NCBI GenBank assembly: GCA_013538855.1
Contig: JABXJS010000139.1
Span: 1-64,000 of the forward strand
Source: Herpetosiphonaceae bacterium
Lineage (GTDB): Bacteria; Chloroflexota; Chloroflexia; Chloroflexales; Herpetosiphonaceae
DNA: 64,000 nucleotides
Direction of reading: 5' to 3'
A program made the translations under genes and the position numbers. Each line of letters opens with the position of its first letter. Positions within the stretch are counted from its first letter, which is position 1. Shown here piece after piece: positions 1 through 64,000 of this stretch. The notes beneath the pieces are model-generated. The model was given only the letters and a program-made list of their open reading frames with translations. It was not told where the DNA came from and did not search any database.

Positions 1-104
1 CACGGTTCCTTTCTTGGTTGGCACCACAAAGGATACCGCACGATTCGGCCGCCACACCGTTTACCCTGGCCCCAGGGAGTCCTGTGATCTACTGATTCTA
101 CAAG

Positions 105-392
105 GTGCTGCTGCCGCTGGCCGCGCCGGGCATGGTCACCACGGGCCTGCTGGCCTTTATCGCCGCCTGGAACGAGTATCTCTACGCGCTGTCGTTTACG
201 CAGACGCCAGACAAGCGCACCGTGCCGGTGGCGATCACCAGCTTCTCGGGCAGCGGCGGCAGTAGCTTCGAGCTGCCCTGGGGCCAGATCACGGCCGCCT
301 CGGTGCTGGTCACCATCCCGATCATCGTGCTCACCTTGATCTTCCAGCGCCGCATTTTGGCGGGCCTCACGGCTGGGGCTGTCAAAGGGTAG
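105..392 (+). CDS. C-terminal fragment of sugar ABC transporter permease (MalG-like)
   Basis: The 95 residues match the end of binding-protein-dependent sugar permeases of the MalG type: the LPLAAPG stretch of the EAA loop that contacts the ATPase, then WNEYLYAL and a last membrane helix. The frame is closed by a TGA at 93-95, two codons before the family match begins (FYK at 96-104), and nothing upstream in any frame looks like the missing part. The gene is therefore 5'-truncated, by rearrangement or by an assembly join. The GTG at 105 is only the first start codon available and is probably not a real start. Its stop overlaps the amylosucrase start by one base (TAGTG), which suggests sucrose or another glucoside as substrate of the lost transporter. 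Confidence 0.75.
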
Positions 393-2386
393 TGCCTGTG
401 CAAAACCGCTTTGCCCTTACGTCACCACAGCAGGTCCTGTTCGAGCACCTGCTGACCACCCTCCAGCCAACAATCGAAGAGCAGCTAGGCCGCAGCCGGG
501 ACGCAGATGTGTTCCGGCTGCGCTTAGCGCGCCACTTCGGCGATCTGTACGATGGACTGGCACGCCTCTATGGCCCGCAGCAGCTCCCAGACTTGCTGGA
601 GCAGATCGGCGCACGCTTGGTCGCCGCCGCCGCCCAGCGCCCTGAGCCGCTGCGCCTGCTGGACCTTGAGCGCGAGATGACGCCCGACTGGTTCCAGCGC
701 TCAACGATGATCGGCGGCATCTATTATGTCGATCTGTTCGCAGACACGCTGGCTGGCGTGCAGAGCCACATCGACTACCTGCAAGAGCTAGGCGTGAACT
801 ATGTGCACCTGATGCCGCTGCTGCGCCCGCGCTTCGGCCCCAACGATGGCGGCTACGCCGTGGAGGACTACCGCGCCGTCGATCCGCGCCTCGGCAGCCT
901 CGACGATCTGACGCGGCTGGCGCAGGCTTTCCACGCCGCCGGTATCTGCCTGTGCCTCGATGTCGTCGTCAACCACACTGCCAAGGAGCACCGCTGGGCG
1001 CAGGCGGCGCGCGCAGGCGATCCCACCTACCACGACTTCTACCTGACCTTTCCCGACCGCACGCTACCCGACCAGTACGAGCGCACTTTGCCCGAAGTCT
1101 TCCCCGACTTCGCGCCAGGCAACTTCACCTGGTACGCCGATTTCGCCGGCAGCGGCCGCTGGGTCTGGACCACGTTCAACGAGTTTCAGTGGGACCTCAA
1201 CTACGCCAATCCGCACGTGTGGCTGGAGATGCTGGACATTCTGCTCTATCTGTCCAACCTGGGCGTCGATGTGCTGCGCCTCGACGCGGTGCCGTTTATG
1301 TGGAAGCGCATGGGCACCAACGCGCAGAACCAGCCCGAGGTGCTCGACATCCTCCAGGCCTGGCGCGCGGCGATGCGCGTGGTGTGCCCGGCGACCATCT
1401 GCAAGGCCGAGGCGATTGTGGCCCCCGATGATCTTGTGCAGTACCTGGGGCAGGGCCAGCGCACCGGCAAGCTGTGCGAGCTGGCCTATCACAACTCGCT
1501 GATGGTGCTGCTGTGGAGCAGCCTAGCCACCGGCAAGGCCAACCTGATCACCCACTCGCTGCACCAGATGCCGCCGACGCCGCCAGGCACCGCCTGGATC
1601 ACCTACGTGCGCTGCCACGACGACATCGGCTGGGCCGTGACCGACAGCAACGCCGAGGCCGTGGGCGAGAGCGGCGGCGGCCATCGCAGCTTCTTGAGCG
1701 AGTGGTACGCCGGGCTGTTCCCCGGCTCGTGGGCGCGCGGCGTGGTCTTTCAGTTCAACCCAGCCACCAACGACCGGCGCATCAGCGGCATGACCGCCTC
1801 GCTGGCCGGGCTGGAGCACGCGCTCGAGGTAGACGACCGCTACCAGGTCGATCTGGCCATCCGGCGCATCACGCTGCTCTACAGCGTGATCATGGCCTTC
1901 GGCGGCATTCCGCTCATCTACATGGGCGACGAGCTGGGCCTGCTCAATGACCCGAGCTACCTGCACGATCCGGCCAAGGCCGCCGACAACCGCTGGCTGC
2001 ATCGCCCGCCGATGAACTGGGGCATCGCCGCCAAGCGCCAGCAGCCGGACTCGATCCCCGGCCGCATCTGGAGCGCCATGCGCCACCTGATCACCACGCG
2101 CAAGCACACGCCAGCCCTGCACGCCGCTGGCCCGGCCGTGCCGTTCTGGACCAACAACGAGCACGTGTTTGGCTTTGTGCGCAGCCATCCGTATGGCCAC
2201 GTGCTGGTGCTGGCCAACCTCAGCGCCAGCTATCAGCACGTCGCCAGCGAGCTGATCTGGCACGCCGGGCTGCGCGGTGAGATTTTCGACCGGCTGGCCC
2301 AGCAGGCCAAGCCGCTGGACCTGCACCACGACCGCATCGCGCTTGAGCCGTACCAGACGCTCTGGCTGATGGGCAGTCAACGCTAA
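392..2386 (+). CDS. amylosucrase (GH13 family)
   Basis: This 664-residue protein has the size and order of amylosucrases: a helical N-terminal region, a (beta/alpha)8 barrel from about residue 105, and a C-terminal beta domain. The GH13 signature regions are present: DVVVNH; LRLDAV with the nucleophile Asp298; CKAEA with acid/base Glu340; and CHDD around Asp410-411. Amylosucrase transfers glucose from sucrose onto an alpha-glucan and releases fructose. A fructokinase gene follows directly, which fits that product. The GTG start overlaps the upstream permease stop by one base, so translation is likely coupled. Sucrose hydrolase of the same subfamily is the main alternative; family assignment is firm. 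Confidence 0.9.
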   Translation: MPVQNRFALTSPQQVLFEHLLTTLQPTIEEQLGRSRDADVFRLRLARHFGDLYDGLARLYGPQQLPDLLEQIGARLVAAAAQRPEPLRLLDLEREMTPDWFQRSTMIGGIYYVDLFADTLAGVQSHIDYLQELGVNYVHLMPLLRPRFGPNDGGYAVEDYRAVDPRLGSLDDLTRLAQAFHAAGICLCLDVVVNHTAKEHRWAQAARAGDPTYHDFYLTFPDRTLPDQYERTLPEVFPDFAPGNFTWYADFAGSGRWVWTTFNEFQWDLNYANPHVWLEMLDILLYLSNLGVDVLRLDAVPFMWKRMGTNAQNQPEVLDILQAWRAAMRVVCPATICKAEAIVAPDDLVQYLGQGQRTGKLCELAYHNSLMVLLWSSLATGKANLITHSLHQMPPTPPGTAWITYVRCHDDIGWAVTDSNAEAVGESGGGHRSFLSEWYAGLFPGSWARGVVFQFNPATNDRRISGMTASLAGLEHALEVDDRYQVDLAIRRITLLYSVIMAFGGIPLIYMGDELGLLNDPSYLHDPAKAADNRWLHRPPMNWGIAAKRQQPDSIPGRIWSAMRHLITTRKHTPALHAAGPAVPFWTNNEHVFGFVRSHPYGHVLVLANLSASYQHVASELIWHAGLRGEIFDRLAQQAKPLDLHHDRIALEPYQTLWLMGSQR

Positions 2387-2401
2387 TTGAGAGGTGCTGC
2401 T

Positions 2402-3352
2402 ATGCCTGATGTGCTCGCCCTTGGCGAGATGTTGATCGACTTTGTGCCAACCACGCCGGGCCTTGGCGTTGAAGGCACGCCAACCTGGGAGCGCGTGCCC
2501 GGCGGCGCGCCTGCCAATGTGGCCGTCGGCGTGGCGCGGCTTGGCGTCAGCGCTGGCTTCCTGGGCAAGGTCGGCGATGATCCGTTTGGCCACCTGCTGG
2601 CGGCGACGCTGCGCGAGAACGCCGTCGATGTGCGCGGGCTGTGCTTTACCGCGACAGCGCGCACGGCGCTGGCCTTTGTGGCCCTGGCCGCCGACGGCGA
2701 GCGCGACTTTGTGTTCTACCGCCACCCGAGCGCCGACATGCTCTACGCGCCTGACGATGTTGACGCCGCAGCCATCGCCAGCGCGCGCATCCTGCACTTC
2801 GGCTCGATCAGCGCGATCAGCGAGCCAAGCCGCTCGGCCACCCTGCGCGCCATCGAGATCGCCCAGCAGCACCAGCTGCTGATCTCGTTCGACCCCAACC
2901 TGCGCCTGCCGCTGTGGTCGTCCGCCGCTGCGGCGCGCACCACGATTCGCTCGCTCTTCCCGTCGGCGCACGTGATCAAAGTGAGCGTCGAGGAGCTAGA
3001 GTTCCTGACCGGCGAGGCCGACATCGAGCGCGCCGCCCGCAGCCTGTGGCATCCGGCGCTGCGCCTGCTGGCGGTCACGCAAGGCCCCGGCGGCTGCACC
3101 TACGTGCTGCCAGCGGCGAGCGGCCACGTGCCCGCGCCCAGCGTGCAGGCCAGCGACACCACCGGGGCCGGCGACAGCTTCACCGCCGCGCTGCTGGCCC
3201 AGCTCGCCGCTGACCCGGCGCTGCTCGATCAGCCCGCCGCGCTCGCCGCAGCGCTGCGCTTCGCCTGCGCCGCCGGCGCGATCACCACCACCAGACGCGG
3301 CGCGATCCCGGCCCTGCCCACCCGCGCGGAGATCACGGCGCTGCTGGGGTAG
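2402..3352 (+). CDS. fructokinase, PfkB family sugar kinase
   Basis: A PfkB/ribokinase-fold kinase of 316 residues. The N-terminal LGEMLIDF, the GGAPANVA substrate-binding motif near residue 35 and the C-terminal DTTGAGDSF signature with catalytic Asp258 are all visible. The ATG at 2402 is preferred over an in-frame TTG at 2387 because GAGAGG sits in ribosome-binding position before it. It would phosphorylate fructose with ATP. Directly following amylosucrase by 15 bases, it most likely salvages the fructose released from sucrose. Related PfkB kinases use other sugars (for example 2-keto-3-deoxygluconate), so the substrate rests on context. Confidence 0.88.
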   Translation: MPDVLALGEMLIDFVPTTPGLGVEGTPTWERVPGGAPANVAVGVARLGVSAGFLGKVGDDPFGHLLAATLRENAVDVRGLCFTATARTALAFVALAADGERDFVFYRHPSADMLYAPDDVDAAAIASARILHFGSISAISEPSRSATLRAIEIAQQHQLLISFDPNLRLPLWSSAAAARTTIRSLFPSAHVIKVSVEELEFLTGEADIERAARSLWHPALRLLAVTQGPGGCTYVLPAASGHVPAPSVQASDTTGAGDSFTAALLAQLAADPALLDQPAALAAALRFACAAGAITTTRRGAIPALPTRAEITALLG

Positions 3353-3367
3353 CCGACCAGCCCACCA

Positions 3368-3400
3368 CGCCCGTCAGCAGCGCGCTGACGGGCGTTTTTT
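3368..3400 (+). terminator. rho-independent terminator after fructokinase
   Basis: A perfect 10-bp stem (3368-3377 with 3385-3394, GC-rich) with a 7-base loop is followed immediately by six T residues at 3395-3400. It ends the sucrose-use unit. Confidence 0.92.
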
Positions 3401-3728
3401 GTTGCCTGCGGGGCTGATCAAGCGATGACAGTAGACAGCGCAATCTCCGCTGTGCACTGCTGGTGGGCGTTTGATGGCGAATTGCGGCTATGGGTATTGA
3501 TGATTGCTGGTCGCGCTTGCTCATCAGATCTGCTGCTGCCCAGCCTAGCTGATGCGCAATTGACGGCAGCGGAACAGGACTCAGGCCCGCTCGTGTGCGC
3601 CGCACCCGCTCGTCTGCGTCTAGCGACCGCCAGCGCTAGCAGCCACAGGCAACCCTGGCACATAAGCGCCCAGCGCCACCAAATAGGGTTGGTGGCGCTG
3701 GACATGTGCGCTCCACGGACATGAACGA
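3401..3728. other. intergenic region between convergent units
   Basis: No convincing gene is seen on either strand. The only feature is a perfect 12-bp hairpin (3671-3682 with 3689-3700, 6-base loop) that lies downstream of the minus-strand phosphotransferase gene and probably ends its transcript. It has no T-tract on either side. Confidence 0.6.
3671..3700 (-). terminator. hairpin, probable terminator of the minus-strand phosphotransferase
   Basis: The arm CAGCGCCACCAA and its exact complement form a 12-bp stem with a 6-base loop. It lies 29 bases beyond the stop of the minus-strand gene. There is no U-tract, so it may work with Rho or as a 3'-end stabiliser. Confidence 0.5.
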
Positions 3729-6353
3729 TCAGGCCGCCTGGCGATACACACAGCCATTGGTCGCATCAAGGGTGATTAGCTCACCATCGCGCAGGTGCTG
3801 AAGAGCGCCAAGCACATTCACCACTGCGGGCAGACCATACTCGCGGGCAATAATCGCACCATGCGAGAGCTGACCGCCGATCTCCAGCACCAGGCCCTTC
3901 AGCAGCGGAAACACCGGCGTCCAGCTCGGATCGGTTGAGCGCGTGACCACGATGTCGCCAGGTTGAATCGTGTGCACAAGCTGCGGCGCATCAATGATGC
4001 GCACGCGCCCCTCGACACAGCCGGGGCTGACGGCCAGCCCACGCAGCACGTCGCCCTCAGCGGCGCTGGGCAGACTTGCCAGCGGCTGCCCGTGCGCATC
4101 AATCGTATCTGGCGCAGGCGTTGCGCACCAAAAGTTGTAGGCGGCCCGCCGGGCGCTGGCGCGTGCGCCAATTGGCGGCTCTGCTGCTTGCGCAGCATTC
4201 GTTGCGGCCGCCTCAATCTCATTGTGCAGCAGAAAGAAGATGTCATCGGCGGCGCTCAAGCGGCCCTGCTGCGCCCAGCGGCGGCCTAGCTCGGCGTAGG
4301 CGCGACGGCGGGGCAGATTGAGGCAGGCCAGGTCAAAACGGCTGTTGTCACGGGCGCGCACGGCCGCCTGTGCGCTGCGCAGAAGCCGCTGCACAATCCT
4401 GCGGCGCATGCCGCGCAGCTGACCGAGCACAGCCGTGATCGCCGCCTCTGCCTGCGTCTCAGCCGCGTCGCTCGGCGCTGCGCTGGCTGTGCGCAGGTAG
4501 CCAGCGAGCCAAATCAGCAGCTCGGTTGGCTGCTCCACCCAGCGCGGCACCAGCAGCTCCGGCTCAGCAATACAGTGATGGCCGTAGTCCGCCAGAAACT
4601 GCGCAAGCAGCTCACGGGCGTGCGCGGCCTGTGGCGCTGTTTGCAGCGTCTCTAGCGCCTGCTGCTGGTCGCCGTCGAGGATTGAGGCGCTAAGCCCTTG
4701 GTGCTCGATCTCCTGCGCCAGCTCGCGCAGCCGCTGGCCCATGGTGGCGCTGTGGATGCCAGCAATGCCCGCCAGCAGGTGCGGTGCGCTGACCGTATCA
4801 TTGAGCCAGCGGCGCAGCGCACCAGACAGCAGCGAGAAAGACACAAACGCCTGCTGGCTCAGCATATTGTGGCGCTGCATCATCTGGAGGTAGCGCTCCT
4901 CCCAGCGTGTCTGAAGCAGCGTCCATAGCTCAGCGTCGGTGTGCTGGGCAACGTCAAGCACCTCAGCCTTCCACGCGCGCAGACGCTCGGCAGCCGCAGC
5001 TGGCTTTTGCGGCAGGCTGGCGTCCGAGCGCCCAAGCTGCTTCTGCGCCCGCATGATCCCACGCGCCATGCCCGGCAGCCGTGACAGCAGCCGCAGCGGT
5101 CGAAACGAGCCATGCGGCGGCAGGTCAGGGCGACGGCTGCCCCATGAGGCGTCAAACAGCGCTGTGGGCACGCCCATATCCACCATCATCATGCGCATCG
5201 CGCCCTCGTTGGCGTACAGCCGCCCATACAGCCGCCGCGCCAGCGTTGGCCCACCAGCGCCGCCCTGCGCCTGCACCATGCGCTCGCCCCAGCTGCGAAA
5301 GCCAGACCACGTCAGCGGGCTAACTGGGTAGGGCAGCACCTCGCCAAAGTTTGCGCGGGTCCACAGGTCGCCTGGCTGCATCGGCGCTTGCTCATCAACA
5401 AACCACACATCGTCGCCAGGCGCTGTCGGCGGCGCTACGCTTGTGCCGCCGTGGGCCAGCGTGGTGATCGGTCGCGCCTGGAGAATCCACACCTGCGCCG
5501 CAGCACATGCCCACTCAATGTCCTGGGGCGCGCCAGCCAGCGCTTCGATCTCGCGGCCAAGCCGTATCAGCTCGTGCAGCGTCGCCGCTGGCAGCTGCTG
5601 CTGCGATTGGCCGCGATCATGCTCCAGCACCGTCGCACGCTCACGGTCAACCACCAGCGTCTCCGGTGTAACGTGACCATGGACGAGCGCCGCGCCCAGG
5701 CCAGCGCCAGCGTTGAGCATCATCTGCGACGGATCGCTGGTAAGCGGATTGCAGGTGAAGAGCACGCCAGCCAGCTCAGCCTGCACCATGCGCTGAACAA
5801 CCACTGCTAGCGCCTGATCGGCTGCCAGCATGCCGCGCTGCTGCCGATAGGCAATCGCACGGGCCGTCCACAGGCTCGCCCAGCACTCCTTCACCGCCGT
5901 GACCAGCGCCGCTGCACCCTCGACATGCAGAAAGCTCTCGTGCTGCCCGGCGAAGCTTGCGGCAGCGGAGTCCTCGGCGCTGGCCGAGGAGCGCACAGCA
6001 ACCGCCGCTGGGGCCGGAGCCAGCGCTGCGTAGGCTGTGAGCAGCGCCGACTGCACCGCCTGGGGCATGGCGGCGGCCATATAGGCGGCCTGAAGCCGCG
6101 CAGCGGCCTGCGCGAGGCTCTGCTGGTCGTGTGGATCGACAGCGTGGAGCGCGGCCTCGATGTCCGGCAGAAGGTTGTTGCTGTCAACAAAGCTGCGGTA
6201 GGCAGCGCAGCTGAGCACAAAGCCCGCCGGAACTGGGAGGCCCTGCTGGAACAGCAGCGCCAGGCGGCTGCCCTTGCCCCCAGCGACATCCAAACGACAC
6301 GCCGCGGCGCTAGCAAAGTCGGGAGCAAGTGTATCACTTATCGTGTGTATCAT
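3729..6353 (-). CDS. rph: rifamycin phosphotransferase-like PEP-utilising enzyme
   Basis: An 874-residue protein with the three-part build of rifampicin phosphotransferases: an N-terminal PPDK/ATP-grasp domain (GGKGSRL near residue 27; the RSSASAED and SFAGQHES motifs), a long middle domain, and a C-terminal swivelling phosphohistidine domain with the LSHGAIIAREYG motif. The predicted phosphocarrier is His831. Characterised Rph enzymes move the beta-phosphate of ATP to rifampicin. PEP synthase is the alternative, but it has a CHAAI-type motif and a larger C-terminal domain. The ATG at 6353 is chosen because AAGGAG precedes it. It overlaps the end of the TetR gene by 20 bases, so the two form one operon. 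The real substrate is unproven. Confidence 0.75.
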   Translation of the reverse strand: MIHTISDTLAPDFASAAACRLDVAGGKGSRLALLFQQGLPVPAGFVLSCAAYRSFVDSNNLLPDIEAALHAVDPHDQQSLAQAAARLQAAYMAAAMPQAVQSALLTAYAALAPAPAAVAVRSSASAEDSAAASFAGQHESFLHVEGAAALVTAVKECWASLWTARAIAYRQQRGMLAADQALAVVVQRMVQAELAGVLFTCNPLTSDPSQMMLNAGAGLGAALVHGHVTPETLVVDRERATVLEHDRGQSQQQLPAATLHELIRLGREIEALAGAPQDIEWACAAAQVWILQARPITTLAHGGTSVAPPTAPGDDVWFVDEQAPMQPGDLWTRANFGEVLPYPVSPLTWSGFRSWGERMVQAQGGAGGPTLARRLYGRLYANEGAMRMMMVDMGVPTALFDASWGSRRPDLPPHGSFRPLRLLSRLPGMARGIMRAQKQLGRSDASLPQKPAAAAERLRAWKAEVLDVAQHTDAELWTLLQTRWEERYLQMMQRHNMLSQQAFVSFSLLSGALRRWLNDTVSAPHLLAGIAGIHSATMGQRLRELAQEIEHQGLSASILDGDQQQALETLQTAPQAAHARELLAQFLADYGHHCIAEPELLVPRWVEQPTELLIWLAGYLRTASAAPSDAAETQAEAAITAVLGQLRGMRRRIVQRLLRSAQAAVRARDNSRFDLACLNLPRRRAYAELGRRWAQQGRLSAADDIFFLLHNEIEAAATNAAQAAEPPIGARASARRAAYNFWCATPAPDTIDAHGQPLASLPSAAEGDVLRGLAVSPGCVEGRVRIIDAPQLVHTIQPGDIVVTRSTDPSWTPVFPLLKGLVLEIGGQLSHGAIIAREYGLPAVVNVLGALQHLRDGELITLDATNGCVYRQAA

Positions 6354-6957
6354 GCGATTCTCCTTGAGGATTGTTTGCTGCCGCAGCGAGCAGCTGCATC
6401 GCCCAGGAAACGTGATCGGCAGCCTCAGCCCAGCTAAGGCCCAGATAATCTTTGAAGGCGTTGACAACCGCCGACGATGACAAGATAAACAGCGTGTTGC
6501 GCAGCCGGGTGCGCTCTGCTTCCGAGCAGCCTTGAACTTGCCCGGCCAGCACGTGCTCGATCAGGCCCAGCCGCCGCGGCACTGTCACCGCCCGCACCCG
6601 TGTGGTCAGGTCGCTGACGAGCGCCGCCCGCACCAGCGCATCCTTGCCCTCTAGCTGCCCATAGATCTGACGAACCATCTCGGCCAGGTCGGCGACTGTG
6701 GTGGGCATGCTGAGCGGCGCGATGCCCAGCGCTGCGCCAAGGTGGCTCGGCAGCGCCTCTAGCAGCGCCTCTTTGTTTGGAAAGTAGCGGTAAACTGTTG
6801 GCACAGACACGCCGGCCGCCTGCGCGACCGCCGGAATGGTGATGTCGGCAAGGCCTGTGCTCATCACGGTCACCAGCCCTTCGAGTATTTGCGCTCGTGT
6901 TTGTTGCTTCTGTGCTTCACGTTTGTCACTGTGATACTCGCGTGTGTTGCTGCTCAT
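6334..6957 (-). CDS. TetR/AcrR family transcriptional repressor
   Basis: A 207-residue TetR-type regulator. The N-terminal helix-turn-helix is clear at about residues 20-65 (ITIPAVAQAAGVSVPTVYRYFPNKEALL), followed by a helical ligand-binding domain. It is the first gene of a minus-strand pair with the rifamycin-phosphotransferase-like gene. Two near-identical palindromes lie 18 to 48 bases before its start codon, so autorepression and ligand-induced expression of the pair is the likely control. Confidence 0.9.
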   Translation of the reverse strand: MSSNTREYHSDKREAQKQQTRAQILEGLVTVMSTGLADITIPAVAQAAGVSVPTVYRYFPNKEALLEALPSHLGAALGIAPLSMPTTVADLAEMVRQIYGQLEGKDALVRAALVSDLTTRVRAVTVPRRLGLIEHVLAGQVQGCSEAERTRLRNTLFILSSSAVVNAFKDYLGLSWAEAADHVSWAMQLLAAAANNPQGESHDTHDK

Positions 6958-6973
6958 GATTTATCACTTTGAT

Positions 6974-6988
6974 AATACGATTCGTATT
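6974..6988. promoter_or_regulatory. palindromic operator 1 upstream of tetR-rph
   Basis: AATACGA-T-TCGTATT is a perfect 15-bp dyad centred at 6981, 24 bases from the TetR start codon. It is AT-rich against a GC-rich background and typical of a TetR-family site. Confidence 0.7.
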
Positions 6989-6992
6989 GGCA

Positions 6993-7005
6993 ATATGATT
7001 CATAT
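6993..7005. promoter_or_regulatory. palindromic operator 2 upstream of tetR-rph
   Basis: ATATGA-T-TCATAT is a perfect 13-bp dyad centred at 6999, exactly 18 bp from operator 1 and differing from it at one base per half-site (ATAYGA). The pair looks like a double TetR operator. Confidence 0.7.
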
Positions 7006-7232
7006 CATGAAACCAGCTACGATGTCAAGCGCCAGCTTTCGATTGAGCGCCTACGGGCCGTGGCGCACACCACCCGCAGCTATAGGTGGCCAACGGGGAA
7101 CGAACGCGCTAGCACCAGCGTAGAATCTGTTGGCTGAGCCGTGACGCTCTACGCTGACGACTCTTTTTCAACAACAGCACGCCGGGCGCAGCCCCACAGC
7201 CACGGGGAGGCACGCTGGCAGAGGAGCAAGCA

Positions 7233-7742
7233 ATGCAGCACAGCACACACGGAACACACAACGGACACGCTGGTGCCCCGCTGCTCTGGAGCGGCATCTG
7301 GCTGGTGATTGTCGGCCTGCTCACGTTCCAGATCGGCGGCTTCATTGACAGCACCATCACCGCCGTGAAGCTGCGCCACACAGCAGCGCAGACCAGCGGG
7401 ACAATCACGGCGGTTCACCTGCGCGACGAGGAAGATATGCGCGCCAGCTCGATCACCTACGCCTACACTGTGGTCAGCGAGGAGCGCGGGCGTGAGCACT
7501 TCGAGAGCACGCAGGTGCTGTATGGGCCGCTTGGGGCACCGCCGACGCTAGGCGCGGATGTAACGGTGCGCTACGTGCCAAGCGACCCGCGCCGCTCCAG
7601 CCTGGCGCAGATCGACCGCATACCCAGCGGCAGCGCCGTGCGTATCGAGGTGATCTTCGGCCTGATCTTGGTCGCAAGCGTGCGCCGTCTGATCACCCAC
7701 GGCCACCAGCTGCTGCACGCCCGCCAGCACAGCGCCCCCTAG
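7233..7742 (+). CDS. DUF3592 membrane protein (copy 1)
   Basis: A 169-residue protein with an N-terminal membrane helix (about residues 17-37), a central extracytoplasmic beta-rich domain and a second hydrophobic helix near residue 135-153. The conserved YVPSDPRRSSLAQID segment before the second helix marks the DUF3592 family. Two related genes occur at 16500 and 17743. It is preceded by GAGGAGC-type ribosome-binding sequence and stands alone between divergent and convergent neighbours. No function is established for the family. Confidence 0.75.
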   Translation: MQHSTHGTHNGHAGAPLLWSGIWLVIVGLLTFQIGGFIDSTITAVKLRHTAAQTSGTITAVHLRDEEDMRASSITYAYTVVSEERGREHFESTQVLYGPLGAPPTLGADVTVRYVPSDPRRSSLAQIDRIPSGSAVRIEVIFGLILVASVRRLITHGHQLLHARQHSAP

Positions 7743-7832
7743 GCCAGCTGTCGTGTGCGCAACGCAAAGCGCACATGCAGCGTGCGCCAGCAGCGCAGCG
7801 GCGAGTAGCGCCCGAGATTGTGGCGGCAGCCT

Positions 7833-7864
7833 GCGGCGCTCCCAGAGCTTCCTGGGAGCGCCGC
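7833..7864. terminator. hairpin between convergent genes
   Basis: A perfect 13-bp stem (GCGGCGCTCCCAG with its complement, 6-base loop) lies between the DUF3592 gene and the stop of the minus-strand beta-propeller gene. It has no T-tract but sits where a shared terminator is expected. Confidence 0.55.
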
Positions 7865-7872
7865 GTGGTGGT

Positions 7873-9504
7873 TTAGCGCAGGAGCGCAGGCAGGTAGAGC
7901 TGGAAGGACGTGGGGGCGGCAAGCGGCAGCGCGACGGTGTAGAGGTTGTACTGGTTATCGACGGCGTAGTCGGCCACAAAGGCGGCGTACCAGCGCCCGT
8001 CGCGGCGAAAGATCACGTTCTCTTGATAGATGTCGCCGGTGGCGATGAAGTCGGGCGTTAGCTCCGTCACCGCGTTGGTGTTCAGATCGGCGTAGTAGAG
8101 GCGGCTGAAGCTATTGTCGTTGCTGGTGGCCTGAAAGGTCAGGCCGCGCTGGCCGGGCACCGGAAGCAGATTTTCAACATCGCTCTCGCCAAGCGTCGGG
8201 AAGAGGCGCGTGGGCGCGCCGGTGGCGGTGAAGGGCTGCGTGTAGAGGCCATAGCGGTAGGCCACCTCGTAGTCGGCGACGAAGACTGCCGCGCTGCTAT
8301 CGGAGATGATCGCGCTCTCGGGCATAAAGATGTCCGGGCGCGGCAGGCCCGAGAGCATCACCGCCGACTGGCCGTCGAGGCTGACGGCGTAGAGCTGGCG
8401 CTGCGCGCCCTGCACACTGAGCCGGTACAGCACCCAGTGCTCATCGGGGCTAAGCTGATAGTAGTAGATGTTGCCAGTGGCCGGCAGCAGCGGGCTGAGG
8501 CGCACAACGTCACCAGTCTGCGTGTCGGCGCGAAACAGCTCCAGCGTGTCGGTGATGCGCTGGTCAGAGGTGTAGACCACGTAGCGGCTGTCGGCGGTGT
8601 AGCGCAGATCGTCGCTGGCGTAGTAGTTCGGCGCGTCGAAGGAGAGGCGCAGCGGCGCGTTGCCGTTCAGGTCGATCTGAAACAGCTCTTGGCGATACAC
8701 ATTATTTTGACTAGGGTGCTGCGTGATGCGCTTGTAGGTCAGCGCCTGCTGATCGGGCGCAAGCACAAACTCGCTGATGTACTGATTGTAGTCAAGGTTG
8801 GGGTTGAGCTGGTACGAGGTGCCGCCGCTGCGACTCACACGGTACAGATAGTTGTTATGGTTGTCGTTGTAGGCGAGGTAGAAGAGCGTGGAGCCGTCGG
8901 CGCTGAGCGCTGGCGCGGTGGCCAGCAGCGACGGATCGCTGATGAGCGTTGGCGCGCCGCTGCTGAGCGTGGCGCGGTAGATCGCCCGCACCGCCACATT
9001 GTCAGCGACGGCGGCAAAGGCATAAAACACAACCATGTTCTGTGGGTCGAAGGTCAGCGTGGTAATCAGGTAGCTCTCGAAGCTGTCCACCGGCGGGCTG
9101 AGCTTGACCGAGGGGCCGCCGCCGATTGGCACGCTGTACAGCTCGCGCCGCTCAAGCGTATCTTGGTTGGCGATATAGACGACATACTGGCTATCGGGGC
9201 TGATCCAGAACTGCTCGATGCTGTAGCCAGAGGTCGGCAGTGGGGTGAGGCGCTGCGGCGCGGCGCTGCCGTCGGTCGGTACGCTGTACAGCTCGCTGGC
9301 ATCGGCGAGGCTGATATTGGAAATATAGACGGCATAGTGGCCATCGGGTGAAATCTTAAACGCAAACACATCGCTGGTGGCAGGCAGATCGGGGTTGAGC
9401 TGCACCGGCGTGATCCCTGTGGTGGCGCTGGTTGCGCCGGGCCGCCCGGCCACGCTTAGCAGCAGGGCCAGCATCAAAACAAGCAACGTCCATCGCACAC
9501 GCAT
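7873..9504 (-). CDS. secreted TolB-like beta-propeller protein with C-terminal YLPALLR motif
   Basis: A 543-residue exported protein. A signal peptide (MRVRW plus a long hydrophobic core) leads into repeated units of the form 'SPDxxxVVYxxxxxxxxELYSVPxxGGxPxxL', typical of TolB/WD40-like propeller blades; about ten partial units are visible from residue 40 to 515. The last residues TSFQLYLPALLR closely match the end of the small secreted protein at 43311. The start at 9504 is chosen because AAGGA lies eight bases before it. TolB in the strict sense is unlikely, as no Pal or Tol genes are nearby. It is probably a cell-surface or extracellular protein of unknown ligand. Confidence 0.8.
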   Translation of the reverse strand: MRVRWTLLVLMLALLLSVAGRPGATSATTGITPVQLNPDLPATSDVFAFKISPDGHYAVYISNISLADASELYSVPTDGSAAPQRLTPLPTSGYSIEQFWISPDSQYVVYIANQDTLERRELYSVPIGGGPSVKLSPPVDSFESYLITTLTFDPQNMVVFYAFAAVADNVAVRAIYRATLSSGAPTLISDPSLLATAPALSADGSTLFYLAYNDNHNNYLYRVSRSGGTSYQLNPNLDYNQYISEFVLAPDQQALTYKRITQHPSQNNVYRQELFQIDLNGNAPLRLSFDAPNYYASDDLRYTADSRYVVYTSDQRITDTLELFRADTQTGDVVRLSPLLPATGNIYYYQLSPDEHWVLYRLSVQGAQRQLYAVSLDGQSAVMLSGLPRPDIFMPESAIISDSSAAVFVADYEVAYRYGLYTQPFTATGAPTRLFPTLGESDVENLLPVPGQRGLTFQATSNDNSFSRLYYADLNTNAVTELTPDFIATGDIYQENVIFRRDGRWYAAFVADYAVDNQYNLYTVALPLAAPTSFQLYLPALLR

Positions 9505-9855
9505 AGCTGTATCCTTTCGAGTGGTCATACCACATTCAGCATCGAGCAGGTGCCGGGTGGAATCCTGCAGGGGCTTGGGTCTGCGCCCAAACCGCCGCGC
9601 AAGACGGGGCTGCCAACGTGAATTGGTATAAGCAGCGAAGACCATGAAGACCATGTGGATACACTGTAGCGGGCGAGCGTTCAGAAAACGTTCAAAAGTG
9701 CCGTCAGGGCGCACAGGGTTTAAGGATGCGGCGAGCGTGGCTAAACCACCGCCGTGCCGCGATAGAGCCAGCGCTGTGTTGCCGCGCGCGCTAGGCAGAC
9801 ACGGCGGCGACACAGCGCACAGTGGCGCTGTGTCGCCGCCGTACTGCTGCGCCAG
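9505..9855. other. intergenic region between two minus-strand genes
   Basis: It holds the long hairpin at 9801-9842 and the untranslated leader of the beta-propeller gene. Short direct repeats are visible: a tandem GAAGACCAT pair near 9638-9655 and CGTTCAGAAAA/CGTTCAAAAG near 9679-9699. No gene is supported. Confidence 0.5.
9801..9842 (-). terminator. 18-bp perfect hairpin after the methyltransferase-like gene
   Basis: Arms 9801-9818 and 9825-9842 are exact complements with a 6-base loop. It starts 13 bases beyond the stop of the minus-strand gene at 9856. No T-tract follows. Confidence 0.6.
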
Positions 9856-10557
9856 CTACCAGAGCCAGGGCAGCAGCCGTGCGCGTGTGCGGCGAGCGTA
9901 GGACCGATAGCCGGGCAGCTCGGCGCACAGCGTGCGGTCCTCCAGCGCCGTGCGCAGCACAAAGAGTGCAGCAAGCGCGGCGGCGGGCAGCCAAGCGTAG
10001 AGCGAGCCAAGCAGCGGCGGCGTCGCGAGGTGGGCCACGATGGTCGCCGCATAGCCGGGGTGGCGCAGCCAGCGGTAGGGGCCGCGGCTGATCACGTGGT
10101 GGCCGCGCTCGGACTGCACGCGCACGCCCTGGGCAAAGAACGGATTCACCGCCATGGCCCAGAGAAACCCAGCATGGCCAAGCACGGTCAGCGCCAGCCC
10201 CGCCAGGTGCACCGCCAGCGGCAGCGGCGGACTCCAGCCCCAGCGCACGTCGAGGCCCGCGACAAGCCAGATCAGCAGCATGCCCATGCCTGCAAACGCA
10301 GTGATCGGCTTGTCCCAGCGCTTGACGCCAGCGGCCCACATGCCCTGCTCGCGCGCGGCCAGCGCCGCCGGATTGGCGCGCCCGACAAGCAGCGGATGCG
10401 CCAGCAGCACCAGCAGCAGAACGCCGAGCAACACCCAGCCCCAGAGCCAGTCGAGCCGCCCGGCAGCGCCAAGCAGCAGCAGCCCGTAGGCCAGCGTAGC
10501 TAGCGTCGAGCGTCGTAGCCAGCGGCGCAGCAGCGGTGGTTCAAGCAGCGCGCTCAT
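9856..10557 (-). CDS. isoprenylcysteine carboxyl methyltransferase (ICMT) family membrane protein
   Basis: A 233-residue integral membrane protein with about five hydrophobic helices. The C-terminal signature GPYRWLRHPGYAA, followed by LEDRTL and a GYRSYARRTRARLLPWLW ending, is typical of the ICMT/phospholipid methyltransferase superfamily, where these segments bind S-adenosylmethionine. The bacterial substrate is usually unknown. It overlaps the preceding membrane-protein gene by four bases (ATGA), so both are cotranscribed and probably cooperate in the membrane. Confidence 0.8.
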   Translation of the reverse strand: MSALLEPPLLRRWLRRSTLATLAYGLLLLGAAGRLDWLWGWVLLGVLLLVLLAHPLLVGRANPAALAAREQGMWAAGVKRWDKPITAFAGMGMLLIWLVAGLDVRWGWSPPLPLAVHLAGLALTVLGHAGFLWAMAVNPFFAQGVRVQSERGHHVISRGPYRWLRHPGYAATIVAHLATPPLLGSLYAWLPAAALAALFVLRTALEDRTLCAELPGYRSYARRTRARLLPWLW

Positions 10558-11288
10558 TCGGCCACCTCCGTCAGCGGCTGCGCACCACGACGCCAGCGGT
10601 AGAGGTGCAGCGCCAAGGCCAGCGTGGCCACGGTCAGCGCGCCGCCCATGCCCAGGTTGATCGTCACAAAGACGAGCGCGGCCTGCTCCAGCCCATAGCC
10701 GACGCCGCCGAGCAAGCAGCTTGCGCCGCAGACCAGCAGGCTAACGCGAATGACGCGCGGCGCGCCGGAGCCGCTGAAGGCCGCCGCTGCCAGCAGCGTC
10801 GCAAGGCCCAGGCACAGCGTCCAGCCCAGCATGTTGATGGCGGACATGGCCGAGTAAGGATTGGCCTGCACGATCTGCTCCAGCCCAGCGTAGCTGCCGC
10901 TGCGCACTGCCGCCGGCACCGCCGTGAGCTGCACAACGTAGTGGCTGCCGGTGAGCGCGGCAAAGGCCAGCCCAAAGCACAGGCTGGCGCGGGTGAGCGG
11001 GCGCTGCTCCACCGCGCACAGCTCGTGGATGCTGCTGAGCAGCAGCACCAGCAGCGGGCCGAGCAGCAGCAGCATAAGCTGCGCCAGCCGCGCCAGCAGC
11101 GGCGGATTGGCGCGCGCGTAGGCCAGATAGCCAGCGAGACCATCCCACAGATAGAGCGGCTGCACCAGCAGCACAGCCACCAGACACACCGAAAAAACGA
11201 GCAGGGTCAGCGCCGCTCCCAGCGCCGCCCAAAAGCCTAGCGCCAGCGCAACGTGCAGGCGCGGTGAAACAACAGCAGCGTGCTGCAT
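10554..11288 (-). CDS. multi-pass membrane protein of unknown function
   Basis: A 244-residue protein with about six to seven hydrophobic segments (residues roughly 15-45, 68-90, 103-130, 155-175, 185-210, 213-235). I do not recognise a family. The ATG at 11288 has GGAGC ten bases upstream and is preferred to longer in-frame starts. It overlaps the ICMT-like gene by four bases, so the pair forms an operon. Confidence 0.65.
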   Translation of the reverse strand: MQHAAVVSPRLHVALALGFWAALGAALTLLVFSVCLVAVLLVQPLYLWDGLAGYLAYARANPPLLARLAQLMLLLLGPLLVLLLSSIHELCAVEQRPLTRASLCFGLAFAALTGSHYVVQLTAVPAAVRSGSYAGLEQIVQANPYSAMSAINMLGWTLCLGLATLLAAAAFSGSGAPRVIRVSLLVCGASCLLGGVGYGLEQAALVFVTINLGMGGALTVATLALALHLYRWRRGAQPLTEVAE

Positions 11289-11392
11289 AATCGTAGCTCC
11301 TGATTCATCAAGACTATCCGACAGGCACCACAACAGCGCGCCGACAGGCACAGCTCGCGATGCGACGAACACCCATGGTCAGGCGATACGAT

Positions 11393-11719
11393 CTAGCAGA
11401 GGAGGCAGCAGGAGAGCGGGAAGGCGCGGTAGGGCAGCGCCCGCGCCGAGGGCAGCCACAGCCGACGGCGGGCGCAGAACAGCCAGCGCAGCCGCGCCGC
11501 CACAAGCAGCCATGCGGCCGAGCCAGGCCAGCCCAGCCACCAGAGGCGCAGCCGCGCCTTGCGCATGATCAGCCACACGCCAGCGAGCAGCTGTGGCCCT
11601 GTGCCACGCCGCAGCGGCCTGTGCGCACGGCCCAGCCGCCCGGCCGCAGCAAGCGCAAATGCGCGCCGCAGCGAGCAGGCCGTAAGCAGCCAGCAGACTG
11701 TGAGCATGGCGAGAAGCAT
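11393..11719 (-). CDS. possible small arginine-rich membrane protein
   Basis: A 108-residue frame starting [12 protein letters not shown], with an N-terminal hydrophobic segment, a tryptophan/leucine/arginine-rich middle and a cysteine-rich end. It runs toward the membrane protein at 11288. There is no clear ribosome-binding site and no family match, so it may be chance coding in GC-rich DNA. If real it would be transcribed away from the LuxR gene. Confidence 0.3.
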
Positions 11720-11815
11720 AGCCACAGTATACACCACCGCAGCCGCACACGGTGTGGTATCATCGACCTGCATACACCGACCACAGCGCCCAGCGCTGCC
11801 ACCGCAAAGGCCACC

Positions 11816-14473
11816 ATGAGCACAGCACTCGCCTGGGTTGTCCAGACCAAGCTCCAGCTGCCCCCTGCGCGCATCGAGCAGATCGAGCGGCCACAGCTGA
11901 CCAACGCGATCTGTACGGCGCTGCAGCAACGCCGCCTTGTGCTGCTGGCGGCGGCGGCGGGCGCAGGCAAAACCACGCTGGCCGCCGCCGCATGTCGGGC
12001 CAGCGCCATGCCCACAGCCTGGCTCACGCTGGACGCAGACGACAGCGACCAGGCGCTGTTCCTCGCCAGCCTCATCGCAGCGCTGCAGACAATCGCCCCC
12101 GCCTGTGGCGCAGCCACGCTCTCGCTGCTGCCACAGCTCGACACGCGCACGCTGACGCTACGGCGGCTGATCGGCGTGCTCATCAACGAGACGCTGAGCG
12201 CGCTGCCGACGCCATGCGTGCTCGTCCTCGACGACCTGCACGTGCTCAGCGATCCAGCACTCTTTGACGCCCTCGACTACTTCATCGAGCACCTGCCGCC
12301 GCAGCTGCGTCTGCTCATCACCACCCGCCACGAGCCGCCGCTGGGGCTGGCCCGCCTGCGCGCGCGCGGCCAGCTGGCCGAGCTACAGCTCGCTGACCTG
12401 CGCTTCAGCGCCGCCGAGGCCGCCGCACTGCTCAACCAGCAGCTTGGCCTCAACCTTAGCCCCGCCGAGCTAGCGCAGGCGCTGGCGTATACCGAGGGCT
12501 GGCCGGCTGGCCTGCGCCTGATCGCCAGCGCCATCGAGCAGCAGGCGCGGCGCGGCGACAGCGGTGGACTGCTCGCCGCGCTGCCGACGATCGAGAGCAG
12601 CGCCTTCGCCTTCCTCAGCGCCGAGGTGCTGCGCGATCTCGACGAGGAAACCTACGATTTTCTGCTGGCAACCAGCATCCTCAGCGAGCTAACGCCGGAA
12701 CTGTGTGCAGCTGTCAGCGGCCGCAGCGACGCCGCCGCCGTGCTGGAGCAGCTGCGTCTGCGCAGCCTCTTTACAGTCGCCGACGATGCCGCCACGCCGC
12801 TACGCTACCACTCGCTCTTCGCCGAGCTGCTGCGCGAGCGCCTAGCCCACGAGCAGCCGCAGCGCTACCGCGAGCTGCATCGCCGCGCCGCCAGGGCCTG
12901 CATCCAGCCCGAGCGCGCTATCGGCCACGCGCTCGCCGCCACAGACTGGGAGCACGCCACCAGCTTGATCGAGCAGAGCGGACCACGGCTGCTGGGACAG
13001 GGCCAGCTGCGCCGCCTCGCCGACTGGCTGGCCGCCCTGCCCGACGTGCAGATCGCACAGTCGCCACAGCTGCTGCTGCTGCAGGGCCGCTGTCACTGGC
13101 AGCAGGGCGCGCTCGCTGCCGCCGAGCAGGCGTACACCGCCGCGCACCAAGGCTTTGTCGCCGCCAATAATCTGGTCGGCGCTGGCGAGGCGCTGGCCGG
13201 GCTGACCCTGCTCGCCGTGCTGCGCGGCCAGTTCAGCACAGGCGCACAGCTGCTGGAGACCGCGCTCTGCCACCCAACCAGCCCGCAGACGCGCATCCTG
13301 CTGCTGATCGGTCGCGCCCGCTTCGCCCTGCACACGTGCAGCTGGCCGCAGTTCGCCGCCGCGCTCGCCGAAGCCTTGGACCTATGCGAGCAGACGCACA
13401 GTCCGCAGCTTGTGGGCCAGCTGCTGAGCATGCTCGGGCCGCTGATGATCGTGCTGCCAGCTGGGCTGGCCTGTGCCGAGCGTGCCATCGAGCTAGCCCA
13501 GACGCTCCAGATTGCTGCGCATAGCGTCCATGGCCTAGCGCTCGAAACGCAGCGGGCATCGGTGCTGCTGCTACGCGGGCAGCTCGACGCAGCGCTGGCA
13601 GCAGGCCAGCGCGCCCTGGCGCTCAGCCAGATCTTCGACGCCGCTATGCCAATGCACAGCGTGCTGATCCACGCGCTGCTCTGCACAATCTGTATTGCGC
13701 GGCGCGACGAGCAGCAGGCGCTGCACTACCTCGCGCAGCTCGATGCTCGCAGCGGCACCCTGGATACACAGGATCAGAGCGCGGCAATTGGGCTGTTTTT
13801 GCTCGGGCGCATCCGCTGCCAGCAGGGCGCGATCAGCGCCGCCCAGCTGCTCTATGAGCAGATGATGTCGCTGCGTGACGCTGGGCCGATCCTCGGCCTG
13901 GACGTGCCGCTGCTGATCCTGCGCGCCCTCTTGGAGCAGGCCAGCGGTGCCGCGAGCGCCGCCGAGCAGACGCTGCTGACGGCGGTGGAGCTAGAGGACT
14001 CGCTGCGCTATGCGCAGGCCTTTGGCAGCGCGCGCGTGCCCCTGGCCCTGCTCTATCAGCGCCAGGGGCACCCAGCCCGTGCGCTGGCCGCCCTGCAGCC
14101 GGTGCTGGCGCTCTGTGTGGCCGAGCAGCGCCCTGGCCTGCTGCTCCGCGAGGGCGCGTCCATCATTCCGCTGCTGCGCCTAGCCCGCCAGCGCGGCCTG
14201 CACCCAGATGCAGCCCAGAGGCTGCTCGAGCAGCTCGGCGACGGCCAGCCGCACCTGCCTGTGCGCATCCCCGCGACCGGCGAGTCGCTCTCGCCACGGG
14301 AGATCGAGGTGCTGCGCCTGCTCGCCGCCGGAGCCAGCAACAGTGACATCGCCACCGAGCTTGTGATCAGCGTGCCCACCGTCAAGACCCACCTCGCGCG
14401 CATCTTCCGCAAGCTGGCGGTAAGCTCGCGCACGCAGGCCGCCGCCAGCGCACGCGCCCTCTTGCTGATCTAG
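11816..14473 (+). CDS. MalT-type (LAL) ATP-binding LuxR family regulator
   Basis: An 885-residue regulator of the large ATP-binding LuxR class. It opens with the [12 protein letters not shown] segment seen in MalT proteins, has a Walker A loop (AGAGKTTL, about residues 46-53) and a Walker B-like LVLDDLHVL near residue 140, then a long TPR-like helical repeat region, and ends with a LuxR helix-turn-helix ([15 protein letters not shown] ... [17 protein letters not shown]). MalT binds maltotriose and ATP to activate maltose genes; the inducer here is unknown. The ATG at 11816 fits the family N-terminus, so upstream in-frame codons are ignored. The likely target is the operon starting at 14599. 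Confidence 0.9.
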
Positions 14474-14504
14474 CAGCGCCAGTCATCCTCCGCCAGCGCA
14501 CGCT

Positions 14505-14522
14505 GTCATCCTTTCGGATGAC
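14505..14522. terminator. small hairpin after the LuxR gene
   Basis: GTCATCC-TTTC-GGATGAC forms a perfect 7-bp stem with a tetraloop, 31 bases after the LuxR stop. It is short and without a T-tract, so only a weak terminator candidate. Confidence 0.35.
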
Positions 14523-14598
14523 TCGCCTAGGCCAACCGCAGCGCTACACTGCACCATGCTGCGGACTTTGAGCTACGCGCCGCAGCCAAAGGAGGTTT

Positions 14599-15819
14599 AT
14601 GGTGCAGGCACATGCACAATCATCGACGCTGAGCATAGCCCAGGGCGCGCTCGACCATCCCGATCACGTGGCCCACGCCCGCCGCGAGAGCGCCTTCCGG
14701 CTGCGCGCTGGCTGGCTGCTCACCGTCGCCGCCCTGCTGGGCCTTATCGGCGCGGCCTGGGATATTCAGTGGCATGCCGCCATCGGGCGCGACACCTTTC
14801 TGACACCGCCGCATCTGCTGATCTACAGCGCTACGGCGCTCAATGGCCTGATCACGCTGGTTGTTGTCCTGCGCGAGACACTGCTGTACCACCGCGGCAG
14901 TCCAGCGGTGAGCGCCGCATCGACCGTGCGCGTGCTCGGCATCTTCCATGCCCCGCTGGGCTTCGTGATCACTGGCTTTGGCGTGCTCTCGCAGTGCATC
15001 GCCGCCCCCGCCGACATCGTGTGGCACGAGCTGTACGGCATCGATATCACGCTCTGGGCACCGTTCCACATGATGGGCCTGATCAGCGGCGCGATCATGG
15101 CCATCGGCACGATCTATATTTTTGCTGCCGAGATCAATCGCGCCCGCACGCAGGGCAGCCCACGCCACATGCGCCTGGCCCAGAGCGGCGTCGTCGTGCG
15201 CAGCGCGATGCTCTTCTGGACGCTGCAGACCGCCACGCTACCGGCGCTCTTCGAGTATCCGTTCCTCACCGTCGGTGGCGCGCATGTCTCCCTCCATGTG
15301 CTGCTGGTTGCCTGGCTCGTGCCGCTGACGCTGATCGCCGCAGCGCGCACGCTGCGCTGGCGCTGGACCGCCACCACGATCACGCTGGGCGTCACGCTCT
15401 TTGGCCTGGCGCTGAGCGTCGCTGTGCCCTGGGCCACCACGCTGCTCGCCAGCATCCAGGGCCTGGCCTACCGCACCGACGCGCCGCCGATCACCGTGGC
15501 CAGCTCCGCCGTGCCGATCACGCTAATCCTGGCGGGGCTGAGTATCGACGGGCTGCTGCACGCTCTGCGCGCCCGCCCGCCCCTGCTGCGCGCTGTGGCC
15601 GCTGGCTGCACCGCCGCGCTGCTGCTGAGCCTCGTCGAGCCGCTCTGGCGCTCCATCGGCTATGCCCACCTGTTCGATCCAGCGGTCGCCGCTGTGCTGC
15701 GCGCCGCCGCGGCACCAGCCACGCTCGCGCTCTCGGCGCTGCTGGCGCTGCCCCACGCCGCCCTCGCCGCCGTGCTTGGCGCACAGCTTGGTCTCTCGTT
15801 CCGCACCACCGAGGAGTAG
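14599..15819 (+). CDS. histidine-rich multi-pass membrane protein of unknown function
   Basis: A 406-residue protein with about ten membrane helices, started by ATG after a strong AAAGGAGGT. Histidines sit at helix ends in repeated contexts: WDIQWHAAIGRDTF, TPPHLLIY, FHAPLGFV, DIVWHELYGIDITLW and PFHMMGL. Such patterns suggest metal or haem contact, but I do not recognise a named family. The next gene, six bases on, encodes a YtkA-like exported protein; that family is often found near copper and cytochrome oxidase genes. A role in copper or respiratory-complex handling is an inference. Confidence 0.65.
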   Translation: MVQAHAQSSTLSIAQGALDHPDHVAHARRESAFRLRAGWLLTVAALLGLIGAAWDIQWHAAIGRDTFLTPPHLLIYSATALNGLITLVVVLRETLLYHRGSPAVSAASTVRVLGIFHAPLGFVITGFGVLSQCIAAPADIVWHELYGIDITLWAPFHMMGLISGAIMAIGTIYIFAAEINRARTQGSPRHMRLAQSGVVVRSAMLFWTLQTATLPALFEYPFLTVGGAHVSLHVLLVAWLVPLTLIAAARTLRWRWTATTITLGVTLFGLALSVAVPWATTLLASIQGLAYRTDAPPITVASSAVPITLILAGLSIDGLLHALRARPPLLRAVAAGCTAALLLSLVEPLWRSIGYAHLFDPAVAAVLRAAAAPATLALSALLALPHAALAAVLGAQLGLSFRTTEE

Positions 15820-15824
15820 CCGCC

Positions 15825-16370
15825 ATGAACAGCATAAGCATAACTATAAAGAAGATGTTGCCAATCGCGCTCATGCTGAGTCTGCTGCTGCCAATGCAGG
15901 CCAGCGCCCACGGAGCCAGCCCACTGCACACCGAGACGCTCCACGTCGGCGGCTACGATCTCACCGTCGAGTTCTATAACTGGCCCATCCGCGTCGAGCA
16001 GACCGCCGCTGTGCGCATTGTGCCACAGACGCCGCTGCCTAGCCGCGCCGCCCTCCAGCTCCAGGCCACGCTCGTGCCCGCCCCAGGCGTGCCCGACCAG
16101 CCGCGCCCGCTCACCGTCGGCCCGGACAGCGACAGCGATCTGGCCTACAGTGTCGATGTCCGCGCCCTGGTCACAGGCGAGTGGCAGCTCCAGATCAGCG
16201 CCGCCGGGGCGGCCGGCTCCGGCGTGGCGAGCATGCGTATGCCCGTCGCTGGCCCACCGCGCATCCCCGTGTGGCTCGGCTGGCTGATCGGCCTCACGCC
16301 GCTGCTGGGGCTGCTGATCTTCATCAGCGCTCGCCTGCGCCGCCTCCCGCGCCATACCAGCGCCTGGTAG
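15825..16370 (+). CDS. YtkA-like exported, membrane-anchored protein
   Basis: A 181-residue protein with a signal peptide ending ASAHG, a small immunoglobulin-like beta domain (GGYDLTVEFYNWPIRVEQTAAVRI ... GEWQLQISAAG) and one C-terminal membrane helix before a basic tail. This resembles the YtkA/FixH-like group. It begins five bases after the histidine-rich membrane protein and is surely cotranscribed. Members are thought to act outside the membrane in metal or oxidase maturation, but the function of this one is not known. Confidence 0.6.
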   Translation: MNSISITIKKMLPIALMLSLLLPMQASAHGASPLHTETLHVGGYDLTVEFYNWPIRVEQTAAVRIVPQTPLPSRAALQLQATLVPAPGVPDQPRPLTVGPDSDSDLAYSVDVRALVTGEWQLQISAAGAAGSGVASMRMPVAGPPRIPVWLGWLIGLTPLLGLLIFISARLRRLPRHTSAW

Positions 16371-16380
16371 TCTGACAGCC

Positions 16381-16415
16381 CAGCGCCGCCGAGCGCTCGA
16401 CGCTCGGCGGCGCTG
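16381..16415 (+). terminator. 15-bp perfect hairpin after the YtkA-like gene
   Basis: Arms 16381-16395 and 16401-16415 are exact complements (CAGCGCCGCCGAGCG) with a 5-base loop. It starts 11 bases after the stop. No T-tract follows. Confidence 0.6.
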
Positions 16416-16499
16416 GGCATGGCCGCGCCGCACGCGCAACACGCCGCCCGCCCCAGCGTATTCATAAGCATCGACGATCTACACGCTGTGAGGTGGCTT

Positions 16500-17105
16500 A
16501 TGGGACGGGCAGCACGCCGCAAACGCATCTACCGGGAGCAGTACGCCAGCACAAACGCCAGCACGGACGCCGACCGCTATCTGCTGCAGCACGAGCGCGA
16601 TCTCAGGGGCCTGCTGCTGGCCGTGCTGTTCAGCGCCTTCATAATCTACCTCGCCGGCAGCAGCGCCTTTGGCTACGTCGACTCCCTGATCACCAGCAGC
16701 GCGCTGGATAAAAACAGCGTCCACACCAGCGGCGTCGTGCTCGCAGTCTACTCCACCCAGCGTCCGCGCGGACGCTGGGTGCGCTATCAGTTCACCGCCC
16801 CAGACCGCGATAACGTGAAGCGCACTTTTACCAGGCGGCAGGAGATTCGATCCTACAATGAGCTGCTTGCCGTCCAGCAGCAGGCCACCAACCTGCCGAT
16901 CATCTATGTGCCTGGCGATCCGCGGCGCTCCAGCGTCGCCGACCTCAACTACTGGATGACGCCCATGCAGTTTTTTCTGCAGCCAATCAACTTCTGCATC
17001 GAACTGGGGGTGCTTGGCCTCATCGGCTGGGCCATCGCCCACGATGTGAAAAGCATATTAAAGAGCCGACGGGCCAGCCACACGGCGCATACCCCCCTGC
17101 CGTAG
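16500..17105 (+). CDS. DUF3592 membrane protein (copy 2)
   Basis: A 201-residue relative of the proteins at 7233 and 17743. It has a longer basic N-terminus, a first membrane helix at about residues 40-60, a beta-rich middle with VRYQFTAPD, the conserved YVPGDPRRSSVADL segment and a second helix near residues 160-185. The ATG at 16500 follows GAGGTGG. No function is known for DUF3592. Confidence 0.7.
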   Translation: MGRAARRKRIYREQYASTNASTDADRYLLQHERDLRGLLLAVLFSAFIIYLAGSSAFGYVDSLITSSALDKNSVHTSGVVLAVYSTQRPRGRWVRYQFTAPDRDNVKRTFTRRQEIRSYNELLAVQQQATNLPIIYVPGDPRRSSVADLNYWMTPMQFFLQPINFCIELGVLGLIGWAIAHDVKSILKSRRASHTAHTPLP

Positions 17106-17742
17106 TAGCACCAGGCGTCCCGCTGCCAGCGTGTCACAACCGCTGCGCCAGAAATTCCTCAAGCCGCTGGTGCGACCGCTGGGAGCGCGTTTAGGCCGCA
17201 GCCCTACGCTCCTAGCGGCTTCACCCTGCCCGCAGAATGCTACGTTTCAAGGTCTTTGCTTGCAGCGTGGCAGTGCTTCAGGAGCCATGCCCAGCCAGCG
17301 GGCGGTAGACGGCGGGACAATCAGTGCCCTGCTCGCGCTGCTGATGAAAAAAAGAGCGCTTGCGTGCAGCGCACGTGGTTCAGTCGACAGCGCCTGCGCT
17401 GGTGCCAGCCCAACCGTTCAGCGGTGGGGCCTCGTGGCTGCGGGTACTGAATGTCCTGGCGCATGGTGGCGCTCCAACGCCGCAGCCACGCAGCGGCTGG
17501 CCCAGCCCAGGCCAGACGGCGACGTGCGCCGAGCGCATCCAGCGCCACCTGCCGCCGCGCAGGCCACCCGCAGCGGCGGAGCAGCCACCAGGGAGCGAGC
17601 GGCTGGCACCAGCGCTGCCCGCCAGGGCATGGCGTGCCACAGATCGCGCGCGCTCAACCACTGACGAATCGTTATCAAAACAAGAGCGCCTAGCAGCGCC
17701 ACTGCCACAGCGCTCGCGCACACAACGACAAGGAGCACCGCC
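17106..17742. other. 637-bp region between DUF3592 genes, no supported gene
   Basis: Open frames exist on both strands but none has a ribosome-binding site with a recognisable protein; the hydrophobic minus-strand frame starting near 17738 is the best but lies over the ribosome-binding site of the next gene. An imperfect hairpin (CCGCTGGGAGCG with one mismatch to CGCTCCTAGCGG) spans about 17176-17219. The stretch may be degraded former coding sequence. Confidence 0.5.
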
Positions 17743-18234
17743 ATGGCGACAACATCGCGCAAGCCAACCAAACATGGCCCGCTGACAATTCTCATTGCGC
17801 TGATTTGGGGCAGCATGCTGATCTATGTGGGCCTCGTGACCACATACCAGTTCGCCGACGAGATCCTCACCGGCGTTCAGCTACACCGCAGCGCAGCGCA
17901 AACCACCGGCATGATTGTTGTTCACGAGCGCTCGGACCGCTCCTCAACCGTCATCTACCAGTTTGCGGTGCAGGAGAGCGATCAGCTCACCCACACGCTG
18001 CGCCGCCAGCAACTCATGGGCTGGGATATGTATTATCAGCTGCATCTTGGCGATAGGGTTACAATCAACTATGTGCCAGACAACCCGCAGCGCTCCAGCC
18101 TAGCCCAAATCGACCCGCTGCCCTCGCTGTGGGGCGGCATCCAAAACAGCCTGATTGTGCTTGGTATCCTTGGCCTGGGCGTGCTGCTGATCTGGTTTGC
18201 GCTGGACGCGCTGCGGCAGCGCGCCCGGCCGTAG
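17743..18234 (+). CDS. DUF3592 membrane protein (copy 3)
   Basis: A 163-residue protein, closest of the three copies to the one at 7233: both share QLHRSAAQT/KLRHTAAQT after the first helix and the P-DNPQRSSLAQIDPLPS / P-SDPRRSSLAQIDRIPS segment before the second helix. Membrane helices lie at about residues 15-35 and 130-155. AAGGAG precedes the ATG. Confidence 0.75.
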   Translation: MATTSRKPTKHGPLTILIALIWGSMLIYVGLVTTYQFADEILTGVQLHRSAAQTTGMIVVHERSDRSSTVIYQFAVQESDQLTHTLRRQQLMGWDMYYQLHLGDRVTINYVPDNPQRSSLAQIDPLPSLWGGIQNSLIVLGILGLGVLLIWFALDALRQRARP

Positions 18235-18263
18235 CGCCAGCCCCGCAACACATCCCGCAGCCA

Positions 18264-18294
18264 GCCGCCGCACGTAGACTCCACGTGCGGCGGC
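18264..18294 (+). terminator. 12-bp perfect hairpin after DUF3592 copy 3
   Basis: Arms 18264-18275 and 18283-18294 (GCCGCCGCACGT and complement) with a 7-base loop, 29 bases after the stop. No T-tract. Confidence 0.55.
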
Positions 18295-18336
18295 AAAGCT
18301 CCACCCTGCGGCGCTTGCGTGCGGGCGCAAAGCTGA

Positions 18337-18346
18337 TTAAGCTTAA
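18337..18346. promoter_or_regulatory. palindrome TTAAGCTTAA upstream of the metal transporter
   Basis: A perfect 10-bp AT-rich dyad lies 57 bases before the substrate-binding protein start, in the only AT-rich part of the leader. It is a candidate site for a metal-responsive repressor (Zur, MntR or similar). The match to any known box is not established. Confidence 0.3.
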
Positions 18347-18402
18347 ACAGTTGGACATATGTTTCAGAGTGCGTCGCGCAGTCTGACTGAAGGAGACCAC
18401 CT

Positions 18403-19401
18403 ATGAAGATACGTTGGCTCGCCTGCCTTGCCCTGATCGCCGTGCTCGCTAGCTGCGGCGGCGACAGCAGCGCTGACCAGAGCAACGGCAAGCTCAACGT
18501 AGTGACCACCGTGTCGCCAATCACCAACATCATCTACAACATCGGCGGCGACCGCATCAACCTGACCGGCATCGTGCCCGAGGGCACCAACTCGCACACA
18601 TTCGAGCCAGCCCCATCGGACGCCAAGACGCTGGCGCAGGCCGACATTATCTTTATCAACGGCCTCAACCTTGAGGAGCCGACGCGCAAGCTGGCCGAGG
18701 CCAACAAAAAGGCCGGCACCGAGATCGTGGCACTGGCCGAGCAGACGATCACGCCGGACGAGTACGTGTACGACTTCTCGTTCCCCAAGTCGGCGGGCAG
18801 CCCCAACCCACACCTGTGGACCAGCCCGGTCTACGGGCTGCGCTACGCCGAGATCGTTCGCGACACGCTGGTGGCCAAAGACCCGGACAACGCCGACTAC
18901 TACAAGCAGAACTTCGACGCCTACAAGCAGAAGCTCGACGCGCTCGACACTGCGGTCAAGGCGACCATCGACAGCATCCCGCCGCAAAATCGCAAGCTGC
19001 TGACCTACCACGACTCGTGGGCCTACTTCGCGCCACGCTACGGCATCAGCGTGATCGGGGCCATCCAGCCGGCGGACTTCTCAGAGCCATCGGCGCGCGA
19101 GGTGGCCGAGCTGATCAAGCAGATCAAGGCCGCGCAGGTGCCGGCGATCTTCGGCTCGGAGGTGTTCCCATCGCCGGTGCTGGAGCAGATCGCCAGCGAG
19201 ACCGGCGTGCAGTACATCGACAGCCTGCGCGACGATGACCTGCCGGGCCAGCCGGGCGAGGCCAACCACTCCTACATTGGCCTGATCGTGGAGGACGTGC
19301 GGATTATGGCCGCCAACCTTGGCGGCGATCCAAGCTTAATCGCCACCTTCGACACCGCCAACGTGCCAGGAGCCGACGGACAGGTCAAGCAGAACCAATA
19401 G
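18403..19401 (+). CDS. Zn/Mn ABC transporter substrate-binding lipoprotein (cluster A-I)
   Basis: A 332-residue lipoprotein: signal peptide with lipobox LASC (Cys18), then the ZnuA/PsaA-type fold. The expected ligands are visible: His in TNSHTFEP (about residue 66), His in NPHLW (about 139), His in TYHDSWAYF (about 205) and Asp in the SLRDDDLPG loop near the end. Three histidines plus an acid is the zinc-type set; manganese-type PsaA has Glu in the third place. The histidine-rich loop of ZnuA is missing. ATPase and permease genes follow, forming a complete importer operon. Confidence 0.88.
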   Translation: MKIRWLACLALIAVLASCGGDSSADQSNGKLNVVTTVSPITNIIYNIGGDRINLTGIVPEGTNSHTFEPAPSDAKTLAQADIIFINGLNLEEPTRKLAEANKKAGTEIVALAEQTITPDEYVYDFSFPKSAGSPNPHLWTSPVYGLRYAEIVRDTLVAKDPDNADYYKQNFDAYKQKLDALDTAVKATIDSIPPQNRKLLTYHDSWAYFAPRYGISVIGAIQPADFSEPSAREVAELIKQIKAAQVPAIFGSEVFPSPVLEQIASETGVQYIDSLRDDDLPGQPGEANHSYIGLIVEDVRIMAANLGGDPSLIATFDTANVPGADGQVKQNQ

Positions 19402-19492
19402 CGCCCACTGCTGCGGCGCGGCGGGCAGCCCAACGAGTATCAGCTGCACGCCGCGCCCACAGCGCTGGTGCACACACAAAGGTAGCAGAGCC

Positions 19493-20359
19493 ATGGAACC
19501 ACTATTGGAGCTACGCAACGTTGAATTTCGCTATCACAGCCAGACGGTGCTTGAGGGCATCAACCTGCACCTACAGCGCGGCCAGTTCGCCGCCATTGTG
19601 GGGCCGAGCGGCGCAGGCAAGACCAGCCTGCTCAAGCTCATCCTGGGGGCGCTGCAGCCAAGCAGCGGCCAGATGCTCATGCACGGACGGCGCTACGATG
19701 GCGCTAGTCCAACGCGCGTAGCCTACGTCCCGCAGATCGAGACCGTCGACTGGAACTTTCCCGTTACCGTCGAGCAGGTGGTGTTTATGGGCCGCGTCAA
19801 GCAGAGCAGCTGGCGGCCGTGGCCCACGCGCCAGGAGCAGGCGCTGGTGCGCCAGACGCTCGGCGAGCTAGGCATCGAGAACCTGGCGCGCAAGCACATT
19901 CGCGACCTGTCCGGCGGGCAGCAGCAGCGCGTCTTCCTGGCGCGGGCGCTGATCGCCGCGCCGGAGCTGCTGGTGCTGGACGAGCCGACCACCGGCATCG
20001 ACATGCACACCACCGAGGAGATTTTGCACCTGCTCGGCGAGCTGAACCGCAGCGGCATGAGCATCCTGATGACCACGCATGACATCAACGCCGCCGCCAA
20101 CCACGTGCCCTGGATCGTCTGCCTCAACAAGCGGCTGACCGCGCAAGGCTCGCCGGAGACCGTGTTTACGCCGGAGAATCTGGAGGCGACCTACGGCGGT
20201 GAGTTCATGGTCGTGCGCCATCAGGGCGTCCTTTTTATTCAGCAGAAGCCACATGGCCACAGCTACCACGACCTGATCCCGCACCCGGTGCCAGGCGCGG
20301 TTGTTGACAGCGCAACGGAGACAGGCAATGAGCGCTCTTTTGGAACCCTTTCAGTATAG
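19493..20359 (+). CDS. Zn/Mn ABC transporter ATP-binding protein
   Basis: A 288-residue ABC ATPase. Walker A GPSGAGKT is at residues 37-44, the Q-loop is in YVPQIETVDWNFP, the signature is LSGGQQQRV, and Walker B is LLVLDEPTTGID. The DWNFPVTVEQVV context is typical of metal (Zn/Mn) importers of the same class as the flanking lipoprotein. The C-terminus has a histidine-bearing extension (HGHSYHDLIPH) that might sense or bind metal. It overlaps the permease gene by 32 bases. Confidence 0.9.
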   Translation: MEPLLELRNVEFRYHSQTVLEGINLHLQRGQFAAIVGPSGAGKTSLLKLILGALQPSSGQMLMHGRRYDGASPTRVAYVPQIETVDWNFPVTVEQVVFMGRVKQSSWRPWPTRQEQALVRQTLGELGIENLARKHIRDLSGGQQQRVFLARALIAAPELLVLDEPTTGIDMHTTEEILHLLGELNRSGMSILMTTHDINAAANHVPWIVCLNKRLTAQGSPETVFTPENLEATYGGEFMVVRHQGVLFIQQKPHGHSYHDLIPHPVPGAVVDSATETGNERSFGTLSV

Positions 20360-21173
20360 CTTTTTCCGCTACGGCACGCTGGCGGCGGTGTTCGCCGGGG
20401 CGCTGTGTGGCCTGCTGGGCGTGTACATTGTGCTGCGCGGCATGAGCTACATCGGCCATGGCCTCTCGCACGCCATCTTTGGCGGCGCGGTGGTGTCGTA
20501 TGTGATCGCGATCAACTTCTACCTGGGAGCCGGGCTGTGGGGCTTCATGGCGGCGGTGCTGATCAACCAGACCAGCCGCCGCACCAAGATCAACACCGAT
20601 GCGGCAATTGGCGTGATCACCACCGCCAGCTTCGCGCTGGGCGTGGCGCTGATCAGCCGCTATCGGCGCTTCACGCGCTCGTTTGACGCGGCGCTGTTCG
20701 GCAACATTTTGGGCGTGGCGTGGACCGACGTGCTGGTGATCATCGGCGTGACGATCATGGTGGCGCTGATCATCTTCGTGACCTACAAGCAGCTGCTGTT
20801 TATGACCTTCAACAGCGAGGTGGCGCAGGTGTACGGCGTCAACGTGCGCTGGCTCGACACGCTGTTCTCGCTGATGCTAGCGACGGTGCTGATTGCGACG
20901 ATGCAGGTGCTGGGCGTGACGCTGATCGCGGCGGCGCTGGTCATCCCGCCGATCTGCGCACGGCTGCTGACCGACAGCTTCCACCGCATGCTGCTACTCT
21001 CGACACTGATCGGCGCGCTGACGGGCTTCATCGGCATGAACCTGAGCTATCACCTCGACCTGGCGTCGGGGGCGACGATCGTGCTGACGCAGGCGAGCAT
21101 CTTCGTGCTGATCCTGCTGATCAGCTCGATTCGCAAGCAGGCTGGGCGGCGGCTGATGCACACGCACGTCTAG
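20328..21173 (+). CDS. Zn/Mn ABC transporter permease (ABC-3 family)
   Basis: A 281-residue membrane protein with about eight helices, matching the ABC-3 family (ZnuB/MntB). Family features include the N-terminal FMRYALLAAVFAG-like block, GMSYIGHGLSHAIFGGAVV and the ALVIPPICARLL segment. The ATG at 20328 has GGAG eight bases upstream and lies inside the ATPase gene, so translation is coupled. It completes the three-gene metal importer. Confidence 0.9.
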   Translation: MSALLEPFQYSFFRYGTLAAVFAGALCGLLGVYIVLRGMSYIGHGLSHAIFGGAVVSYVIAINFYLGAGLWGFMAAVLINQTSRRTKINTDAAIGVITTASFALGVALISRYRRFTRSFDAALFGNILGVAWTDVLVIIGVTIMVALIIFVTYKQLLFMTFNSEVAQVYGVNVRWLDTLFSLMLATVLIATMQVLGVTLIAAALVIPPICARLLTDSFHRMLLLSTLIGALTGFIGMNLSYHLDLASGATIVLTQASIFVLILLISSIRKQAGRRLMHTHV

Positions 21174-21240
21174 CGGCGGGCTAGCTCACAGCAGCGGCTA
21201 ACAGGCAGGCGACGGCAGAGCGGCGGCCTGCTAGCTTCAT

Positions 21241-21278
21241 GAGCGGATGTGCTACAGCAGATCGTAGCACATCCGCTC
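21241..21278 (+). terminator. 15-bp perfect hairpin after the metal transporter operon
   Basis: Arms 21241-21255 and 21264-21278 (GAGCGGATGTGCTAC and complement) with an 8-base loop. It closes the importer operon 68 bases after its last stop and lies just before the parA promoter. Only a weak T-rich stretch follows. Confidence 0.7.
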
Positions 21279-21287
21279 ATTGTTGGA

Positions 21288-21316
21288 TCGAAAGCCTATG
21301 CGAAATTCGTTATAAT
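21288..21316 (+). promoter_or_regulatory. sigma-70-type promoter for parAB
   Basis: A consensus -10 box TATAAT at 21311-21316 lies 17 bp after TCGAAA (four of six matches to the -35 consensus). The start site would be about 80 bases before parA. Confidence 0.6.
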
Positions 21317-21404
21317 TGAATGAGCAGCGGCATGACGGCGCAGTTTAGGGCAGCGTGGCTTGTGGTACAATTCGCAAACAGAGTTTAGGGTATTTGGACA
21401 GCTC

Positions 21405-22175
21405 ATGAGTACACGAATCATCGCAGTGGCCAATCAAAAGGGCGGCGTAGGCAAGACCACCTCGACCGTCAACATTGCTGCCGAGCTTGGAGCGCGGGGC
21501 AAGCGCGTGCTGGTCGTCGACATGGACCCGCAGGGCAACGCCACCACTAGCCTGGGCATCGACAAGAAGGCGCTCAACGCCACCGTCTACGATGTGCTGC
21601 TGGGCAACGCGCCAACAGAGATCGTGGTGGTGCAGACAGGGCGCGAGGGGCTGCACCTGCTGCCGGCCACCGTCGAGATGGCGGGCGCAGAGGTGGAGCT
21701 GGTCGATCAGCCGCGCCGCGACAGCCGCCTGCGCGATGCGCTGATCCCAGTCGCTGATAGCTACGACCACGTGATCATCGACTGCCCGCCCTCGCTGGGG
21801 CTGCTCACGCTGAACGCGCTGTGCGCCGCCGATGGCGTGATCATCCCGCTGCAGTGCGAGTACCTGGCGCTGGAGGGGCTGGCGCAGCTCAAGAACACCA
21901 TCGACCTGGTGCGCTCGAGCCTGAACGCCAAGCTGCACATCATTGGCGTGGTGATGACCATGTACGACGGGCGCACCAACCTGGCGCAGCAGGTGGTGGC
22001 CGAAGTGCGCCAGTACTTTCCACAGCGCATCTTCAACACGCTGGTGCCGCGCACGATTCGGCTCAGCGAAGCACCATCGTATGGCCAGACCATCCGCGAG
22101 TACGACCCGAGCGGGCGCGGCACGCAGGCCTACACCATGCTTGTCGACGAGATCGAGCGGCGGGAGGCGGCATGA
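21405..22175 (+). CDS. parA: chromosome-partitioning ATPase ParA (Soj)
   Basis: A 256-residue ParA/MinD-family ATPase. The deviant Walker A KGGVGKT spans residues 12-18, Walker A' is VLVVDMDPQGNAT, and Walker B is HVIIDCPPSLGLLT. The length and lack of an N-terminal helix-turn-helix indicate the chromosomal Soj type rather than a plasmid ParA of the large type. ParA moves ParB-parS complexes during chromosome segregation. Start ATG 21405 fits the family N-terminus MSTRIIAVANQKGG. Its stop overlaps the ParB start. Confidence 0.93.
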   Translation: MSTRIIAVANQKGGVGKTTSTVNIAAELGARGKRVLVVDMDPQGNATTSLGIDKKALNATVYDVLLGNAPTEIVVVQTGREGLHLLPATVEMAGAEVELVDQPRRDSRLRDALIPVADSYDHVIIDCPPSLGLLTLNALCAADGVIIPLQCEYLALEGLAQLKNTIDLVRSSLNAKLHIIGVVMTMYDGRTNLAQQVVAEVRQYFPQRIFNTLVPRTIRLSEAPSYGQTIREYDPSGRGTQAYTMLVDEIERREAA

Positions 22176-23113
22176 ACTCCAAGCGGCGCGGACTAGGCCA
22201 GGGGCTGGGCGCACTGCTGCGCACCGACACCAACGCGGCTCCGGCTGGTGCCCTACAGAGCGTGCCGATCGACATGATCGTGCCCAACCCGCATCAGCCG
22301 CGCCAGCACTTCGCCGCCGACGCCCTCGACGAGCTAAGCGCCTCGATCGGCGAGCACGGCATCATCCAGCCGCTGGTCGTCACCCGCACCGACGCGGGCT
22401 ATGAGCTGATCGCCGGCGAGCGGCGCTGGCGCGCGGCGCAGCAGGCCGGCCTCAGCGAAGTGCCGATCATCATCAAAGAGGTCACGCCACAGGAGCGCCT
22501 GGAGCTGGCGCTGGTGGAGAACGTGCAGCGCGCCGACCTCAACCCGCTTGAGGAAGCCGAGGCATACCAATTGCTCCAAACAGAGTTCGGACTCAGCCAT
22601 AGCGAGATCGCCCGTCGCGTTGGCAAGAGCCGACCGGCAATTAGCAACGCGCTGCGGCTGCTGCGCATGCCAGCACCGCTGCAACAGGCCGTCATCGACC
22701 ACCGTCTTACCGCTGGGCACTTAAAACAGCTGATCACCATCGACGACGAGCGCACCCAGATTCTAGCGCTGGAGCAGATCCTGGAGCACCGACTGTCGGT
22801 TCGAGAGGCAGAAAAAATGGCCCAGCTGATTAAACAAGATGGACAGACTCCGGCGCAGGCGCGCATCACCATCCAGCAGGCTGGCGCGCAGCCACGCGCG
22901 GCCCGGAGCAAGAAAACCGTCGCGGAAACGCCAGAGACGCCCGCCCCATCCGCCGATGACCTGGCCGCACTCGAATCACTGATGCATCGTCTCGGAACCC
23001 GAGTTGAGGTCCGACGGCAGGGAAACGGAGGTTATCTCCGCATCGACTTCTACGACGCTGAGCAGCTTGATGCGTTGATCGACATGCTGGTGCCCGACGA
23101 GTTTTCCCCATAG
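22172..23113 (+). CDS. parB: chromosome-partitioning protein ParB (Spo0J)
   Basis: A 313-residue ParB. It opens with RRGLGQGLGALL, has the CTP-binding ParB/Srx domain (IVPNPHQPRQHF; GERRWRA box), the NVQRADLNPLEEAEAY segment, a helix-turn-helix (SHSEIARRVGKSRPAISNALRLL) and a C-terminal dimer domain after a variable linker. It overlaps ParA by four bases (ATGA). No classic TGTTTCACGTGAAACA parS site was seen in the window. Confidence 0.93.
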   Translation: MNSKRRGLGQGLGALLRTDTNAAPAGALQSVPIDMIVPNPHQPRQHFAADALDELSASIGEHGIIQPLVVTRTDAGYELIAGERRWRAAQQAGLSEVPIIIKEVTPQERLELALVENVQRADLNPLEEAEAYQLLQTEFGLSHSEIARRVGKSRPAISNALRLLRMPAPLQQAVIDHRLTAGHLKQLITIDDERTQILALEQILEHRLSVREAEKMAQLIKQDGQTPAQARITIQQAGAQPRAARSKKTVAETPETPAPSADDLAALESLMHRLGTRVEVRRQGNGGYLRIDFYDAEQLDALIDMLVPDEFSP

Positions 23114-23127
23114 AGGAGGGATAGCTT

Positions 23128-24261
23128 GTGACACTAGGAGCATCATCACTGCGCATTGCGCTGGTCTCACCCTACGACGCCAGCCACCCAGGCGGCGTCA
23201 ACGAGCACGTGCGCCAGCTAGCGCACTACTTTCGCCAAGACGGCCATAGCGTGAAGCTGATCGCCCCAGCCTCACGCCAGCGCTCGAACGATCCTGATTT
23301 TATTCCGCTCGGCCGCGTCACACCGGTCGCGGTCAATGGCTCGGTGGCCCGTGTCAGCCTCTCGCTGACGCTTGCGCCGAAGATTCGGCGTATCCTGCAG
23401 CGCGAGCACTTCGACATCGCGCATGTGCACGAGCCGCTCTCGCCAACGCTGCCAACCACGTTCCTCAGCTGCTCGGACAGCGTCAACGTTGGCACGTTCC
23501 ACGCGGCGGGCACGCGCTCGCTCGGCTACACCTTTGTGCAGACATGGCTGGAGAAAGTCGCGCCGAAGCTCAACGGGCGCATCGCTGTCTCCGCCGCCGC
23601 GCGCGAGTTCGCCAACCGCTATTTCCCCGCCGAGTACACGATCATTCCCAACGGCGTCGATGCCGCCACCTACAGCACGCCCACGGCGCTCGACGCCAGC
23701 TACCGCGAGATCATGGCCGACACGCCGACCGTGCTGTTCGTCGGGCGCTTCAACGAGGAGCGCAAGGGCTTTCAGTACTTGCTGGAGGCGATGGCGCTGG
23801 TGCAGCAGACGCGGCCCGATGTGCGGCTGGTCGTGGCCGGCGGCGGCGATCCAACGCCGTTTAAGGCGCTGATGCGCGGATTGCAGGTACGCAATGTGCA
23901 ATTCCTTGGCTATGTAAGCAAGGAACAGCTCGCCGCACTTTATCAAACCGCAACCGTGTTTTGCGCGCCCTCCACCGGCGGTGAGAGTTTTGGAATCGTA
24001 TTATTGGAAGCAATGGCCGCCGGATGTCCGGTGGTAGCAGCAGATAACCCTGGCTACCGCGATGTGCTCACGCACCGCCGCGAGGGATTGCTGGTTCCAG
24101 CCCGCAGCAGCCACGCCCTGGCGGTGGCGCTGCTGCAGCTGATCGAAGACGAGCCAGTGCGCATGGCGATGACCGAGGCAGGTCGGATCAAGTCCCACGA
24201 CTATGCGTGGGAGCGCGTTGCTGTACGAGTGTTGCGCTACTACAACAGTGTTCTGCGCTAG
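23128..24261 (+). CDS. GT4 glycosyltransferase, PimA-like mannosyltransferase
   Basis: A 377-residue GT-B fold enzyme of family GT4. The N-terminus (RIALVSPYDASHPGGVNEHVRQLA) and HVHEPLSP resemble phosphatidylinositol mannosyltransferase PimA. The C-terminal nucleotide-sugar site has FVGRFNEERKGF and the E-x7-E motif ESFGIVLLEAMAAG. PimA transfers mannose from GDP-mannose to phosphatidylinositol. The next gene encodes a CDP-alcohol phosphatidyltransferase, the same pairing seen in phosphatidylinositol mannoside synthesis. GTG start after GAGGAGGG. Donor and acceptor are inferred from similarity and context. Confidence 0.8.
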   Translation: MTLGASSLRIALVSPYDASHPGGVNEHVRQLAHYFRQDGHSVKLIAPASRQRSNDPDFIPLGRVTPVAVNGSVARVSLSLTLAPKIRRILQREHFDIAHVHEPLSPTLPTTFLSCSDSVNVGTFHAAGTRSLGYTFVQTWLEKVAPKLNGRIAVSAAAREFANRYFPAEYTIIPNGVDAATYSTPTALDASYREIMADTPTVLFVGRFNEERKGFQYLLEAMALVQQTRPDVRLVVAGGGDPTPFKALMRGLQVRNVQFLGYVSKEQLAALYQTATVFCAPSTGGESFGIVLLEAMAAGCPVVAADNPGYRDVLTHRREGLLVPARSSHALAVALLQLIEDEPVRMAMTEAGRIKSHDYAWERVAVRVLRYYNSVLR

Positions 24262-24284
24262 CCTGATTTCCAAGGAGGCAGTCT

Positions 24285-24944
24285 ATGTACAGTGCAGGCT
24301 TTAAACAATCCGTCCGTCGTCTGATGGAGCGCAGCATCGCCCCGCTGCTGAGTCGCTTGGGCATCACCCCAAATATGGTCACGCTGATCGGCCTGCTGCT
24401 GACGATCGGCGTCGCCGCCGTGCTCGCCAACGGCAGCCTCGTGCTCGGCGGCTGGCTGCTGATCGCGGCCGGCCTGTTCGACCTGTTCGACGGCGCGCTG
24501 GCCCGCGCCACCAACCAGATGAGCCGCTTCGGCGCGTTTTTCGACTCGATCATCGATCGCTACAGCGAGGCGGTGATCTTTTTTGGCCTGCTGCTGCACT
24601 ATCAGCAGACGCGGCAGGAGAACACGCTGCTGCTGATCGCGCTGGTGTATGCGTCGATCATCGGCTCGCTGATGGTCAGCTATGCGCGCGCCCGCGCCGA
24701 GGGCCTGAGCATCAGCTGCGAGACCGGCTGGCTGGGCCGCCCCGAGCGCATCACCATCCTCGTGGTCGGGCTGGTCTTTGGCTGGATGCTGGTCGCCCTG
24801 GCGACGCTGGCGATCTTCACCAACGTCACGGCCATCCAGCGCATCTACCACGTCTGGCGCAGCGCCCGCGAGCCGCAGGAGGCGCTGCCCGCCGCCCCGG
24901 CTGTGCGCAAGCGCCTGTGGTCATTCTTCCCGCCGGAGAAGTAG
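24285..24944 (+). CDS. CDP-alcohol phosphatidyltransferase family protein
   Basis: A 219-residue membrane enzyme. The family signature D-G-x2-A-R-x8-G-x3-D-x3-D is complete (FDGALARATNQMSRFGAFFDSIIDR, about residues 69-93), with about six membrane helices. It would join a CDP-diacylglycerol to an alcohol. Coupling with the upstream PimA-like gene suggests inositol phosphate as acceptor (phosphatidylinositol phosphate synthase-like); glycerol phosphate (PgsA) is the alternative. AAGGAGG precedes the ATG. Confidence 0.82.
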   Translation: MYSAGFKQSVRRLMERSIAPLLSRLGITPNMVTLIGLLLTIGVAAVLANGSLVLGGWLLIAAGLFDLFDGALARATNQMSRFGAFFDSIIDRYSEAVIFFGLLLHYQQTRQENTLLLIALVYASIIGSLMVSYARARAEGLSISCETGWLGRPERITILVVGLVFGWMLVALATLAIFTNVTAIQRIYHVWRSAREPQEALPAAPAVRKRLWSFFPPEK

Positions 24945-24972
24945 CGCTCGCAGCCTAAGCTGCACGCATGAC

Positions 24973-25008
24973 AAAACCGCCGCCCGCTTGTTTGCGGGCG
25001 GCGGTTTT
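24973..25008. terminator. bidirectional terminator
   Basis: A 15-bp stem AAAACCGCCGCCCGC (24973-24987) with its complement (24994-25008) and a 6-base loop. It ends in four T residues in both directions, so it serves the plus-strand lipid genes and the minus-strand tRNA. Confidence 0.85.
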
Positions 25009-25012
25009 CGTG

Positions 25013-25088
25013 TGGCGACTCCGGCGCGATTCGAACGCGCGACCTTTTGCTCCGGAGGCAAACGCTCTATCCACTGAGCTACGGAGCC
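25013..25088 (-). tRNA. tRNA-Arg (anticodon CCG)
   Basis: The reverse complement folds as a complete cloverleaf: acceptor GGCTCCG/CGGAGTC (one G-T pair), D arm GCTC-GAGC, anticodon stem TTTGC/GCAAA around loop CTCCGGA giving anticodon CCG, T arm GCGCG-TTCGAAT-CGCGC, discriminator G and an encoded CCA end. It reads CGG codons. Confidence 0.95.
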
Positions 25089-25192
25089 ATACGCAGCAGC
25101 GGCTAGCATACGGCCTTTTAGGAGTCTTGTCAAGCTGCGCTGGACGGGTTTTGCTCAGACGTAGCTGGTTGGTTTCCTAACAAAAATAGGAT

Positions 25193-25500
25193 GTTGGGGT
25201 GATCCCCAAACCCCCAGGGCTGCGCCCGGCCTGCGCTGCTGCAAACACGTGGGGTGATCCCCAAACCCCCAGGGCTGCGCTGCTGCAAACACGTGGGGTG
25301 ATCCCCAAACCCCCAGGGCTGCGCTGCTGCAAACACGTGGGCTGATCCCGTCCGCCTGGGCTGCGCTGCCGCAAACACGTCGGCTGATCCCCAAACCCCC
25401 AGGGCTGCGCTGCCGCAAACACGTCGGCTGTTCCTCAAACCCTCAGGGCTGCGCTGCCGGACATTTGTGGGCTGTCCCAAGCTCCCAGGGTGGCGCGACG
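25193..25500. repeat. 44-bp tandem repeat array (minisatellite)
   Basis: About seven head-to-tail units of roughly 44 bp. Units 2 (25249-25292) and 3 (25293-25336) are identical; unit 5 (25379-25422) differs at three places; units 1, 4, 6 and 7 carry small insertions, deletions and more changes. Each typical unit contains GGGG-TGAT-CCCC, a 4-bp hairpin, then CAAACCCCCAGGGCTGCGC. There are no unique spacers, so it is not a CRISPR. Since 44 is not a multiple of three, the open frames across it are by-products, not a repeat protein. Confidence 0.85.
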
Positions 25501-25718
25501 ATGATGCGCCTGCTGGATTGCGCTAAGCCCCACGCCTATAGCCGACGATTTTAATGGTTGACGGCCCGCTTTCTGCTCGGTTGGCAGCAGAGCAGCTACG
25601 GCTGCCCCGCGCTGCACGGCACACACATTCACGTAAGCACAGAGGCCAATGCTGACCTTTCACCGCACATGCGGCGGCTTTGGGCTGCTTTGAGTTTTTC
25701 ATTGCATAAGGAGGAACG
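25501..25718. other. leader region of the 25719 gene run
   Basis: No gene is supported. It contains a small hairpin (CCGCA-TGCGG) near 25664-25676 and AAGGAGG before the next ATG. No convincing promoter could be picked out by eye. Confidence 0.4.
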
Positions 25719-26093
25719 ATGGCAAACGCAATTGGCGCAACCCGCTGGGCCATCGCCGAGGGCTACATCCCCGGCTGGAGCAACGGGCCAGACCCGGAGA
25801 TGATCAGCCACGAGGCGTTCTGCATGCTCAACACTGGCGATCAGGACGCCAACGTCACGGTCACGATCTACTACAGCGACCGCGAGCCTGCCGGGCCGTA
25901 TCGCTTCACTGTGCCAGCGCGGCGCACCAAACACGTGCGCTTCAACAACCTCAGCGACCCCGAGCCAATCCCGCTTGGCACCGACTATGCTAGCCTAATT
26001 GAATCGGATGTGCCGATTGTGGTGCAGCACACGCGCCTGGACTCGCGCCAGGCGGAGAACGCGCTGCTCAGCACAATCGCCTACGCAGGATAA
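25719..26093 (+). CDS. Anabaena sensory rhodopsin transducer (ASRT) family protein
   Basis: A 124-residue single-domain protein very close to ASRT: WAIAEGYIP, ISHEAFCMLNTGDQDANVTVTIYYSD, PAGPYRFTVPARRTKHVRFNNL and the C-terminal VPIVVQHTRLDSRQAENALLSTIAYA all match what I know of the family. In Anabaena this soluble tetramer binds sensory rhodopsin. Homologues without a rhodopsin have been proposed to bind sugars or other small ligands. No rhodopsin gene is seen here; instead it heads a run of carbohydrate and oxidoreductase genes, which supports the ligand-binding role. AAGGAGG precedes the ATG. Confidence 0.9.
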   Translation: MANAIGATRWAIAEGYIPGWSNGPDPEMISHEAFCMLNTGDQDANVTVTIYYSDREPAGPYRFTVPARRTKHVRFNNLSDPEPIPLGTDYASLIESDVPIVVQHTRLDSRQAENALLSTIAYAG

Positions 26094-26116
26094 ATGTAGT
26101 TTGAAAGGATGCAGGT

Positions 26117-27916
26117 ATGGCAACTGCCAGTGATTTTCTGGTTCATAGACTCTACGAGTGGGGCATTCGGCGCGTGTTTGGCTTCCCTGGCGACGGCATC
26201 AACGGCGTGATGGAGGCGCTCAACCGCGCCAGCGACAAGATCGACTTTGTGCAGTCGCGCCACGAGGAGATGGCCGCGTTTATGGCCTGCGCGCACGCCA
26301 AGTTCACCGGCGATGTCGGCGTGTGCATCGCCACCTCCGGCCCCGGCGCGATCCACCTGCTCAATGGCCTCTACGATGCCAAAATGGATCACCAGCCGGT
26401 GGTCGCGATCGTGGGCCAGCAGGCGACCATCGCGCTGGGCGCGTCGTTCCAGCAGGAGGTCGATCTGATCTCGCTGTTCAAGGATGTCGCCGGCGAGTAC
26501 GTGCACATGGCCTCGACGCCAGCCCAGATTCGCCATCTGATCGACCGCGCCGTGCGCATTGCCAAGGCCGAGCGCACCGTCACCTGCGTGATCTTGCCCA
26601 ACGATGTGCAGGAGATGGACGCCGTCGAGTCGCCGCCGCGCACCCACGGCGCAACCTACTCCGGCGTCGGCTACTCCGAGCCGCACATCATCCCCAAGGA
26701 TGAAGATTTACGCCAGGCCGCCGCGATCCTCAACGCCGGCGAGAAGGTGGCCATGCTGATTGGCTCCGGCACGCTCCAGGCCACCGATGAGGTGATGGAG
26801 GTGGCCGAGTTGCTCGGCGCTGGCGTGGCCAAGGCGCTGCTGGGCAAGGCCGCGCTCTCGGACGAGCTGCCGTATGTCACCGGCTCGATCGGCCTGCTGG
26901 GCACCAAGCCAAGCTGGGACCTGATGATGGAGTGCGACACGCTGCTGATGGTCGGCACCAGCTTCCCCTACTCGGAGTTTCTGCCGAAAGAGGGCCAGGC
27001 GCGTGCGGTGCAGATCGACATCAAGCCCAAGATGCTGGGCCTGCGCTATCCCACCGAGGTTAACCTGCACGGCGATAGCAAAGAGACGCTGAAGGCGCTG
27101 ATCCCGCTGCTCAAGCGCAAGCAGGACCGCTCCTGGCGCGAGAAGATCGAGCAAGAGGTCGCCGACTGGTGGGGGCTGATGGAGGCGCGGGCGATGGACT
27201 CGGCCAACCCGATCAACCCGCAGCGCGTGTTCTGGGAGCTGTCGCCGAAGCTGCCGCCGAACTGCATCCTCAGCGCCGACTCCGGCTCGTCGGCCAACTG
27301 GTTCGCCCGCGACCTGAAGGTGCGGCCAAGCATGCTGGCCTCGCTGTCGGGCAACCTGGCGACGATGTGCCCAGGCGTGCCCTACGCCATCGCCGCGAAG
27401 TTCGCCTATCCCGAGCGACCAGTCATCGCGCTAGTTGGCGACGGCGCAATGCAGATGCTCGGCATCAACGGCATGATCACCATCAGCAAATATTGGCAGC
27501 AGTGGAGCGATCCGCGGCTGATCGTGCTGGTGCTGAACAACCACGATCTGAACCAGGTCACGTGGGAGCAGCGCGTGATGTCCGGCGATCCGAAGTTCAA
27601 AGGCTCACAGCAGGTGCCCGACTTCCCCTACGCCGAGTACGCCGAGTCGCTGGGCCTGCGCGGCATCCACGTCGACAAGCCCGAGGATATCGCCGCCGCC
27701 TGGGATCGCGCGCTCTCGTCGGATCGGCCGGTGCTGATCGAGGCCGTGGTTGACCCGGATGTGCCGCCGCTGCCGCCACACATCACCTTCGAGCAGGCCA
27801 AGTCGTTTATGTTCTCGATGCTCAAGGGCGATCCCGACACCGTGGGCATGATCAAGCAGTCGGCGAAGCAGGTGGCCGATGCGTTCCTGCCGCACTCCAG
27901 CTCCAAGGACAAGTAG
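26117..27916 (+). CDS. thiamine-pyrophosphate enzyme, pyruvate oxidase-like
   Basis: A 599-residue TPP enzyme with the three-domain order of pyruvate oxidase and acetolactate synthase: N-terminal PYR domain (FGFPGDGINGVME, catalytic Glu at RHE50), a middle domain, and a C-terminal PP domain with the TPP/Mg motif GDGAMQML...LNNHDLNQ starting near residue 440. The closest type is PoxB, a peripheral quinone-dependent pyruvate oxidase (pyruvate to acetate and CO2). Acetolactate synthase is less likely since no small subunit is nearby. It lies in a gene run that continues into a respiratory chain. Confidence 0.82.
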   Translation: MATASDFLVHRLYEWGIRRVFGFPGDGINGVMEALNRASDKIDFVQSRHEEMAAFMACAHAKFTGDVGVCIATSGPGAIHLLNGLYDAKMDHQPVVAIVGQQATIALGASFQQEVDLISLFKDVAGEYVHMASTPAQIRHLIDRAVRIAKAERTVTCVILPNDVQEMDAVESPPRTHGATYSGVGYSEPHIIPKDEDLRQAAAILNAGEKVAMLIGSGTLQATDEVMEVAELLGAGVAKALLGKAALSDELPYVTGSIGLLGTKPSWDLMMECDTLLMVGTSFPYSEFLPKEGQARAVQIDIKPKMLGLRYPTEVNLHGDSKETLKALIPLLKRKQDRSWREKIEQEVADWWGLMEARAMDSANPINPQRVFWELSPKLPPNCILSADSGSSANWFARDLKVRPSMLASLSGNLATMCPGVPYAIAAKFAYPERPVIALVGDGAMQMLGINGMITISKYWQQWSDPRLIVLVLNNHDLNQVTWEQRVMSGDPKFKGSQQVPDFPYAEYAESLGLRGIHVDKPEDIAAAWDRALSSDRPVLIEAVVDPDVPPLPPHITFEQAKSFMFSMLKGDPDTVGMIKQSAKQVADAFLPHSSSKDK

Positions 27917-27918
27917 CC

Positions 27919-29031
27919 ATGACCGAGCGAGCGAAGCATGCGCCCACGATCAGCGCGCTCGACGTGGCCGCCTACACGATCCCGACCGACCAGCCCGAGT
28001 CCGACGGCACGCTGAAGTGGGATGCGACCACGCTGGTGCTGGTGGAGGTGCAGGCGGGCGACCAGCGCGGACTGGGCTACTCGTACACCAGCGCCGCCGC
28101 CGCCCGGCTGATCAAGGACACGCTGGCGGAACTGGTCATCGGCAGCGATGCGCTGTCGGTGACGCAGCCGTGGGGCGCGCTGCTGCACGCCACCCGCAAC
28201 TTGGGTCGGCCGGGCATCGTGTCCACGGCGGTGGCCGCCATCGATGTGGCGCTGTGGGATTTGAAGGCCAAGCTGCTGGACGTGGCGCTGGTGACGCTGC
28301 TGGGCAGCGTGCGCGACGGCGTGCGCGTGTACGGCTCAGGCGGCTTTACATCCTACAGCCGCGACGAGCTGTGCGATCAGCTGAGCGGCTGGGCCGCGCA
28401 GGGCATCGGCATGGTCAAGATGAAGGTGGGCCGCGATCCCGATGCCGATGTGGAGCGCGTGCGCGCGGCGCGCGAAGCGCTGGGGCCAAACGTGCAGCTG
28501 TTTGTCGACGGCAACGGAGCCTACAGCCGCAAGCAGGCGCTGGCGCTGGCCGAGCAGTTCAAGCAGTCTGACGTGCGCTGGTTCGAGGAGCCGGTCTCGT
28601 CGAACGACCTCGACGGGCTGCGGCTGATCCGCGACCGCGCGCCAGCGGGCATGGCGATCACGGCCGGCGAGTATGGCTACGATCTGTGGTACTTCCGGCG
28701 CATGCTCGATGCCGCGGCGGTGGATGTGCTGCAGGCTGACGGATCGCGCTGTGGCGGCATCACGGGCTTTCTGCGCGTGGACCCGCTGTGCGCGGCGCGA
28801 TCCATGCCGCTGTCGGCGCACTGCTGCCCGCTGCTGCATCTGCACCCGGCCTGTGCCATGCCCACGCTGCGCCACATCGAGTACTTCCACGATCACGTGC
28901 GCATCGAGCAGATGCTGTTCGATGGCATGCCAGCGCCAGTTGATGGCGTGCTCTCTCCAGATCGCACGCGGCCGGGGCTGGGCGTGGAGTTCAAGCGCGC
29001 CGACGCCGCGCAGTACGCTGTAGCTTTTTGA
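27919..29031 (+). CDS. enolase superfamily enzyme (mandelate racemase/muconate lactonizing type)
   Basis: A 370-residue member of the enolase superfamily. Metal ligands Asp197 (VDGNGAY), Glu223/224 (WFEEPV) and Glu251 (TAGEYG), the KMK pair Lys167/Lys169 and a C-terminal His301 (SAHCCPLLHLH) are visible. The usual substrates in this branch are sugar acids (dehydratase or racemase reaction). The substrate is not determined from sequence. The gene starts two bases after the pyruvate-oxidase-like gene and shares its operon. Confidence 0.82.
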   Translation: MTERAKHAPTISALDVAAYTIPTDQPESDGTLKWDATTLVLVEVQAGDQRGLGYSYTSAAAARLIKDTLAELVIGSDALSVTQPWGALLHATRNLGRPGIVSTAVAAIDVALWDLKAKLLDVALVTLLGSVRDGVRVYGSGGFTSYSRDELCDQLSGWAAQGIGMVKMKVGRDPDADVERVRAAREALGPNVQLFVDGNGAYSRKQALALAEQFKQSDVRWFEEPVSSNDLDGLRLIRDRAPAGMAITAGEYGYDLWYFRRMLDAAAVDVLQADGSRCGGITGFLRVDPLCAARSMPLSAHCCPLLHLHPACAMPTLRHIEYFHDHVRIEQMLFDGMPAPVDGVLSPDRTRPGLGVEFKRADAAQYAVAF

Positions 29032-29058
29032 AAACCTACGTAACGAAGGAGGCCAACG

Positions 29059-29604
29059 ATGGCTCAGCCAAAGGCATGGCAAGGGCTGCTGTTTGGCGCG
29101 CTTGGCGGTGCCGCCGGCACGCTGGCGATGCGCTACTACTGGCAGGCGGCCAGCGCGCTGCTGGGGCACGACCCGCGCCAGGACACCAGCCCCGGCCCGC
29201 CGCACACACTCGATGACATCGCGCTGGTGGGCCAGCAGCACCGCGACGACGAGACTACCACCGCCGCAATGGGCCGCATCGCCTATCAGGCCGTGATGGA
29301 CAGCGCGCCAACGCCGGAGGTGAAGCAGGTGCTGAGCTACGGCGTCCACTGGGGCTATGGCATCGGCCAGGGCGCGCTCTACGGGCTGCTGCGGCGGCAG
29401 GAACACGGTGCCGATCTTGCAGGCGGCGCGCTCTTCGGGGCGCTGCTGTGGCTGCTCGGCGACGAGCTAGTCGGGCCGCTGCTGGGCCTGGAGCAAGGGC
29501 CGACGAGCTACCCGCTGGAGCAGCATGGGCATCGGCTCATGGCCCATCTGGTGTACGGCATCACGGCGGCGCTGACCACACAGACGCTCGGCCAGCTGGC
29601 CTAA
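29059..29604 (+). CDS. DUF1440 family membrane protein
   Basis: A 181-residue protein with an N-terminal hydrophobic helix (GLLFGALGGAAGTLAMRYYW), GYGIGQGALYGLL, a second hydrophobic stretch (GGALFGALLWLLGDE) and the HLVYGI element. These match DUF1440 (YagU-like) proteins as I know them. Their role is not established; YagU has been linked to acid resistance. It lies between two oxidoreductase genes of the same run. Confidence 0.65.
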   Translation: MAQPKAWQGLLFGALGGAAGTLAMRYYWQAASALLGHDPRQDTSPGPPHTLDDIALVGQQHRDDETTTAAMGRIAYQAVMDSAPTPEVKQVLSYGVHWGYGIGQGALYGLLRRQEHGADLAGGALFGALLWLLGDELVGPLLGLEQGPTSYPLEQHGHRLMAHLVYGITAALTTQTLGQLA

Positions 29605-29663
29605 CACGAAGGAGTAGACAATTTGGTGCACAGACCGTTCTAGCCTGTGCTAGAGGTAATCTT

Positions 29664-32600
29664 ATGACAACAACACAGACGCGAGCCAGCGGCAACCAGG
29701 GGCTAAGCTTTTTCAACGACTACAGCACAGTTGCCGACGAGCTAGCCGACACGCTGCGCACGCGCATCAAGGGCGAAGTGCGCTTTGACGCCGGCAGCCG
29801 CGCGCTCTACTCCACCGACGCCTCGAACTATCGCCAGGTGCCGGTGGGCGTGGTTATTCCCAAGGACGCCGACGACGTGGTGCAGACGATCACGCTGGCG
29901 CGCGAGTACGGCGTGCCGATTCTGTCGCGCGGCGGCGGCACGAGCCTGGCTGGGCAGTGCTGCAATGTGGCCGTCGTGATGGACTTCTCCAAGTACATGA
30001 ACGCACTGCGCGAGCTTAATCCTGCTGAACAGTACGCCTACGTTGAGCCAGGCATCGTGCTGGACACGCTGCGCCACGCCGCCGAACAGCACGACCTGAC
30101 CTTCGGCCCCGACCCGGCCACGCACAACCACTGCACGCTGGGCGGCATGATCGGCAACAACTCCTGCGGCGTGCACTCGGTGATGGCGGGCAAAACGGTT
30201 GATAACGTCGAGGCGCTGGAGATCGTGACCTACGACGGGCTGCGCATGTGGGTTGGCCCGACCAGCGACGAGGAGCTAGCGCAGATCATCGCGGCTGGCG
30301 GGCGCAAGGGCGAGATCTACGCCAAGCTGAAGGACCTGCGCGACCGCTACGCCGACGCGATACGCCAGCGCTACCCGGACATTCCGCGGCGCGTGTCGGG
30401 CTACAACCTGGACCAGCTGTTGCCGGAGAACGGCTTCAACGTCGCGCGGGCGCTGGTGGGCACCGAGTCGACCTGCGTCACCGTGCTCCAGGCCAAGGTC
30501 AAGCTGGTGTACAGCCCGCCCAAGCGCTCGCTGCTGGTGCTGGGCTACGAGGGCATCGACGACGCCGGCGACCATGTGGTCGAGATCATGCAGCACGGCC
30601 CGGTCGGGCTGGAGGGCATGGACAACCGGCTGATCGACTACATGAAGCTGAAGCACCTGCACCCGCACGATCTCGACATCCTGCCCGACGGCAAGGGCTG
30701 GCTGCTGGTCGAGTTCGGCGGCGAGAGCAAAGACGAGGCCGACGCCAAGGCCCACGCGCTGATGGACGACCTGAAAAAGCACGATAACCCGCCGAGCATG
30801 AAGCTGTTCGACGACCAGGAGGAGGAGTCGCGCCTGTGGGAGGTGCGCGAGTCCGGCCTGGGCGCGACCGCCAACGTGCCGGGCATGCACGACACCTGGC
30901 CTGGCTGGGAGGATGCCGCCGTACCGCCGGAGAAGCTCGGCGGCTACCTGCGCGACTTCCGCGACCTGCTCAACCGCTATGGCTACGCCTGCTCGCTGTA
31001 CGGCCACTTTGGCCAGGGCTGCATCCACGTGCGCATCGACTTTGACATGCGCACGCACCGCGGCATCGACAAGTACAAGCGCTTTATCAACGATGCGGCC
31101 GATCTGGTGGTCAGCTACGGCGGCTCGCTCTCTGGCGAGCATGGCGACGGCCAGGCGCGGGCGGCGCTGCTGCCGAAGATGTTTGGCGACGAGCTAGTGC
31201 GCGCCTTTGGCGAGTTCAAGGCGATCTGGGACCCGCAGGGCAAGATGAACCCTGGCAAGGTGGTTGACCCATACCAGCCAGATCAGAACCTGCGCCTGGG
31301 CACCGACTACGACCCGCCGCACCTTAAAACCTACTTCCAGTTCCCAGATGACAACGGCAGCTTTGCGCGGGCGACGCTGCGCTGCGTTGGCGTCGGCAAG
31401 TGTCGGCGGCACGAGGGCGGCACGATGTGCCCGAGCTACATGGCCACCCGCGAGGAGGAGCACGCCACCCGCGGGCGAGCGCGGCTGCTGTTCGAGATGC
31501 TGGAGGGCGACGTCATCGGTGAAGATGGCTGGAAGGACGAGCACGTCAAGGACGCGCTGGACCTGTGCCTGGCCTGCAAAGGCTGCAAGAGCGACTGCCC
31601 GGTGCACGTAGACATGGCGACCTACAAGGCCGAGTTCCTAGCCCACTACTACGAAGGTCGGCTGCGCCCGCGCTCTGCGTATGCCTTTGGCCTGATCTAC
31701 TGGTGGTCGCGGCTGGCGGCGCTGGCACCAGGGCTGGTCAACGCCGTGACCCACGCGCCAGGGCTGCGGCGCATCGCCAAGCTGGCGGCAGGCGTCGCGC
31801 CTGAGCGCACAATCCCGAAGTTTGCCAACCAGACGTTCAAGGACTGGTTCAAGCAGCGCGGGCCGCGCAACCAAGACCGCCCCAAGGTGATCTTGTGGGC
31901 CGACACCTTCAACAACCACTTTCACACCAACACCGCCAAGGCGGCGGTCGAAGTGCTGGAAGATGCCGGCTGGCAGGTCGTGGTGCCGGAGCAGTCGCTG
32001 TGCTGCGGCCGCCCGCTCTACGACTTTGGCATGCTCAACGTGGCCAAGCACCTGCTGAAGCAGATCATCGCCGCGCTCGGCGACGACATCCGCGCCGGCA
32101 CGCCGATCATCGGGCTGGAGCCAAGCTGCGTATCGGTGTTCCGCGACGAGCTGGTCAACCTCTTCCCGCACGACGAGGACGCCAAGCGGCTGCAGAAGCA
32201 GACCTTTATGCTCAGCGAGTTTTTGATCGAGCAGATGGACGACTACCAGCCGCCGCAGCTTTCGCGTAAGGCGCTGGTGCAAGGCCACTGCCATCACAAA
32301 ACGGTGCTCAAGCTGGAGGCCGAGAAAGAGCTGTTCGAGCGCATGGGGTTGGACTACAGCATGCCCGAGACCGGCTGCTGCGGCATGGCCGGGGCGTTTG
32401 GCTTCGAGAGCGGCGAGCACTACGACGTGGCGATCAAGGCTGGCGAGCGCGTGCTGCTGCCAGCGGTGCGCGCCGCAGACAAAGACACCCTGGTGGTCGC
32501 CGACGGCTTCAGCTGCCGCGAGCAGATCGCGCAGACCACCGACCGCCACGCGCTGCACGTGGCCCAAGTTTTGCAGATGGCGCTGCAGGAGCGTGGCGAC

Positions 32601-32738
32601 CACGCTGGGCGCAGCTACCCAGAAGATCAGTACATCACCAAGCCGGACGAGTTCGATGGTCGCTCGGCGCTGGCCGTCGGGGCGACACTGCTGACGCTAG
32701 GCGGTCTCGCCTGGCTATTCAAGCGAGGGAGCCGATGA
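29664..32738 (+). CDS. FAD-linked oxidase fused to Fe-S and CCG domains, with C-terminal membrane tail
   Basis: A 1024-residue fusion. The N-terminal FAD domain has SRGGGTSLAGQC and GGMIGNNSCGVHS; the FAD-oxidase C domain has GEHGDGQARAALLPKMFG. Then come two 4Fe-4S motifs, ending in CLACKGCKSDCP, and a C-terminal domain with cysteine-rich CCG motifs (CCGRPLYDFG; TGCCGMAGAFGFE). This order matches large D-lactate/D-2-hydroxyacid (for example 2-hydroxyglutarate) dehydrogenases. The last 25 residues form a hydrophobic helix ending KRGSR, a likely membrane anchor not usual for the family. AGAGG precedes ATG 29664. Electron acceptor is probably a quinone. Confidence 0.85.
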   Translation: MTTTQTRASGNQGLSFFNDYSTVADELADTLRTRIKGEVRFDAGSRALYSTDASNYRQVPVGVVIPKDADDVVQTITLAREYGVPILSRGGGTSLAGQCCNVAVVMDFSKYMNALRELNPAEQYAYVEPGIVLDTLRHAAEQHDLTFGPDPATHNHCTLGGMIGNNSCGVHSVMAGKTVDNVEALEIVTYDGLRMWVGPTSDEELAQIIAAGGRKGEIYAKLKDLRDRYADAIRQRYPDIPRRVSGYNLDQLLPENGFNVARALVGTESTCVTVLQAKVKLVYSPPKRSLLVLGYEGIDDAGDHVVEIMQHGPVGLEGMDNRLIDYMKLKHLHPHDLDILPDGKGWLLVEFGGESKDEADAKAHALMDDLKKHDNPPSMKLFDDQEEESRLWEVRESGLGATANVPGMHDTWPGWEDAAVPPEKLGGYLRDFRDLLNRYGYACSLYGHFGQGCIHVRIDFDMRTHRGIDKYKRFINDAADLVVSYGGSLSGEHGDGQARAALLPKMFGDELVRAFGEFKAIWDPQGKMNPGKVVDPYQPDQNLRLGTDYDPPHLKTYFQFPDDNGSFARATLRCVGVGKCRRHEGGTMCPSYMATREEEHATRGRARLLFEMLEGDVIGEDGWKDEHVKDALDLCLACKGCKSDCPVHVDMATYKAEFLAHYYEGRLRPRSAYAFGLIYWWSRLAALAPGLVNAVTHAPGLRRIAKLAAGVAPERTIPKFANQTFKDWFKQRGPRNQDRPKVILWADTFNNHFHTNTAKAAVEVLEDAGWQVVVPEQSLCCGRPLYDFGMLNVAKHLLKQIIAALGDDIRAGTPIIGLEPSCVSVFRDELVNLFPHDEDAKRLQKQTFMLSEFLIEQMDDYQPPQLSRKALVQGHCHHKTVLKLEAEKELFERMGLDYSMPETGCCGMAGAFGFESGEHYDVAIKAGERVLLPAVRAADKDTLVVADGFSCREQIAQTTDRHALHVAQVLQMALQERGDHAGRSYPEDQYITKPDEFDGRSALAVGATLLTLGGLAWLFKRGSR

Positions 32739-33175
32739 AAGCAAAAGTTATCGAGCAGCACAACGGAGCCAAAACCTACGTGCTTATCTGCGAGAAAGGC
32801 GATGAGTTCAGCGCGAGCATGCAGGCGTTCGCCAAGCAACACGAGCTAGATGCAGCGCACTTCACCGCCATCGGCGCGTTCAGCTCGGCCACGCTGGGCT
32901 ACTTCGACCGCGCGAGCAGCAGCTACCGCGACATCAACGTCGATGAGCAGGTCGAGGTGCTGTCGCTGGTTGGCGATATCGCCGACCACAACGGCCAGCC
33001 CAAGATTCACGCCCACGTGGTGGTGGGCAAGGCCGACGGCACCACGCGCGGCGGCCATATCTTGGAGGCGCATATCTGGCCCACGCTGGAGATTGTGCTC
33101 ACCGAGACGCCAGCGCAGCTCAAGCGCACCAGCGACGCCGAGACCGGGCTGGCCCTGATCAACCTTGATGCCTAG
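32735..33175 (+). CDS. DUF296/PPC domain protein
   Basis: A 146-residue protein with the PPC (DUF296) fold features: MKAKVIEQHNGAKTYVLICEKGDEF, FTAIGAFSSATLGYFD, and the metal-site-like KIHAHVVVGKADGTTRGGHILEAHIWPTLE. Such proteins trimerise and in plants include AT-hook DNA-binding proteins; bacterial stand-alone copies have no settled role. It overlaps the FAD/Fe-S gene by four bases. Confidence 0.82.
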   Translation: MKAKVIEQHNGAKTYVLICEKGDEFSASMQAFAKQHELDAAHFTAIGAFSSATLGYFDRASSSYRDINVDEQVEVLSLVGDIADHNGQPKIHAHVVVGKADGTTRGGHILEAHIWPTLEIVLTETPAQLKRTSDAETGLALINLDA

Positions 33176-33185
33176 ATTGTAGACC

Positions 33186-33257
33186 GGCAAGCTGGCACGG
33201 GTCTGCGGTTGCGCCGCGCGCCGCGTGTGCTCGGCCGCAGACCCATGCTCGCTTGCC
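33186..33257 (+). terminator. large two-part hairpin between DUF296 and SDR genes
   Basis: An outer 7-bp stem (33186-33192 with 33251-33257) and an inner 10-bp stem (GGGTCTGCGG 33199-33208 with 33235-33244) are separated by a 6/6 internal loop; the apical loop is 26 bases and GC-rich. It lies inside the largest gap of the gene run and could attenuate transcription, mark an RNA-processing site or stabilise the upstream message. Confidence 0.5.
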
Positions 33258-33275
33258 GCCAGAAGGAGCAATGCC

Positions 33276-34262
33276 ATGAATAAACCAGAAGTTGTGGTCG
33301 TCACAGGCGCGACCGCCGGCGCAGGCCGCGCCATCGTCGAGCGCTTCGCCCGCGACGGCGCGCACATCGGCCTGATCGCCCGTGGCCAGGCGGCCCTGGA
33401 GGTCACCAAGGCCGAGGTCGAGCGCCTGGGCGGCAAGGCCCTGATGCTGCCGGTCGATGTCGCCGATGCCGCTGCCGTCGATGCGGCGGCCAGCAAGGTC
33501 GAGGAGACCTTCGGCCCCATCGATATCTGGATCAACGACGCGATGACCTCGGTGTTCGCGCCGTTCAAGGACATGCAGGCGGACGACTTCGCGCGCGTCA
33601 CCGACGTGACCTACCACGGCTATGTCTACGGCACGATGGCCGCGCTCAAGCGCATGCTGCCGCGCGATCGTGGCGTGATCGTGCACGTTGGCTCGGCGCT
33701 GGCCTATCGCAGCATCCCGCTGCAGTCGGCCTACTGCGGGGCCAAGCACGCCATCCGCGGCTTCACAGACTCGCTGCGCTGCGAGCTGATTCACGACGGC
33801 AGCAACGTCAAAATCACCATGGTCCAGATGCCAGCGCTGAACACGCCGCAGTTTCGCTGGGTCAAGTCGCTGCTGCCGCACAAGGCCCAGCCGGTGCCGC
33901 CGATCTTCCAGCCTGAGGTGGCCGCCGAGGCCGTGTACTACGCCGCGCACCACCCGCGCCGCGAGATGTATGTCGGCTACACCAGCGTGCAGGCCATCCT
34001 AGGCAATAAGTTTTTCCCCGGCATCATGGACCGCTACCTGGGTAAGACGGGCTACCAGGCGCAGCAGACCAGCGAGGAGCGCGAGGAGCGCCCCAACAAC
34101 CTCTGGGAGCCGGTGCCCGGCGACTTCGGCGCGCACGGCGTGTTCGATGATCGTGCGCGCTCGTTTAGCCCGCAGCTGTGGCTCGATACCCATCGCCGCT
34201 GGATTGCCGCCGGAGCGGGGCTTGTCGGCGTGGCCGTGGCCGCCGCGCTGGCGCGACACTAG
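33276..34262 (+). CDS. SDR family oxidoreductase with C-terminal membrane tail
   Basis: A 328-residue short-chain dehydrogenase. The cofactor loop TGATAGAG is at residues 10-17, and the catalytic pair is Tyr153/Lys157 (YCGAKHA). The SDR core ends near residue 250; the extra C-terminus finishes with a hydrophobic helix ([19 protein letters not shown]), a second tail-anchored oxidoreductase in this run. The Arg in the first dinucleotide region (IARGQAAL) suggests NADP preference. Substrate unknown. AAGGAG precedes the ATG. Confidence 0.85.
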
Positions 34263-34283
34263 CGCGCCCACGGAGACCGCAGC

Positions 34284-36698
34284 ATGAACGTTGAGAAACA
34301 CGCCCCCGGCCAGCCGGGGATCGACCCGCGCTGGACATCGAGCGCCAAGTCCGGCGTTGGCACCGCCTGCAATCAGACCAGCACCGTGTGGTTCACGCTC
34401 AGCCACGGCATCATCAACGAGGTCTACCATCCGCACGTGGACTGGGCCTGCATCCGCGACATGGGCCTGATCGTCAGCGACGGCGGCAGCTTTGTGTCCG
34501 AGGAGAAGCGCGCCACGCACAGCGAGGTGCGCTATCTTAGCGACGGCGTGCCCGCCTACCACCTGATCAACACGTGTAAGGACGGGCGCTACCGCATTGA
34601 AAAAAAGATCATCGTCGAGCCAAAGCGCAACGTTGTGTTGCAGTGGACGCGCTTCACGCCGCTCAAGGGCGCGCTGCGCGACTACCGCCTGTACGTGCTG
34701 CTCGCGCCGCACCTTGGCAACCAGGGAGCCGACAACAGCGCCTGGCTCGGCGACTACAAGGGCCGCCCGCTGCTGTACGCCCAGCACAGCGATACCGCGC
34801 TGGCGCTGGCTAGCTCGGTGCCGTGGCGCGCCCGCTCGGTCGGCTACGTCGGCACCTCAGACGGCTGGCAGGACATCCGCCAGCACGGCCAGCTCACCAC
34901 GCGCTACGAGCGCGCCGAGCAGGGCAACGTAGCCTTGACTGGCGAGATCGACCTGCTGGCCAACGACGGCGAGTTCATCCTGGCCCTTAGCCTGGCGGGC
35001 CGTCCCGCCGCCGCCGGGCATCACGCCAACGCCAGCCTGCTTGGCGAGTTCAGCGACCAGTGCGCCACCTATATTCAGCAGTGGCAGGACTGGCAGGCGC
35101 GGCTGGAGCCGCTGGAAGACGCCGACTTCGCGCCGCAGCTCTACCGCATCAGCACCGCCGTGATGCAAACCCACGAGGCCAAACACTTCCCTGGCGCGAT
35201 GATCGCCAGCCTCTCCATCCCCTGGGGCGCGTCCAAGGGCGACCACGACCTGGGCGGCTACCATCTTGTCTGGAGCCGCGACCTGGTCGAGAGCGTGGGC
35301 GGGCTGATCGCAGCGGGCGCGCACAGCGAGGCGCGGCGCGTGCTGCACTATCTACACGCCACCCAAAATGCCGATGGCTCATGGAGCCAGAACATGTGGC
35401 TTGACGGGCAGGAGTACTGGCGCGGCATCCAGCTCGACGAGATCGGCTTCCCGATTCTGCTCACGGCGCAGGCTTGGCGCGCGCAGACGCTCAGCGCCGC
35501 CGATGTGGCGCACATGTGGCCAATGATCGACCGCGCGCTGCGCTTCCTGCTGCAAAATGGCCCCTGCACCGGCGAGGATCGCTGGGAGGAAAAGCCGGGC
35601 TACTCGCCATTTACGCTGGCGGTGGTGATCAGCGCCCTGCTGGCCGCCGCTGAGCTGGCCGATCTGCAGCAGCAGCCTGATCTGGCCCGCTACCTGCGCG
35701 AGACCGCCGACATCTGGAACGACACCATCGAGGCGTGGCTGTACGTCAGCGACACCGACCTGGCCCGCGCGGTCGGCGTCGACGGCTACTACATCCGGCT
35801 GGCCCCGCCCGACCCGACCTGCGCCATCCCGCTCAGCGCAGCGCTGTTGCCGCTCAACAACTACGCAGGCGACCGCCAGCAGCTCGCCGCCGCCGAGATG
35901 ATCAGCCCCGACGCGCTGGCGCTGGTGCGCTTTGGCCTGCGCGCCGCCGACGATCCGCGCATCCGCAGCACCGTCAAGGCCATCGACGCCCAGCTCAAGC
36001 TCGACACGCCGAAGGGGCCGTGCTGGCACCGCTACACCTGCGACGGCTACGGCGAGCACCGCGACGGCACGGCCTTCGACGGCACGGGTATCGGGCGGGC
36101 CTGGCCGCTGCTCACCGGCGAGCGCGCCCACTACGAGATCGCCTGCGGCAACATTGCTGCGGCACGTAGCTTGCTGCATACGCTGGAAGAATTTGCTGGC
36201 GCGGGCGGCATGCTGCCCGAGCAAATCTGGGATAGCGCGGACATTCCACAGCACGAGCTGTACTTCGCGTGCCCGTCAGGCTCGGCGATGCCGCTGGTGT
36301 GGGCACATGCAGAGTACATCAAGCTGTGTCGCTCGCTGCGCGCAGGCAAGGTGTTCGATATGCCGCCGCTGACAGCGCAGCGCTATCTTGTTGATCAGCC
36401 AGCGTGCCAGCACTGGATGTGGCGCTTTAGCCAGCGCTGGCCGACCATGCCCAGCGGCAGGCTGCTGCGCATCGAAACACACGCCGCCGCCACACTCCGC
36501 TGGACCAGCGATGGCTGGCAAAGCTGGAGCGACTGTGACAGCACGGACACCGGCATGGGCATCCACGTCACCGATCTGCCGACCGCCGCGCTGGCAGCGG
36601 GCACCCACATCGAGTGGACGTTCCACTGGACTGCGGCGGACCGCTGGGAGGGCCGCAACTTCAGCCTGGTCATCGGCGACTACCCTGCGCGCGCCTAG
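34284..36698 (+). CDS. GH15 glucoamylase/glucodextranase-like glycoside hydrolase
   Basis: An 804-residue GH15 enzyme. The N-terminal beta domain (GTACNQTSTVWFTLSHGIINEVYHPHVD) and the (alpha/alpha)6 barrel with WSRDLVESVGGLIAAG match bacterial glucoamylases/glucodextranases. The expected general acid is Glu435 or Glu436 (RWEEKPGYSP) and the general base Glu646 (LPEQIWD). It releases glucose from the non-reducing ends of alpha-glucans. No signal peptide is seen, so it may act on internal glucans such as those made by the amylosucrase at 392. A beta-rich C-terminal extension follows residue 690. It ends 20 bases before the oxidase operon. Confidence 0.88.
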   Translation: MNVEKHAPGQPGIDPRWTSSAKSGVGTACNQTSTVWFTLSHGIINEVYHPHVDWACIRDMGLIVSDGGSFVSEEKRATHSEVRYLSDGVPAYHLINTCKDGRYRIEKKIIVEPKRNVVLQWTRFTPLKGALRDYRLYVLLAPHLGNQGADNSAWLGDYKGRPLLYAQHSDTALALASSVPWRARSVGYVGTSDGWQDIRQHGQLTTRYERAEQGNVALTGEIDLLANDGEFILALSLAGRPAAAGHHANASLLGEFSDQCATYIQQWQDWQARLEPLEDADFAPQLYRISTAVMQTHEAKHFPGAMIASLSIPWGASKGDHDLGGYHLVWSRDLVESVGGLIAAGAHSEARRVLHYLHATQNADGSWSQNMWLDGQEYWRGIQLDEIGFPILLTAQAWRAQTLSAADVAHMWPMIDRALRFLLQNGPCTGEDRWEEKPGYSPFTLAVVISALLAAAELADLQQQPDLARYLRETADIWNDTIEAWLYVSDTDLARAVGVDGYYIRLAPPDPTCAIPLSAALLPLNNYAGDRQQLAAAEMISPDALALVRFGLRAADDPRIRSTVKAIDAQLKLDTPKGPCWHRYTCDGYGEHRDGTAFDGTGIGRAWPLLTGERAHYEIACGNIAAARSLLHTLEEFAGAGGMLPEQIWDSADIPQHELYFACPSGSAMPLVWAHAEYIKLCRSLRAGKVFDMPPLTAQRYLVDQPACQHWMWRFSQRWPTMPSGRLLRIETHAAATLRWTSDGWQSWSDCDSTDTGMGIHVTDLPTAALAAGTHIEWTFHWTAADRWEGRNFSLVIGDYPARA

Positions 36699-36718
36699 TC
36701 TTATGAAAAGGAGAAGCC

Positions 36719-37651
36719 ATGGAATCCGGCTCTGTCTTTGATCCGGTCTCCCCGATGGCACACACGATCAGCACTGTGTTCATCATCGTGCTGATCATCG
36801 CCAGCGCAGTGTTTCTGCTGGTGGCCGGGCTGGTCACCTTTGTGATCATCCGCTACCGCGCTCGGCCCGGCCAGGGCGATCCCAAGCAGTGGGAGGGCAA
36901 CCTCAAAATCGAACTGACCTGGACCGGCCTAACGCTGCTCGTGCTGCTGGGCCTGTTTGGGCTGACCGTGTTCACGATGGACGACGCCAGCCCGGCCACG
37001 GCCAGCGAGCAGCCCGACATCGTTGTAGTTGGCCACCAGTGGTGGTGGGAGGTGCGCTATCCAGCCGCCAACGTCGTCACTGCCAACGAGATTCACATCC
37101 CTAGCGGCCAGCGCCTCCTACTTCAGCTCGAGTCCGCCGACGTGATCCACGACTTCTGGGTGCCGCAGCTCAGCCGCAAGATGGATATGATCCCTGGCAA
37201 TAGCAACAAGCTCTGGATCGCGGCCAACACGCCGGGGCTGTACCTCGGAGCCTGCGCGGAGTTCTGCGGGCCGCAGCATGCCTGGATGCGCCTGCGCGTG
37301 TACGCCGACCCGCCCGAGCAGTTCAGCGCCTGGCTCGCCGATCAGGCCCAGCTTGCGCCGCTGCCCAGCGACGCGCTCGCTCAGCGTGGCCAGCAGCTGT
37401 TTCAGGAGCAGACCTGCGTGAGCTGCCACGCGGTCACGCCCAACCCGACGGAGAACAAGGTCGGTCCCAACCTCGCGCACTTCGCCAGCCGCGCGACCAT
37501 CGCCACCGGCGTGCTGACCAACACCCCGGCCAATCTGGCGCTGTGGATCAACCAGCCGCAGGATGTCAAGCCCGGCGTGCGCATGCCCAACATGAAGCTG
37601 GATGTCGAGCAGATTCAGGCGCTCGTCGCCTACCTGGAGACGCTGCAATGA
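36719..37651 (+). CDS. ctaC: caa3-type cytochrome c oxidase subunit II with fused cytochrome c
   Basis: A 310-residue subunit II: two N-terminal membrane helices, the HQWWWEVRYP cytochrome-docking segment, and a CuA cupredoxin domain with ligands His144, Cys179, Glu181, Cys183, His187 and Met190. A C-terminal cytochrome c domain carries CVSCH (Cys233, Cys236, His237) and a likely Met axial ligand in RMPNM. The fused haem marks the caa3 type. It passes electrons from cytochrome c or the bc complex to subunit I. AAAGGAG precedes the ATG and it overlaps subunit I by four bases. Confidence 0.93.
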   Translation: MESGSVFDPVSPMAHTISTVFIIVLIIASAVFLLVAGLVTFVIIRYRARPGQGDPKQWEGNLKIELTWTGLTLLVLLGLFGLTVFTMDDASPATASEQPDIVVVGHQWWWEVRYPAANVVTANEIHIPSGQRLLLQLESADVIHDFWVPQLSRKMDMIPGNSNKLWIAANTPGLYLGACAEFCGPQHAWMRLRVYADPPEQFSAWLADQAQLAPLPSDALAQRGQQLFQEQTCVSCHAVTPNPTENKVGPNLAHFASRATIATGVLTNTPANLALWINQPQDVKPGVRMPNMKLDVEQIQALVAYLETLQ

Positions 37652-39321
37652 GCGAAATACCCTTGGTGCCCGAAAATCACGTTCCGCTGCCGAACGTCAG
37701 CTCTAGCAATGGGCTACTGGCCTGGGTGGCCTCGGTCGATCACAAGCAGATCGGCATTATGTACCTGCTGACGACGCTGTTGTTCTTTCTGGTTGGCGGC
37801 ATCGAGGCGCTGCTGATGCGCATTCAGCTGGCCCAGCCGCGCTTCAGCTTTCTCTCGCCGGAGGCCTACAATCAGATTTTCTCGATGCATGGCACCACGA
37901 TGATCTTTCTGGTGGTGATGCCGATGCTGATCGGCTTCTCGACCTACATTGTGCCGCTGCACATCGGCGCGCGCGACATGGCCTTCCCGCGGCTGAACGC
38001 GTTTAGCTTCTGGGTGCTGCTGTTTGGCGGGCTGCTGCTCTACTTCAGCTTTCTTGCGCCTGGCGGCGCACCGGCGGTGGGCTGGTTTGCCTACGCGCCG
38101 CTCAACGAGCGCCCGTTCTCATCGAACCTTGGCGTGGACTACTGGGCGCTGGGGCTGCTGTGCACCGGCACAGGCAGCATCGCCGCCGGCATCAACATCA
38201 TTGTGACGGTGCTGACGCTGCGCGCGCCGGGCATGACCATGCGCCGCCTGCCGGTGTTCACCTGGATGTCCTTCATCAACGCCTTTCTGATCATCTTCGC
38301 CATCCCGATTCTCAATGCGGCGCTGGCGGCGCTGCTGATTGATCGCCAGCTCGGCGGCGTGTTCTTCAAGCCCTCCGAGAGCGGCTCGGCGCTGCTGTGG
38401 CAGCACCTGTTCTGGGGCTTTGGGCATCCGGAGGTCTACATCATGGTGCTGCCGGCCTTCGGGGCGATCTCGGAGGTGATCTCGGTGTTCTCGCGCAAGC
38501 CGGTGTTTGGCTACGCCTTCCTGGTTGGCTCGGGCTTTGGCATCGCGCTGCTGAGCTTCGCGGTGTGGGCGCACCATATGTTCGCCGTCGGGCTGGGCGA
38601 TCCGCTCAACCTGGTCTTTGGCGGGGCGAGCATGCTGATCGCGCTGCCCACTGGGATCAAGGTGTTCAACTGGATCGGCACGGCCTGGGGCGGATCGATC
38701 CGCTTCAGCACGGCGATGCTGTTTGCGCTGACGTTCATCATCGAGTTCACCATCGGCGGCATCAGCGGCGTGGCCTTCGCGGTCTTCCCGATCGACTGGC
38801 AGCTCACCGACAGCTACTTCGTGGTGGCGCACATGCACTATGTGCTGTTCGGCGGCACGATGTTCGCCGTTTTCGCGGCCATCTTCTACTGGTTCCCCAA
38901 GATGAGCGGGCGCAGGCTCTCCGAGCGCCTGGGCAAATGGCACTTCTGGCTGACCGTGATCGGCTTCAACACCACCTTTTTCATTCAGCACATCCTGGGC
39001 ATCATCGGCATGCCGCGCCGCGTGTACACCTATCCCGACCTGCCCGGCTGGGGCTGGATGAACCTTGTCTCGTCCATCGGCGCAGGCATCCTCGGGCTGG
39101 GCGTGCTGGTGTTCTGCTGGAATGTGGTCTATAGCTTCAAGCGCGGCCAGCCTGCCGGCGATAACCCGTGGGACGCCTGGACGCTGGAGTGGGCCACGAC
39201 CTCGCCGCCGCCGCCGCACAACTTCGCCCAGGTGCCGCCCGTGCGCGGCCGTCGCCCGCTGTGGGACCTGCACCACCCCGACAATACCGACGCGCAGAAT
39301 CCGAAAGTGAGCGAGGACTAG
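37648..39321 (+). CDS. ctaD: cytochrome c oxidase subunit I
   Basis: A 557-residue haem-copper oxidase subunit I with about 12 helices. HGTTMIFL carries a haem a ligand, HPEVYIMVLPAFG the CuB histidine-tyrosine site (A family), WAHHMF further CuB histidines and HMHYVLFGG the haem ligands. It reduces oxygen to water and pumps protons. Start ATG 37648 overlaps the ctaC stop. Confidence 0.95.
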   Translation: MSEIPLVPENHVPLPNVSSSNGLLAWVASVDHKQIGIMYLLTTLLFFLVGGIEALLMRIQLAQPRFSFLSPEAYNQIFSMHGTTMIFLVVMPMLIGFSTYIVPLHIGARDMAFPRLNAFSFWVLLFGGLLLYFSFLAPGGAPAVGWFAYAPLNERPFSSNLGVDYWALGLLCTGTGSIAAGINIIVTVLTLRAPGMTMRRLPVFTWMSFINAFLIIFAIPILNAALAALLIDRQLGGVFFKPSESGSALLWQHLFWGFGHPEVYIMVLPAFGAISEVISVFSRKPVFGYAFLVGSGFGIALLSFAVWAHHMFAVGLGDPLNLVFGGASMLIALPTGIKVFNWIGTAWGGSIRFSTAMLFALTFIIEFTIGGISGVAFAVFPIDWQLTDSYFVVAHMHYVLFGGTMFAVFAAIFYWFPKMSGRRLSERLGKWHFWLTVIGFNTTFFIQHILGIIGMPRRVYTYPDLPGWGWMNLVSSIGAGILGLGVLVFCWNVVYSFKRGQPAGDNPWDAWTLEWATTSPPPPHNFAQVPPVRGRRPLWDLHHPDNTDAQNPKVSED

Positions 39322-39324
39322 ACC

Positions 39325-39894
39325 ATGCTTAAGACACTGCTCAAGGAAAAACATACGCTGGGCATGGTGCTGTTTATCGGCTCGGAGGCCGTGTTCTTTC
39401 TGATGCTAGTGCTGGCCTACGTCTATCTGCGCGCCTTTGAGCCAGCCAGCTTCACGGCGGCCAGCGCGCTGAAGCCGCTGCAGACTGGCATCTTCAGCCT
39501 ATTTCTGTTCGCCAGCAGCGGCACGGTCTGGCTGGCCCACCGCAGCCTCAGCCAAAAGCGCCACACGGCGCTGTGCCTGTGGCTGGCGGCCACGATTGGC
39601 CTGGGCGCGATCTTCTTGATCGGGCAGGGCCTGGAGTGGCGCGACCTGCTGCGCCAGAACATCGACGTGAGCCAGCACCTTTTTGGCACGACGTTTTTCA
39701 CGCTGACTGGCTTCCACGGCCTGCACGTGATCATCGGCCTGCTGCTGCTGCTGATCACGCTGGTGCTGGCGCTGCTCGGCGATTTTAAATCGGGCCACTC
39801 GACGGCCATGGAGACGATCTCGCTCTACTGGCACTTTGTCGATGTCGTCTGGGTGGTTATCTTCTGCGTTATGTATCTCTGGACACTGCTATGA
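39325..39894 (+). CDS. ctaE: cytochrome c oxidase subunit III
   Basis: A 189-residue membrane protein with five helices, the short form of subunit III. Typical elements are GSEAVFFLMLVLAYVYLR, TGFHGLHVIIGL and YWHFVDVVWVVIF. It lies three bases after subunit I and overlaps the next gene by four. Confidence 0.93.
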   Translation: MLKTLLKEKHTLGMVLFIGSEAVFFLMLVLAYVYLRAFEPASFTAASALKPLQTGIFSLFLFASSGTVWLAHRSLSQKRHTALCLWLAATIGLGAIFLIGQGLEWRDLLRQNIDVSQHLFGTTFFTLTGFHGLHVIIGLLLLLITLVLALLGDFKSGHSTAMETISLYWHFVDVVWVVIFCVMYLWTLL

Positions 39895-40052
39895 ACGTTT
39901 GGCATTTTTTCACGCAAAGCTGGAACTGGGACCCGCTGCTACTGCTGGTCTGCGTCGGGCTGCTAGCGGCGGTCTGGCGCTACGGCGCTGGGCTGCGCGC
40001 GCGCACGACGTGGCTGGCGCTGCTCGGCGTGGCGCTGCTGTTTCTGGTCTAG
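39891..40052 (+). CDS. CtaG-like assembly protein, N-terminal part before in-frame TAG
   Basis: ATG 39891 overlaps the ctaE stop (ATGA) and opens a 53-residue frame (MNVWHFFTQSWNWDP, then a first membrane helix) that resembles the start of CtaG (caa3_CtaG) proteins. It is cut by TAG at 40050-40052. The same frame continues directly with VSPLELLARRYLLALDMVQHLF, which is the normal continuation of CtaG. A single base change from a tyrosine or similar codon would explain it. See the next entry. Confidence 0.6.
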   Translation: MNVWHFFTQSWNWDPLLLLVCVGLLAAVWRYGAGLRARTTWLALLGVALLFLV

Positions 40053-40709
40053 GTGTCGCCACTGGAGCTGCTGGCACGGCGCTATCTGCTCGCGCTCGAT
40101 ATGGTGCAGCATCTGTTTCTGGCGCAGATCATCCCGCCGCTGCTGCTGCTGGGGCTGCCGCTCGGCGCGGTGACGCGCGTGCGGCGCTATCGGCTCGGGC
40201 GGGCGCTTGACACGCTGCTCAGCCAGCCGCTGCTGGCCTGGACACTGGGGCTGAGCATGCTGTGGCTCTGGCACGCGCCGCGGCTCTACGGGCTGGCGCA
40301 GCAGCACACGGCGCTGCGCAATCTCCAGCACACCACGGTGCTGCTGGCCGCGCTGGCCTTCTGGTGGCCGATCTTCAGCCCACGGCCTGCGGCGCGCGTT
40401 GGCACGCTGGGCGGGATCATCTACCTGGCAAGCGCCTGCTTCGCCAGCAGCGTGCTCGGCATCATCATCACCTTTGCGCCCGCCAGCCTCTACCCGGCCT
40501 ATCTTAGCCCGCGCGATCCCTACGGCGTGCTGCCGGTCATCCGCTACGTCTGCAACCTCTCGCCGCAGACCGACCAGCGCCTCGGCGGGCTGCTGATGTG
40601 GCTGCCCTGCTGCCTGCTCTACCTGACCGCGATTATGGGTGTGTTCACGCGCTGGTTCGCCGCCCCCGACGACGACGCACGCCTGCCACAGCCGGAGGTG
40701 CTGCAATGA
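40053..40709 (+). CDS. CtaG-like cytochrome c oxidase assembly protein, part after in-frame TAG
   Basis: A 218-residue frame that follows the amber codon without shift. It holds VSPLELLA, the DMVQHLFLAQIIPPLLLLGLP helix, WLWHAPRLYGLA and several further helices, typical of CtaG, needed for caa3 oxidase assembly, probably in copper delivery. The GTG at 40053 could serve as a start but would drop the first helix, and there is no ribosome-binding site before it. Sequencing error, true pseudogene, or readthrough are the possibilities. It overlaps the next gene by four bases, so the operon is otherwise intact. Confidence 0.7.
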   Translation: MSPLELLARRYLLALDMVQHLFLAQIIPPLLLLGLPLGAVTRVRRYRLGRALDTLLSQPLLAWTLGLSMLWLWHAPRLYGLAQQHTALRNLQHTTVLLAALAFWWPIFSPRPAARVGTLGGIIYLASACFASSVLGIIITFAPASLYPAYLSPRDPYGVLPVIRYVCNLSPQTDQRLGGLLMWLPCCLLYLTAIMGVFTRWFAAPDDDARLPQPEVLQ

Positions 40710-41104
40710 ATGATCAACGCCCGCTCTGGCGCAAGGCGCTTGACCTGCTGATCGCCCTCGGCGCGACGTTTGGGCTGGCCGCGTGGGGTAAAAAGAAGGG
40801 GCTTAATCAACCAAAGCCACACATCCCCACGCCGCCGCCAAGCGTGACGCTGCCTGCACCTGCGCCAACCGCCGCGCTCCCAGAGCCACAGCATCCCGAG
40901 CCAGAGCTACGGCCCGGCCCCGACTGGAGCACGCCCAAGCCGGTCACGCTGCCGCAGCTAACCTACTGGCCCATGATCCTCGCCGCCGGCGTTGTGTTTT
41001 TGGCCTGGGGCGTGGTCACGTCGTACATCATCTCGCTGCTTGGGGCGCTGCTGCTATGCATCGCCCTGATCGGCTGGATTGGAGAGCTTCGCCATGAGCA
41101 CTGA
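40706..41104 (+). CDS. small membrane protein, possible oxidase subunit IV-like
   Basis: A 132-residue protein with an N-terminal hydrophobic segment, a proline-rich linker (about residues 38-80) and two C-terminal helices (about 88-125). Position between ctaG and the Rieske gene, with overlaps at both ends, points to an accessory subunit of the oxidase or bc complex. I do not recognise a strong family signature. Confidence 0.6.
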   Translation: MNDQRPLWRKALDLLIALGATFGLAAWGKKKGLNQPKPHIPTPPPSVTLPAPAPTAALPEPQHPEPELRPGPDWSTPKPVTLPQLTYWPMILAAGVVFLAWGVVTSYIISLLGALLLCIALIGWIGELRHEH

Positions 41105-41606
41105 GCACCACCACTCTGACAACGAGCAGCAGATCAGCCGCCGCCAGTTTCTGTCGCGCATGAGCATCGTGCTTGGCAGCATCGGCGCGGCGGCAGCGGG
41201 CATCCCCGTGATCGGCTTTATCTTCGAGCCGCTGCTGCGCAAGCCGCCGGAGGTCTGGCGCACCGTCGGGCTGCTCAGCGACTTCGCCGTCGGCCAGACG
41301 GTCAAGGTCGTGTTTGAGGACGCCTCACCGCTGCCCTGGTCCGGTGTCACTGCCAAAACCGCCGCCTGGCTGCGCCGCGAGAGCGACGACAAGTTCACCG
41401 CCTACGCCATCAACTGCACGCACCTCGGCTGCCCGGTCAACTGGCTGCCCAAGGCCACGCTGTTTATGTGCCCCTGCCACGGCGGCGTGTTCTACAAGGA
41501 CGGCAGCGTGGCCGCCGGGCCGCCGCCCAAGCCGCTGCAGACCTACCCGGTGCGCATCAGCGCCGACAAGGTGCAGATTCAGCCCAGCCCCATCCCGATC
41601 ACCTAG
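41094..41606 (+). CDS. Rieske iron-sulfur protein of the menaquinol-cytochrome c reductase
   Basis: A 170-residue Rieske protein. A Tat signal (SRRQFLSRMS followed by a hydrophobic helix) anchors it. The 2Fe-2S ligands are Cys108/His110 (CTHLGCP) and Cys126/His129 (CPCHGG), with Cys113 and Cys128 as the disulfide pair. It carries electrons from quinol to cytochrome c. The ATG at 41094 has GGAG upstream and overlaps the previous gene. Confidence 0.92.
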   Translation: MSTEHHHSDNEQQISRRQFLSRMSIVLGSIGAAAAGIPVIGFIFEPLLRKPPEVWRTVGLLSDFAVGQTVKVVFEDASPLPWSGVTAKTAAWLRRESDDKFTAYAINCTHLGCPVNWLPKATLFMCPCHGGVFYKDGSVAAGPPPKPLQTYPVRISADKVQIQPSPIPIT

Positions 41607-41618
41607 AAGGAGCCAGCT

Positions 41619-43025
41619 ATGAACCCGTTCAAAAGCGTTGGGCGCTGGGTCGAGGACCGCACCGGACTGGCCGCGACGCTCAAGCCGCTGCTCAAGCACC
41701 CGGTGCCGCCCAATACCGGCTGGGCCTATGTCTTTGGCAGCGCCACGCTGACTCTGTTTATTGTGCAGGTGATCACCGGCGTGGCGCTGGCGACGGCCTA
41801 CGTGCCCTCGACCGAGTCGGCCTACACCAGCCTCCAGTACATCACGCACACCGCAGCGCTGGGCAGCATGCTGCGCGGCATGCACTACTGGGGCGCGTCG
41901 CTGATGGTGATCTTCGTGGGCCTGCACATGATCCGCGTGTTTCTCACCGGCGCGTTCAAGTTCCCGCGCGAGATGAACTGGCTCACTGGCGTGGTGCTGC
42001 TGGGCCTGACGCTGGCGATGGGCTTCAGCGGCCAGCTGCTGCGCTGGGACCAGAACGCCGTCTGGTCGGTCGTCGTCGGGGCCGAGCAGGCCGGGCGCAC
42101 GCCCTGGATCGGCGGCGCGATCGCCCGCTTCATCATCGGCGGCAACACCGTGGGCGCGGCGACCCTGAGCCGCTTCTTCGCCGTGCACGTGTTTCTGGTG
42201 CCAGGGCTGATCTTCGCCTTCATTGGCGCGCACCTCTTCCTGGTCATCCGCAACGGCATCTCCGAGCCGCCGCAGCGCGGACGTCCGGTCGATCCCAAGA
42301 CCTACCGCGCTTGGTACAACGATATGCTCAAGCGTGTTGGCCGCCCGTTCTGGCCCGACGCCGCCTGGCGCGACGCCGTGGTTGTGCTAGGATTGATCGT
42401 CATGCTGCTGCTGCTGGCGATCTTGCGCGGCCCGCCCGAGCTAGGCAAGCCGCCCGATCCGTCGATCATCGAGGCCCACCCGCGCCCTGACTGGTACCTG
42501 CTGTGGTACTTCGCCATCCTGGCGCTGCTGCCGCACGGCACCGAGAGCTACTTTATCATCCTGGCCCCGCTGGTCATCGGCGTGAGCCTGTTCCTGGTGC
42601 CGCTCATCGCCAACCGCGGCGAGCGCAGCCCAGCCCGGCGTCCGTGGGCCGTTGGCTCGGTGCTGGTCATCGTCACGCTGATCGGCGTGCTCACGCTGGC
42701 CGGCGAGCGCGAGCCATGGTCGCCGCAGTACAACACCCAGCCGCTGAGCGCCCAGCAGATCGGCGCAGACAGCGGCCCGGTCTACGCTGGCGCGCTGCTA
42801 TTCAATACCAAGGGCTGCCAGGCGTGCCACGCCATCGCCGGGCAGGGCGGCGTGCGCGGCCCCGACCTGAGCAACGTCGGCGCGCGCCTCAACGAGCAGG
42901 AGCTGACCTGGCGCATCCTCAACGGCGGCTACAACATGCCCGCCTACGGCAGCATCCTCACCCCCGACGAGCTGCACAAGCTGGTCGTCTTCCTCCAGTC
43001 GCGCAGCGCCGACGCAGGCGAGTAG
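41619..43025 (+). CDS. cytochrome b fused to a C-terminal cytochrome c domain
   Basis: A 468-residue protein. Residues 1-370 form cytochrome b with haem-ligand histidines in HYWGASLMVIFVGLHMIRV and the pair in the fourth helix (FAVHVFLVPGLIFAFIGAHL). The Qo-site motif is PDWY (residues 290-293) instead of PEWY; the PDWY variant is known in menaquinol-type complexes. A C-terminal domain has CQACH (Cys400, Cys403, His404). So the whole quinol-to-cytochrome path is one Rieske protein plus this fusion. It ends the 17-kb gene run. Confidence 0.92.
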   Translation: MNPFKSVGRWVEDRTGLAATLKPLLKHPVPPNTGWAYVFGSATLTLFIVQVITGVALATAYVPSTESAYTSLQYITHTAALGSMLRGMHYWGASLMVIFVGLHMIRVFLTGAFKFPREMNWLTGVVLLGLTLAMGFSGQLLRWDQNAVWSVVVGAEQAGRTPWIGGAIARFIIGGNTVGAATLSRFFAVHVFLVPGLIFAFIGAHLFLVIRNGISEPPQRGRPVDPKTYRAWYNDMLKRVGRPFWPDAAWRDAVVVLGLIVMLLLLAILRGPPELGKPPDPSIIEAHPRPDWYLLWYFAILALLPHGTESYFIILAPLVIGVSLFLVPLIANRGERSPARRPWAVGSVLVIVTLIGVLTLAGEREPWSPQYNTQPLSAQQIGADSGPVYAGALLFNTKGCQACHAIAGQGGVRGPDLSNVGARLNEQELTWRILNGGYNMPAYGSILTPDELHKLVVFLQSRSADAGE

Positions 43026-43310
43026 CACCTCAGCGCAGGAGCGTGGCCAGCGGGCGCTGCTGGTGTTGAACAAGCAGCGCCCGCTGATCGAGCGCTACGC
43101 CGACGGGCTGTATACGCTGGCCGCCAAGCACAGCCAGCCTAGCTAGCTGAATAGATGCGCATTCTTGCTGCGCTACGCCGCCGTGCGGCCACACGCCAAA
43201 CTATGCTAGGATAGTGCTGCACACCGCCCATCCGCCCACGCTCAAGGCCGCCGACTATACGAACACGCTCTGCCTAACGCTTTGCTCGGCGGCGCAAAAG
43301 GAGACTCGCC
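43026..43310. other. intergenic region with a short open frame
   Basis: A frame of about 27-37 codons (GTG 43063 to TAG 43146, ending LYTLAAKHSQPS) looks coding-like in composition and may be a leftover of a larger gene. Nothing else is seen until AAAAGGAG before the next ATG. Confidence 0.35.
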
Positions 43311-43604
43311 ATGCCCAATCTGCGCTCACGGCGCACGCTTGTTGTGCTTGCCCTGCTCAGCGCCCTGCTCAGCGGCACCCTGCTCGCTGCTCCGCGCGCT
43401 GGCCTGCACATCGACTGGTGGACGGTCGATGGTGGCGGCGGCACAAGCTCCAGCGGTGCGCTTACGCTCCAGTCCACCAGCGGCCAGCCCGACGCCGGAA
43501 CGCTCAGCGGCGGATCGCTCACGCTCCAGGGCGGCTTCTGGGCCGCTGGCCAGCCCACCAGCGCCACCAGCTTCAGCATCTATCTGCCCACAATCCAGCG
43601 CTAA
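43311..43604 (+). CDS. small secreted protein with C-terminal YLPTIQR motif
   Basis: A 97-residue protein: signal peptide (about residues 1-27), the SGQPDAGTLSGGSLTLQGGFW element that recurs in secreted proteins of Chloroflexota and Planctomycetota, a short Ser/Thr linker and the end TSFSIYLPTIQR. The ending matches the beta-propeller protein at 7873 (TSFQLYLPALLR). AAAAGGAG precedes the ATG. Its role outside the cell is unknown. Confidence 0.72.
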   Translation: MPNLRSRRTLVVLALLSALLSGTLLAAPRAGLHIDWWTVDGGGGTSSSGALTLQSTSGQPDAGTLSGGSLTLQGGFWAAGQPTSATSFSIYLPTIQR

Positions 43605-43610
43605 ACGCCG

Positions 43611-43661
43611 TCGCGCCCACGTCAGCAGCGTGTGACGCAGGCGCTCGCTCAGTGTTTTTTT
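43611..43661 (+). terminator. probable rho-independent terminator
   Basis: An imperfect stem (GCGCCCACGTCA with TGACGCAGGCGC, two mismatches) is followed after a short gap by seven T residues at about 43654-43660. It lies just after the small secreted protein gene. Confidence 0.5.
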
Positions 43662-43663
43662 GA

Positions 43664-43741
43664 AAAAGAATCGCCTGCGCTCGCCTGATCACAGCTCAGA
43701 CGGCAGGGCCAGCCCGTGCCGCGCCCCGCGCGCAGGCCGCG
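43664..43741. repeat. 78-bp direct repeat, copy A
   Basis: Matches 46075-46152 at 74 of 78 positions; all four differences are transitions with G or C in this copy. The two copies have the same orientation and bracket the arsenic-type operon. Confidence 0.9.
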
Positions 43742-43782
43742 ATTGCCCCGTGATCGCGCAGCGCACTCCAGCGCAGCTCCTG

Positions 43783-44508
43783 CTAGCCACGACCTGACCG
43801 CAGCATCTGTGCGTACTCGTAGGGCATCGTTGTGGCCTCGATAGCCTGCGCAGCTCGCTCCACAGCGTAGGCCACGCGGATGAACTCAACCTGGAGGTCA
43901 CGTGCACGCGCCCGCAGCACCACATAGCATGCGCGTGGATCACCATCCTTCGGCTTGCCCACGCTGCCAGCGTTGATCACATGCCGCCCGCTCGGCAGCA
44001 CGCGATGGTACGGCAGATGTGTGTGGCCGCAAACTAGCACATCTGCCGCCACAAGATCGAGCAGCCGCTCCAGGCTTGCATCTGGGCGATCTGCGAACAG
44101 ATACTCGTTAATTTTGCGCGGGCTGCCGTGCACCAGCACCACCCGCAGATCGCCGAGCGTATAGGTCAGTTGCTCCGCCAGTGAGCGTAAAAACGCCTTG
44201 TGCTCGGCGCTGGTGTGTGCGTTCGTCCAGGCAATCGAGCGCTTGCCTAGCGCCTCGGCAGCTGCCTCCTTATAGGCACAGCCACAGTCGTCGCTGTTAT
44301 TGCCAACGCCTTGGTCGTAGTTGCCCATAATTGTTGGAATCTCCAGCTCGCGGATAGCAGCCACCACTTCGTTGGGCCATGTGCCATAGCCGACCAGATC
44401 GCCCAAGCACACGCGGTTCGGCAGCTCGCGTGCATCCATATCCGCCAGCACCGCCTCCAGCGCCGGGAGATTAGCATGAATATCGCCAAAGATTGTCAGT
44501 ATGTTCAT
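43783..44508 (-). CDS. calcineurin-like metallophosphoesterase (YfcE/ApaH-like)
   Basis: A 241-residue phosphoesterase with all metal motifs: GDIHAN, GDLVGYG, GNYD, VHGSPR and GHTHLP. The size and spacing fit small phosphodiesterases of the YfcE type. It overlaps the aquaporin gene by four bases and is the last gene of the ArsR-ArsC operon, so it is coexpressed with arsenic-type genes. The natural substrate is unknown. The ATG at 44508 is chosen for the match to the family N-terminus MNILTIFGDIHAN and the AGGCGAG before it. Confidence 0.88.
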   Translation of the reverse strand: MNILTIFGDIHANLPALEAVLADMDARELPNRVCLGDLVGYGTWPNEVVAAIRELEIPTIMGNYDQGVGNNSDDCGCAYKEAAAEALGKRSIAWTNAHTSAEHKAFLRSLAEQLTYTLGDLRVVLVHGSPRKINEYLFADRPDASLERLLDLVAADVLVCGHTHLPYHRVLPSGRHVINAGSVGKPKDGDPRACYVVLRARARDLQVEFIRVAYAVERAAQAIEATTMPYEYAQMLRSGRG

Positions 44509-45173
44509 TGCTCGCCTTTCTGCGGCGCACGAATCGCCTGATATGTCCATGCGCCAAGCAACGCCCCGCCAATCGGGGCCACGAGATAGATCCACTGGTG
44601 CTGCCATATGCCCGCCACCAGCGCTGGCCCAAGCGAGCGTGCCGGGTTCATCGACGCCCCGCTGATCGGGCCGCCCCACAGCGCATCAAGCGCCACCGTG
44701 CCGCCGATTGCCAGCGCTGCCAACTGACCCACAGCGCGTGTATCGGTGGCCACGGCAATAATCACAAACATTAGCAGCGCCGACAGCACCACTTCGGCCA
44801 CAAGCGCCTGACCGACTGTTGCGCTTGGAAGCGTGCTACCGAGGTTGGCCACCGGCCCAAGCATCGCCCGCAAGGTCAAGGCACCGCCAACAGCCCCCAG
44901 CAGCTGGCCGCCGATGTAGAGCGGCACGTCGCGCCAGGCAAAGTGGCGCGTGACCGCAAACGCCAGCGTCACAGCAGGATTGAAGTGCGCGCCTGAGAGA
45001 TGGCCCGTGGCCGCGATCATCACCATAATCACGAGGCCAAAAACAGCAGCCACGCCCACATGCGTCAGCGCACCGCTCGTCGCATTAACCATGATCGCGC
45101 CACAGCCGGCGGTCACCAGCGCATAGGTGCCAATACACTCGGCCGCGGCTCGTCGGGCCAGCATCAGCGTCAT
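44505..45173 (-). CDS. aquaporin (MIP family), probable arsenite-permeable channel
   Basis: A 222-residue six-helix channel with both NPA boxes (HFNPAV, residues 65-67; SMNPAR, residues 176-178). The Arg after the second NPA is kept. It overlaps both neighbours by four bases. Placed between an ArsR-ArsC fusion and no ArsB pump, it fits the AqpS scheme described in Sinorhizobium, where arsenate is reduced inside and arsenite leaves through the channel. A plain water channel is the alternative. Confidence 0.88.
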   Translation of the reverse strand: MTLMLARRAAAECIGTYALVTAGCGAIMVNATSGALTHVGVAAVFGLVIMVMIAATGHLSGAHFNPAVTLAFAVTRHFAWRDVPLYIGGQLLGAVGGALTLRAMLGPVANLGSTLPSATVGQALVAEVVLSALLMFVIIAVATDTRAVGQLAALAIGGTVALDALWGGPISGASMNPARSLGPALVAGIWQHQWIYLVAPIGGALLGAWTYQAIRAPQKGEQ

Positions 45174-45943
45174 ACGCCACCCCGCTTCCTAGCAATTAGT
45201 GTCAGCAAATAGCGCAGCCGTGTGTGCAGCTGAACATACAGCAGCTCAAAGGCGCGCCGCTGATCTTCAGGGTCAGCGATCAGCGCCGGGTCGGCAAAGC
45301 TCCAGTGAATGCGCTCCGGATCGCCTGGAAACACTGGGCATGTCTCGCGCGCACGATCACAGACGGTAATCACATAGTCGAAGGTTTGTCCTGTAAATAG
45401 ACTCAGCTGCTTGGAGGTTTGCCCGCTGGCGTCGATGCCGTGCTGCGCTAAGGTGTGCACCGCCGCTGGATGCACCTGCGTCTGCTCGGTGCCTGCGCTG
45501 AAAACAGCCACCTGATCGCCGCCCAAGTGGCGTAGAATCGCCTCGGCCATCTGCGAGCGGGCGCTGTTATGCGTGCATAGGAACAGCACACGGGTCGGCG
45601 GCTGAGCTGCTACATCCGTCGGTGCCGCCGCCAGCGGGCTGTGGTCGCCAAGCCCTGGGTGCAGTGTCTCGCCGGCAAGCGCATAGACCCGCTCGACATG
45701 GGCAAGGTCCAGACTGTAGTACAAGTCGCGCCCATCGGCGGCGCTGCGCCGCTCGTGCACCAGCGCCCCATCGCGCAGCTGACGCAGATGATACGATACA
45801 AGGTTAAATGGCTTGTGCAGCAGCGTCACCAGCTCGCCAACGCGGTAGTCGCTGCGTGCCAGCGCCTTCGTCAGATTCCAGCGAATGTCATGCGCCAACA
45901 GATGCAAAATTGGTGGGGCCGCCTCAGTAAATCCTGTACTCAT
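45170..45943 (-). CDS. ArsR-ArsC fusion: HTH repressor joined to thioredoxin-type arsenate reductase
   Basis: A 257-residue two-domain protein. Residues 1-95 form an ArsR-type winged helix (VGELVTLLHKPFNLVSYHLRQL). Residues 117-257 form a low-molecular-weight-phosphatase-like ArsC: the CX5R loop is Cys123-Arg129, and further cysteines are Cys195 and Cys202. The spacing 123/195/202 equals the 10/82/89 set of thioredoxin-linked ArsC. The ArsR part has no cysteine, so the usual arsenite site is missing there. ATG 45943 has TTGGAG upstream. First gene of the operon. Confidence 0.88.
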   Translation of the reverse strand: MSTGFTEAAPPILHLLAHDIRWNLTKALARSDYRVGELVTLLHKPFNLVSYHLRQLRDGALVHERRSAADGRDLYYSLDLAHVERVYALAGETLHPGLGDHSPLAAAPTDVAAQPPTRVLFLCTHNSARSQMAEAILRHLGGDQVAVFSAGTEQTQVHPAAVHTLAQHGIDASGQTSKQLSLFTGQTFDYVITVCDRARETCPVFPGDPERIHWSFADPALIADPEDQRRAFELLYVQLHTRLRYLLTLIARKRGGV

Positions 45944-45980
45944 ACAGTACTCCAATACATTTTGTTGCAATTTTATTTGA

Positions 45981-46009
45981 AGTATAACAGGTGACCCAGC
46001 AATAATCAA
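45981..46009 (-). promoter_or_regulatory. sigma-70-type promoter of the arsR-arsC operon
   Basis: On the minus strand TTGATT (46009-46004) and TATACT (45986-45981) are 17 bp apart. The AT-rich leader between 45981 and the start codon contains TTGCAA dyad elements where the repressor could bind. Confidence 0.6.
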
Positions 46010-46021
46010 ACGTGTGATGAG

Positions 46022-46069
46022 CAACAGCAGCGCCCGTGTCATCATACAGTGACACAGGCGCTGCTGTTG
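46022..46069. terminator. 20-bp hairpin upstream of the arsenic-type operon
   Basis: Arms 46022-46041 and 46050-46069 pair at 19 of 20 positions with an 8-base loop. It lies just before the operon promoter on the minus strand and would stop transcription arriving from the pyrophosphatase gene. Confidence 0.6.
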
Positions 46070-46074
46070 TTTGC

Positions 46075-46152
46075 AAAAGAATCGTCTGCGCTCGCCTGAT
46101 CACAGCTCAGACGACAGGGTCAGCCCGTGCCGCGCCCCGCACGCAGGCCGCG
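46075..46152. repeat. 78-bp direct repeat, copy B
   Basis: Second copy of the repeat at 43664-43741 (74/78 identical, A or T at the four differing sites). It lies between the pyrophosphatase end and the arsenic-type operon. Confidence 0.9.
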
Positions 46153-46161
46153 GCACCGGGG

Positions 46162-46183
46162 ACCCAAGGTCGAGACCTTGGGT
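46162..46183 (-). terminator. short hairpin after the pyrophosphatase gene
   Basis: ACCCAAGGT (46162-46170) and ACCTTGGGT (46175-46183) form a 9-bp stem with a 4-base loop, 16 bases beyond the pyrophosphatase stop. Confidence 0.45.
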
Positions 46184-46198
46184 GGGCTGCGGATGGGC

Positions 46199-46735
46199 CT
46201 AGCGCTTGGGCGCGATCTGCTGCTTGTAGAGCGCCATGGCAAACTGGATGCGCTCCTTGGCGGCGGCGGCCCCAACCCAGTCCAGCGGCTCGGTGCGCAC
46301 GCCCTCCAGCTCTTTGTAGACGGTGAAGAAGTGCGTCACCTCGCGCAAAAAGTGCGCCGGAATGTCGGTGTACTCGTGGTAGTCGGCAAAGAACGGGTCG
46401 GCATCGGGCACAGCCAGGATTTTATCGTCTAGCTCGCCGCGGTCGCGCATACGAAACATGCCAATCGGGCGCACCTCGATCAGGCAGCCGGAGAAGGTCG
46501 GCGTGTTGATCAGCACCAGCACGTCGAGCGGGTCGTTGTCGTCGTAGTAGGTCTGCGGGATAAAGCCGTAGTCGCCGGGATAGTGCACCGCCGAGTACAG
46601 CACCCGGTCCAGCTTCAAACAGCCCGAGGCTTTATCTAGCTCGTACTTGTTGCGCGAGCCGCGTGGAATCTCCACAATCGCGTGGATCACATCGGGGGCC
46701 TGCGGCCCTGGATCAATATCGTGCCAAAGATGCAT
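46199..46735 (-). CDS. ppa: inorganic pyrophosphatase, family I
   Basis: A 178-residue soluble pyrophosphatase. EIPRGSRNKYELD, YPGDYGFIPQTYYDDNDPLDVLVL and the RPIGMFRMRD...DDKILAVP segments carry the metal and phosphate ligands of family I. It hydrolyses pyrophosphate from biosynthetic reactions. The ATG at 46735 is preceded by AGGAGG. It stands alone, with repeats on both sides. Confidence 0.95.
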   Translation of the reverse strand: MHLWHDIDPGPQAPDVIHAIVEIPRGSRNKYELDKASGCLKLDRVLYSAVHYPGDYGFIPQTYYDDNDPLDVLVLINTPTFSGCLIEVRPIGMFRMRDRGELDDKILAVPDADPFFADYHEYTDIPAHFLREVTHFFTVYKELEGVRTEPLDWVGAAAAKERIQFAMALYKQQIAPKR

Positions 46736-46777
46736 GGGTATCCTCCTAAACATGGCTTGTCTGGTTTACATGCGCCG

Positions 46778-46835
46778 ACCACGGCCAGATGCGTGCGCGC
46801 ACGGCCTGCGCTTAGCGCTGCGCGCATCCGATCAC
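46778..46835. repeat. 58-bp direct repeat, copy 1, with palindrome
   Basis: Matches 46910-46967 at 54 of 58 positions. Contains the perfect palindrome CGTGCGCGCACG at 46792-46803. Confidence 0.85.
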
Positions 46836-46909
46836 CTGCGCTCGTGTGTGCGCGGACGCCAGCAGGCGCTGTTCAGCCAGCCGCTGCCGCGTCGCCGCCT
46901 CCTGTGCCA

Positions 46910-46967
46910 ACCACGGCCTGCTGCGTGCGCGCACGGCCTGCGCTCTGCGCTGCGCGCATCCGATCAC
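46910..46967. repeat. 58-bp direct repeat, copy 2, with palindrome
   Basis: Second copy, 132 bp downstream of copy 1. The palindrome CGTGCGCGCACG is at 46924-46935. Confidence 0.85.
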
Positions 46968-47068
46968 ATGATATACCACGACAGAGAGCTGCACTGCTCG
47001 CGACGTAGCAGCACGCCTGTGTTTGGGCAGTAGTAGGGGCCAACAAAAGCTGATGAAGGAGCATGGTC

Positions 47069-47500
47069 ATGACATTAAGTAATCTCTTGCACATCCTGGG
47101 AACGTTGGCTACTGGCGCGTTTGTGCTCAGGCTGACGGCGCTGCTGCTAAGCCGACAAGCGAGTAGCCGAACGCCTTCAGTGTGGCTTAGCCTGTACGCG
47201 CTGGGCATATTTCTGACGCTGGCGCTGATCGCGCTAGCAGTGATCATGGACAACAGCGTCATACCGTGGCCGCTGGCGGGCACAATGCTGAGCGGGCTAG
47301 GGTTCATCGCCACCGGCACGCTCATTCTGATCGATGCGCAGCGTGGCAGCATAGAGCACTTTTCTCGCCAGCAGCGGCTGCGCCTCTGGCTCATCTGGGG
47401 ACAGTATCTTATTCTAGGAGCCGTCTGCTGGGCTGGCAAGTTGGACGGGCTGCCGATTCTGCTGGTCACGCTGCTTGGTACGGGGTTGGGCCTCAGTTGA
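47069..47500 (+). CDS. small four-helix membrane protein of unknown function
   Basis: A 143-residue protein with four hydrophobic helices (about residues 5-27, 42-65, 70-90 and 108-138). I do not recognise a family. The second ATG (47069) is chosen because AAGGAG is correctly spaced for it and too close to the first (47063). It is convergent with the large membrane protein at 47535. Confidence 0.55.
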   Translation: MTLSNLLHILGTLATGAFVLRLTALLLSRQASSRTPSVWLSLYALGIFLTLALIALAVIMDNSVIPWPLAGTMLSGLGFIATGTLILIDAQRGSIEHFSRQQRLRLWLIWGQYLILGAVCWAGKLDGLPILLVTLLGTGLGLS

Positions 47501-47534
47501 TAGCTGACTTGACCGTTGTGGGCGCATGGGCTGC

Positions 47535-49895
47535 TCAGCGCTGCACCTCGATTGGCTGCGGCACGCGCCAGACCGGAGCCAGCGCGCCGTCTGGGCTGTG
47601 CAGCGGGACGTAGGTCTGAGTCGCCGGATCAAACAGGCTGACGACCAAAAAGTACGTGCCCGTCGGCGGTGTCAGCGGCACAGCCATGCTGCACGGCAGC
47701 GGCGTCCAGTCCTGCTGGTGCCACTGTGATGGCGCAGGCAGCGTGCCATCGAAAAATACATCGCGCTTTTGCACCGGGTTCCACTGCCCATCGACCAGCG
47801 CCAGCGACCAGACCAGGCCCTCGGCGGCGACGGGGCCGCGGGCGTAGGCCACGCAGTCGAGCGTCGCGCCAGCCTGAAGCGCTGGGTTGAGCAGCGCCAC
47901 CGTCACCTGCGGTGCCGTGATGCTGGTGGTGGTGCTCAGCGGCGGTGGCGGCAGCAGCGTCAAGCTCTGCGCGCCAAGCGCGAGGCTGTCGATGCGCTCT
48001 GGCAGCTCGGCGCTGGGCAGCAGGTAGCGCTGTAGCCCTGGCAGCAGCACGGTTGGCAGCGTCAGCGCCATGGTGCGCACGCTGGAGCCGCTGATCGTCA
48101 GCGGGACGGTGATGTCCGCCTCGTAGAGCTGCGCAGGCGGCGCGGTCCAGATCGGCTGGGCGGAGTAGGTCAGCAGCTGCGGCGTGGGCGCGCGCAGGAT
48201 TGTCGCGTAGGTCGGCGGGCTAGGCTGATCGAGCACCTCATAGAGCAGATGGCGCTCGTCGTCGAAGGTGCGCAGCAGGCGCAGGCCTGGCGCAGCGGCG
48301 AGCTTGGCCTGCCACGCGGGCCAGTTGCTCAGCTCCCAGCGATTAACATTGACGTACTTGATGCCCAGGTCGTGCAGCAGCTTGAGGCTGCTAGAGCTGG
48401 GAAAGTCGCGCAGAATTTCGCGCAGCTCGCTGTACTTCTGCGGCACGATGCTGCTGGCCGAGTTGAGCAGCGGCTGCGGATGGAACAGGGCATAGTAGAC
48501 GTAGCGATTGCGCAGCTGCTCGTCGCTGTTCTCCAGCGGAAACTCCAGCAGCGGCGCTGGCGGCAGCGCAGCCAAGTAGGCATACACGCTGGGCAGCGGC
48601 TCTAGGGCCACGCTGGGATTACCGCGCACTGGGCCGTGCCAGCTATCGGCCAGCGTCAGCGCGAGCAGCAGCAGCGCCACGCCGTAGCGCAGCCGCCGAC
48701 CACGCAGCAGCGCCAGCAGCCCAGCGCAGCCGTAGCCCGCCAGCACGCTGAGGCCGAGCTGAAGCAGCAGCGCCCAGCGCGTTGGCACGCGCACCGCCTC
48801 CAGCAGCGGCACATGCGCATAGAGCAGCGAATAGAGCGGGTTGGGCACGCCAGCGTCGGCGCGCTGCCAGCGCAGCGTTGGCCCCAGCGACCAGATCAGC
48901 ACGCCCAGGCTGAGCAGCACAAACAGCGCATACCAGCGTTTGCGCCAGCCAAGCGCCAGGCTCGCGCCAGCCAGCAGCAGCGTGATCAGCCCCGGCCAGA
49001 GCATATCCTCAACGCCGAAGGGAGCCGTCGTCGCGGAAGCCTGCTGTGGACTCCAGAGCAGGCCCGGCTGATCGCGCACGCCATACAGCGCCAGGCTCGC
49101 GGCGTAGCGCTGGTGGTCGGCGAACGAGCGCGTAAGGCCCAGCTCGTGCTGGGCGCGCAGCGATGGCAGCATGATCGGCGCGATCAGCAGCAGCGCCGCG
49201 AGCAGCGCCGCAGCGATGGTCAGCCAGACCTGGCGCGTGTACATGCGCGCCAGCGCCGCATACGCCAGCAGCACCGCCAGCAGCACCGCCACAAACACCG
49301 CGTGGTACACATCGGCCAGCACCTGCGCCGCCAGCAGCAGCGCCAGCCCCGCCCCCGACAGCCAGCGCTGCCGCCGTGACGGCGTGCGCCGCGCCAGCCG
49401 CACGAGCAGCAGCACCAGCAGCGGCATACAAAAGCCGCTCAGCAGATTGAGGTGCGGCAGATGCGCCATGCGCGCCGTTGAGAACGCAAACAGCACGCCA
49501 GCGCTCAGCGCCGCAGCGCGGCTGCCAGTCAGCGCATCAACGAGCAGCGCCACGCCGACGAAGCTTAGCCCAAACGACAGCAGCAGCGCCAGATTGTACA
49601 CCGTCAGCGGAGCCAGGCCCAGCCAGTAGAACGGCAGCGTCAGCCAGGCCGCCGTGTACAGCGGCTGATACAGCACCAGGCTCTGTGTGTAAGGATAGTT
49701 CGTGGGCGCATTGAGCAGCGGCGTAGCGGAAAATAGCGTGCGCTGAATCCAGCGCAGCGTCCAGATCTGCTGCAGTGCATCGCCAGCATCAACCGAGGTG
49801 CTGGCCGGATGCAGCGACAGCGGATAGAGCAGCACGAGCGTGCACAGCAGGCCAACAGCTGGATAGAGCAGCACAGGACGGCGCAGATTGCGCAT
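47535..49895 (-). CDS. large GT-C-like membrane protein with extracytoplasmic C-terminal domain
   Basis: A 786-residue protein. The first half has about 11 membrane helices with an acidic first loop (SVDAGDALQQIWTLRWIQR), as in GT-C glycosyltransferases that use lipid-linked sugars. The second half (after about residue 410) is soluble and likely outside the membrane, ending in beta-sandwich-like sequence. No specific family is certain. The ATG at 49895 is chosen for spacing from GGAG. It neighbours a cluster of surface-glycan genes. Confidence 0.6.
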   Translation of the reverse strand: MRNLRRPVLLYPAVGLLCTLVLLYPLSLHPASTSVDAGDALQQIWTLRWIQRTLFSATPLLNAPTNYPYTQSLVLYQPLYTAAWLTLPFYWLGLAPLTVYNLALLLSFGLSFVGVALLVDALTGSRAAALSAGVLFAFSTARMAHLPHLNLLSGFCMPLLVLLLVRLARRTPSRRQRWLSGAGLALLLAAQVLADVYHAVFVAVLLAVLLAYAALARMYTRQVWLTIAAALLAALLLIAPIMLPSLRAQHELGLTRSFADHQRYAASLALYGVRDQPGLLWSPQQASATTAPFGVEDMLWPGLITLLLAGASLALGWRKRWYALFVLLSLGVLIWSLGPTLRWQRADAGVPNPLYSLLYAHVPLLEAVRVPTRWALLLQLGLSVLAGYGCAGLLALLRGRRLRYGVALLLLALTLADSWHGPVRGNPSVALEPLPSVYAYLAALPPAPLLEFPLENSDEQLRNRYVYYALFHPQPLLNSASSIVPQKYSELREILRDFPSSSSLKLLHDLGIKYVNVNRWELSNWPAWQAKLAAAPGLRLLRTFDDERHLLYEVLDQPSPPTYATILRAPTPQLLTYSAQPIWTAPPAQLYEADITVPLTISGSSVRTMALTLPTVLLPGLQRYLLPSAELPERIDSLALGAQSLTLLPPPPLSTTTSITAPQVTVALLNPALQAGATLDCVAYARGPVAAEGLVWSLALVDGQWNPVQKRDVFFDGTLPAPSQWHQQDWTPLPCSMAVPLTPPTGTYFLVVSLFDPATQTYVPLHSPDGALAPVWRVPQPIEVQR

Positions 49896-50012
49896 ACACA
49901 ACATCTCTCCAAACTTCAAAAGGACCATTGGTGTGCTCAAGCATAGCTGCTTAGATCGGCGTGGAGAATGAAGCCTGCGCGACAGCGCTCACGCACACCG
50001 CTGATAGACAGC

Positions 50013-51020
50013 TCACTCGCTATCAGATTGCAGATATCGCGGCAGCGTCTGCTGGTCGCCAAAGCGCAGCCACGGCGACGGCTGCTCCAGAATGGACTGC
50101 GAGATGCCCAGCGCTGCCGCTTCGTACTGCACGCGCCAGCGCTGAAACTGCACCCAGGCCGCCTCCGGCGGCTGCTCGATTGGAAAGCCGCTGGCGCGCA
50201 GCTGCTCCACACCGGCCAGAAACTGCGCGTAGCTCAGGCGCGGCGTTGGCAGCGCTTGCGGCGGCGCAAAGTTCGTCAGGCGCACCAGCGCATTCAAGAC
50301 CACGCAGGCCGCCCGTAGGCACTGGCGCGCCTCCGGCGGGGCAAGGCGCGGGGCCAGCGCAATGTACAGATTGGCCGCATCGGCAATGCCCAACAGGCCG
50401 CCGAGCCACGACTGCAGCGGGTCGGGCGAGCGAAACACCAGCAGCCAAGGGTAGCTCACGTGCGACTCGGCGATGTCCGCCGCCCAGGTCTCCCACGCAG
50501 CGAAGAGGCTCGGCAGCGTCGCTAGCGCCTGATCGAGCTGGTGCTGGGCCAGAATCGTCGGCCCCCAGATCGGCACGCCGGTGCGCACACGCAGGGCCGT
50601 GATCATGCCGCTGGCCGCCGCCAGAAACTCCAGCAGCACCGGCACTGGGTGCTGCTCAGCGGCCACGCCGAGCGTAAAAAACGACGAGCCAGCGATATGC
50701 AGGGCGCGCCCTAGCCCGCCATCAACCCAGGGCCAGAACAGCAGCGCAAAGCCTAGCACCAGCAGCAGCATCCAGTCGATCAGAAAGATCAGCACCGAGG
50801 CTGGCCCGAGCAGCGCCAGAATACGATCCTTGCGCGCATAGTCCGCTGTGTGCGCCACCAGCCAGCGAAACAGCACCGGCAGCGGCCGCCAGATCCAAAA
50901 CGCCAGCCGCGATGTGATCGCCCGCGGCAAGATCAGCGCCACAATAATGCTATGCCACGTCAGATAGATCAGCACAAGTCCGGCGCAAAAGCCGAGCCAG
51001 CGTACAACGTCAATCAGCAT
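50013..51020 (-). CDS. membrane protein with potassium-channel-like filter remnant
   Basis: A 335-residue protein with N-terminal helices (about 5-33, 70-100 and 118-140) and a cytoplasmic helical C-terminus. The segment GSSFFTLGVAAEQHPVPVLLEFLAAASGMI resembles the pore region of two-helix potassium channels (S-F-F-T-x-G-Y-G) with the final YG replaced by VA. Whether it conducts ions is open. GGGAGG precedes the ATG. Divergent from the glycan cluster. Confidence 0.5.
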   Translation of the reverse strand: MLIDVVRWLGFCAGLVLIYLTWHSIIVALILPRAITSRLAFWIWRPLPVLFRWLVAHTADYARKDRILALLGPASVLIFLIDWMLLLVLGFALLFWPWVDGGLGRALHIAGSSFFTLGVAAEQHPVPVLLEFLAAASGMITALRVRTGVPIWGPTILAQHQLDQALATLPSLFAAWETWAADIAESHVSYPWLLVFRSPDPLQSWLGGLLGIADAANLYIALAPRLAPPEARQCLRAACVVLNALVRLTNFAPPQALPTPRLSYAQFLAGVEQLRASGFPIEQPPEAAWVQFQRWRVQYEAAALGISQSILEQPSPWLRFGDQQTLPRYLQSDSE

Positions 51021-51076
51021 CAGTGCATCCTCCCGTCGGCAAGCGCCAGCCTTCTTCTTTTAAAAAGTAGCCATTC

Positions 51077-51104
51077 TTGCAAAATCCTACGTTCCCGCTA
51101 TAAT
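51077..51104 (+). promoter_or_regulatory. sigma-70-type promoter of the glycan cluster
   Basis: TTGCAA at 51077-51082 and consensus TATAAT at 51099-51104 are 16 bp apart. A 9-bp hairpin (51127-51135 with 51142-51150) follows in the leader, 15 bases before the first start codon. Confidence 0.7.
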
Positions 51105-51165
51105 GCCGTCTTGATCTGTCAACTCCACGCTGGTCCCTGGCGACCAGCGTTTGTGTGTGTATTGT

Positions 51166-53256
51166 ATGCGCATTGCAATTCGACAACCAATCGCTGCGCA
51201 GACGGACGCGCAGCCGCGCTCATGGCTGGTCGGCTGGCGGGGCTGGCTGCTCAGCGGCCTGGGCCTCGTCGCGTGGATCGTGCTGCTGACCGGCGTGGTC
51301 TATCAGTTTCGCGCTGGCTTCACCGTCAGCATCGGCGACTACTACGACACGCCCTACCTGCGCTCGGGCTTCTCCGACCGCGAGACCAGCGCCGACGGCC
51401 GCTACACCTTCCGCTGGACCACCGGCCCCGCGCAGATCAGCGCGCCGCGCATGGGCCGTGGGGCCTGGACGCTGGGGCTGCTGGCACTAGCCGCCCATCC
51501 CGACAGCTCGCCGGTCAATGCGACGCTGCACTTCGCCAACGGCTACCAGTTTCAGATTCCCGACAGCGGCGAGCTGCGCGCCGTGCACGTGTTCGTGCCG
51601 CCCGCTGCGCTCAGCAGTGGCGATCTTACCATCGATATCACCGCGAATACCTACAGCGAGCCAACCGCGAGCGCGCGCCAGCTGGGCCTAGCGCTGTTTA
51701 GTCTTCAGCTTAGCCAGGTCGGCAGCCATAGCCTGCTCGCTCCGCTGGGCACACTGATCTATCTCGTGCTGATTGTGCTGGCGCTGGCGCTGACGCTGTG
51801 GGCCACCGGCCTGCGCGGCACACTCGCTGTGGCGCTGGCGGCGGCGCTGGGCCTGGGCCTGACGCTGCCGCTGGCGCAGGTGCGCCTGCCCTACGCCTTC
51901 TGGCTGCCAAGCCTCGCGCTGCTGGGCTGGATCAGCCTGCTGCTGGTCGTGGCGCTGCGCTGGCTGATGCCGCGGCTGTTCGGCCTCGGCGGCGTCACCA
52001 TCGACGACACAGCGCTCACGGCGCTGCTGCTGCTGTTTGTGGTTGGCTTCTGGATTAAGGCTGGCGGCCAGCTCTACCCGTACATGATCGCCATCGACAT
52101 TCACTGGCACATGGAGCGCGTGCGCTGGATTCTCGACGGACGCCTCGCCGAGATCTACAAGCCCGGCGCGTTCAACGAGTCGGTGATGCCAGCCAACGAG
52201 TGGGGCGAGAATCGCCCGACCATCCCCTACTCGCCGTTTTTCCATATTTTCTCAACCGCCTTCGCCATCTTCCCGTGGCAGCTTGAGACCAGCGCCAAGG
52301 TGTTCAGCGCCTTTATCGACACCAGCCGCGTGTTTATCGTCTTCTACCTTGTGCGCGCCATGGGCCTCTCGCGGCGCGCTGGGCTGCTGGCGGCGGTGCT
52401 CATCGCCATCTTTCCGGTCACGTTCCTGCTGCACTCGTGGGGCAATGTGCCCACCACGCTGGGCATCTGGTGGACGCTGATCGCCAGCACGGTCATCATC
52501 GGCGGCTGGGGGCGGCTCAACCGCCGCCCGGCGTTTATGCTGCTCACCGCCGTGCTGCTGATCACCTTCCTGATCTACACGGTGATGGCGGTCTACATGG
52601 GCATGCTGCTGGTGGTGTGGCTGGTCGCGGTTGCGCTGCGCCACAAGGCCGAGCGCGCGCAGGTCAAGGCCGCCGCCTGGGCCACAGCGCTGGCCTTCGC
52701 GCTGTCCATGGCGGTCTACTACTGGCAGTATGTGTCCGACATTATCAAAAAGACGCTGCCGTACTTCAGCACCACCCTGACGCAGGGCCAGGAGAGCGTC
52801 GGCGCGACGCCGTTCGAGGAGAGCTACGGCACCTACCTCGCCAACTACATCCCGCGCCTGTGGGGCTACGGCCTGCTGATTCCGCTGCTGCTGCTGCCGC
52901 TGGCGCTGTGGCTGATCCGCCGCAACCCGCCTGAGCTGGCCGCCGAGCCGCGCACCAAGACGGCGATCGGCTGGCTGTGGATGGCGGCCATGCTGCTGAT
53001 CGCGCTGCTCTTTGTGCCCATCGCCCGCTCGGTGCCGATGGTCGATAAGCACATCTTCTTTTTGATCCCGGTGCTGGCCATCGGCGCAGGCGTGGTCATC
53101 GACTACGGGCTGCGCTGGCTCCAGCAGCACACTGGCGCGCAGCGCCGCTACCGCGCCATCGCGGGCATGGCGCTCACGGTCTACGTCGGCCTCACGCTGC
53201 TCGACTCAGTCCAGCTCTGGGTGGATCGCATCGAGCGGATTAAGCAGGTGTGGTGA
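51166..53256 (+). CDS. GT-C-like polytopic membrane protein, glycan cluster
   Basis: A 696-residue membrane protein: one N-terminal helix, an extracytoplasmic beta domain (about residues 50-175) and about 12 further helices. The loop IDIHWHMERVRWILDGRL, followed by PYSPFFHIFSTAF, looks like the substrate loop of GT-C glycosyltransferases. No exact family is claimed. It starts the plus-strand glycan operon and overlaps the next gene by one base (TGATG). Confidence 0.6.
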   Translation: MRIAIRQPIAAQTDAQPRSWLVGWRGWLLSGLGLVAWIVLLTGVVYQFRAGFTVSIGDYYDTPYLRSGFSDRETSADGRYTFRWTTGPAQISAPRMGRGAWTLGLLALAAHPDSSPVNATLHFANGYQFQIPDSGELRAVHVFVPPAALSSGDLTIDITANTYSEPTASARQLGLALFSLQLSQVGSHSLLAPLGTLIYLVLIVLALALTLWATGLRGTLAVALAAALGLGLTLPLAQVRLPYAFWLPSLALLGWISLLLVVALRWLMPRLFGLGGVTIDDTALTALLLLFVVGFWIKAGGQLYPYMIAIDIHWHMERVRWILDGRLAEIYKPGAFNESVMPANEWGENRPTIPYSPFFHIFSTAFAIFPWQLETSAKVFSAFIDTSRVFIVFYLVRAMGLSRRAGLLAAVLIAIFPVTFLLHSWGNVPTTLGIWWTLIASTVIIGGWGRLNRRPAFMLLTAVLLITFLIYTVMAVYMGMLLVVWLVAVALRHKAERAQVKAAAWATALAFALSMAVYYWQYVSDIIKKTLPYFSTTLTQGQESVGATPFEESYGTYLANYIPRLWGYGLLIPLLLLPLALWLIRRNPPELAAEPRTKTAIGWLWMAAMLLIALLFVPIARSVPMVDKHIFFLIPVLAIGAGVVIDYGLRWLQQHTGAQRRYRAIAGMALTVYVGLTLLDSVQLWVDRIERIKQVW

Positions 53257-54095
53257 TGACAAGCACGTTTGACGAGCAAGCCTTTGTTGCGCAGATCGAC
53301 CGCTGGGTCGCGCCGATGAGCTGGCGGCCGGACTACGCCCAGTGGCGCGAGAAGCGCATCTGGCAGGAGCGCTACCAGGATGAGCGCATCAGCACCATCG
53401 CCACATTCGGCGGCAGCCTGCCCGGCCGACGGGTGCTCGAGGTCAGCTGCGGCATGGGAGGCACGCTCGTGGCGCTGGCCCAGGCTGGGGCCGCCCCCGT
53501 CGCCACCGAGTTCAACCCCGAGTACTGCCAGATCGCCCGCCAGCGCGGCCAGCGCTACGGCCTCAACCTGCCGATCATCAACGCCGTCGGCGAGCGCATT
53601 CCCTTCGCCGCCAACACGTTTGACCTGGCGATCTGCTGGGATGTGGTCGAGCACGTGCAAGACCCGCAGGCCATGCTCAGCGAGCTGCGCCGCGTTGTGC
53701 GCCCTGGCGGCCGTGTGCTGCTGACGATCATCAACCGCCGCGCCTGGCGCGATCCGCACTACCACCTGCCGGGCATCAACTGGCTGCCGCGACGGCTCGC
53801 CGACCGCATCGTCGCCCGCCGCGCGCGCACCAAGCAGGCCATGGGCCTGCAAGATCGCCAGCGGCTCAGCGAGATGCACTACTTCAGCATGCGCCAGTTC
53901 CGGCGGCTGGCCCGCTCGGTGGGCTTCAATGTCGCCGACATGGAGGCCGTGCAGATTCAGCGCGGCGGCAAGCGGCGCGCCTCCGGTCTCAAGGGGCGGC
54001 TGCGCGATCTGGCCTATCGGCTACGCCTGGGCCTGCCCGCCTACTACGTCTACCGCGACTGGGTCAAAGGAACCTACGAGCTTGTGCTGTGGTGA
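53256..54095 (+). CDS. class I SAM-dependent methyltransferase
   Basis: A 279-residue methyltransferase. Motif I VLEVSCGMGGTL (about residues 60-71), an acidic residue in TEFNPEYC, and ICWDVVEHVQDP with LRRVVRPGGRVLL are the class I features of the Methyltransf_11/25 type. The start ATG overlaps the previous stop. Probably modifies a sugar or lipid of the cluster product. Confidence 0.82.
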   Translation: MTSTFDEQAFVAQIDRWVAPMSWRPDYAQWREKRIWQERYQDERISTIATFGGSLPGRRVLEVSCGMGGTLVALAQAGAAPVATEFNPEYCQIARQRGQRYGLNLPIINAVGERIPFAANTFDLAICWDVVEHVQDPQAMLSELRRVVRPGGRVLLTIINRRAWRDPHYHLPGINWLPRRLADRIVARRARTKQAMGLQDRQRLSEMHYFSMRQFRRLARSVGFNVADMEAVQIQRGGKRRASGLKGRLRDLAYRLRLGLPAYYVYRDWVKGTYELVLW

Positions 54096-54119
54096 GCGCC
54101 ACAGCCAGAGGATAGCACC

Positions 54120-55004
54120 ATGACAGAACGTTTCTATGCGCCCGACGATCCCGACCGTCCGCTGACACCCGAGGAGCGGCGCGAGTATAGCCGCATGCTC
54201 AAGGACTACTACGAAAACAAGATGAGCGAGGGCCAGGGCGCGTTCTTCACCATCGACGACGGCGTGATCACGCCCACCGCCATGGGCCGCCACTGGCTGC
54301 GCGAGCACCGCCGCATCTTTGACCAGTGGCTCGACCTTCAGCCCGACGATGTGTTCGTCGATGTTGGCTGCGGCGAGGGCTACTACACCACCTATGTTGC
54401 GCGCAACGGCGGCACCACCATCGGCATCGATGTGTCCTACAGCGTGCTGCGCCTGCTGCGCTCGATCAAGTGGCCCTATCCCGTCAGCATGGACACGATC
54501 AACAGCGATGTCGAGATTCTGCCCATCCCCGACAACAGCGTCGACAAGGTGCTCTGCTCGCACACGCTGGAGCACGTCCTCGACGACCGGCGCGTGCTGG
54601 CCGAGATTCAGCGCATCCTCAAGCCCGGCGGCTACGCTGTGCTGGCGATTCCGCTCAAGTACACCGCGCCCAACGCCGCGCTCAACAAGCTGATCGACAT
54701 CGGCCGCGCTGTGCTCAAGCCCGGCAAAAAGCCCGCGCCGCGCCTGCCCGCCGGCGTGCTCAACCGCAGCCTCATCGGCGTGCAGAGCCACATTCGCCAC
54801 TACTCGGTGCCCGCCTTCCAGCGCCGCGTCACCGACGCTGGCCTGACCGTCGAGCAGACCGTCGGCATGTGGTTCCACGACCCGCGCAACTGGCTGGTCT
54901 ACTACACGCAGCCGCGCTGGCCCTTCTACGAGCTGGGCACACGCCTCAGCAAGCGCTGGCCGTCGCTCGGCTCGGCGCTGGTGCTCAAAGCGCGCAAGGT
55001 CTGA
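54120..55004 (+). CDS. class I SAM-dependent methyltransferase
   Basis: A 294-residue methyltransferase with motif I VFVDVGCGEGYYTT (about residues 78-91), acidic GIDVSYSVL, and LCSHTLEHVLDDRR...LKPGGYAVLAIP. It is related in type to the gene just before but shares little sequence. Its stop overlaps the next start (TGATG). Acceptor unknown. Confidence 0.82.
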   Translation: MTERFYAPDDPDRPLTPEERREYSRMLKDYYENKMSEGQGAFFTIDDGVITPTAMGRHWLREHRRIFDQWLDLQPDDVFVDVGCGEGYYTTYVARNGGTTIGIDVSYSVLRLLRSIKWPYPVSMDTINSDVEILPIPDNSVDKVLCSHTLEHVLDDRRVLAEIQRILKPGGYAVLAIPLKYTAPNAALNKLIDIGRAVLKPGKKPAPRLPAGVLNRSLIGVQSHIRHYSVPAFQRRVTDAGLTVEQTVGMWFHDPRNWLVYYTQPRWPFYELGTRLSKRWPSLGSALVLKARKV

Positions 55005-56113
55005 TGCACATCGTCCACTACAATCTGACCACCACCACCAAAGAGGGCGGTGTGGAGACGTTTGTGTGGGACTTGGCCGGCGAGCAGGCGCGCTCCGGCC
55101 ACCGCGTCACTATCGTTGGCGGCGTCGGTTCGGTGCGCCGCCACCTGCCCGGCGTCGCGGTCTGGACGGTGCCGTTTATTCCGCGCGAGCGCTTCGCCGT
55201 CGGGCCGCTCAGGCGCGCCTACGCCTGGCGCAAGCTCGCCGAGCGCCTGAGCATGCTCCCAGCCGCGTGGCCGCTGCTACGCGACGCCGACCTGGTGCAT
55301 ATCCACAAGCCCTACGATCTTGTGCTTGGCCCATGGCTGCGCCGCCGCCAGGTGCCGCTGATCTACCACGGCCACGGCGAGGACTTCTTCCCTGGCGATA
55401 CGCGCCTGATGCGCAGCGCCGCCGCGCTGCTCTCCTGCTCGGCCTACAATGCCCAGACGCTGGCGGCGCGCTACCAGCGCCAGCCCACGATCGTCTACAA
55501 CGGCGTCGATGTCCAGCACTTTCAGCCACAGCCCGCCGACAGCACCCTGCGCCAGACCCTGCTGCACGGGGCCAGCACCCTGCTCGTCGTCCCCGGCCGC
55601 ATGATGCCCTGGAAGGGCCACGCCCACGTTATCAGCGCCCTGGCCGAGCTGCGCGACCCCGCGCTCAAGCTCGTCTTTATCGGCGCTGGCGAGGCGCGCC
55701 CGGCCCTTGAGCAGCAGGCGCGCGAGCTTGATCTCGTCGAGCAGGTCGCCTTTTTGGGCACCATCCCCCATCGCGCGATGCCGCGCTACCTCAGCGCCGC
55801 CGACCTCGTGATCGGGGCCAGCTTCGCCAGCGAGACGTTTGGCATGGCCCTCGCCGAGGCGCTGGCCTGCGAGCGCGCTGTGATCGCCTCGTCCTGGCGC
55901 GGCTACGACGATGTGGTGCGCGACGGCCAGACCGGCCTGCGCTTCCAGGCGCAGTCGCCCAGCGATCTCGCCCGCGCCATCGCCACGCTCACTGCCAGCC
56001 CCGAGCTGCGCCAGCGCTACGCCCAGGCCGGCCGCCAGCGCGTGCTGGAGCTGTTCGCCTGGCCCGCGGTTGCTGCGCGCGTCCAGCACGTCTACACGCA
56101 GGTGTGCGCATGA
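55004..56113 (+). CDS. GT4 family glycosyltransferase
   Basis: A 369-residue GT-B enzyme. The N-terminus has the glycine-rich acceptor loop (TKEGGVETFVWDLA) and HIHKPYD; the C-terminal donor site has VVPGRMMPWKGHAHVI and the E-x7-E motif SETFGMALAEALA. Donor and acceptor cannot be told from sequence. Overlaps neighbours at both ends, so it is part of one operon. Confidence 0.88.
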   Translation: MHIVHYNLTTTTKEGGVETFVWDLAGEQARSGHRVTIVGGVGSVRRHLPGVAVWTVPFIPRERFAVGPLRRAYAWRKLAERLSMLPAAWPLLRDADLVHIHKPYDLVLGPWLRRRQVPLIYHGHGEDFFPGDTRLMRSAAALLSCSAYNAQTLAARYQRQPTIVYNGVDVQHFQPQPADSTLRQTLLHGASTLLVVPGRMMPWKGHAHVISALAELRDPALKLVFIGAGEARPALEQQARELDLVEQVAFLGTIPHRAMPRYLSAADLVIGASFASETFGMALAEALACERAVIASSWRGYDDVVRDGQTGLRFQAQSPSDLARAIATLTASPELRQRYAQAGRQRVLELFAWPAVAARVQHVYTQVCA

Positions 56114-57597
56114 CACGTCTGTTCGCCTGGGTCGAGCGCAACGCGGTGCTGCTGCTCTGGCTGGCGCTGGGCCTGTGGGGCCTGATCTTCAGCACGGCCG
56201 CAATCTACAAGCTGCACGCGTTTTGGATGGGCTTCGACCTGGGCACCCACGAGCAGGTGCTCTGGAACACCATCCACGGGCGCATCGCCGCCTCGTCGCC
56301 CTCGCGCGGCACCAGCTCGTACTTTGGCGTCGATATTATCATCACCGAGCTGCTGCTCGCGCCGCTCTACGGGCTGTGGCAGCGCCCTGAGACTCTGCTG
56401 GTCATCCAGGCTATGCTCGTGCCGCTCGGCGCGGTGCCGCTGTACCTGCTGGCCGTGCAGCGGCTTGAGTCGCGCTGGGCCGGGCTGGTCGCGGCCGGGC
56501 TGTACCTGCTGGCCCTGCCGGTGCAGTACGCCACGCTCTACGAGTTCCAGATTCGCGTCGTTGGCACGGTCGCCTTCCTGTGGGCCTTCTGGGCCTTGGA
56601 GCAGCGCCACATGCGCCGCTTCTGGCTGTTTGCGGCGCTGGCGCTTGGCTCGCGCGCCGAGGCCGGCTTTGCGCTGGCCTTCATCGGCATCTACGCCGCC
56701 ATCCACCGCTGCGGCTGGCGCTGGAGCCTGCCGCCGATCATCGTCGGCCTTGGCTGGGTAGCGCTCACCAACGCCCTGCTCATCCCCGCCGCCCGCACCG
56801 ACCACATCTCGCTCTACGCCTTTCTCTACGGCTGGCTCGGCGACACGCCCGCCCAGATGCTGACCACGCTGCTCACGCGGCCCGGCTATGTCGCCCAGCA
56901 CGTGCTCACCGCTGGCAAGCTCGAGTACCTGCTCCAGCTCTGCGCGCCGCTGCTGTTTGTGTTTGTGCTGCGCCTCGACATCGCCATGATCGCGCTGCCC
57001 GCGCTGGCGCTCAATCTGCTCTCGCCGGATCGCATCCACTGGAGCATTCGCTACCACTATCAGGCGTTTGTGCTGCCCTGGCTGCTGCTTGCCACGCTCT
57101 ACGCCATCGCCGATCTGCGCCGCCGACCGCGCACGCGGCGCTGGTGGCCTGCGGCGCTGACGCTGGTCCTGGCCGCCACCCTGACCAGCAATCTGCTCTG
57201 GCGCTCGCCGCTGCAGACGCTGATCTCGCGCCAGCGCGACGCCGACCGCATCGCCGCGCTGCACGCCGCCCTCGCGCTGCTGCCGCCGGACGCGCCGGTG
57301 ACGGTCAGCAGCCAGTTTGGGCCGTTTGTCGCCCGCCGCACCGGCCTGTACTACTTCCCTGGCAATATCGTCTACCCGCGCCAGTACATCGAGCGCGGCG
57401 AGTGGATTTTGGTCGATCGCACCGAGGTGCCCGCCGACTGCATGGCGCGCCTCGATGTGCTCGTGGCCCATCCGCAGTGGCGCGTCGAGTACGAGCGCGG
57501 CGATCTCATCCTGCTGCACAATCAGCGGCCCGACCAGCCCACCCGGCTGCTCGACGCCCTGCCGCGCTGCGCTGTCGAGCCGGAGGGCACGCCATGA
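56110..57597 (+). CDS. DUF2079 family membrane protein
   Basis: A 495-residue membrane protein with about ten helices. GFDLGTHEQVLWNTIHGR in the first loop and the RAEAGFALAFIGIYA segment are the marks of DUF2079, a family related in layout to GT-C transferases. A soluble end follows residue 370. It overlaps the GT4 gene by four bases. Confidence 0.8.
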   Translation: MTRLFAWVERNAVLLLWLALGLWGLIFSTAAIYKLHAFWMGFDLGTHEQVLWNTIHGRIAASSPSRGTSSYFGVDIIITELLLAPLYGLWQRPETLLVIQAMLVPLGAVPLYLLAVQRLESRWAGLVAAGLYLLALPVQYATLYEFQIRVVGTVAFLWAFWALEQRHMRRFWLFAALALGSRAEAGFALAFIGIYAAIHRCGWRWSLPPIIVGLGWVALTNALLIPAARTDHISLYAFLYGWLGDTPAQMLTTLLTRPGYVAQHVLTAGKLEYLLQLCAPLLFVFVLRLDIAMIALPALALNLLSPDRIHWSIRYHYQAFVLPWLLLATLYAIADLRRRPRTRRWWPAALTLVLAATLTSNLLWRSPLQTLISRQRDADRIAALHAALALLPPDAPVTVSSQFGPFVARRTGLYYFPGNIVYPRQYIERGEWILVDRTEVPADCMARLDVLVAHPQWRVEYERGDLILLHNQRPDQPTRLLDALPRCAVEPEGTP

Positions 57598-57688
57598 GCA
57601 TGCGCCAACGCAGCACCGCATCCACCCGCGCACCAGCCCGCCCGCGCACCAGCTCGGGGCGCGCAGTCAGGCCCCTGGAGGCAGTCCC

Positions 57689-58915
57689 ATGCATGTTTTG
57701 ATCGTCGGCCTCGGCGGCGTCACAGCCACGTTTCGCAACTGGCCCGAGCGCATCCTCGCGCTGGCCCTGGCCCGCCGCGGCCATGCGGTGCGCGCCATCG
57801 GCACCCACGACCCGCAGCGGCCCGCCCTGGCCCAGCGCAGCGAGACGATTGAGGGCGTCGCGGTGCAGCGCGTGCGCTCTGGCTACTGGCCCAACGCCGA
57901 GCTGGCCGCCGCCCTTGATGCTGGCCCGCGGCCAGATGTCGTGCACTTCATGCACCCGCGCAACGTGCTGGCCGCGCAGACCACCGCCTGGGCCAGAAAG
58001 CACGCCATCCCGACCGTCTACACCTGGCTCGGCCCCTACCACGACGCCTACCTCGCGCCCGACCGCGAGCATCCGTTCGACACGCCGCGCACCTACGCGC
58101 GCCTGATCTGGACGCGCCCGCAGCTCATCCGCCGCTGGCTCACCACGCTCAACCCGCGCACCTGGCGCGATCAGCTGCGCAACTACCGCCTGCACGCGCC
58201 GCTCAAGCAGGCCGATTATCTCGTCCCCTGCTCGGAGTTCGAGGCCGCCGAGATGCGCCGCCTCGGCCTCAGCCAGCCACAGACCGTGGTGCCGCTGTGG
58301 ATTGACCGGACGGCGATTGATGCGACACCGCTAGAGCCGCCGCAGCTTGATCTGCCGCGCCCGTGGCTGCTGTTTGTCGGCCAGCTCACCCCGCGCAAGG
58401 GCTACGATCTTGCGCTGCGCGCCATGCCCAGCATTCTGCGCGCCCATCCGCAGGCGTCGCTGCTGATCGTCTCCGGCATCAACCACGCCGAGCGCGCCAA
58501 TGTCGAGCAGATCAGCCGCGAGCTGGGCATTCACGCGCACGTGCACTTTCTCGGCCGCGTCGAGGACGCCGCGCTGATCAATCTTTTTCGCGCCTGCGAC
58601 GCCTACCTCACGCCAACGCGCTACGAGGGCTTTGGCCTGACGCTGCTGGAGGCCATGGCCGCCGGCGCGCCCATCGTCAGCAGCAACATTCCCGTGGTCA
58701 ACGAGATCGTCCGCGACGGCGAAAACGGCATGCTCGCCGAGTACGCCGATCCGGAGTCGATCGCCCAGGCCACCCTGCGCCTGCTCGCCGATGCCGATCT
58801 GCGCGCCCGCGTGCGCCGCAACGGCACGCTCACGCTCGATCAGCGCTACAGCGAGCCTGCGCTCGTCGCCGCCATCGAGGCGATCTACGCCGACCTGCTC
58901 AGCGCACGCCGCTAA
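57689..58915 (+). CDS. GT4 family glycosyltransferase
   Basis: A 408-residue GT-B enzyme: N-terminal acceptor domain with HVLIVGLGGVTATFRNWPERI, and C-terminal donor domain with FVGQLTPRKGYDLALRA and the E-x7-E motif YEGFGLTLLEAMAAG. GGAG precedes the ATG at 57689. A 91-base gap separates it from the DUF2079 gene. Sugar donor unknown. Confidence 0.88.
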   Translation: MHVLIVGLGGVTATFRNWPERILALALARRGHAVRAIGTHDPQRPALAQRSETIEGVAVQRVRSGYWPNAELAAALDAGPRPDVVHFMHPRNVLAAQTTAWARKHAIPTVYTWLGPYHDAYLAPDREHPFDTPRTYARLIWTRPQLIRRWLTTLNPRTWRDQLRNYRLHAPLKQADYLVPCSEFEAAEMRRLGLSQPQTVVPLWIDRTAIDATPLEPPQLDLPRPWLLFVGQLTPRKGYDLALRAMPSILRAHPQASLLIVSGINHAERANVEQISRELGIHAHVHFLGRVEDAALINLFRACDAYLTPTRYEGFGLTLLEAMAAGAPIVSSNIPVVNEIVRDGENGMLAEYADPESIAQATLRLLADADLRARVRRNGTLTLDQRYSEPALVAAIEAIYADLLSARR

Positions 58916-58970
58916 GCACCGATTGGCGCTACAATAGCGGTGCGCTGGTTGCTGAATACGGCGCGCCCAT

Positions 58971-59034
58971 GCTGACCGCTCGTGCTGCACCCGTGTCCGC
59001 GCCGTGCCAGCCCGCCAGCGTCGCCACGGCTCAG
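58971..59034. repeat. 64-bp direct repeat, copy 1
   Basis: Begins GCTGACCGCTCGTGCTGC and ends CCACGGCTCAG. Matches 59161-59224 at 56 of 64 positions. Confidence 0.8.
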
Positions 59035-59160
59035 CCAGCGATAGCGCGTGCCACCGCCGCCACAGCTGCGCGCCCGATCCGCCAGCGCCGCTGAACACGT
59101 GATCATAGCGCATCAGCTCAAGCTCTGCGCTGATCGATCAATAAAAAACTACGCGCTCCG

Positions 59161-59224
59161 GCTGACCGCTCGTGCTGCGCCAGTGTCTGCGGCGTGCCCG
59201 CCCGCCAGCACAGCCACGGCTCAG
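59161..59224. repeat. 64-bp direct repeat, copy 2
   Basis: Second copy, 190 bp after the first, same orientation. Confidence 0.8.
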
Positions 59225-59361
59225 CGCCCGATCAGCCTACGTAACTGTTGACACATCAGCCGATCCGATTGGCCTGCACCGTGCTTAATCGCGGCGCTGC
59301 TAGCTGATCCACGAGCACATAGAGCAATCACAGGCGCACCTGCCTGTAAGGAAATAGATCA

Positions 59362-61017
59362 ATGGCCGAAGAAACCACACCAACCGCAGCCACCAGCGCC
59401 AGCGAGCCAGGGCTGAAGCGCCAGCTCTCGCAGGCCGTGGCCTGGAACGCCGTCTTTACACCGCTGAAGTTTGTCATCGACACCGCCGCCAACCTGATCA
59501 AGGCCAACCTGCTGCTGCCAGCGGAGATCGGCGCGCTGTCGGTGGTCAGCTCCGCCGCAGCCAGCGCCGGCATCTGGCTCGATCTCGGCATCGAGCAGAC
59601 GCTGCCCAAGTTTATCCCCGAGGCCGAGCATGCCGGTGGCCGTGGAGCGGCCCGCCGCTTTCTGCGCCAAATTATCAGCTTCAAGCTGCTGATCCTGCTG
59701 TTTGCCATCGTCGCGCTGCCGTTCTGGGGCGGCTCGCTGCTGCGCCAGATGCGCGCCGGCGCCGCCCAGCTCGCCGATAAGTACGGCCTCAGCGCCGTCG
59801 GCCCGCTGCTTGAGCAGCTCGACCGCTACGGCTGGGTGTTTCTGCTGACCATCGCCGCGCTGATCGTGCTCGGCGCGCTCTACGACACGCTGCTAGCCTT
59901 CCTGGTCAGCTTCTTTCGCCAGAAGGCGTGGAACATCATCAACGCCTTTGCCACGCTGGCGCTGCCGCTGCTGACGGTGATGGCCGTGCTGCTCGGCTGG
60001 GGCGTGATCGGCGTGCTGGTGGCGATGATCATCACCCCCGTGCTGAGCGTGCTGATCACCTGGAGCCATGTGCGTGCCATCAGCCGTGAGCGCGGCGGGT
60101 CGGCCGGTGAGGCGGCGGTGCCGCGCGATCTCTGGCGGCGCTTCGTGCCCTACACGGCCATGGGCCTGCTGATCAGCGGCACCGAGTACTTCTCCAGCTC
60201 GCAGTTTGTGGCGCTGTTTCTTGGCGGTGACAACCTGCAGGCGGTGGCGGTGTTCTGGATCATCTACAGCTTCATCAAGCAGGTGCAGGGCTACGTCTAC
60301 ACGCCGCTGCGCGGCATTCAGGTGCCGCTGTTCACGCGCATTCGCGCCAGCAACAACCAGAACCTCGACCGCGCCTGGGGCACGCTGATGCGCCTGATCC
60401 TGGTGCTGGTGCTACCGGCGGCGGTTGGCCTGAGCCTGCTGCTGCGCACGCTGATCCTGATCCAGTTTCCTGCTGAGTATCTGCAAGCGCTGGGCTTTGG
60501 GCTGGTGCTGATCCCGTTTTTCTTCAGCGAGCCGTTCTGGGGCCTGGGCCACAACCTGCTGATGGTGCAGGAGCAGTACCGCCCGGTGATGCTGTCGCGG
60601 CTCTGTGCGCTGATCAGCATCCCGCTGCTGATCTGGCTGCCGCCGCACGTGGGGCTGTGGGGCATCGCCATCGCCATCGGCAGCTCGAAGATGGCGGCGG
60701 GGCTGGTGGTGGTGAGCACGGCCATGCGGCGCTACCAGCTGCGCTTCCCGTGGCGCTTCGCGCTCAAGGTGGCGCTGGCAAGCTTGGTGATGGGCCTGGT
60801 GGTTGGCGGCGGCGTCTGGCTGCTCGGCGACCTCGGCACCGCCGCAAGCATCGCCCAGCGCATCGTCTACTGCGCCGCCTGCATGGCCCTGACGCTGGCC
60901 GGAGCCATCACGTTCGTGCTGCTGGCCCGCCTGCTCAAGCTCATCGAGCCAGCCGACCGCGCCCTGCTGCAAGAGCTGCGCAACCCCATGGCCCGCCGCC
61001 TCATCCGCCTGCTGTAG
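59362..61017 (+). CDS. polysaccharide/oligosaccharide flippase (MOP superfamily)
   Basis: A 551-residue protein with about 13-14 membrane helices in the pattern of Wzx/MurJ-like flippases: helix 1 after a soluble N-terminus (LKFVIDTAANLIKANLLLPAEIGALSVV), GIEQTLPKFIPEAEHAGG in the first loop region and PLFTRIRASNN near the middle. It would move a lipid-linked glycan across the membrane, completing the synthesis genes upstream. Confidence 0.85.
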   Translation: MAEETTPTAATSASEPGLKRQLSQAVAWNAVFTPLKFVIDTAANLIKANLLLPAEIGALSVVSSAAASAGIWLDLGIEQTLPKFIPEAEHAGGRGAARRFLRQIISFKLLILLFAIVALPFWGGSLLRQMRAGAAQLADKYGLSAVGPLLEQLDRYGWVFLLTIAALIVLGALYDTLLAFLVSFFRQKAWNIINAFATLALPLLTVMAVLLGWGVIGVLVAMIITPVLSVLITWSHVRAISRERGGSAGEAAVPRDLWRRFVPYTAMGLLISGTEYFSSSQFVALFLGGDNLQAVAVFWIIYSFIKQVQGYVYTPLRGIQVPLFTRIRASNNQNLDRAWGTLMRLILVLVLPAAVGLSLLLRTLILIQFPAEYLQALGFGLVLIPFFFSEPFWGLGHNLLMVQEQYRPVMLSRLCALISIPLLIWLPPHVGLWGIAIAIGSSKMAAGLVVVSTAMRRYQLRFPWRFALKVALASLVMGLVVGGGVWLLGDLGTAASIAQRIVYCAACMALTLAGAITFVLLARLLKLIEPADRALLQELRNPMARRLIRLL

Positions 61018-61337
61018 CCGTCTAACCAGCCCAGAGCACCCACTCATCCCTGCGCTAGCCAACCCAAGCGCAGGGGTGTGTGGAGCGTATTCAGAAGCCT
61101 ACGCGCAGAAAATCGTATGCTATGCACATCGAAGCTGAGCAGAGTCCACCGCTCGTTTGATTTTTGCCCCAAACATCTCCACATAGCGCATGCACTACGC
61201 AGCACAGCACATGGCAGCCGTGCTGCTCGGCACCCCCACATTGATGCCTAAATGGCTATTGCTCTACCTTCAGCTAAACGCTAGGATGGACACACCCATC
61301 ACAGGTACCTCCGTTCGGCACACAGCAGGAGAATACG
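61018..61337. other. 320-bp intergenic region, hairpin and promoter
   Basis: Contains a 9-bp hairpin (61048-61056 with 61067-61075) that likely ends the flippase transcript, and a weak promoter for the next gene (TTGCTC 61259-61264, 17 bp, TAGGAT 61282-61287). No gene is supported. The GC content drops here relative to the upstream DNA. Confidence 0.5.
61048..61075 (+). terminator. hairpin after the flippase gene
   Basis: CCCTGCGCT and AGCGCAGGG form a 9-bp stem with a 10-base loop, 30 bases after the stop; no T-tract. Confidence 0.45.
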
Positions 61338-62210
61338 ATGTTCAACAACGCAGCAGTCAAACGACTAAAGGCACTCGCGGCCAATATTGAAGAAGTACAA
61401 GCAAGCATCACCAGTAGCGCTGAGGCGCTCTACCAACTCCGGCAGACCACCGCTGAGACGCAGATTCGCGCCTGCGAGCGCTACCTTTCACAGCTTGCCA
61501 ACGCACCCAAAGAGCTAGACGCCTCTGTCGCACAGCTTAAGCTAGAGTTCGCCTCGTTTTCCGAAGCCGTGTCCAGTCTTGAGGCCGAGGCTATCGCCAC
61601 CACAGTAAAGGTTGGCGGCGGCGCAGCAACCGGCGTTGCCGCTGGCGTTGGCGTGGCCGCGCTGGCCCCAACTGCCGCCATGGCTATCGCCACCACATTT
61701 GGCACAGCCTCGACAGGCACGGCGATTGCCTCGCTCTCTGGCGCGGCGGCCACCAACGCTGCCCTCGCCTGGCTTGGTGGCGGCGCGCTGGCAGCTGGTG
61801 GCGGCGGCATGGCCGCAGGCAACGTCCTACTAGCCCTGGCTGGTCCAGTCGGGTGGGCCATAGGCGGTTTCAGCTTAGCCGGTGCTACGGTGGTCGCCCT
61901 GCGCAGTAACTCACAGCTCACAGAGAAGGCCAACGCCCAGTACAGGGAGCTATTCCAACACTTACAGCTGCTGCAAGGCGCAGTAGTACAGATCAACGAC
62001 CTGCTTGAGCGCACGCGGACTCACAGCCAAGGCATCGACGCGCAGCTCAGCTGGCTTGCTGCTAAGGCTCCCACCAGCTATGACCACTTCAACACCGACC
62101 AAAAATTACAGCTCGGCGCACTCATCAACAACATTAACTCGCTGAGCCAGCTGCTCAACCGCCGAATCGACGTCGAGCCGCTAGCTGGGGCAGCCGATGC
62201 CTCAGCCTGA
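61338..62210 (+). CDS. unknown protein: coiled coil with glycine-rich hydrophobic core (module gene 1)
   Basis: A 290-residue protein of three parts: a helical, probably coiled-coil N-terminus (residues 1-90), a glycine/alanine-rich hydrophobic block (about 93-190, with STGTAIASLSGAAATNAALAWLGGG and AAGGGGMAAGNVLLALAGPVGWAIGG), and a helical C-terminus. The middle block could insert into membranes or form glycine-zipper hairpins. I have seen similar blocks in uncharacterised bacterial proteins but know no function. AGGAGAA precedes the ATG. It overlaps the next gene by 14 bases. Confidence 0.75.
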   Translation: MFNNAAVKRLKALAANIEEVQASITSSAEALYQLRQTTAETQIRACERYLSQLANAPKELDASVAQLKLEFASFSEAVSSLEAEAIATTVKVGGGAATGVAAGVGVAALAPTAAMAIATTFGTASTGTAIASLSGAAATNAALAWLGGGALAAGGGGMAAGNVLLALAGPVGWAIGGFSLAGATVVALRSNSQLTEKANAQYRELFQHLQLLQGAVVQINDLLERTRTHSQGIDAQLSWLAAKAPTSYDHFNTDQKLQLGALINNINSLSQLLNRRIDVEPLAGAADASA

Positions 62211-63705
62211 ACGCCACATCCTTGAGCAGGGACTCGCAGCATGGATCGACCAACTCAACCAGGCGCGGCGTGCACCACTCTTCGCTAGCCTCAGTGCACT
62301 TCAGGCCGCACTTGATGGGCAGGAGCGCGCATTCGTCGCGGCCTGGGCTGAGCTAGCCTGGGTGCAAGAGCAGATCAGCACACCTGAGCATATTTTAGGC
62401 AGCGCGGCCACCAAGCACGGCGAGATCGCCGAGATCGCCGAGGTAGGGCTGCGCCGTGCGTTTGATGTCCTACGGCAGCAACCTCCTAGCGCTGTCTGGA
62501 ATGCCACAGATCGGCTTGGGCCTGCCGATTACCACATCAGTGGCGTGGCGGTGCAGTCCAAGTTCATCAATGGCATCAACAGCGGCCTCAAACACATGCT
62601 TGATCACGCAGCCCGCTACCCAGAGTTCGGCACACACGACGGTGCCTACTATCACATTCCTAGCGACCAGCACGCTGCCATTCAGCGTGTGCTAGCCAAT
62701 GAGCCAACCGAGTTTAGCGCACGAACCATCGCCACAATCAAGGCGCAGGTGGCAGAACTTGAGGTCAGCAAAAACCGTTCCTTTTCTGATCTGGTTCGTC
62801 CTGCGGCACACACATATGCCGACGTGCAGCAAGGTCGCATCCAGCAAACCCTCACTCAGCATGAGCAGAGACTCAGCGCTGAGCATCAATCCCTTAAACA
62901 GCAGATTGCTGCGGAGCACAAAAAATCCATCGAAGCAACTCAAGCACAGTCGGCACCTACGCTCGCGCAGCTCGGCCAAGTCGCGCTCGTCGGCAGCGCT
63001 GTCGGCGGCGGTGTGCAGATCACGGGCATGGTGTATCAAAAGTGGGCGCGAGAGCACAAGTCGCCGCTCCAGCTTAGCGCCGCCGACTGGCAGGAGATCA
63101 GCGTAGGCGGTTTAGCTGGTGCGGCAGCGGGAGGCATATCAGCCGCCGCCCTCTATGGTCTGACCAACTATTCGGCGTTGAGCGCACCATTTGCTGCTGC
63201 TGTTGTCAGCGCTGGCCGTGGCGTTTCCAGCTTGCTGCATCAGTATCAGCAGGGGAGCATCGATCTGGACACGCTCGTCGATCTCAGCTTCGTCACGACT
63301 GCCGAGGCGGGCATAGTCGCGCTTGGCGCAGCACTTGGGCAAAGCCTCATACCGCTCCCGATTCTCGGTGCACTGGTCGGCAGCGTCGCCGCTCGCTTGA
63401 TCAGTGGCCTAGCCCAGCAGCAACTTACTGAACACGCCGAACAGCTCAACCAGCGCGTAGAAGCCCAGCTTCAGCAGCAGCTCGCCAGCCTGAACGCTGC
63501 ACAGCGCCTAAGACTTGCCCATATCGAGGCCGACATACTGCGCATAGGCGATCTAACCACTGCCGCCTTTGATCTTGCACGCAACGCTGAATTGCTGTTG
63601 CTAGCTAGCATTCAGCTTGCCGAAGCCTACGCTGTGCCCACCGATCAAATTATCCGCTCCAGCGCCGATGTCGATGCCTATATGTGCGGACCAAACAGCG
63701 GCTAA
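62197..63705 (+). CDS. unknown protein: nuclease-like motif, coiled coil and hydrophobic segments (module gene 2)
   Basis: A 502-residue protein. Residues 100-160 contain GPADYHISGVAVQSKFINGINSGLKHMLDH; Asp111...Gln120-Ser-Lys122 resembles a PD-(D/E)XK-type core with Gln in place of Glu. A coiled coil follows (about 205-255), then glycine/alanine-rich hydrophobic stretches (about 265-280, 300-340 and 365-415) and a second helical region. No family is recognised. The nuclease reading is an inference from one motif. Codon use is less GC-rich than in neighbours, which suggests transfer together with gene 1. Confidence 0.75.
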   Translation: MPQPERHILEQGLAAWIDQLNQARRAPLFASLSALQAALDGQERAFVAAWAELAWVQEQISTPEHILGSAATKHGEIAEIAEVGLRRAFDVLRQQPPSAVWNATDRLGPADYHISGVAVQSKFINGINSGLKHMLDHAARYPEFGTHDGAYYHIPSDQHAAIQRVLANEPTEFSARTIATIKAQVAELEVSKNRSFSDLVRPAAHTYADVQQGRIQQTLTQHEQRLSAEHQSLKQQIAAEHKKSIEATQAQSAPTLAQLGQVALVGSAVGGGVQITGMVYQKWAREHKSPLQLSAADWQEISVGGLAGAAAGGISAAALYGLTNYSALSAPFAAAVVSAGRGVSSLLHQYQQGSIDLDTLVDLSFVTTAEAGIVALGAALGQSLIPLPILGALVGSVAARLISGLAQQQLTEHAEQLNQRVEAQLQQQLASLNAAQRLRLAHIEADILRIGDLTTAAFDLARNAELLLLASIQLAEAYAVPTDQIIRSSADVDAYMCGPNSG

Positions 63706-63856
63706 CGGCTCCCGCTGTCCACCAGAAACCACAGCCACGACCCACCTGTCCAAAGCGCCAGCGGCTGGTCGGCGCGCTGGCCGATGTGGGCGCGGCGATC
63801 CTCTGCTATAGTTGCTGCCAGGAACAGCGCTTTAGCACCTGATGAAAGCAGGAACT
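63706..63856. other. intergenic region before the N-acetyltransferase gene
   Basis: No gene or strong hairpin is seen. GCAGGAA lies before the next ATG as a weak ribosome-binding site. Confidence 0.4.
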
Positions 63857-64000
63857 ATGACAGAGACCGATCACACCGTCGATCTGGCGGCATACTTTGC
63901 CCGGATTGGCTACACTAGCTCGACCGAGCCAACGCTGGCGACGCTGGCAGGCATTGTGCGCCAGCACGCCCACAGCATCCCGTTCGAGAACCTGACGCCG
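63857..64000 (+). CDS. nat: arylamine N-acetyltransferase (5' part, cut by window end)
   Basis: The first 48 residues (VDLAAYFARIGYTSSTEPTLATLAGIVRQHAHSIPFENL) match the start of NAT enzymes, which move acetyl groups from acetyl-CoA to arylamines through a Cys-His-Asp triad. The catalytic cysteine lies beyond the window. Confidence 0.85.
   Translation, partial: MTETDHTVDLAAYFARIGYTSSTEPTLATLAGIVRQHAHSIPFENLTP

Follow-up and report, generated by a model that had tools for sequence, protein, structure and literature searches.

Near the end of a 64,000-nucleotide stretch of a Herpetosiphonaceae contig (JABXJS010000139.1, positions 1 to 64,000; hereafter the window) lie two overlapping genes, A and B, which a sequence-only reading had taken for an acquired and undescribed system of the phage-defence or toxin type. 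The question raised by this locus is whether the two genes belong together, whether they are indeed undescribed, and how their products could act.

The gene pair and its genomic setting

The genes and the gap in front of them are located as follows:

61338..62210, + strand, gene A (PDC-M09A), 290 aa
62197..63705, + strand, gene B (PDC-M09B), 502 aa
61018..61337, no strand, AT-richer intergenic gap of 320 bases (55.6% GC) upstream of A

Both reading frames were reproduced, including their overlap of 14 bases on the + strand, and a Shine-Dalgarno-like AGGAG is found close 5' of the ATG of A. The promoter of its own that had been assigned to the pair was not recovered: a consensus scan of positions 60900-64000, covering the sigma-70 type only, returned neither a sigma-70-like promoter nor a terminator, and upstream of A there is just the AT-richer gap. 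The lower GC content was confirmed, with 60.2% for the pair falling below all 295 same-size upstream windows (mean 66.0%, sd 2.2, minimum 61.1%), and GC3 was 0.67 for A and 0.63 for B, compared to 0.92 in the preceding flippase-like gene. Protein B was absent from all 99 other genomes searched, which ranged from the same family up to the same class, and the only full-length match among 400 genomes of the phylum was the window's own. The patchy distribution and the GC content together support acquisition of the pair, as the sequence-only reading had supposed.

The pair is flanked by the flippase-like gene upstream and an arylamine N-acetyltransferase gene downstream, followed by small low-GC ORFs and then isocitrate dehydrogenase; with such flanks, the window locus does not qualify as a defence island. 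Relatives of the flippase-like gene mostly had 31-37% identity and the N-acetyltransferase was matched in just one of 12 relatives, and weakly (26% identity); the empty-site comparison had no usable flanks. In the downstream region (window 63842-64000; L139:3842-7540, corresponding to contig 63842-67540) the N-acetyltransferase precedes low-GC ORFs of 391, 186 and 185 aa, the first two of which had no Pfam match. The acquired stretch may run on beyond the A/B pair into these ORFs.

Assignment to a catalogued candidate family

In PADLOC-DB, A matched PDLC04407 (PDC-M09A) with an E-value of 7.2e-100 (residues 4-277 on 8-280 of 282), and B matched PDLC04409 (PDC-M09B) with an E-value of 1.5e-154 (residues 5-497 on 6-479 of 480). 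The matches are near full length, and gene order and orientation are identical. Judged by these profile matches, the pair is the PADLOC-DB phage-defence candidate PDC-M09, a catalogued system and not an undescribed one as had been suggested. PDC-M09 is otherwise a bare catalogue entry, of which the window copy is one that sits outside defence islands, and a search of a text library of papers found none on its name, its mechanism or an anti-phage experiment. The PDCs are candidates from a 'guilt-by-embedding' approach and most have not been validated by experiment (PMC12988326); two other PDCs tried in their native host had no activity (PMC12409345).

The family has hosts among cyanobacteria, proteobacteria, Bacillota, Bacteroidota and Actinomycetota. 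Altogether 157 genome loci were found, of which 80 were kept, and 60 plasmid records carry the family, 46 of them from Klebsiella and others from Lactococcus, Leptolyngbya, Rhodococcus, Niallia and Curtobacterium. Six IMG/VR contigs carry both A and B, and a single-protein scan of viral contigs returned nothing.

Conservation of the pair as a unit

In 78 of the 80 genome loci B is directly preceded by a co-oriented A, which usually overlaps it or ends within tens of bases of it, the exceptions being L026, which has no A, and L078, in which B is cut off. The distance matrices of the two proteins are correlated with r=0.88 (permutation maximum 0.12), a value to which shared host ancestry contributes, and in genome G585 they are fused into one protein of 758 aa (L231:3478-5754; A profile over residues 1-247, B profile over 285-756, E 1e-144). 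The co-occurrence and the fusion bear out the proposal that the genes form a two-gene module.

Several variants of this arrangement were observed. Four divergent operons have the order B'-TerB-A' (L140:6389-9559, L141:4746-7899, L227:3119-6278 and L228:2228-5390) and come from three Lachnospiraceae-type genomes, TerB being assigned by Pfam in three operons and by the operon's own profile in the fourth; genome G472 holds two B'-TerB-A' operons plus a canonical pair. A protein of 839-840 aa comes right after B at L032:11459-13978 and L099:3471-5993; it is hydrophobic in its N-terminal part, contains a second E-D-QxK core resembling that of M09B and belongs to no Pfam family. At L113:6160-8698 and L114:15-1605, on contigs that carry serine recombinases, the partner upstream of A is another protein (481 aa in L113), one with no recognised nuclease motif. 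L053 has two A genes in a row.

Gene neighbourhoods of the relatives

The neighbourhoods were assessed for 24 loci on long contigs, using the six nearest ORFs of each and, as a control, six ORFs lying tens to hundreds of kilobases off on that contig. The near ORFs (140) matched 177 PADLOC models at E<=1e-15 and the far ORFs (141) 28, these being counts of matching models and not of genes, since several models can match one ORF. The matches near the pair included type I methyltransferase and specificity subunits, type IV restriction, retron I-B, PARIS AriA, BREX helicase-like proteins, Azaca ZacC and WYL regulators. The relatives of the pair thus lie among defence genes, unlike the window copy, and the association is partly to be expected, because PDC candidates were chosen by it. 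In Enterobacter (L032) a WYL-HTH gene, identified by Pfam, ends immediately 5' of A, and Yersinia (L031) and Serratia (L070) each carry an ORF in the matching position. Proteins of the WYL type are known to regulate defence loci. Moreover, the Leptolyngbya copy adjoins McrBC-like genes, the Niallia plasmid copy is near an LXG toxin and on Klebsiella plasmids the pair lies next to the ter operon.

On Lactococcus plasmids, HTH-dynamin genes flank the pair (L007:10259-12445; L017:4789-6816 and 10259-12445), a setting which recalls Eleos (LeoA/LeoBC), and one of these genes matches the A profile weakly (E 2e-5). Protein A itself has weak similarity to Eleos/LeoBC (E 8e-5), as have a few B homologues, in the coiled-coil and hydrophobic regions. 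Unlike Eleos, neither A nor B has a Pfam match to Dynamin_N or a GTPase domain.

Protein A

Protein A consists of an N-terminal helical hairpin (residues 4-52 and 58-94), an uncharged Gly/Ala block (92-188) and C-terminal helices (186-243 and 253-273):

61611..61901, + strand, uncharged block of A, residues 92-188 (D/E/K/R-free run, column conservation)

The block is a run of 97 residues without D, E, K or R, and in 20,000 shuffles of A such a run averaged 28 residues and never exceeded 89. The coiled coils and Gly/Ala-rich hydrophobic blocks previously noted in the pair are indeed present. The uncharged block is also the most conserved part of the protein, with an average column conservation of 88% over residues 111-175 compared to about 40% in the coiled coils. 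We propose that the block is a membrane-inserting hairpin, although its predicted structure has low confidence. A membrane hairpin would fit the A-B fusion at L231, which lacks the conserved block and has in its stead a strongly charged loop between two hydrophobic stretches.

Foldseek searches of fold libraries with A gave no significant match. With ClyA-type toxins (ClyA, AhlB and SmhB) it shares a long helical coiled coil and one long hydrophobic block, but it has no significant fold or sequence match to them and no sign of secretion; the ClyA/Ahl/Smh fold was not matched (best E 0.54, TM <0.4, with the block of A poorly modelled). The PDB sequence matches of A are coiled coils and were not used as relatives.

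Protein B

Three parts of protein B were distinguished:

62413..62667, + strand, nuclease-like core of B, residues 73-157 (conservation and predicted model)
62839..62949, + strand, coiled-coil helix of B, residues 215-251 (AlphaFold model)
62962..63489, + strand, membrane-type half of B, residues 256-431 (conservation and model)

In 91 homologues with identities down to 25%, B has 17 invariant columns. Eight of these hold polar residues (H74, E79, E82, D111, Q120, K122, Y207 and D297), the first six of them within the core. The sequence-only reading had drawn attention to Asp111, Gln120, Ser121 and Lys122, which sit at the positions given, and to the conservation of Asp111 and Lys122 as a check; E79, E82, D111, Q120 and K122 are invariant in 91 of 91 homologues. 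The genome scan was seeded with a pattern spanning H74-E82, so that invariance there is partly by construction, but D111, Q120 and K122 lie outside the pattern and are free of its bias. An independent tblastn search gave eight plasmid homologues, and in these and the window B all six core residues are likewise invariant. Most of the more distant relatives retain the motif: the 839-aa proteins of L032 and L099 keep HGFAAE, D and QTK, and B' of L140 keeps GFSAE and QMK. In the second B of L041, SSK replaces QxK.

The AlphaFold model of the core comprises a helix (73-92), three strands (99-101, 112-114 and 117-121), a second helix (127-140) and a final strand (151-154), i.e. an alpha-beta-beta-beta-alpha-beta topology, with pLDDT ~95 and block pLDDT mostly 85-98. 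H74, E79 and E82 are placed on the first helix, and D111, Q120 and K122 with strands 99-121. This is the order found in PD-(D/E)XK nucleases of the E-D-QxK type (Mrr-like and others), with which B shares the Glu of helix 1, the Asp of strand 2 and the Gln-x-Lys of strand 3. B differs in that no profile similarity to the group was detected and in that its core is joined to a hydrophobic half rather than to a DNA-recognition domain.

Searches for a named nuclease relative found none. Pfam and NCBIfam gave nothing above cut-off for A or B, a PDB sequence search with the core gave no significant match, and a viral fold library nothing significant. Alignment of the core by hhalign to Mrr and UPF0102 was no better than to shuffled columns (a weak comparison for UPF0102, some of whose rows are possibly on the wrong strand), and Foldseek with the whole of B, a search dominated by the helical half, gave no significant match and no named nuclease. 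Among the PDB sequence matches, botulinum and kinesin chains were regarded as chance (E>0.03), and Tim17/NDUFA11-type four-helix proteins from the Foldseek PDB search with B were set aside (probability 0.93-0.99, but E about 0.5). The PD-(D/E)XK superfamily is known to diverge past the reach of profiles. For the core, motif invariance and predicted topology stand, but the profile and structure searches linked it to no known nuclease. The assignment as a PD-(D/E)XK-type nuclease of the E-D-QxK kind is accordingly strong by motif and predicted topology and unproven by homology.

The membrane-type half consists of helices rich in small residues and includes the invariant D297-W298 and IPxPxxGxxxG at 385-395. 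At L229:861-2369 a B-like Gly-rich membrane half is joined to Endonuclea_NS_2 (Pfam E 2.6e-8, above cut-off), its match to the B' profile being possibly inflated by low-complexity composition. This domain swap suggests that the effector or nuclease domain may be exchangeable.

Proposed mechanism and alternative explanations

A conserved two-gene unit, a catalytic signature, long hydrophobic segments in both proteins and an association with defence genes emerged from the computations. With moderate confidence, we regard the pair as a PDC-M09 phage-defence module with a membrane-sited, conditionally activated nuclease; the DNA cutting, the membrane insertion, the activating signal and the anti-phage protection are what we infer. 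The block of A and the C-terminal half of B would bring the two proteins together on or in the inner membrane, and this assembly would hold the B nuclease inactive or poised there. A signal of infection, most simply the entry of phage DNA or a disturbance of the membrane, would then switch on the complex and B would cut DNA, either the incoming phage DNA or, in an abortive infection, the host chromosome.

The main rival to nuclease-based defence is pore-forming suicide, which we consider rather unlikely. Here, A would resemble alpha-pore-forming toxins (a ClyA/Ahl/Smh-like hairpin with a hydrophobic head) and, together with the hydrophobic half of B, would permeabilise the inner membrane and kill the infected cell, the nuclease-like core being a sensor or auxiliary part. 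The long helices of A around a hydrophobic block that tops its conservation, the presence of ClyA, SmhB and AhlB/C among its non-significant fold matches, and the partner without a recognised nuclease motif in L113 and L114 are consistent with this, but E exceeds 0.4 and the TM-scores are low for those fold matches, and the strict conservation of E79/E82/D111/Q120/K122 in B argues that catalysis matters. A further alternative is a constantly active restriction enzyme that depends on sequence or modification and is anchored in the membrane to meet incoming DNA, with no suicide involved. The McrBC-like genes beside the Leptolyngbya copy point that way, and Mrr-type QxK nucleases are often modification-dependent; however, Pfam shows no specificity, methyltransferase or modified-base-binding domain, and conserved membrane-type parts are atypical for restriction enzymes, so that we find this decidedly improbable. 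Since the pair comes with neither a methyltransferase nor another partner for self-marking, we consider conditional activation more probable than restriction at all times.

A toxin for bacterial competition, combining a nuclease with a translocation-like domain and unrelated to phage defence, would account for the Endonuclea_NS_2 domain joined to the membrane half in L229 and for the LXG toxin near the Niallia copy. We give it very little weight, as neither a secretion leader nor an immunity gene was recognised, B is nearly always accompanied by A, and the pair is surrounded by restriction, retron, PARIS and WYL genes. It is very improbable that the pair has a housekeeping membrane or stress function, for instance with the Ter stress proteins, and was merely swept into islands: its place beside the ter operon on Klebsiella plasmids and the B'-TerB-A' operons of the Lachnospiraceae relatives would fit, but its distribution is patchy (one full-length match in 400 genomes of the phylum, yet many phyla and plasmids) and it is enriched in islands.

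Returning to the membrane-sited nuclease, a broader and tentative version of it, possible though doubtful, is that the family constitutes a modular membrane-sited platform. A and the membrane half of B would form its constant part, to which exchangeable effectors (the E-D-QxK nuclease in the window pair, and in other members Endonuclea_NS_2 or an unrecognised domain) would be added, optionally along with TerB or a second nuclease as further subunits, and sensing of phage DNA entry or membrane damage would release the nuclease. To our knowledge, such release of a nuclease at the membrane has not been described for known systems.

Conclusions

What is new here is mechanistic evidence for a candidate family that had already been catalogued. 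PDC-M09 is widespread, yet no published mechanism was found for it. With catalytic residues that do not vary, A fused to B in one genome and domains swapped in others, the catalogue entry becomes a specific hypothesis, namely that of a membrane-sited nuclease.
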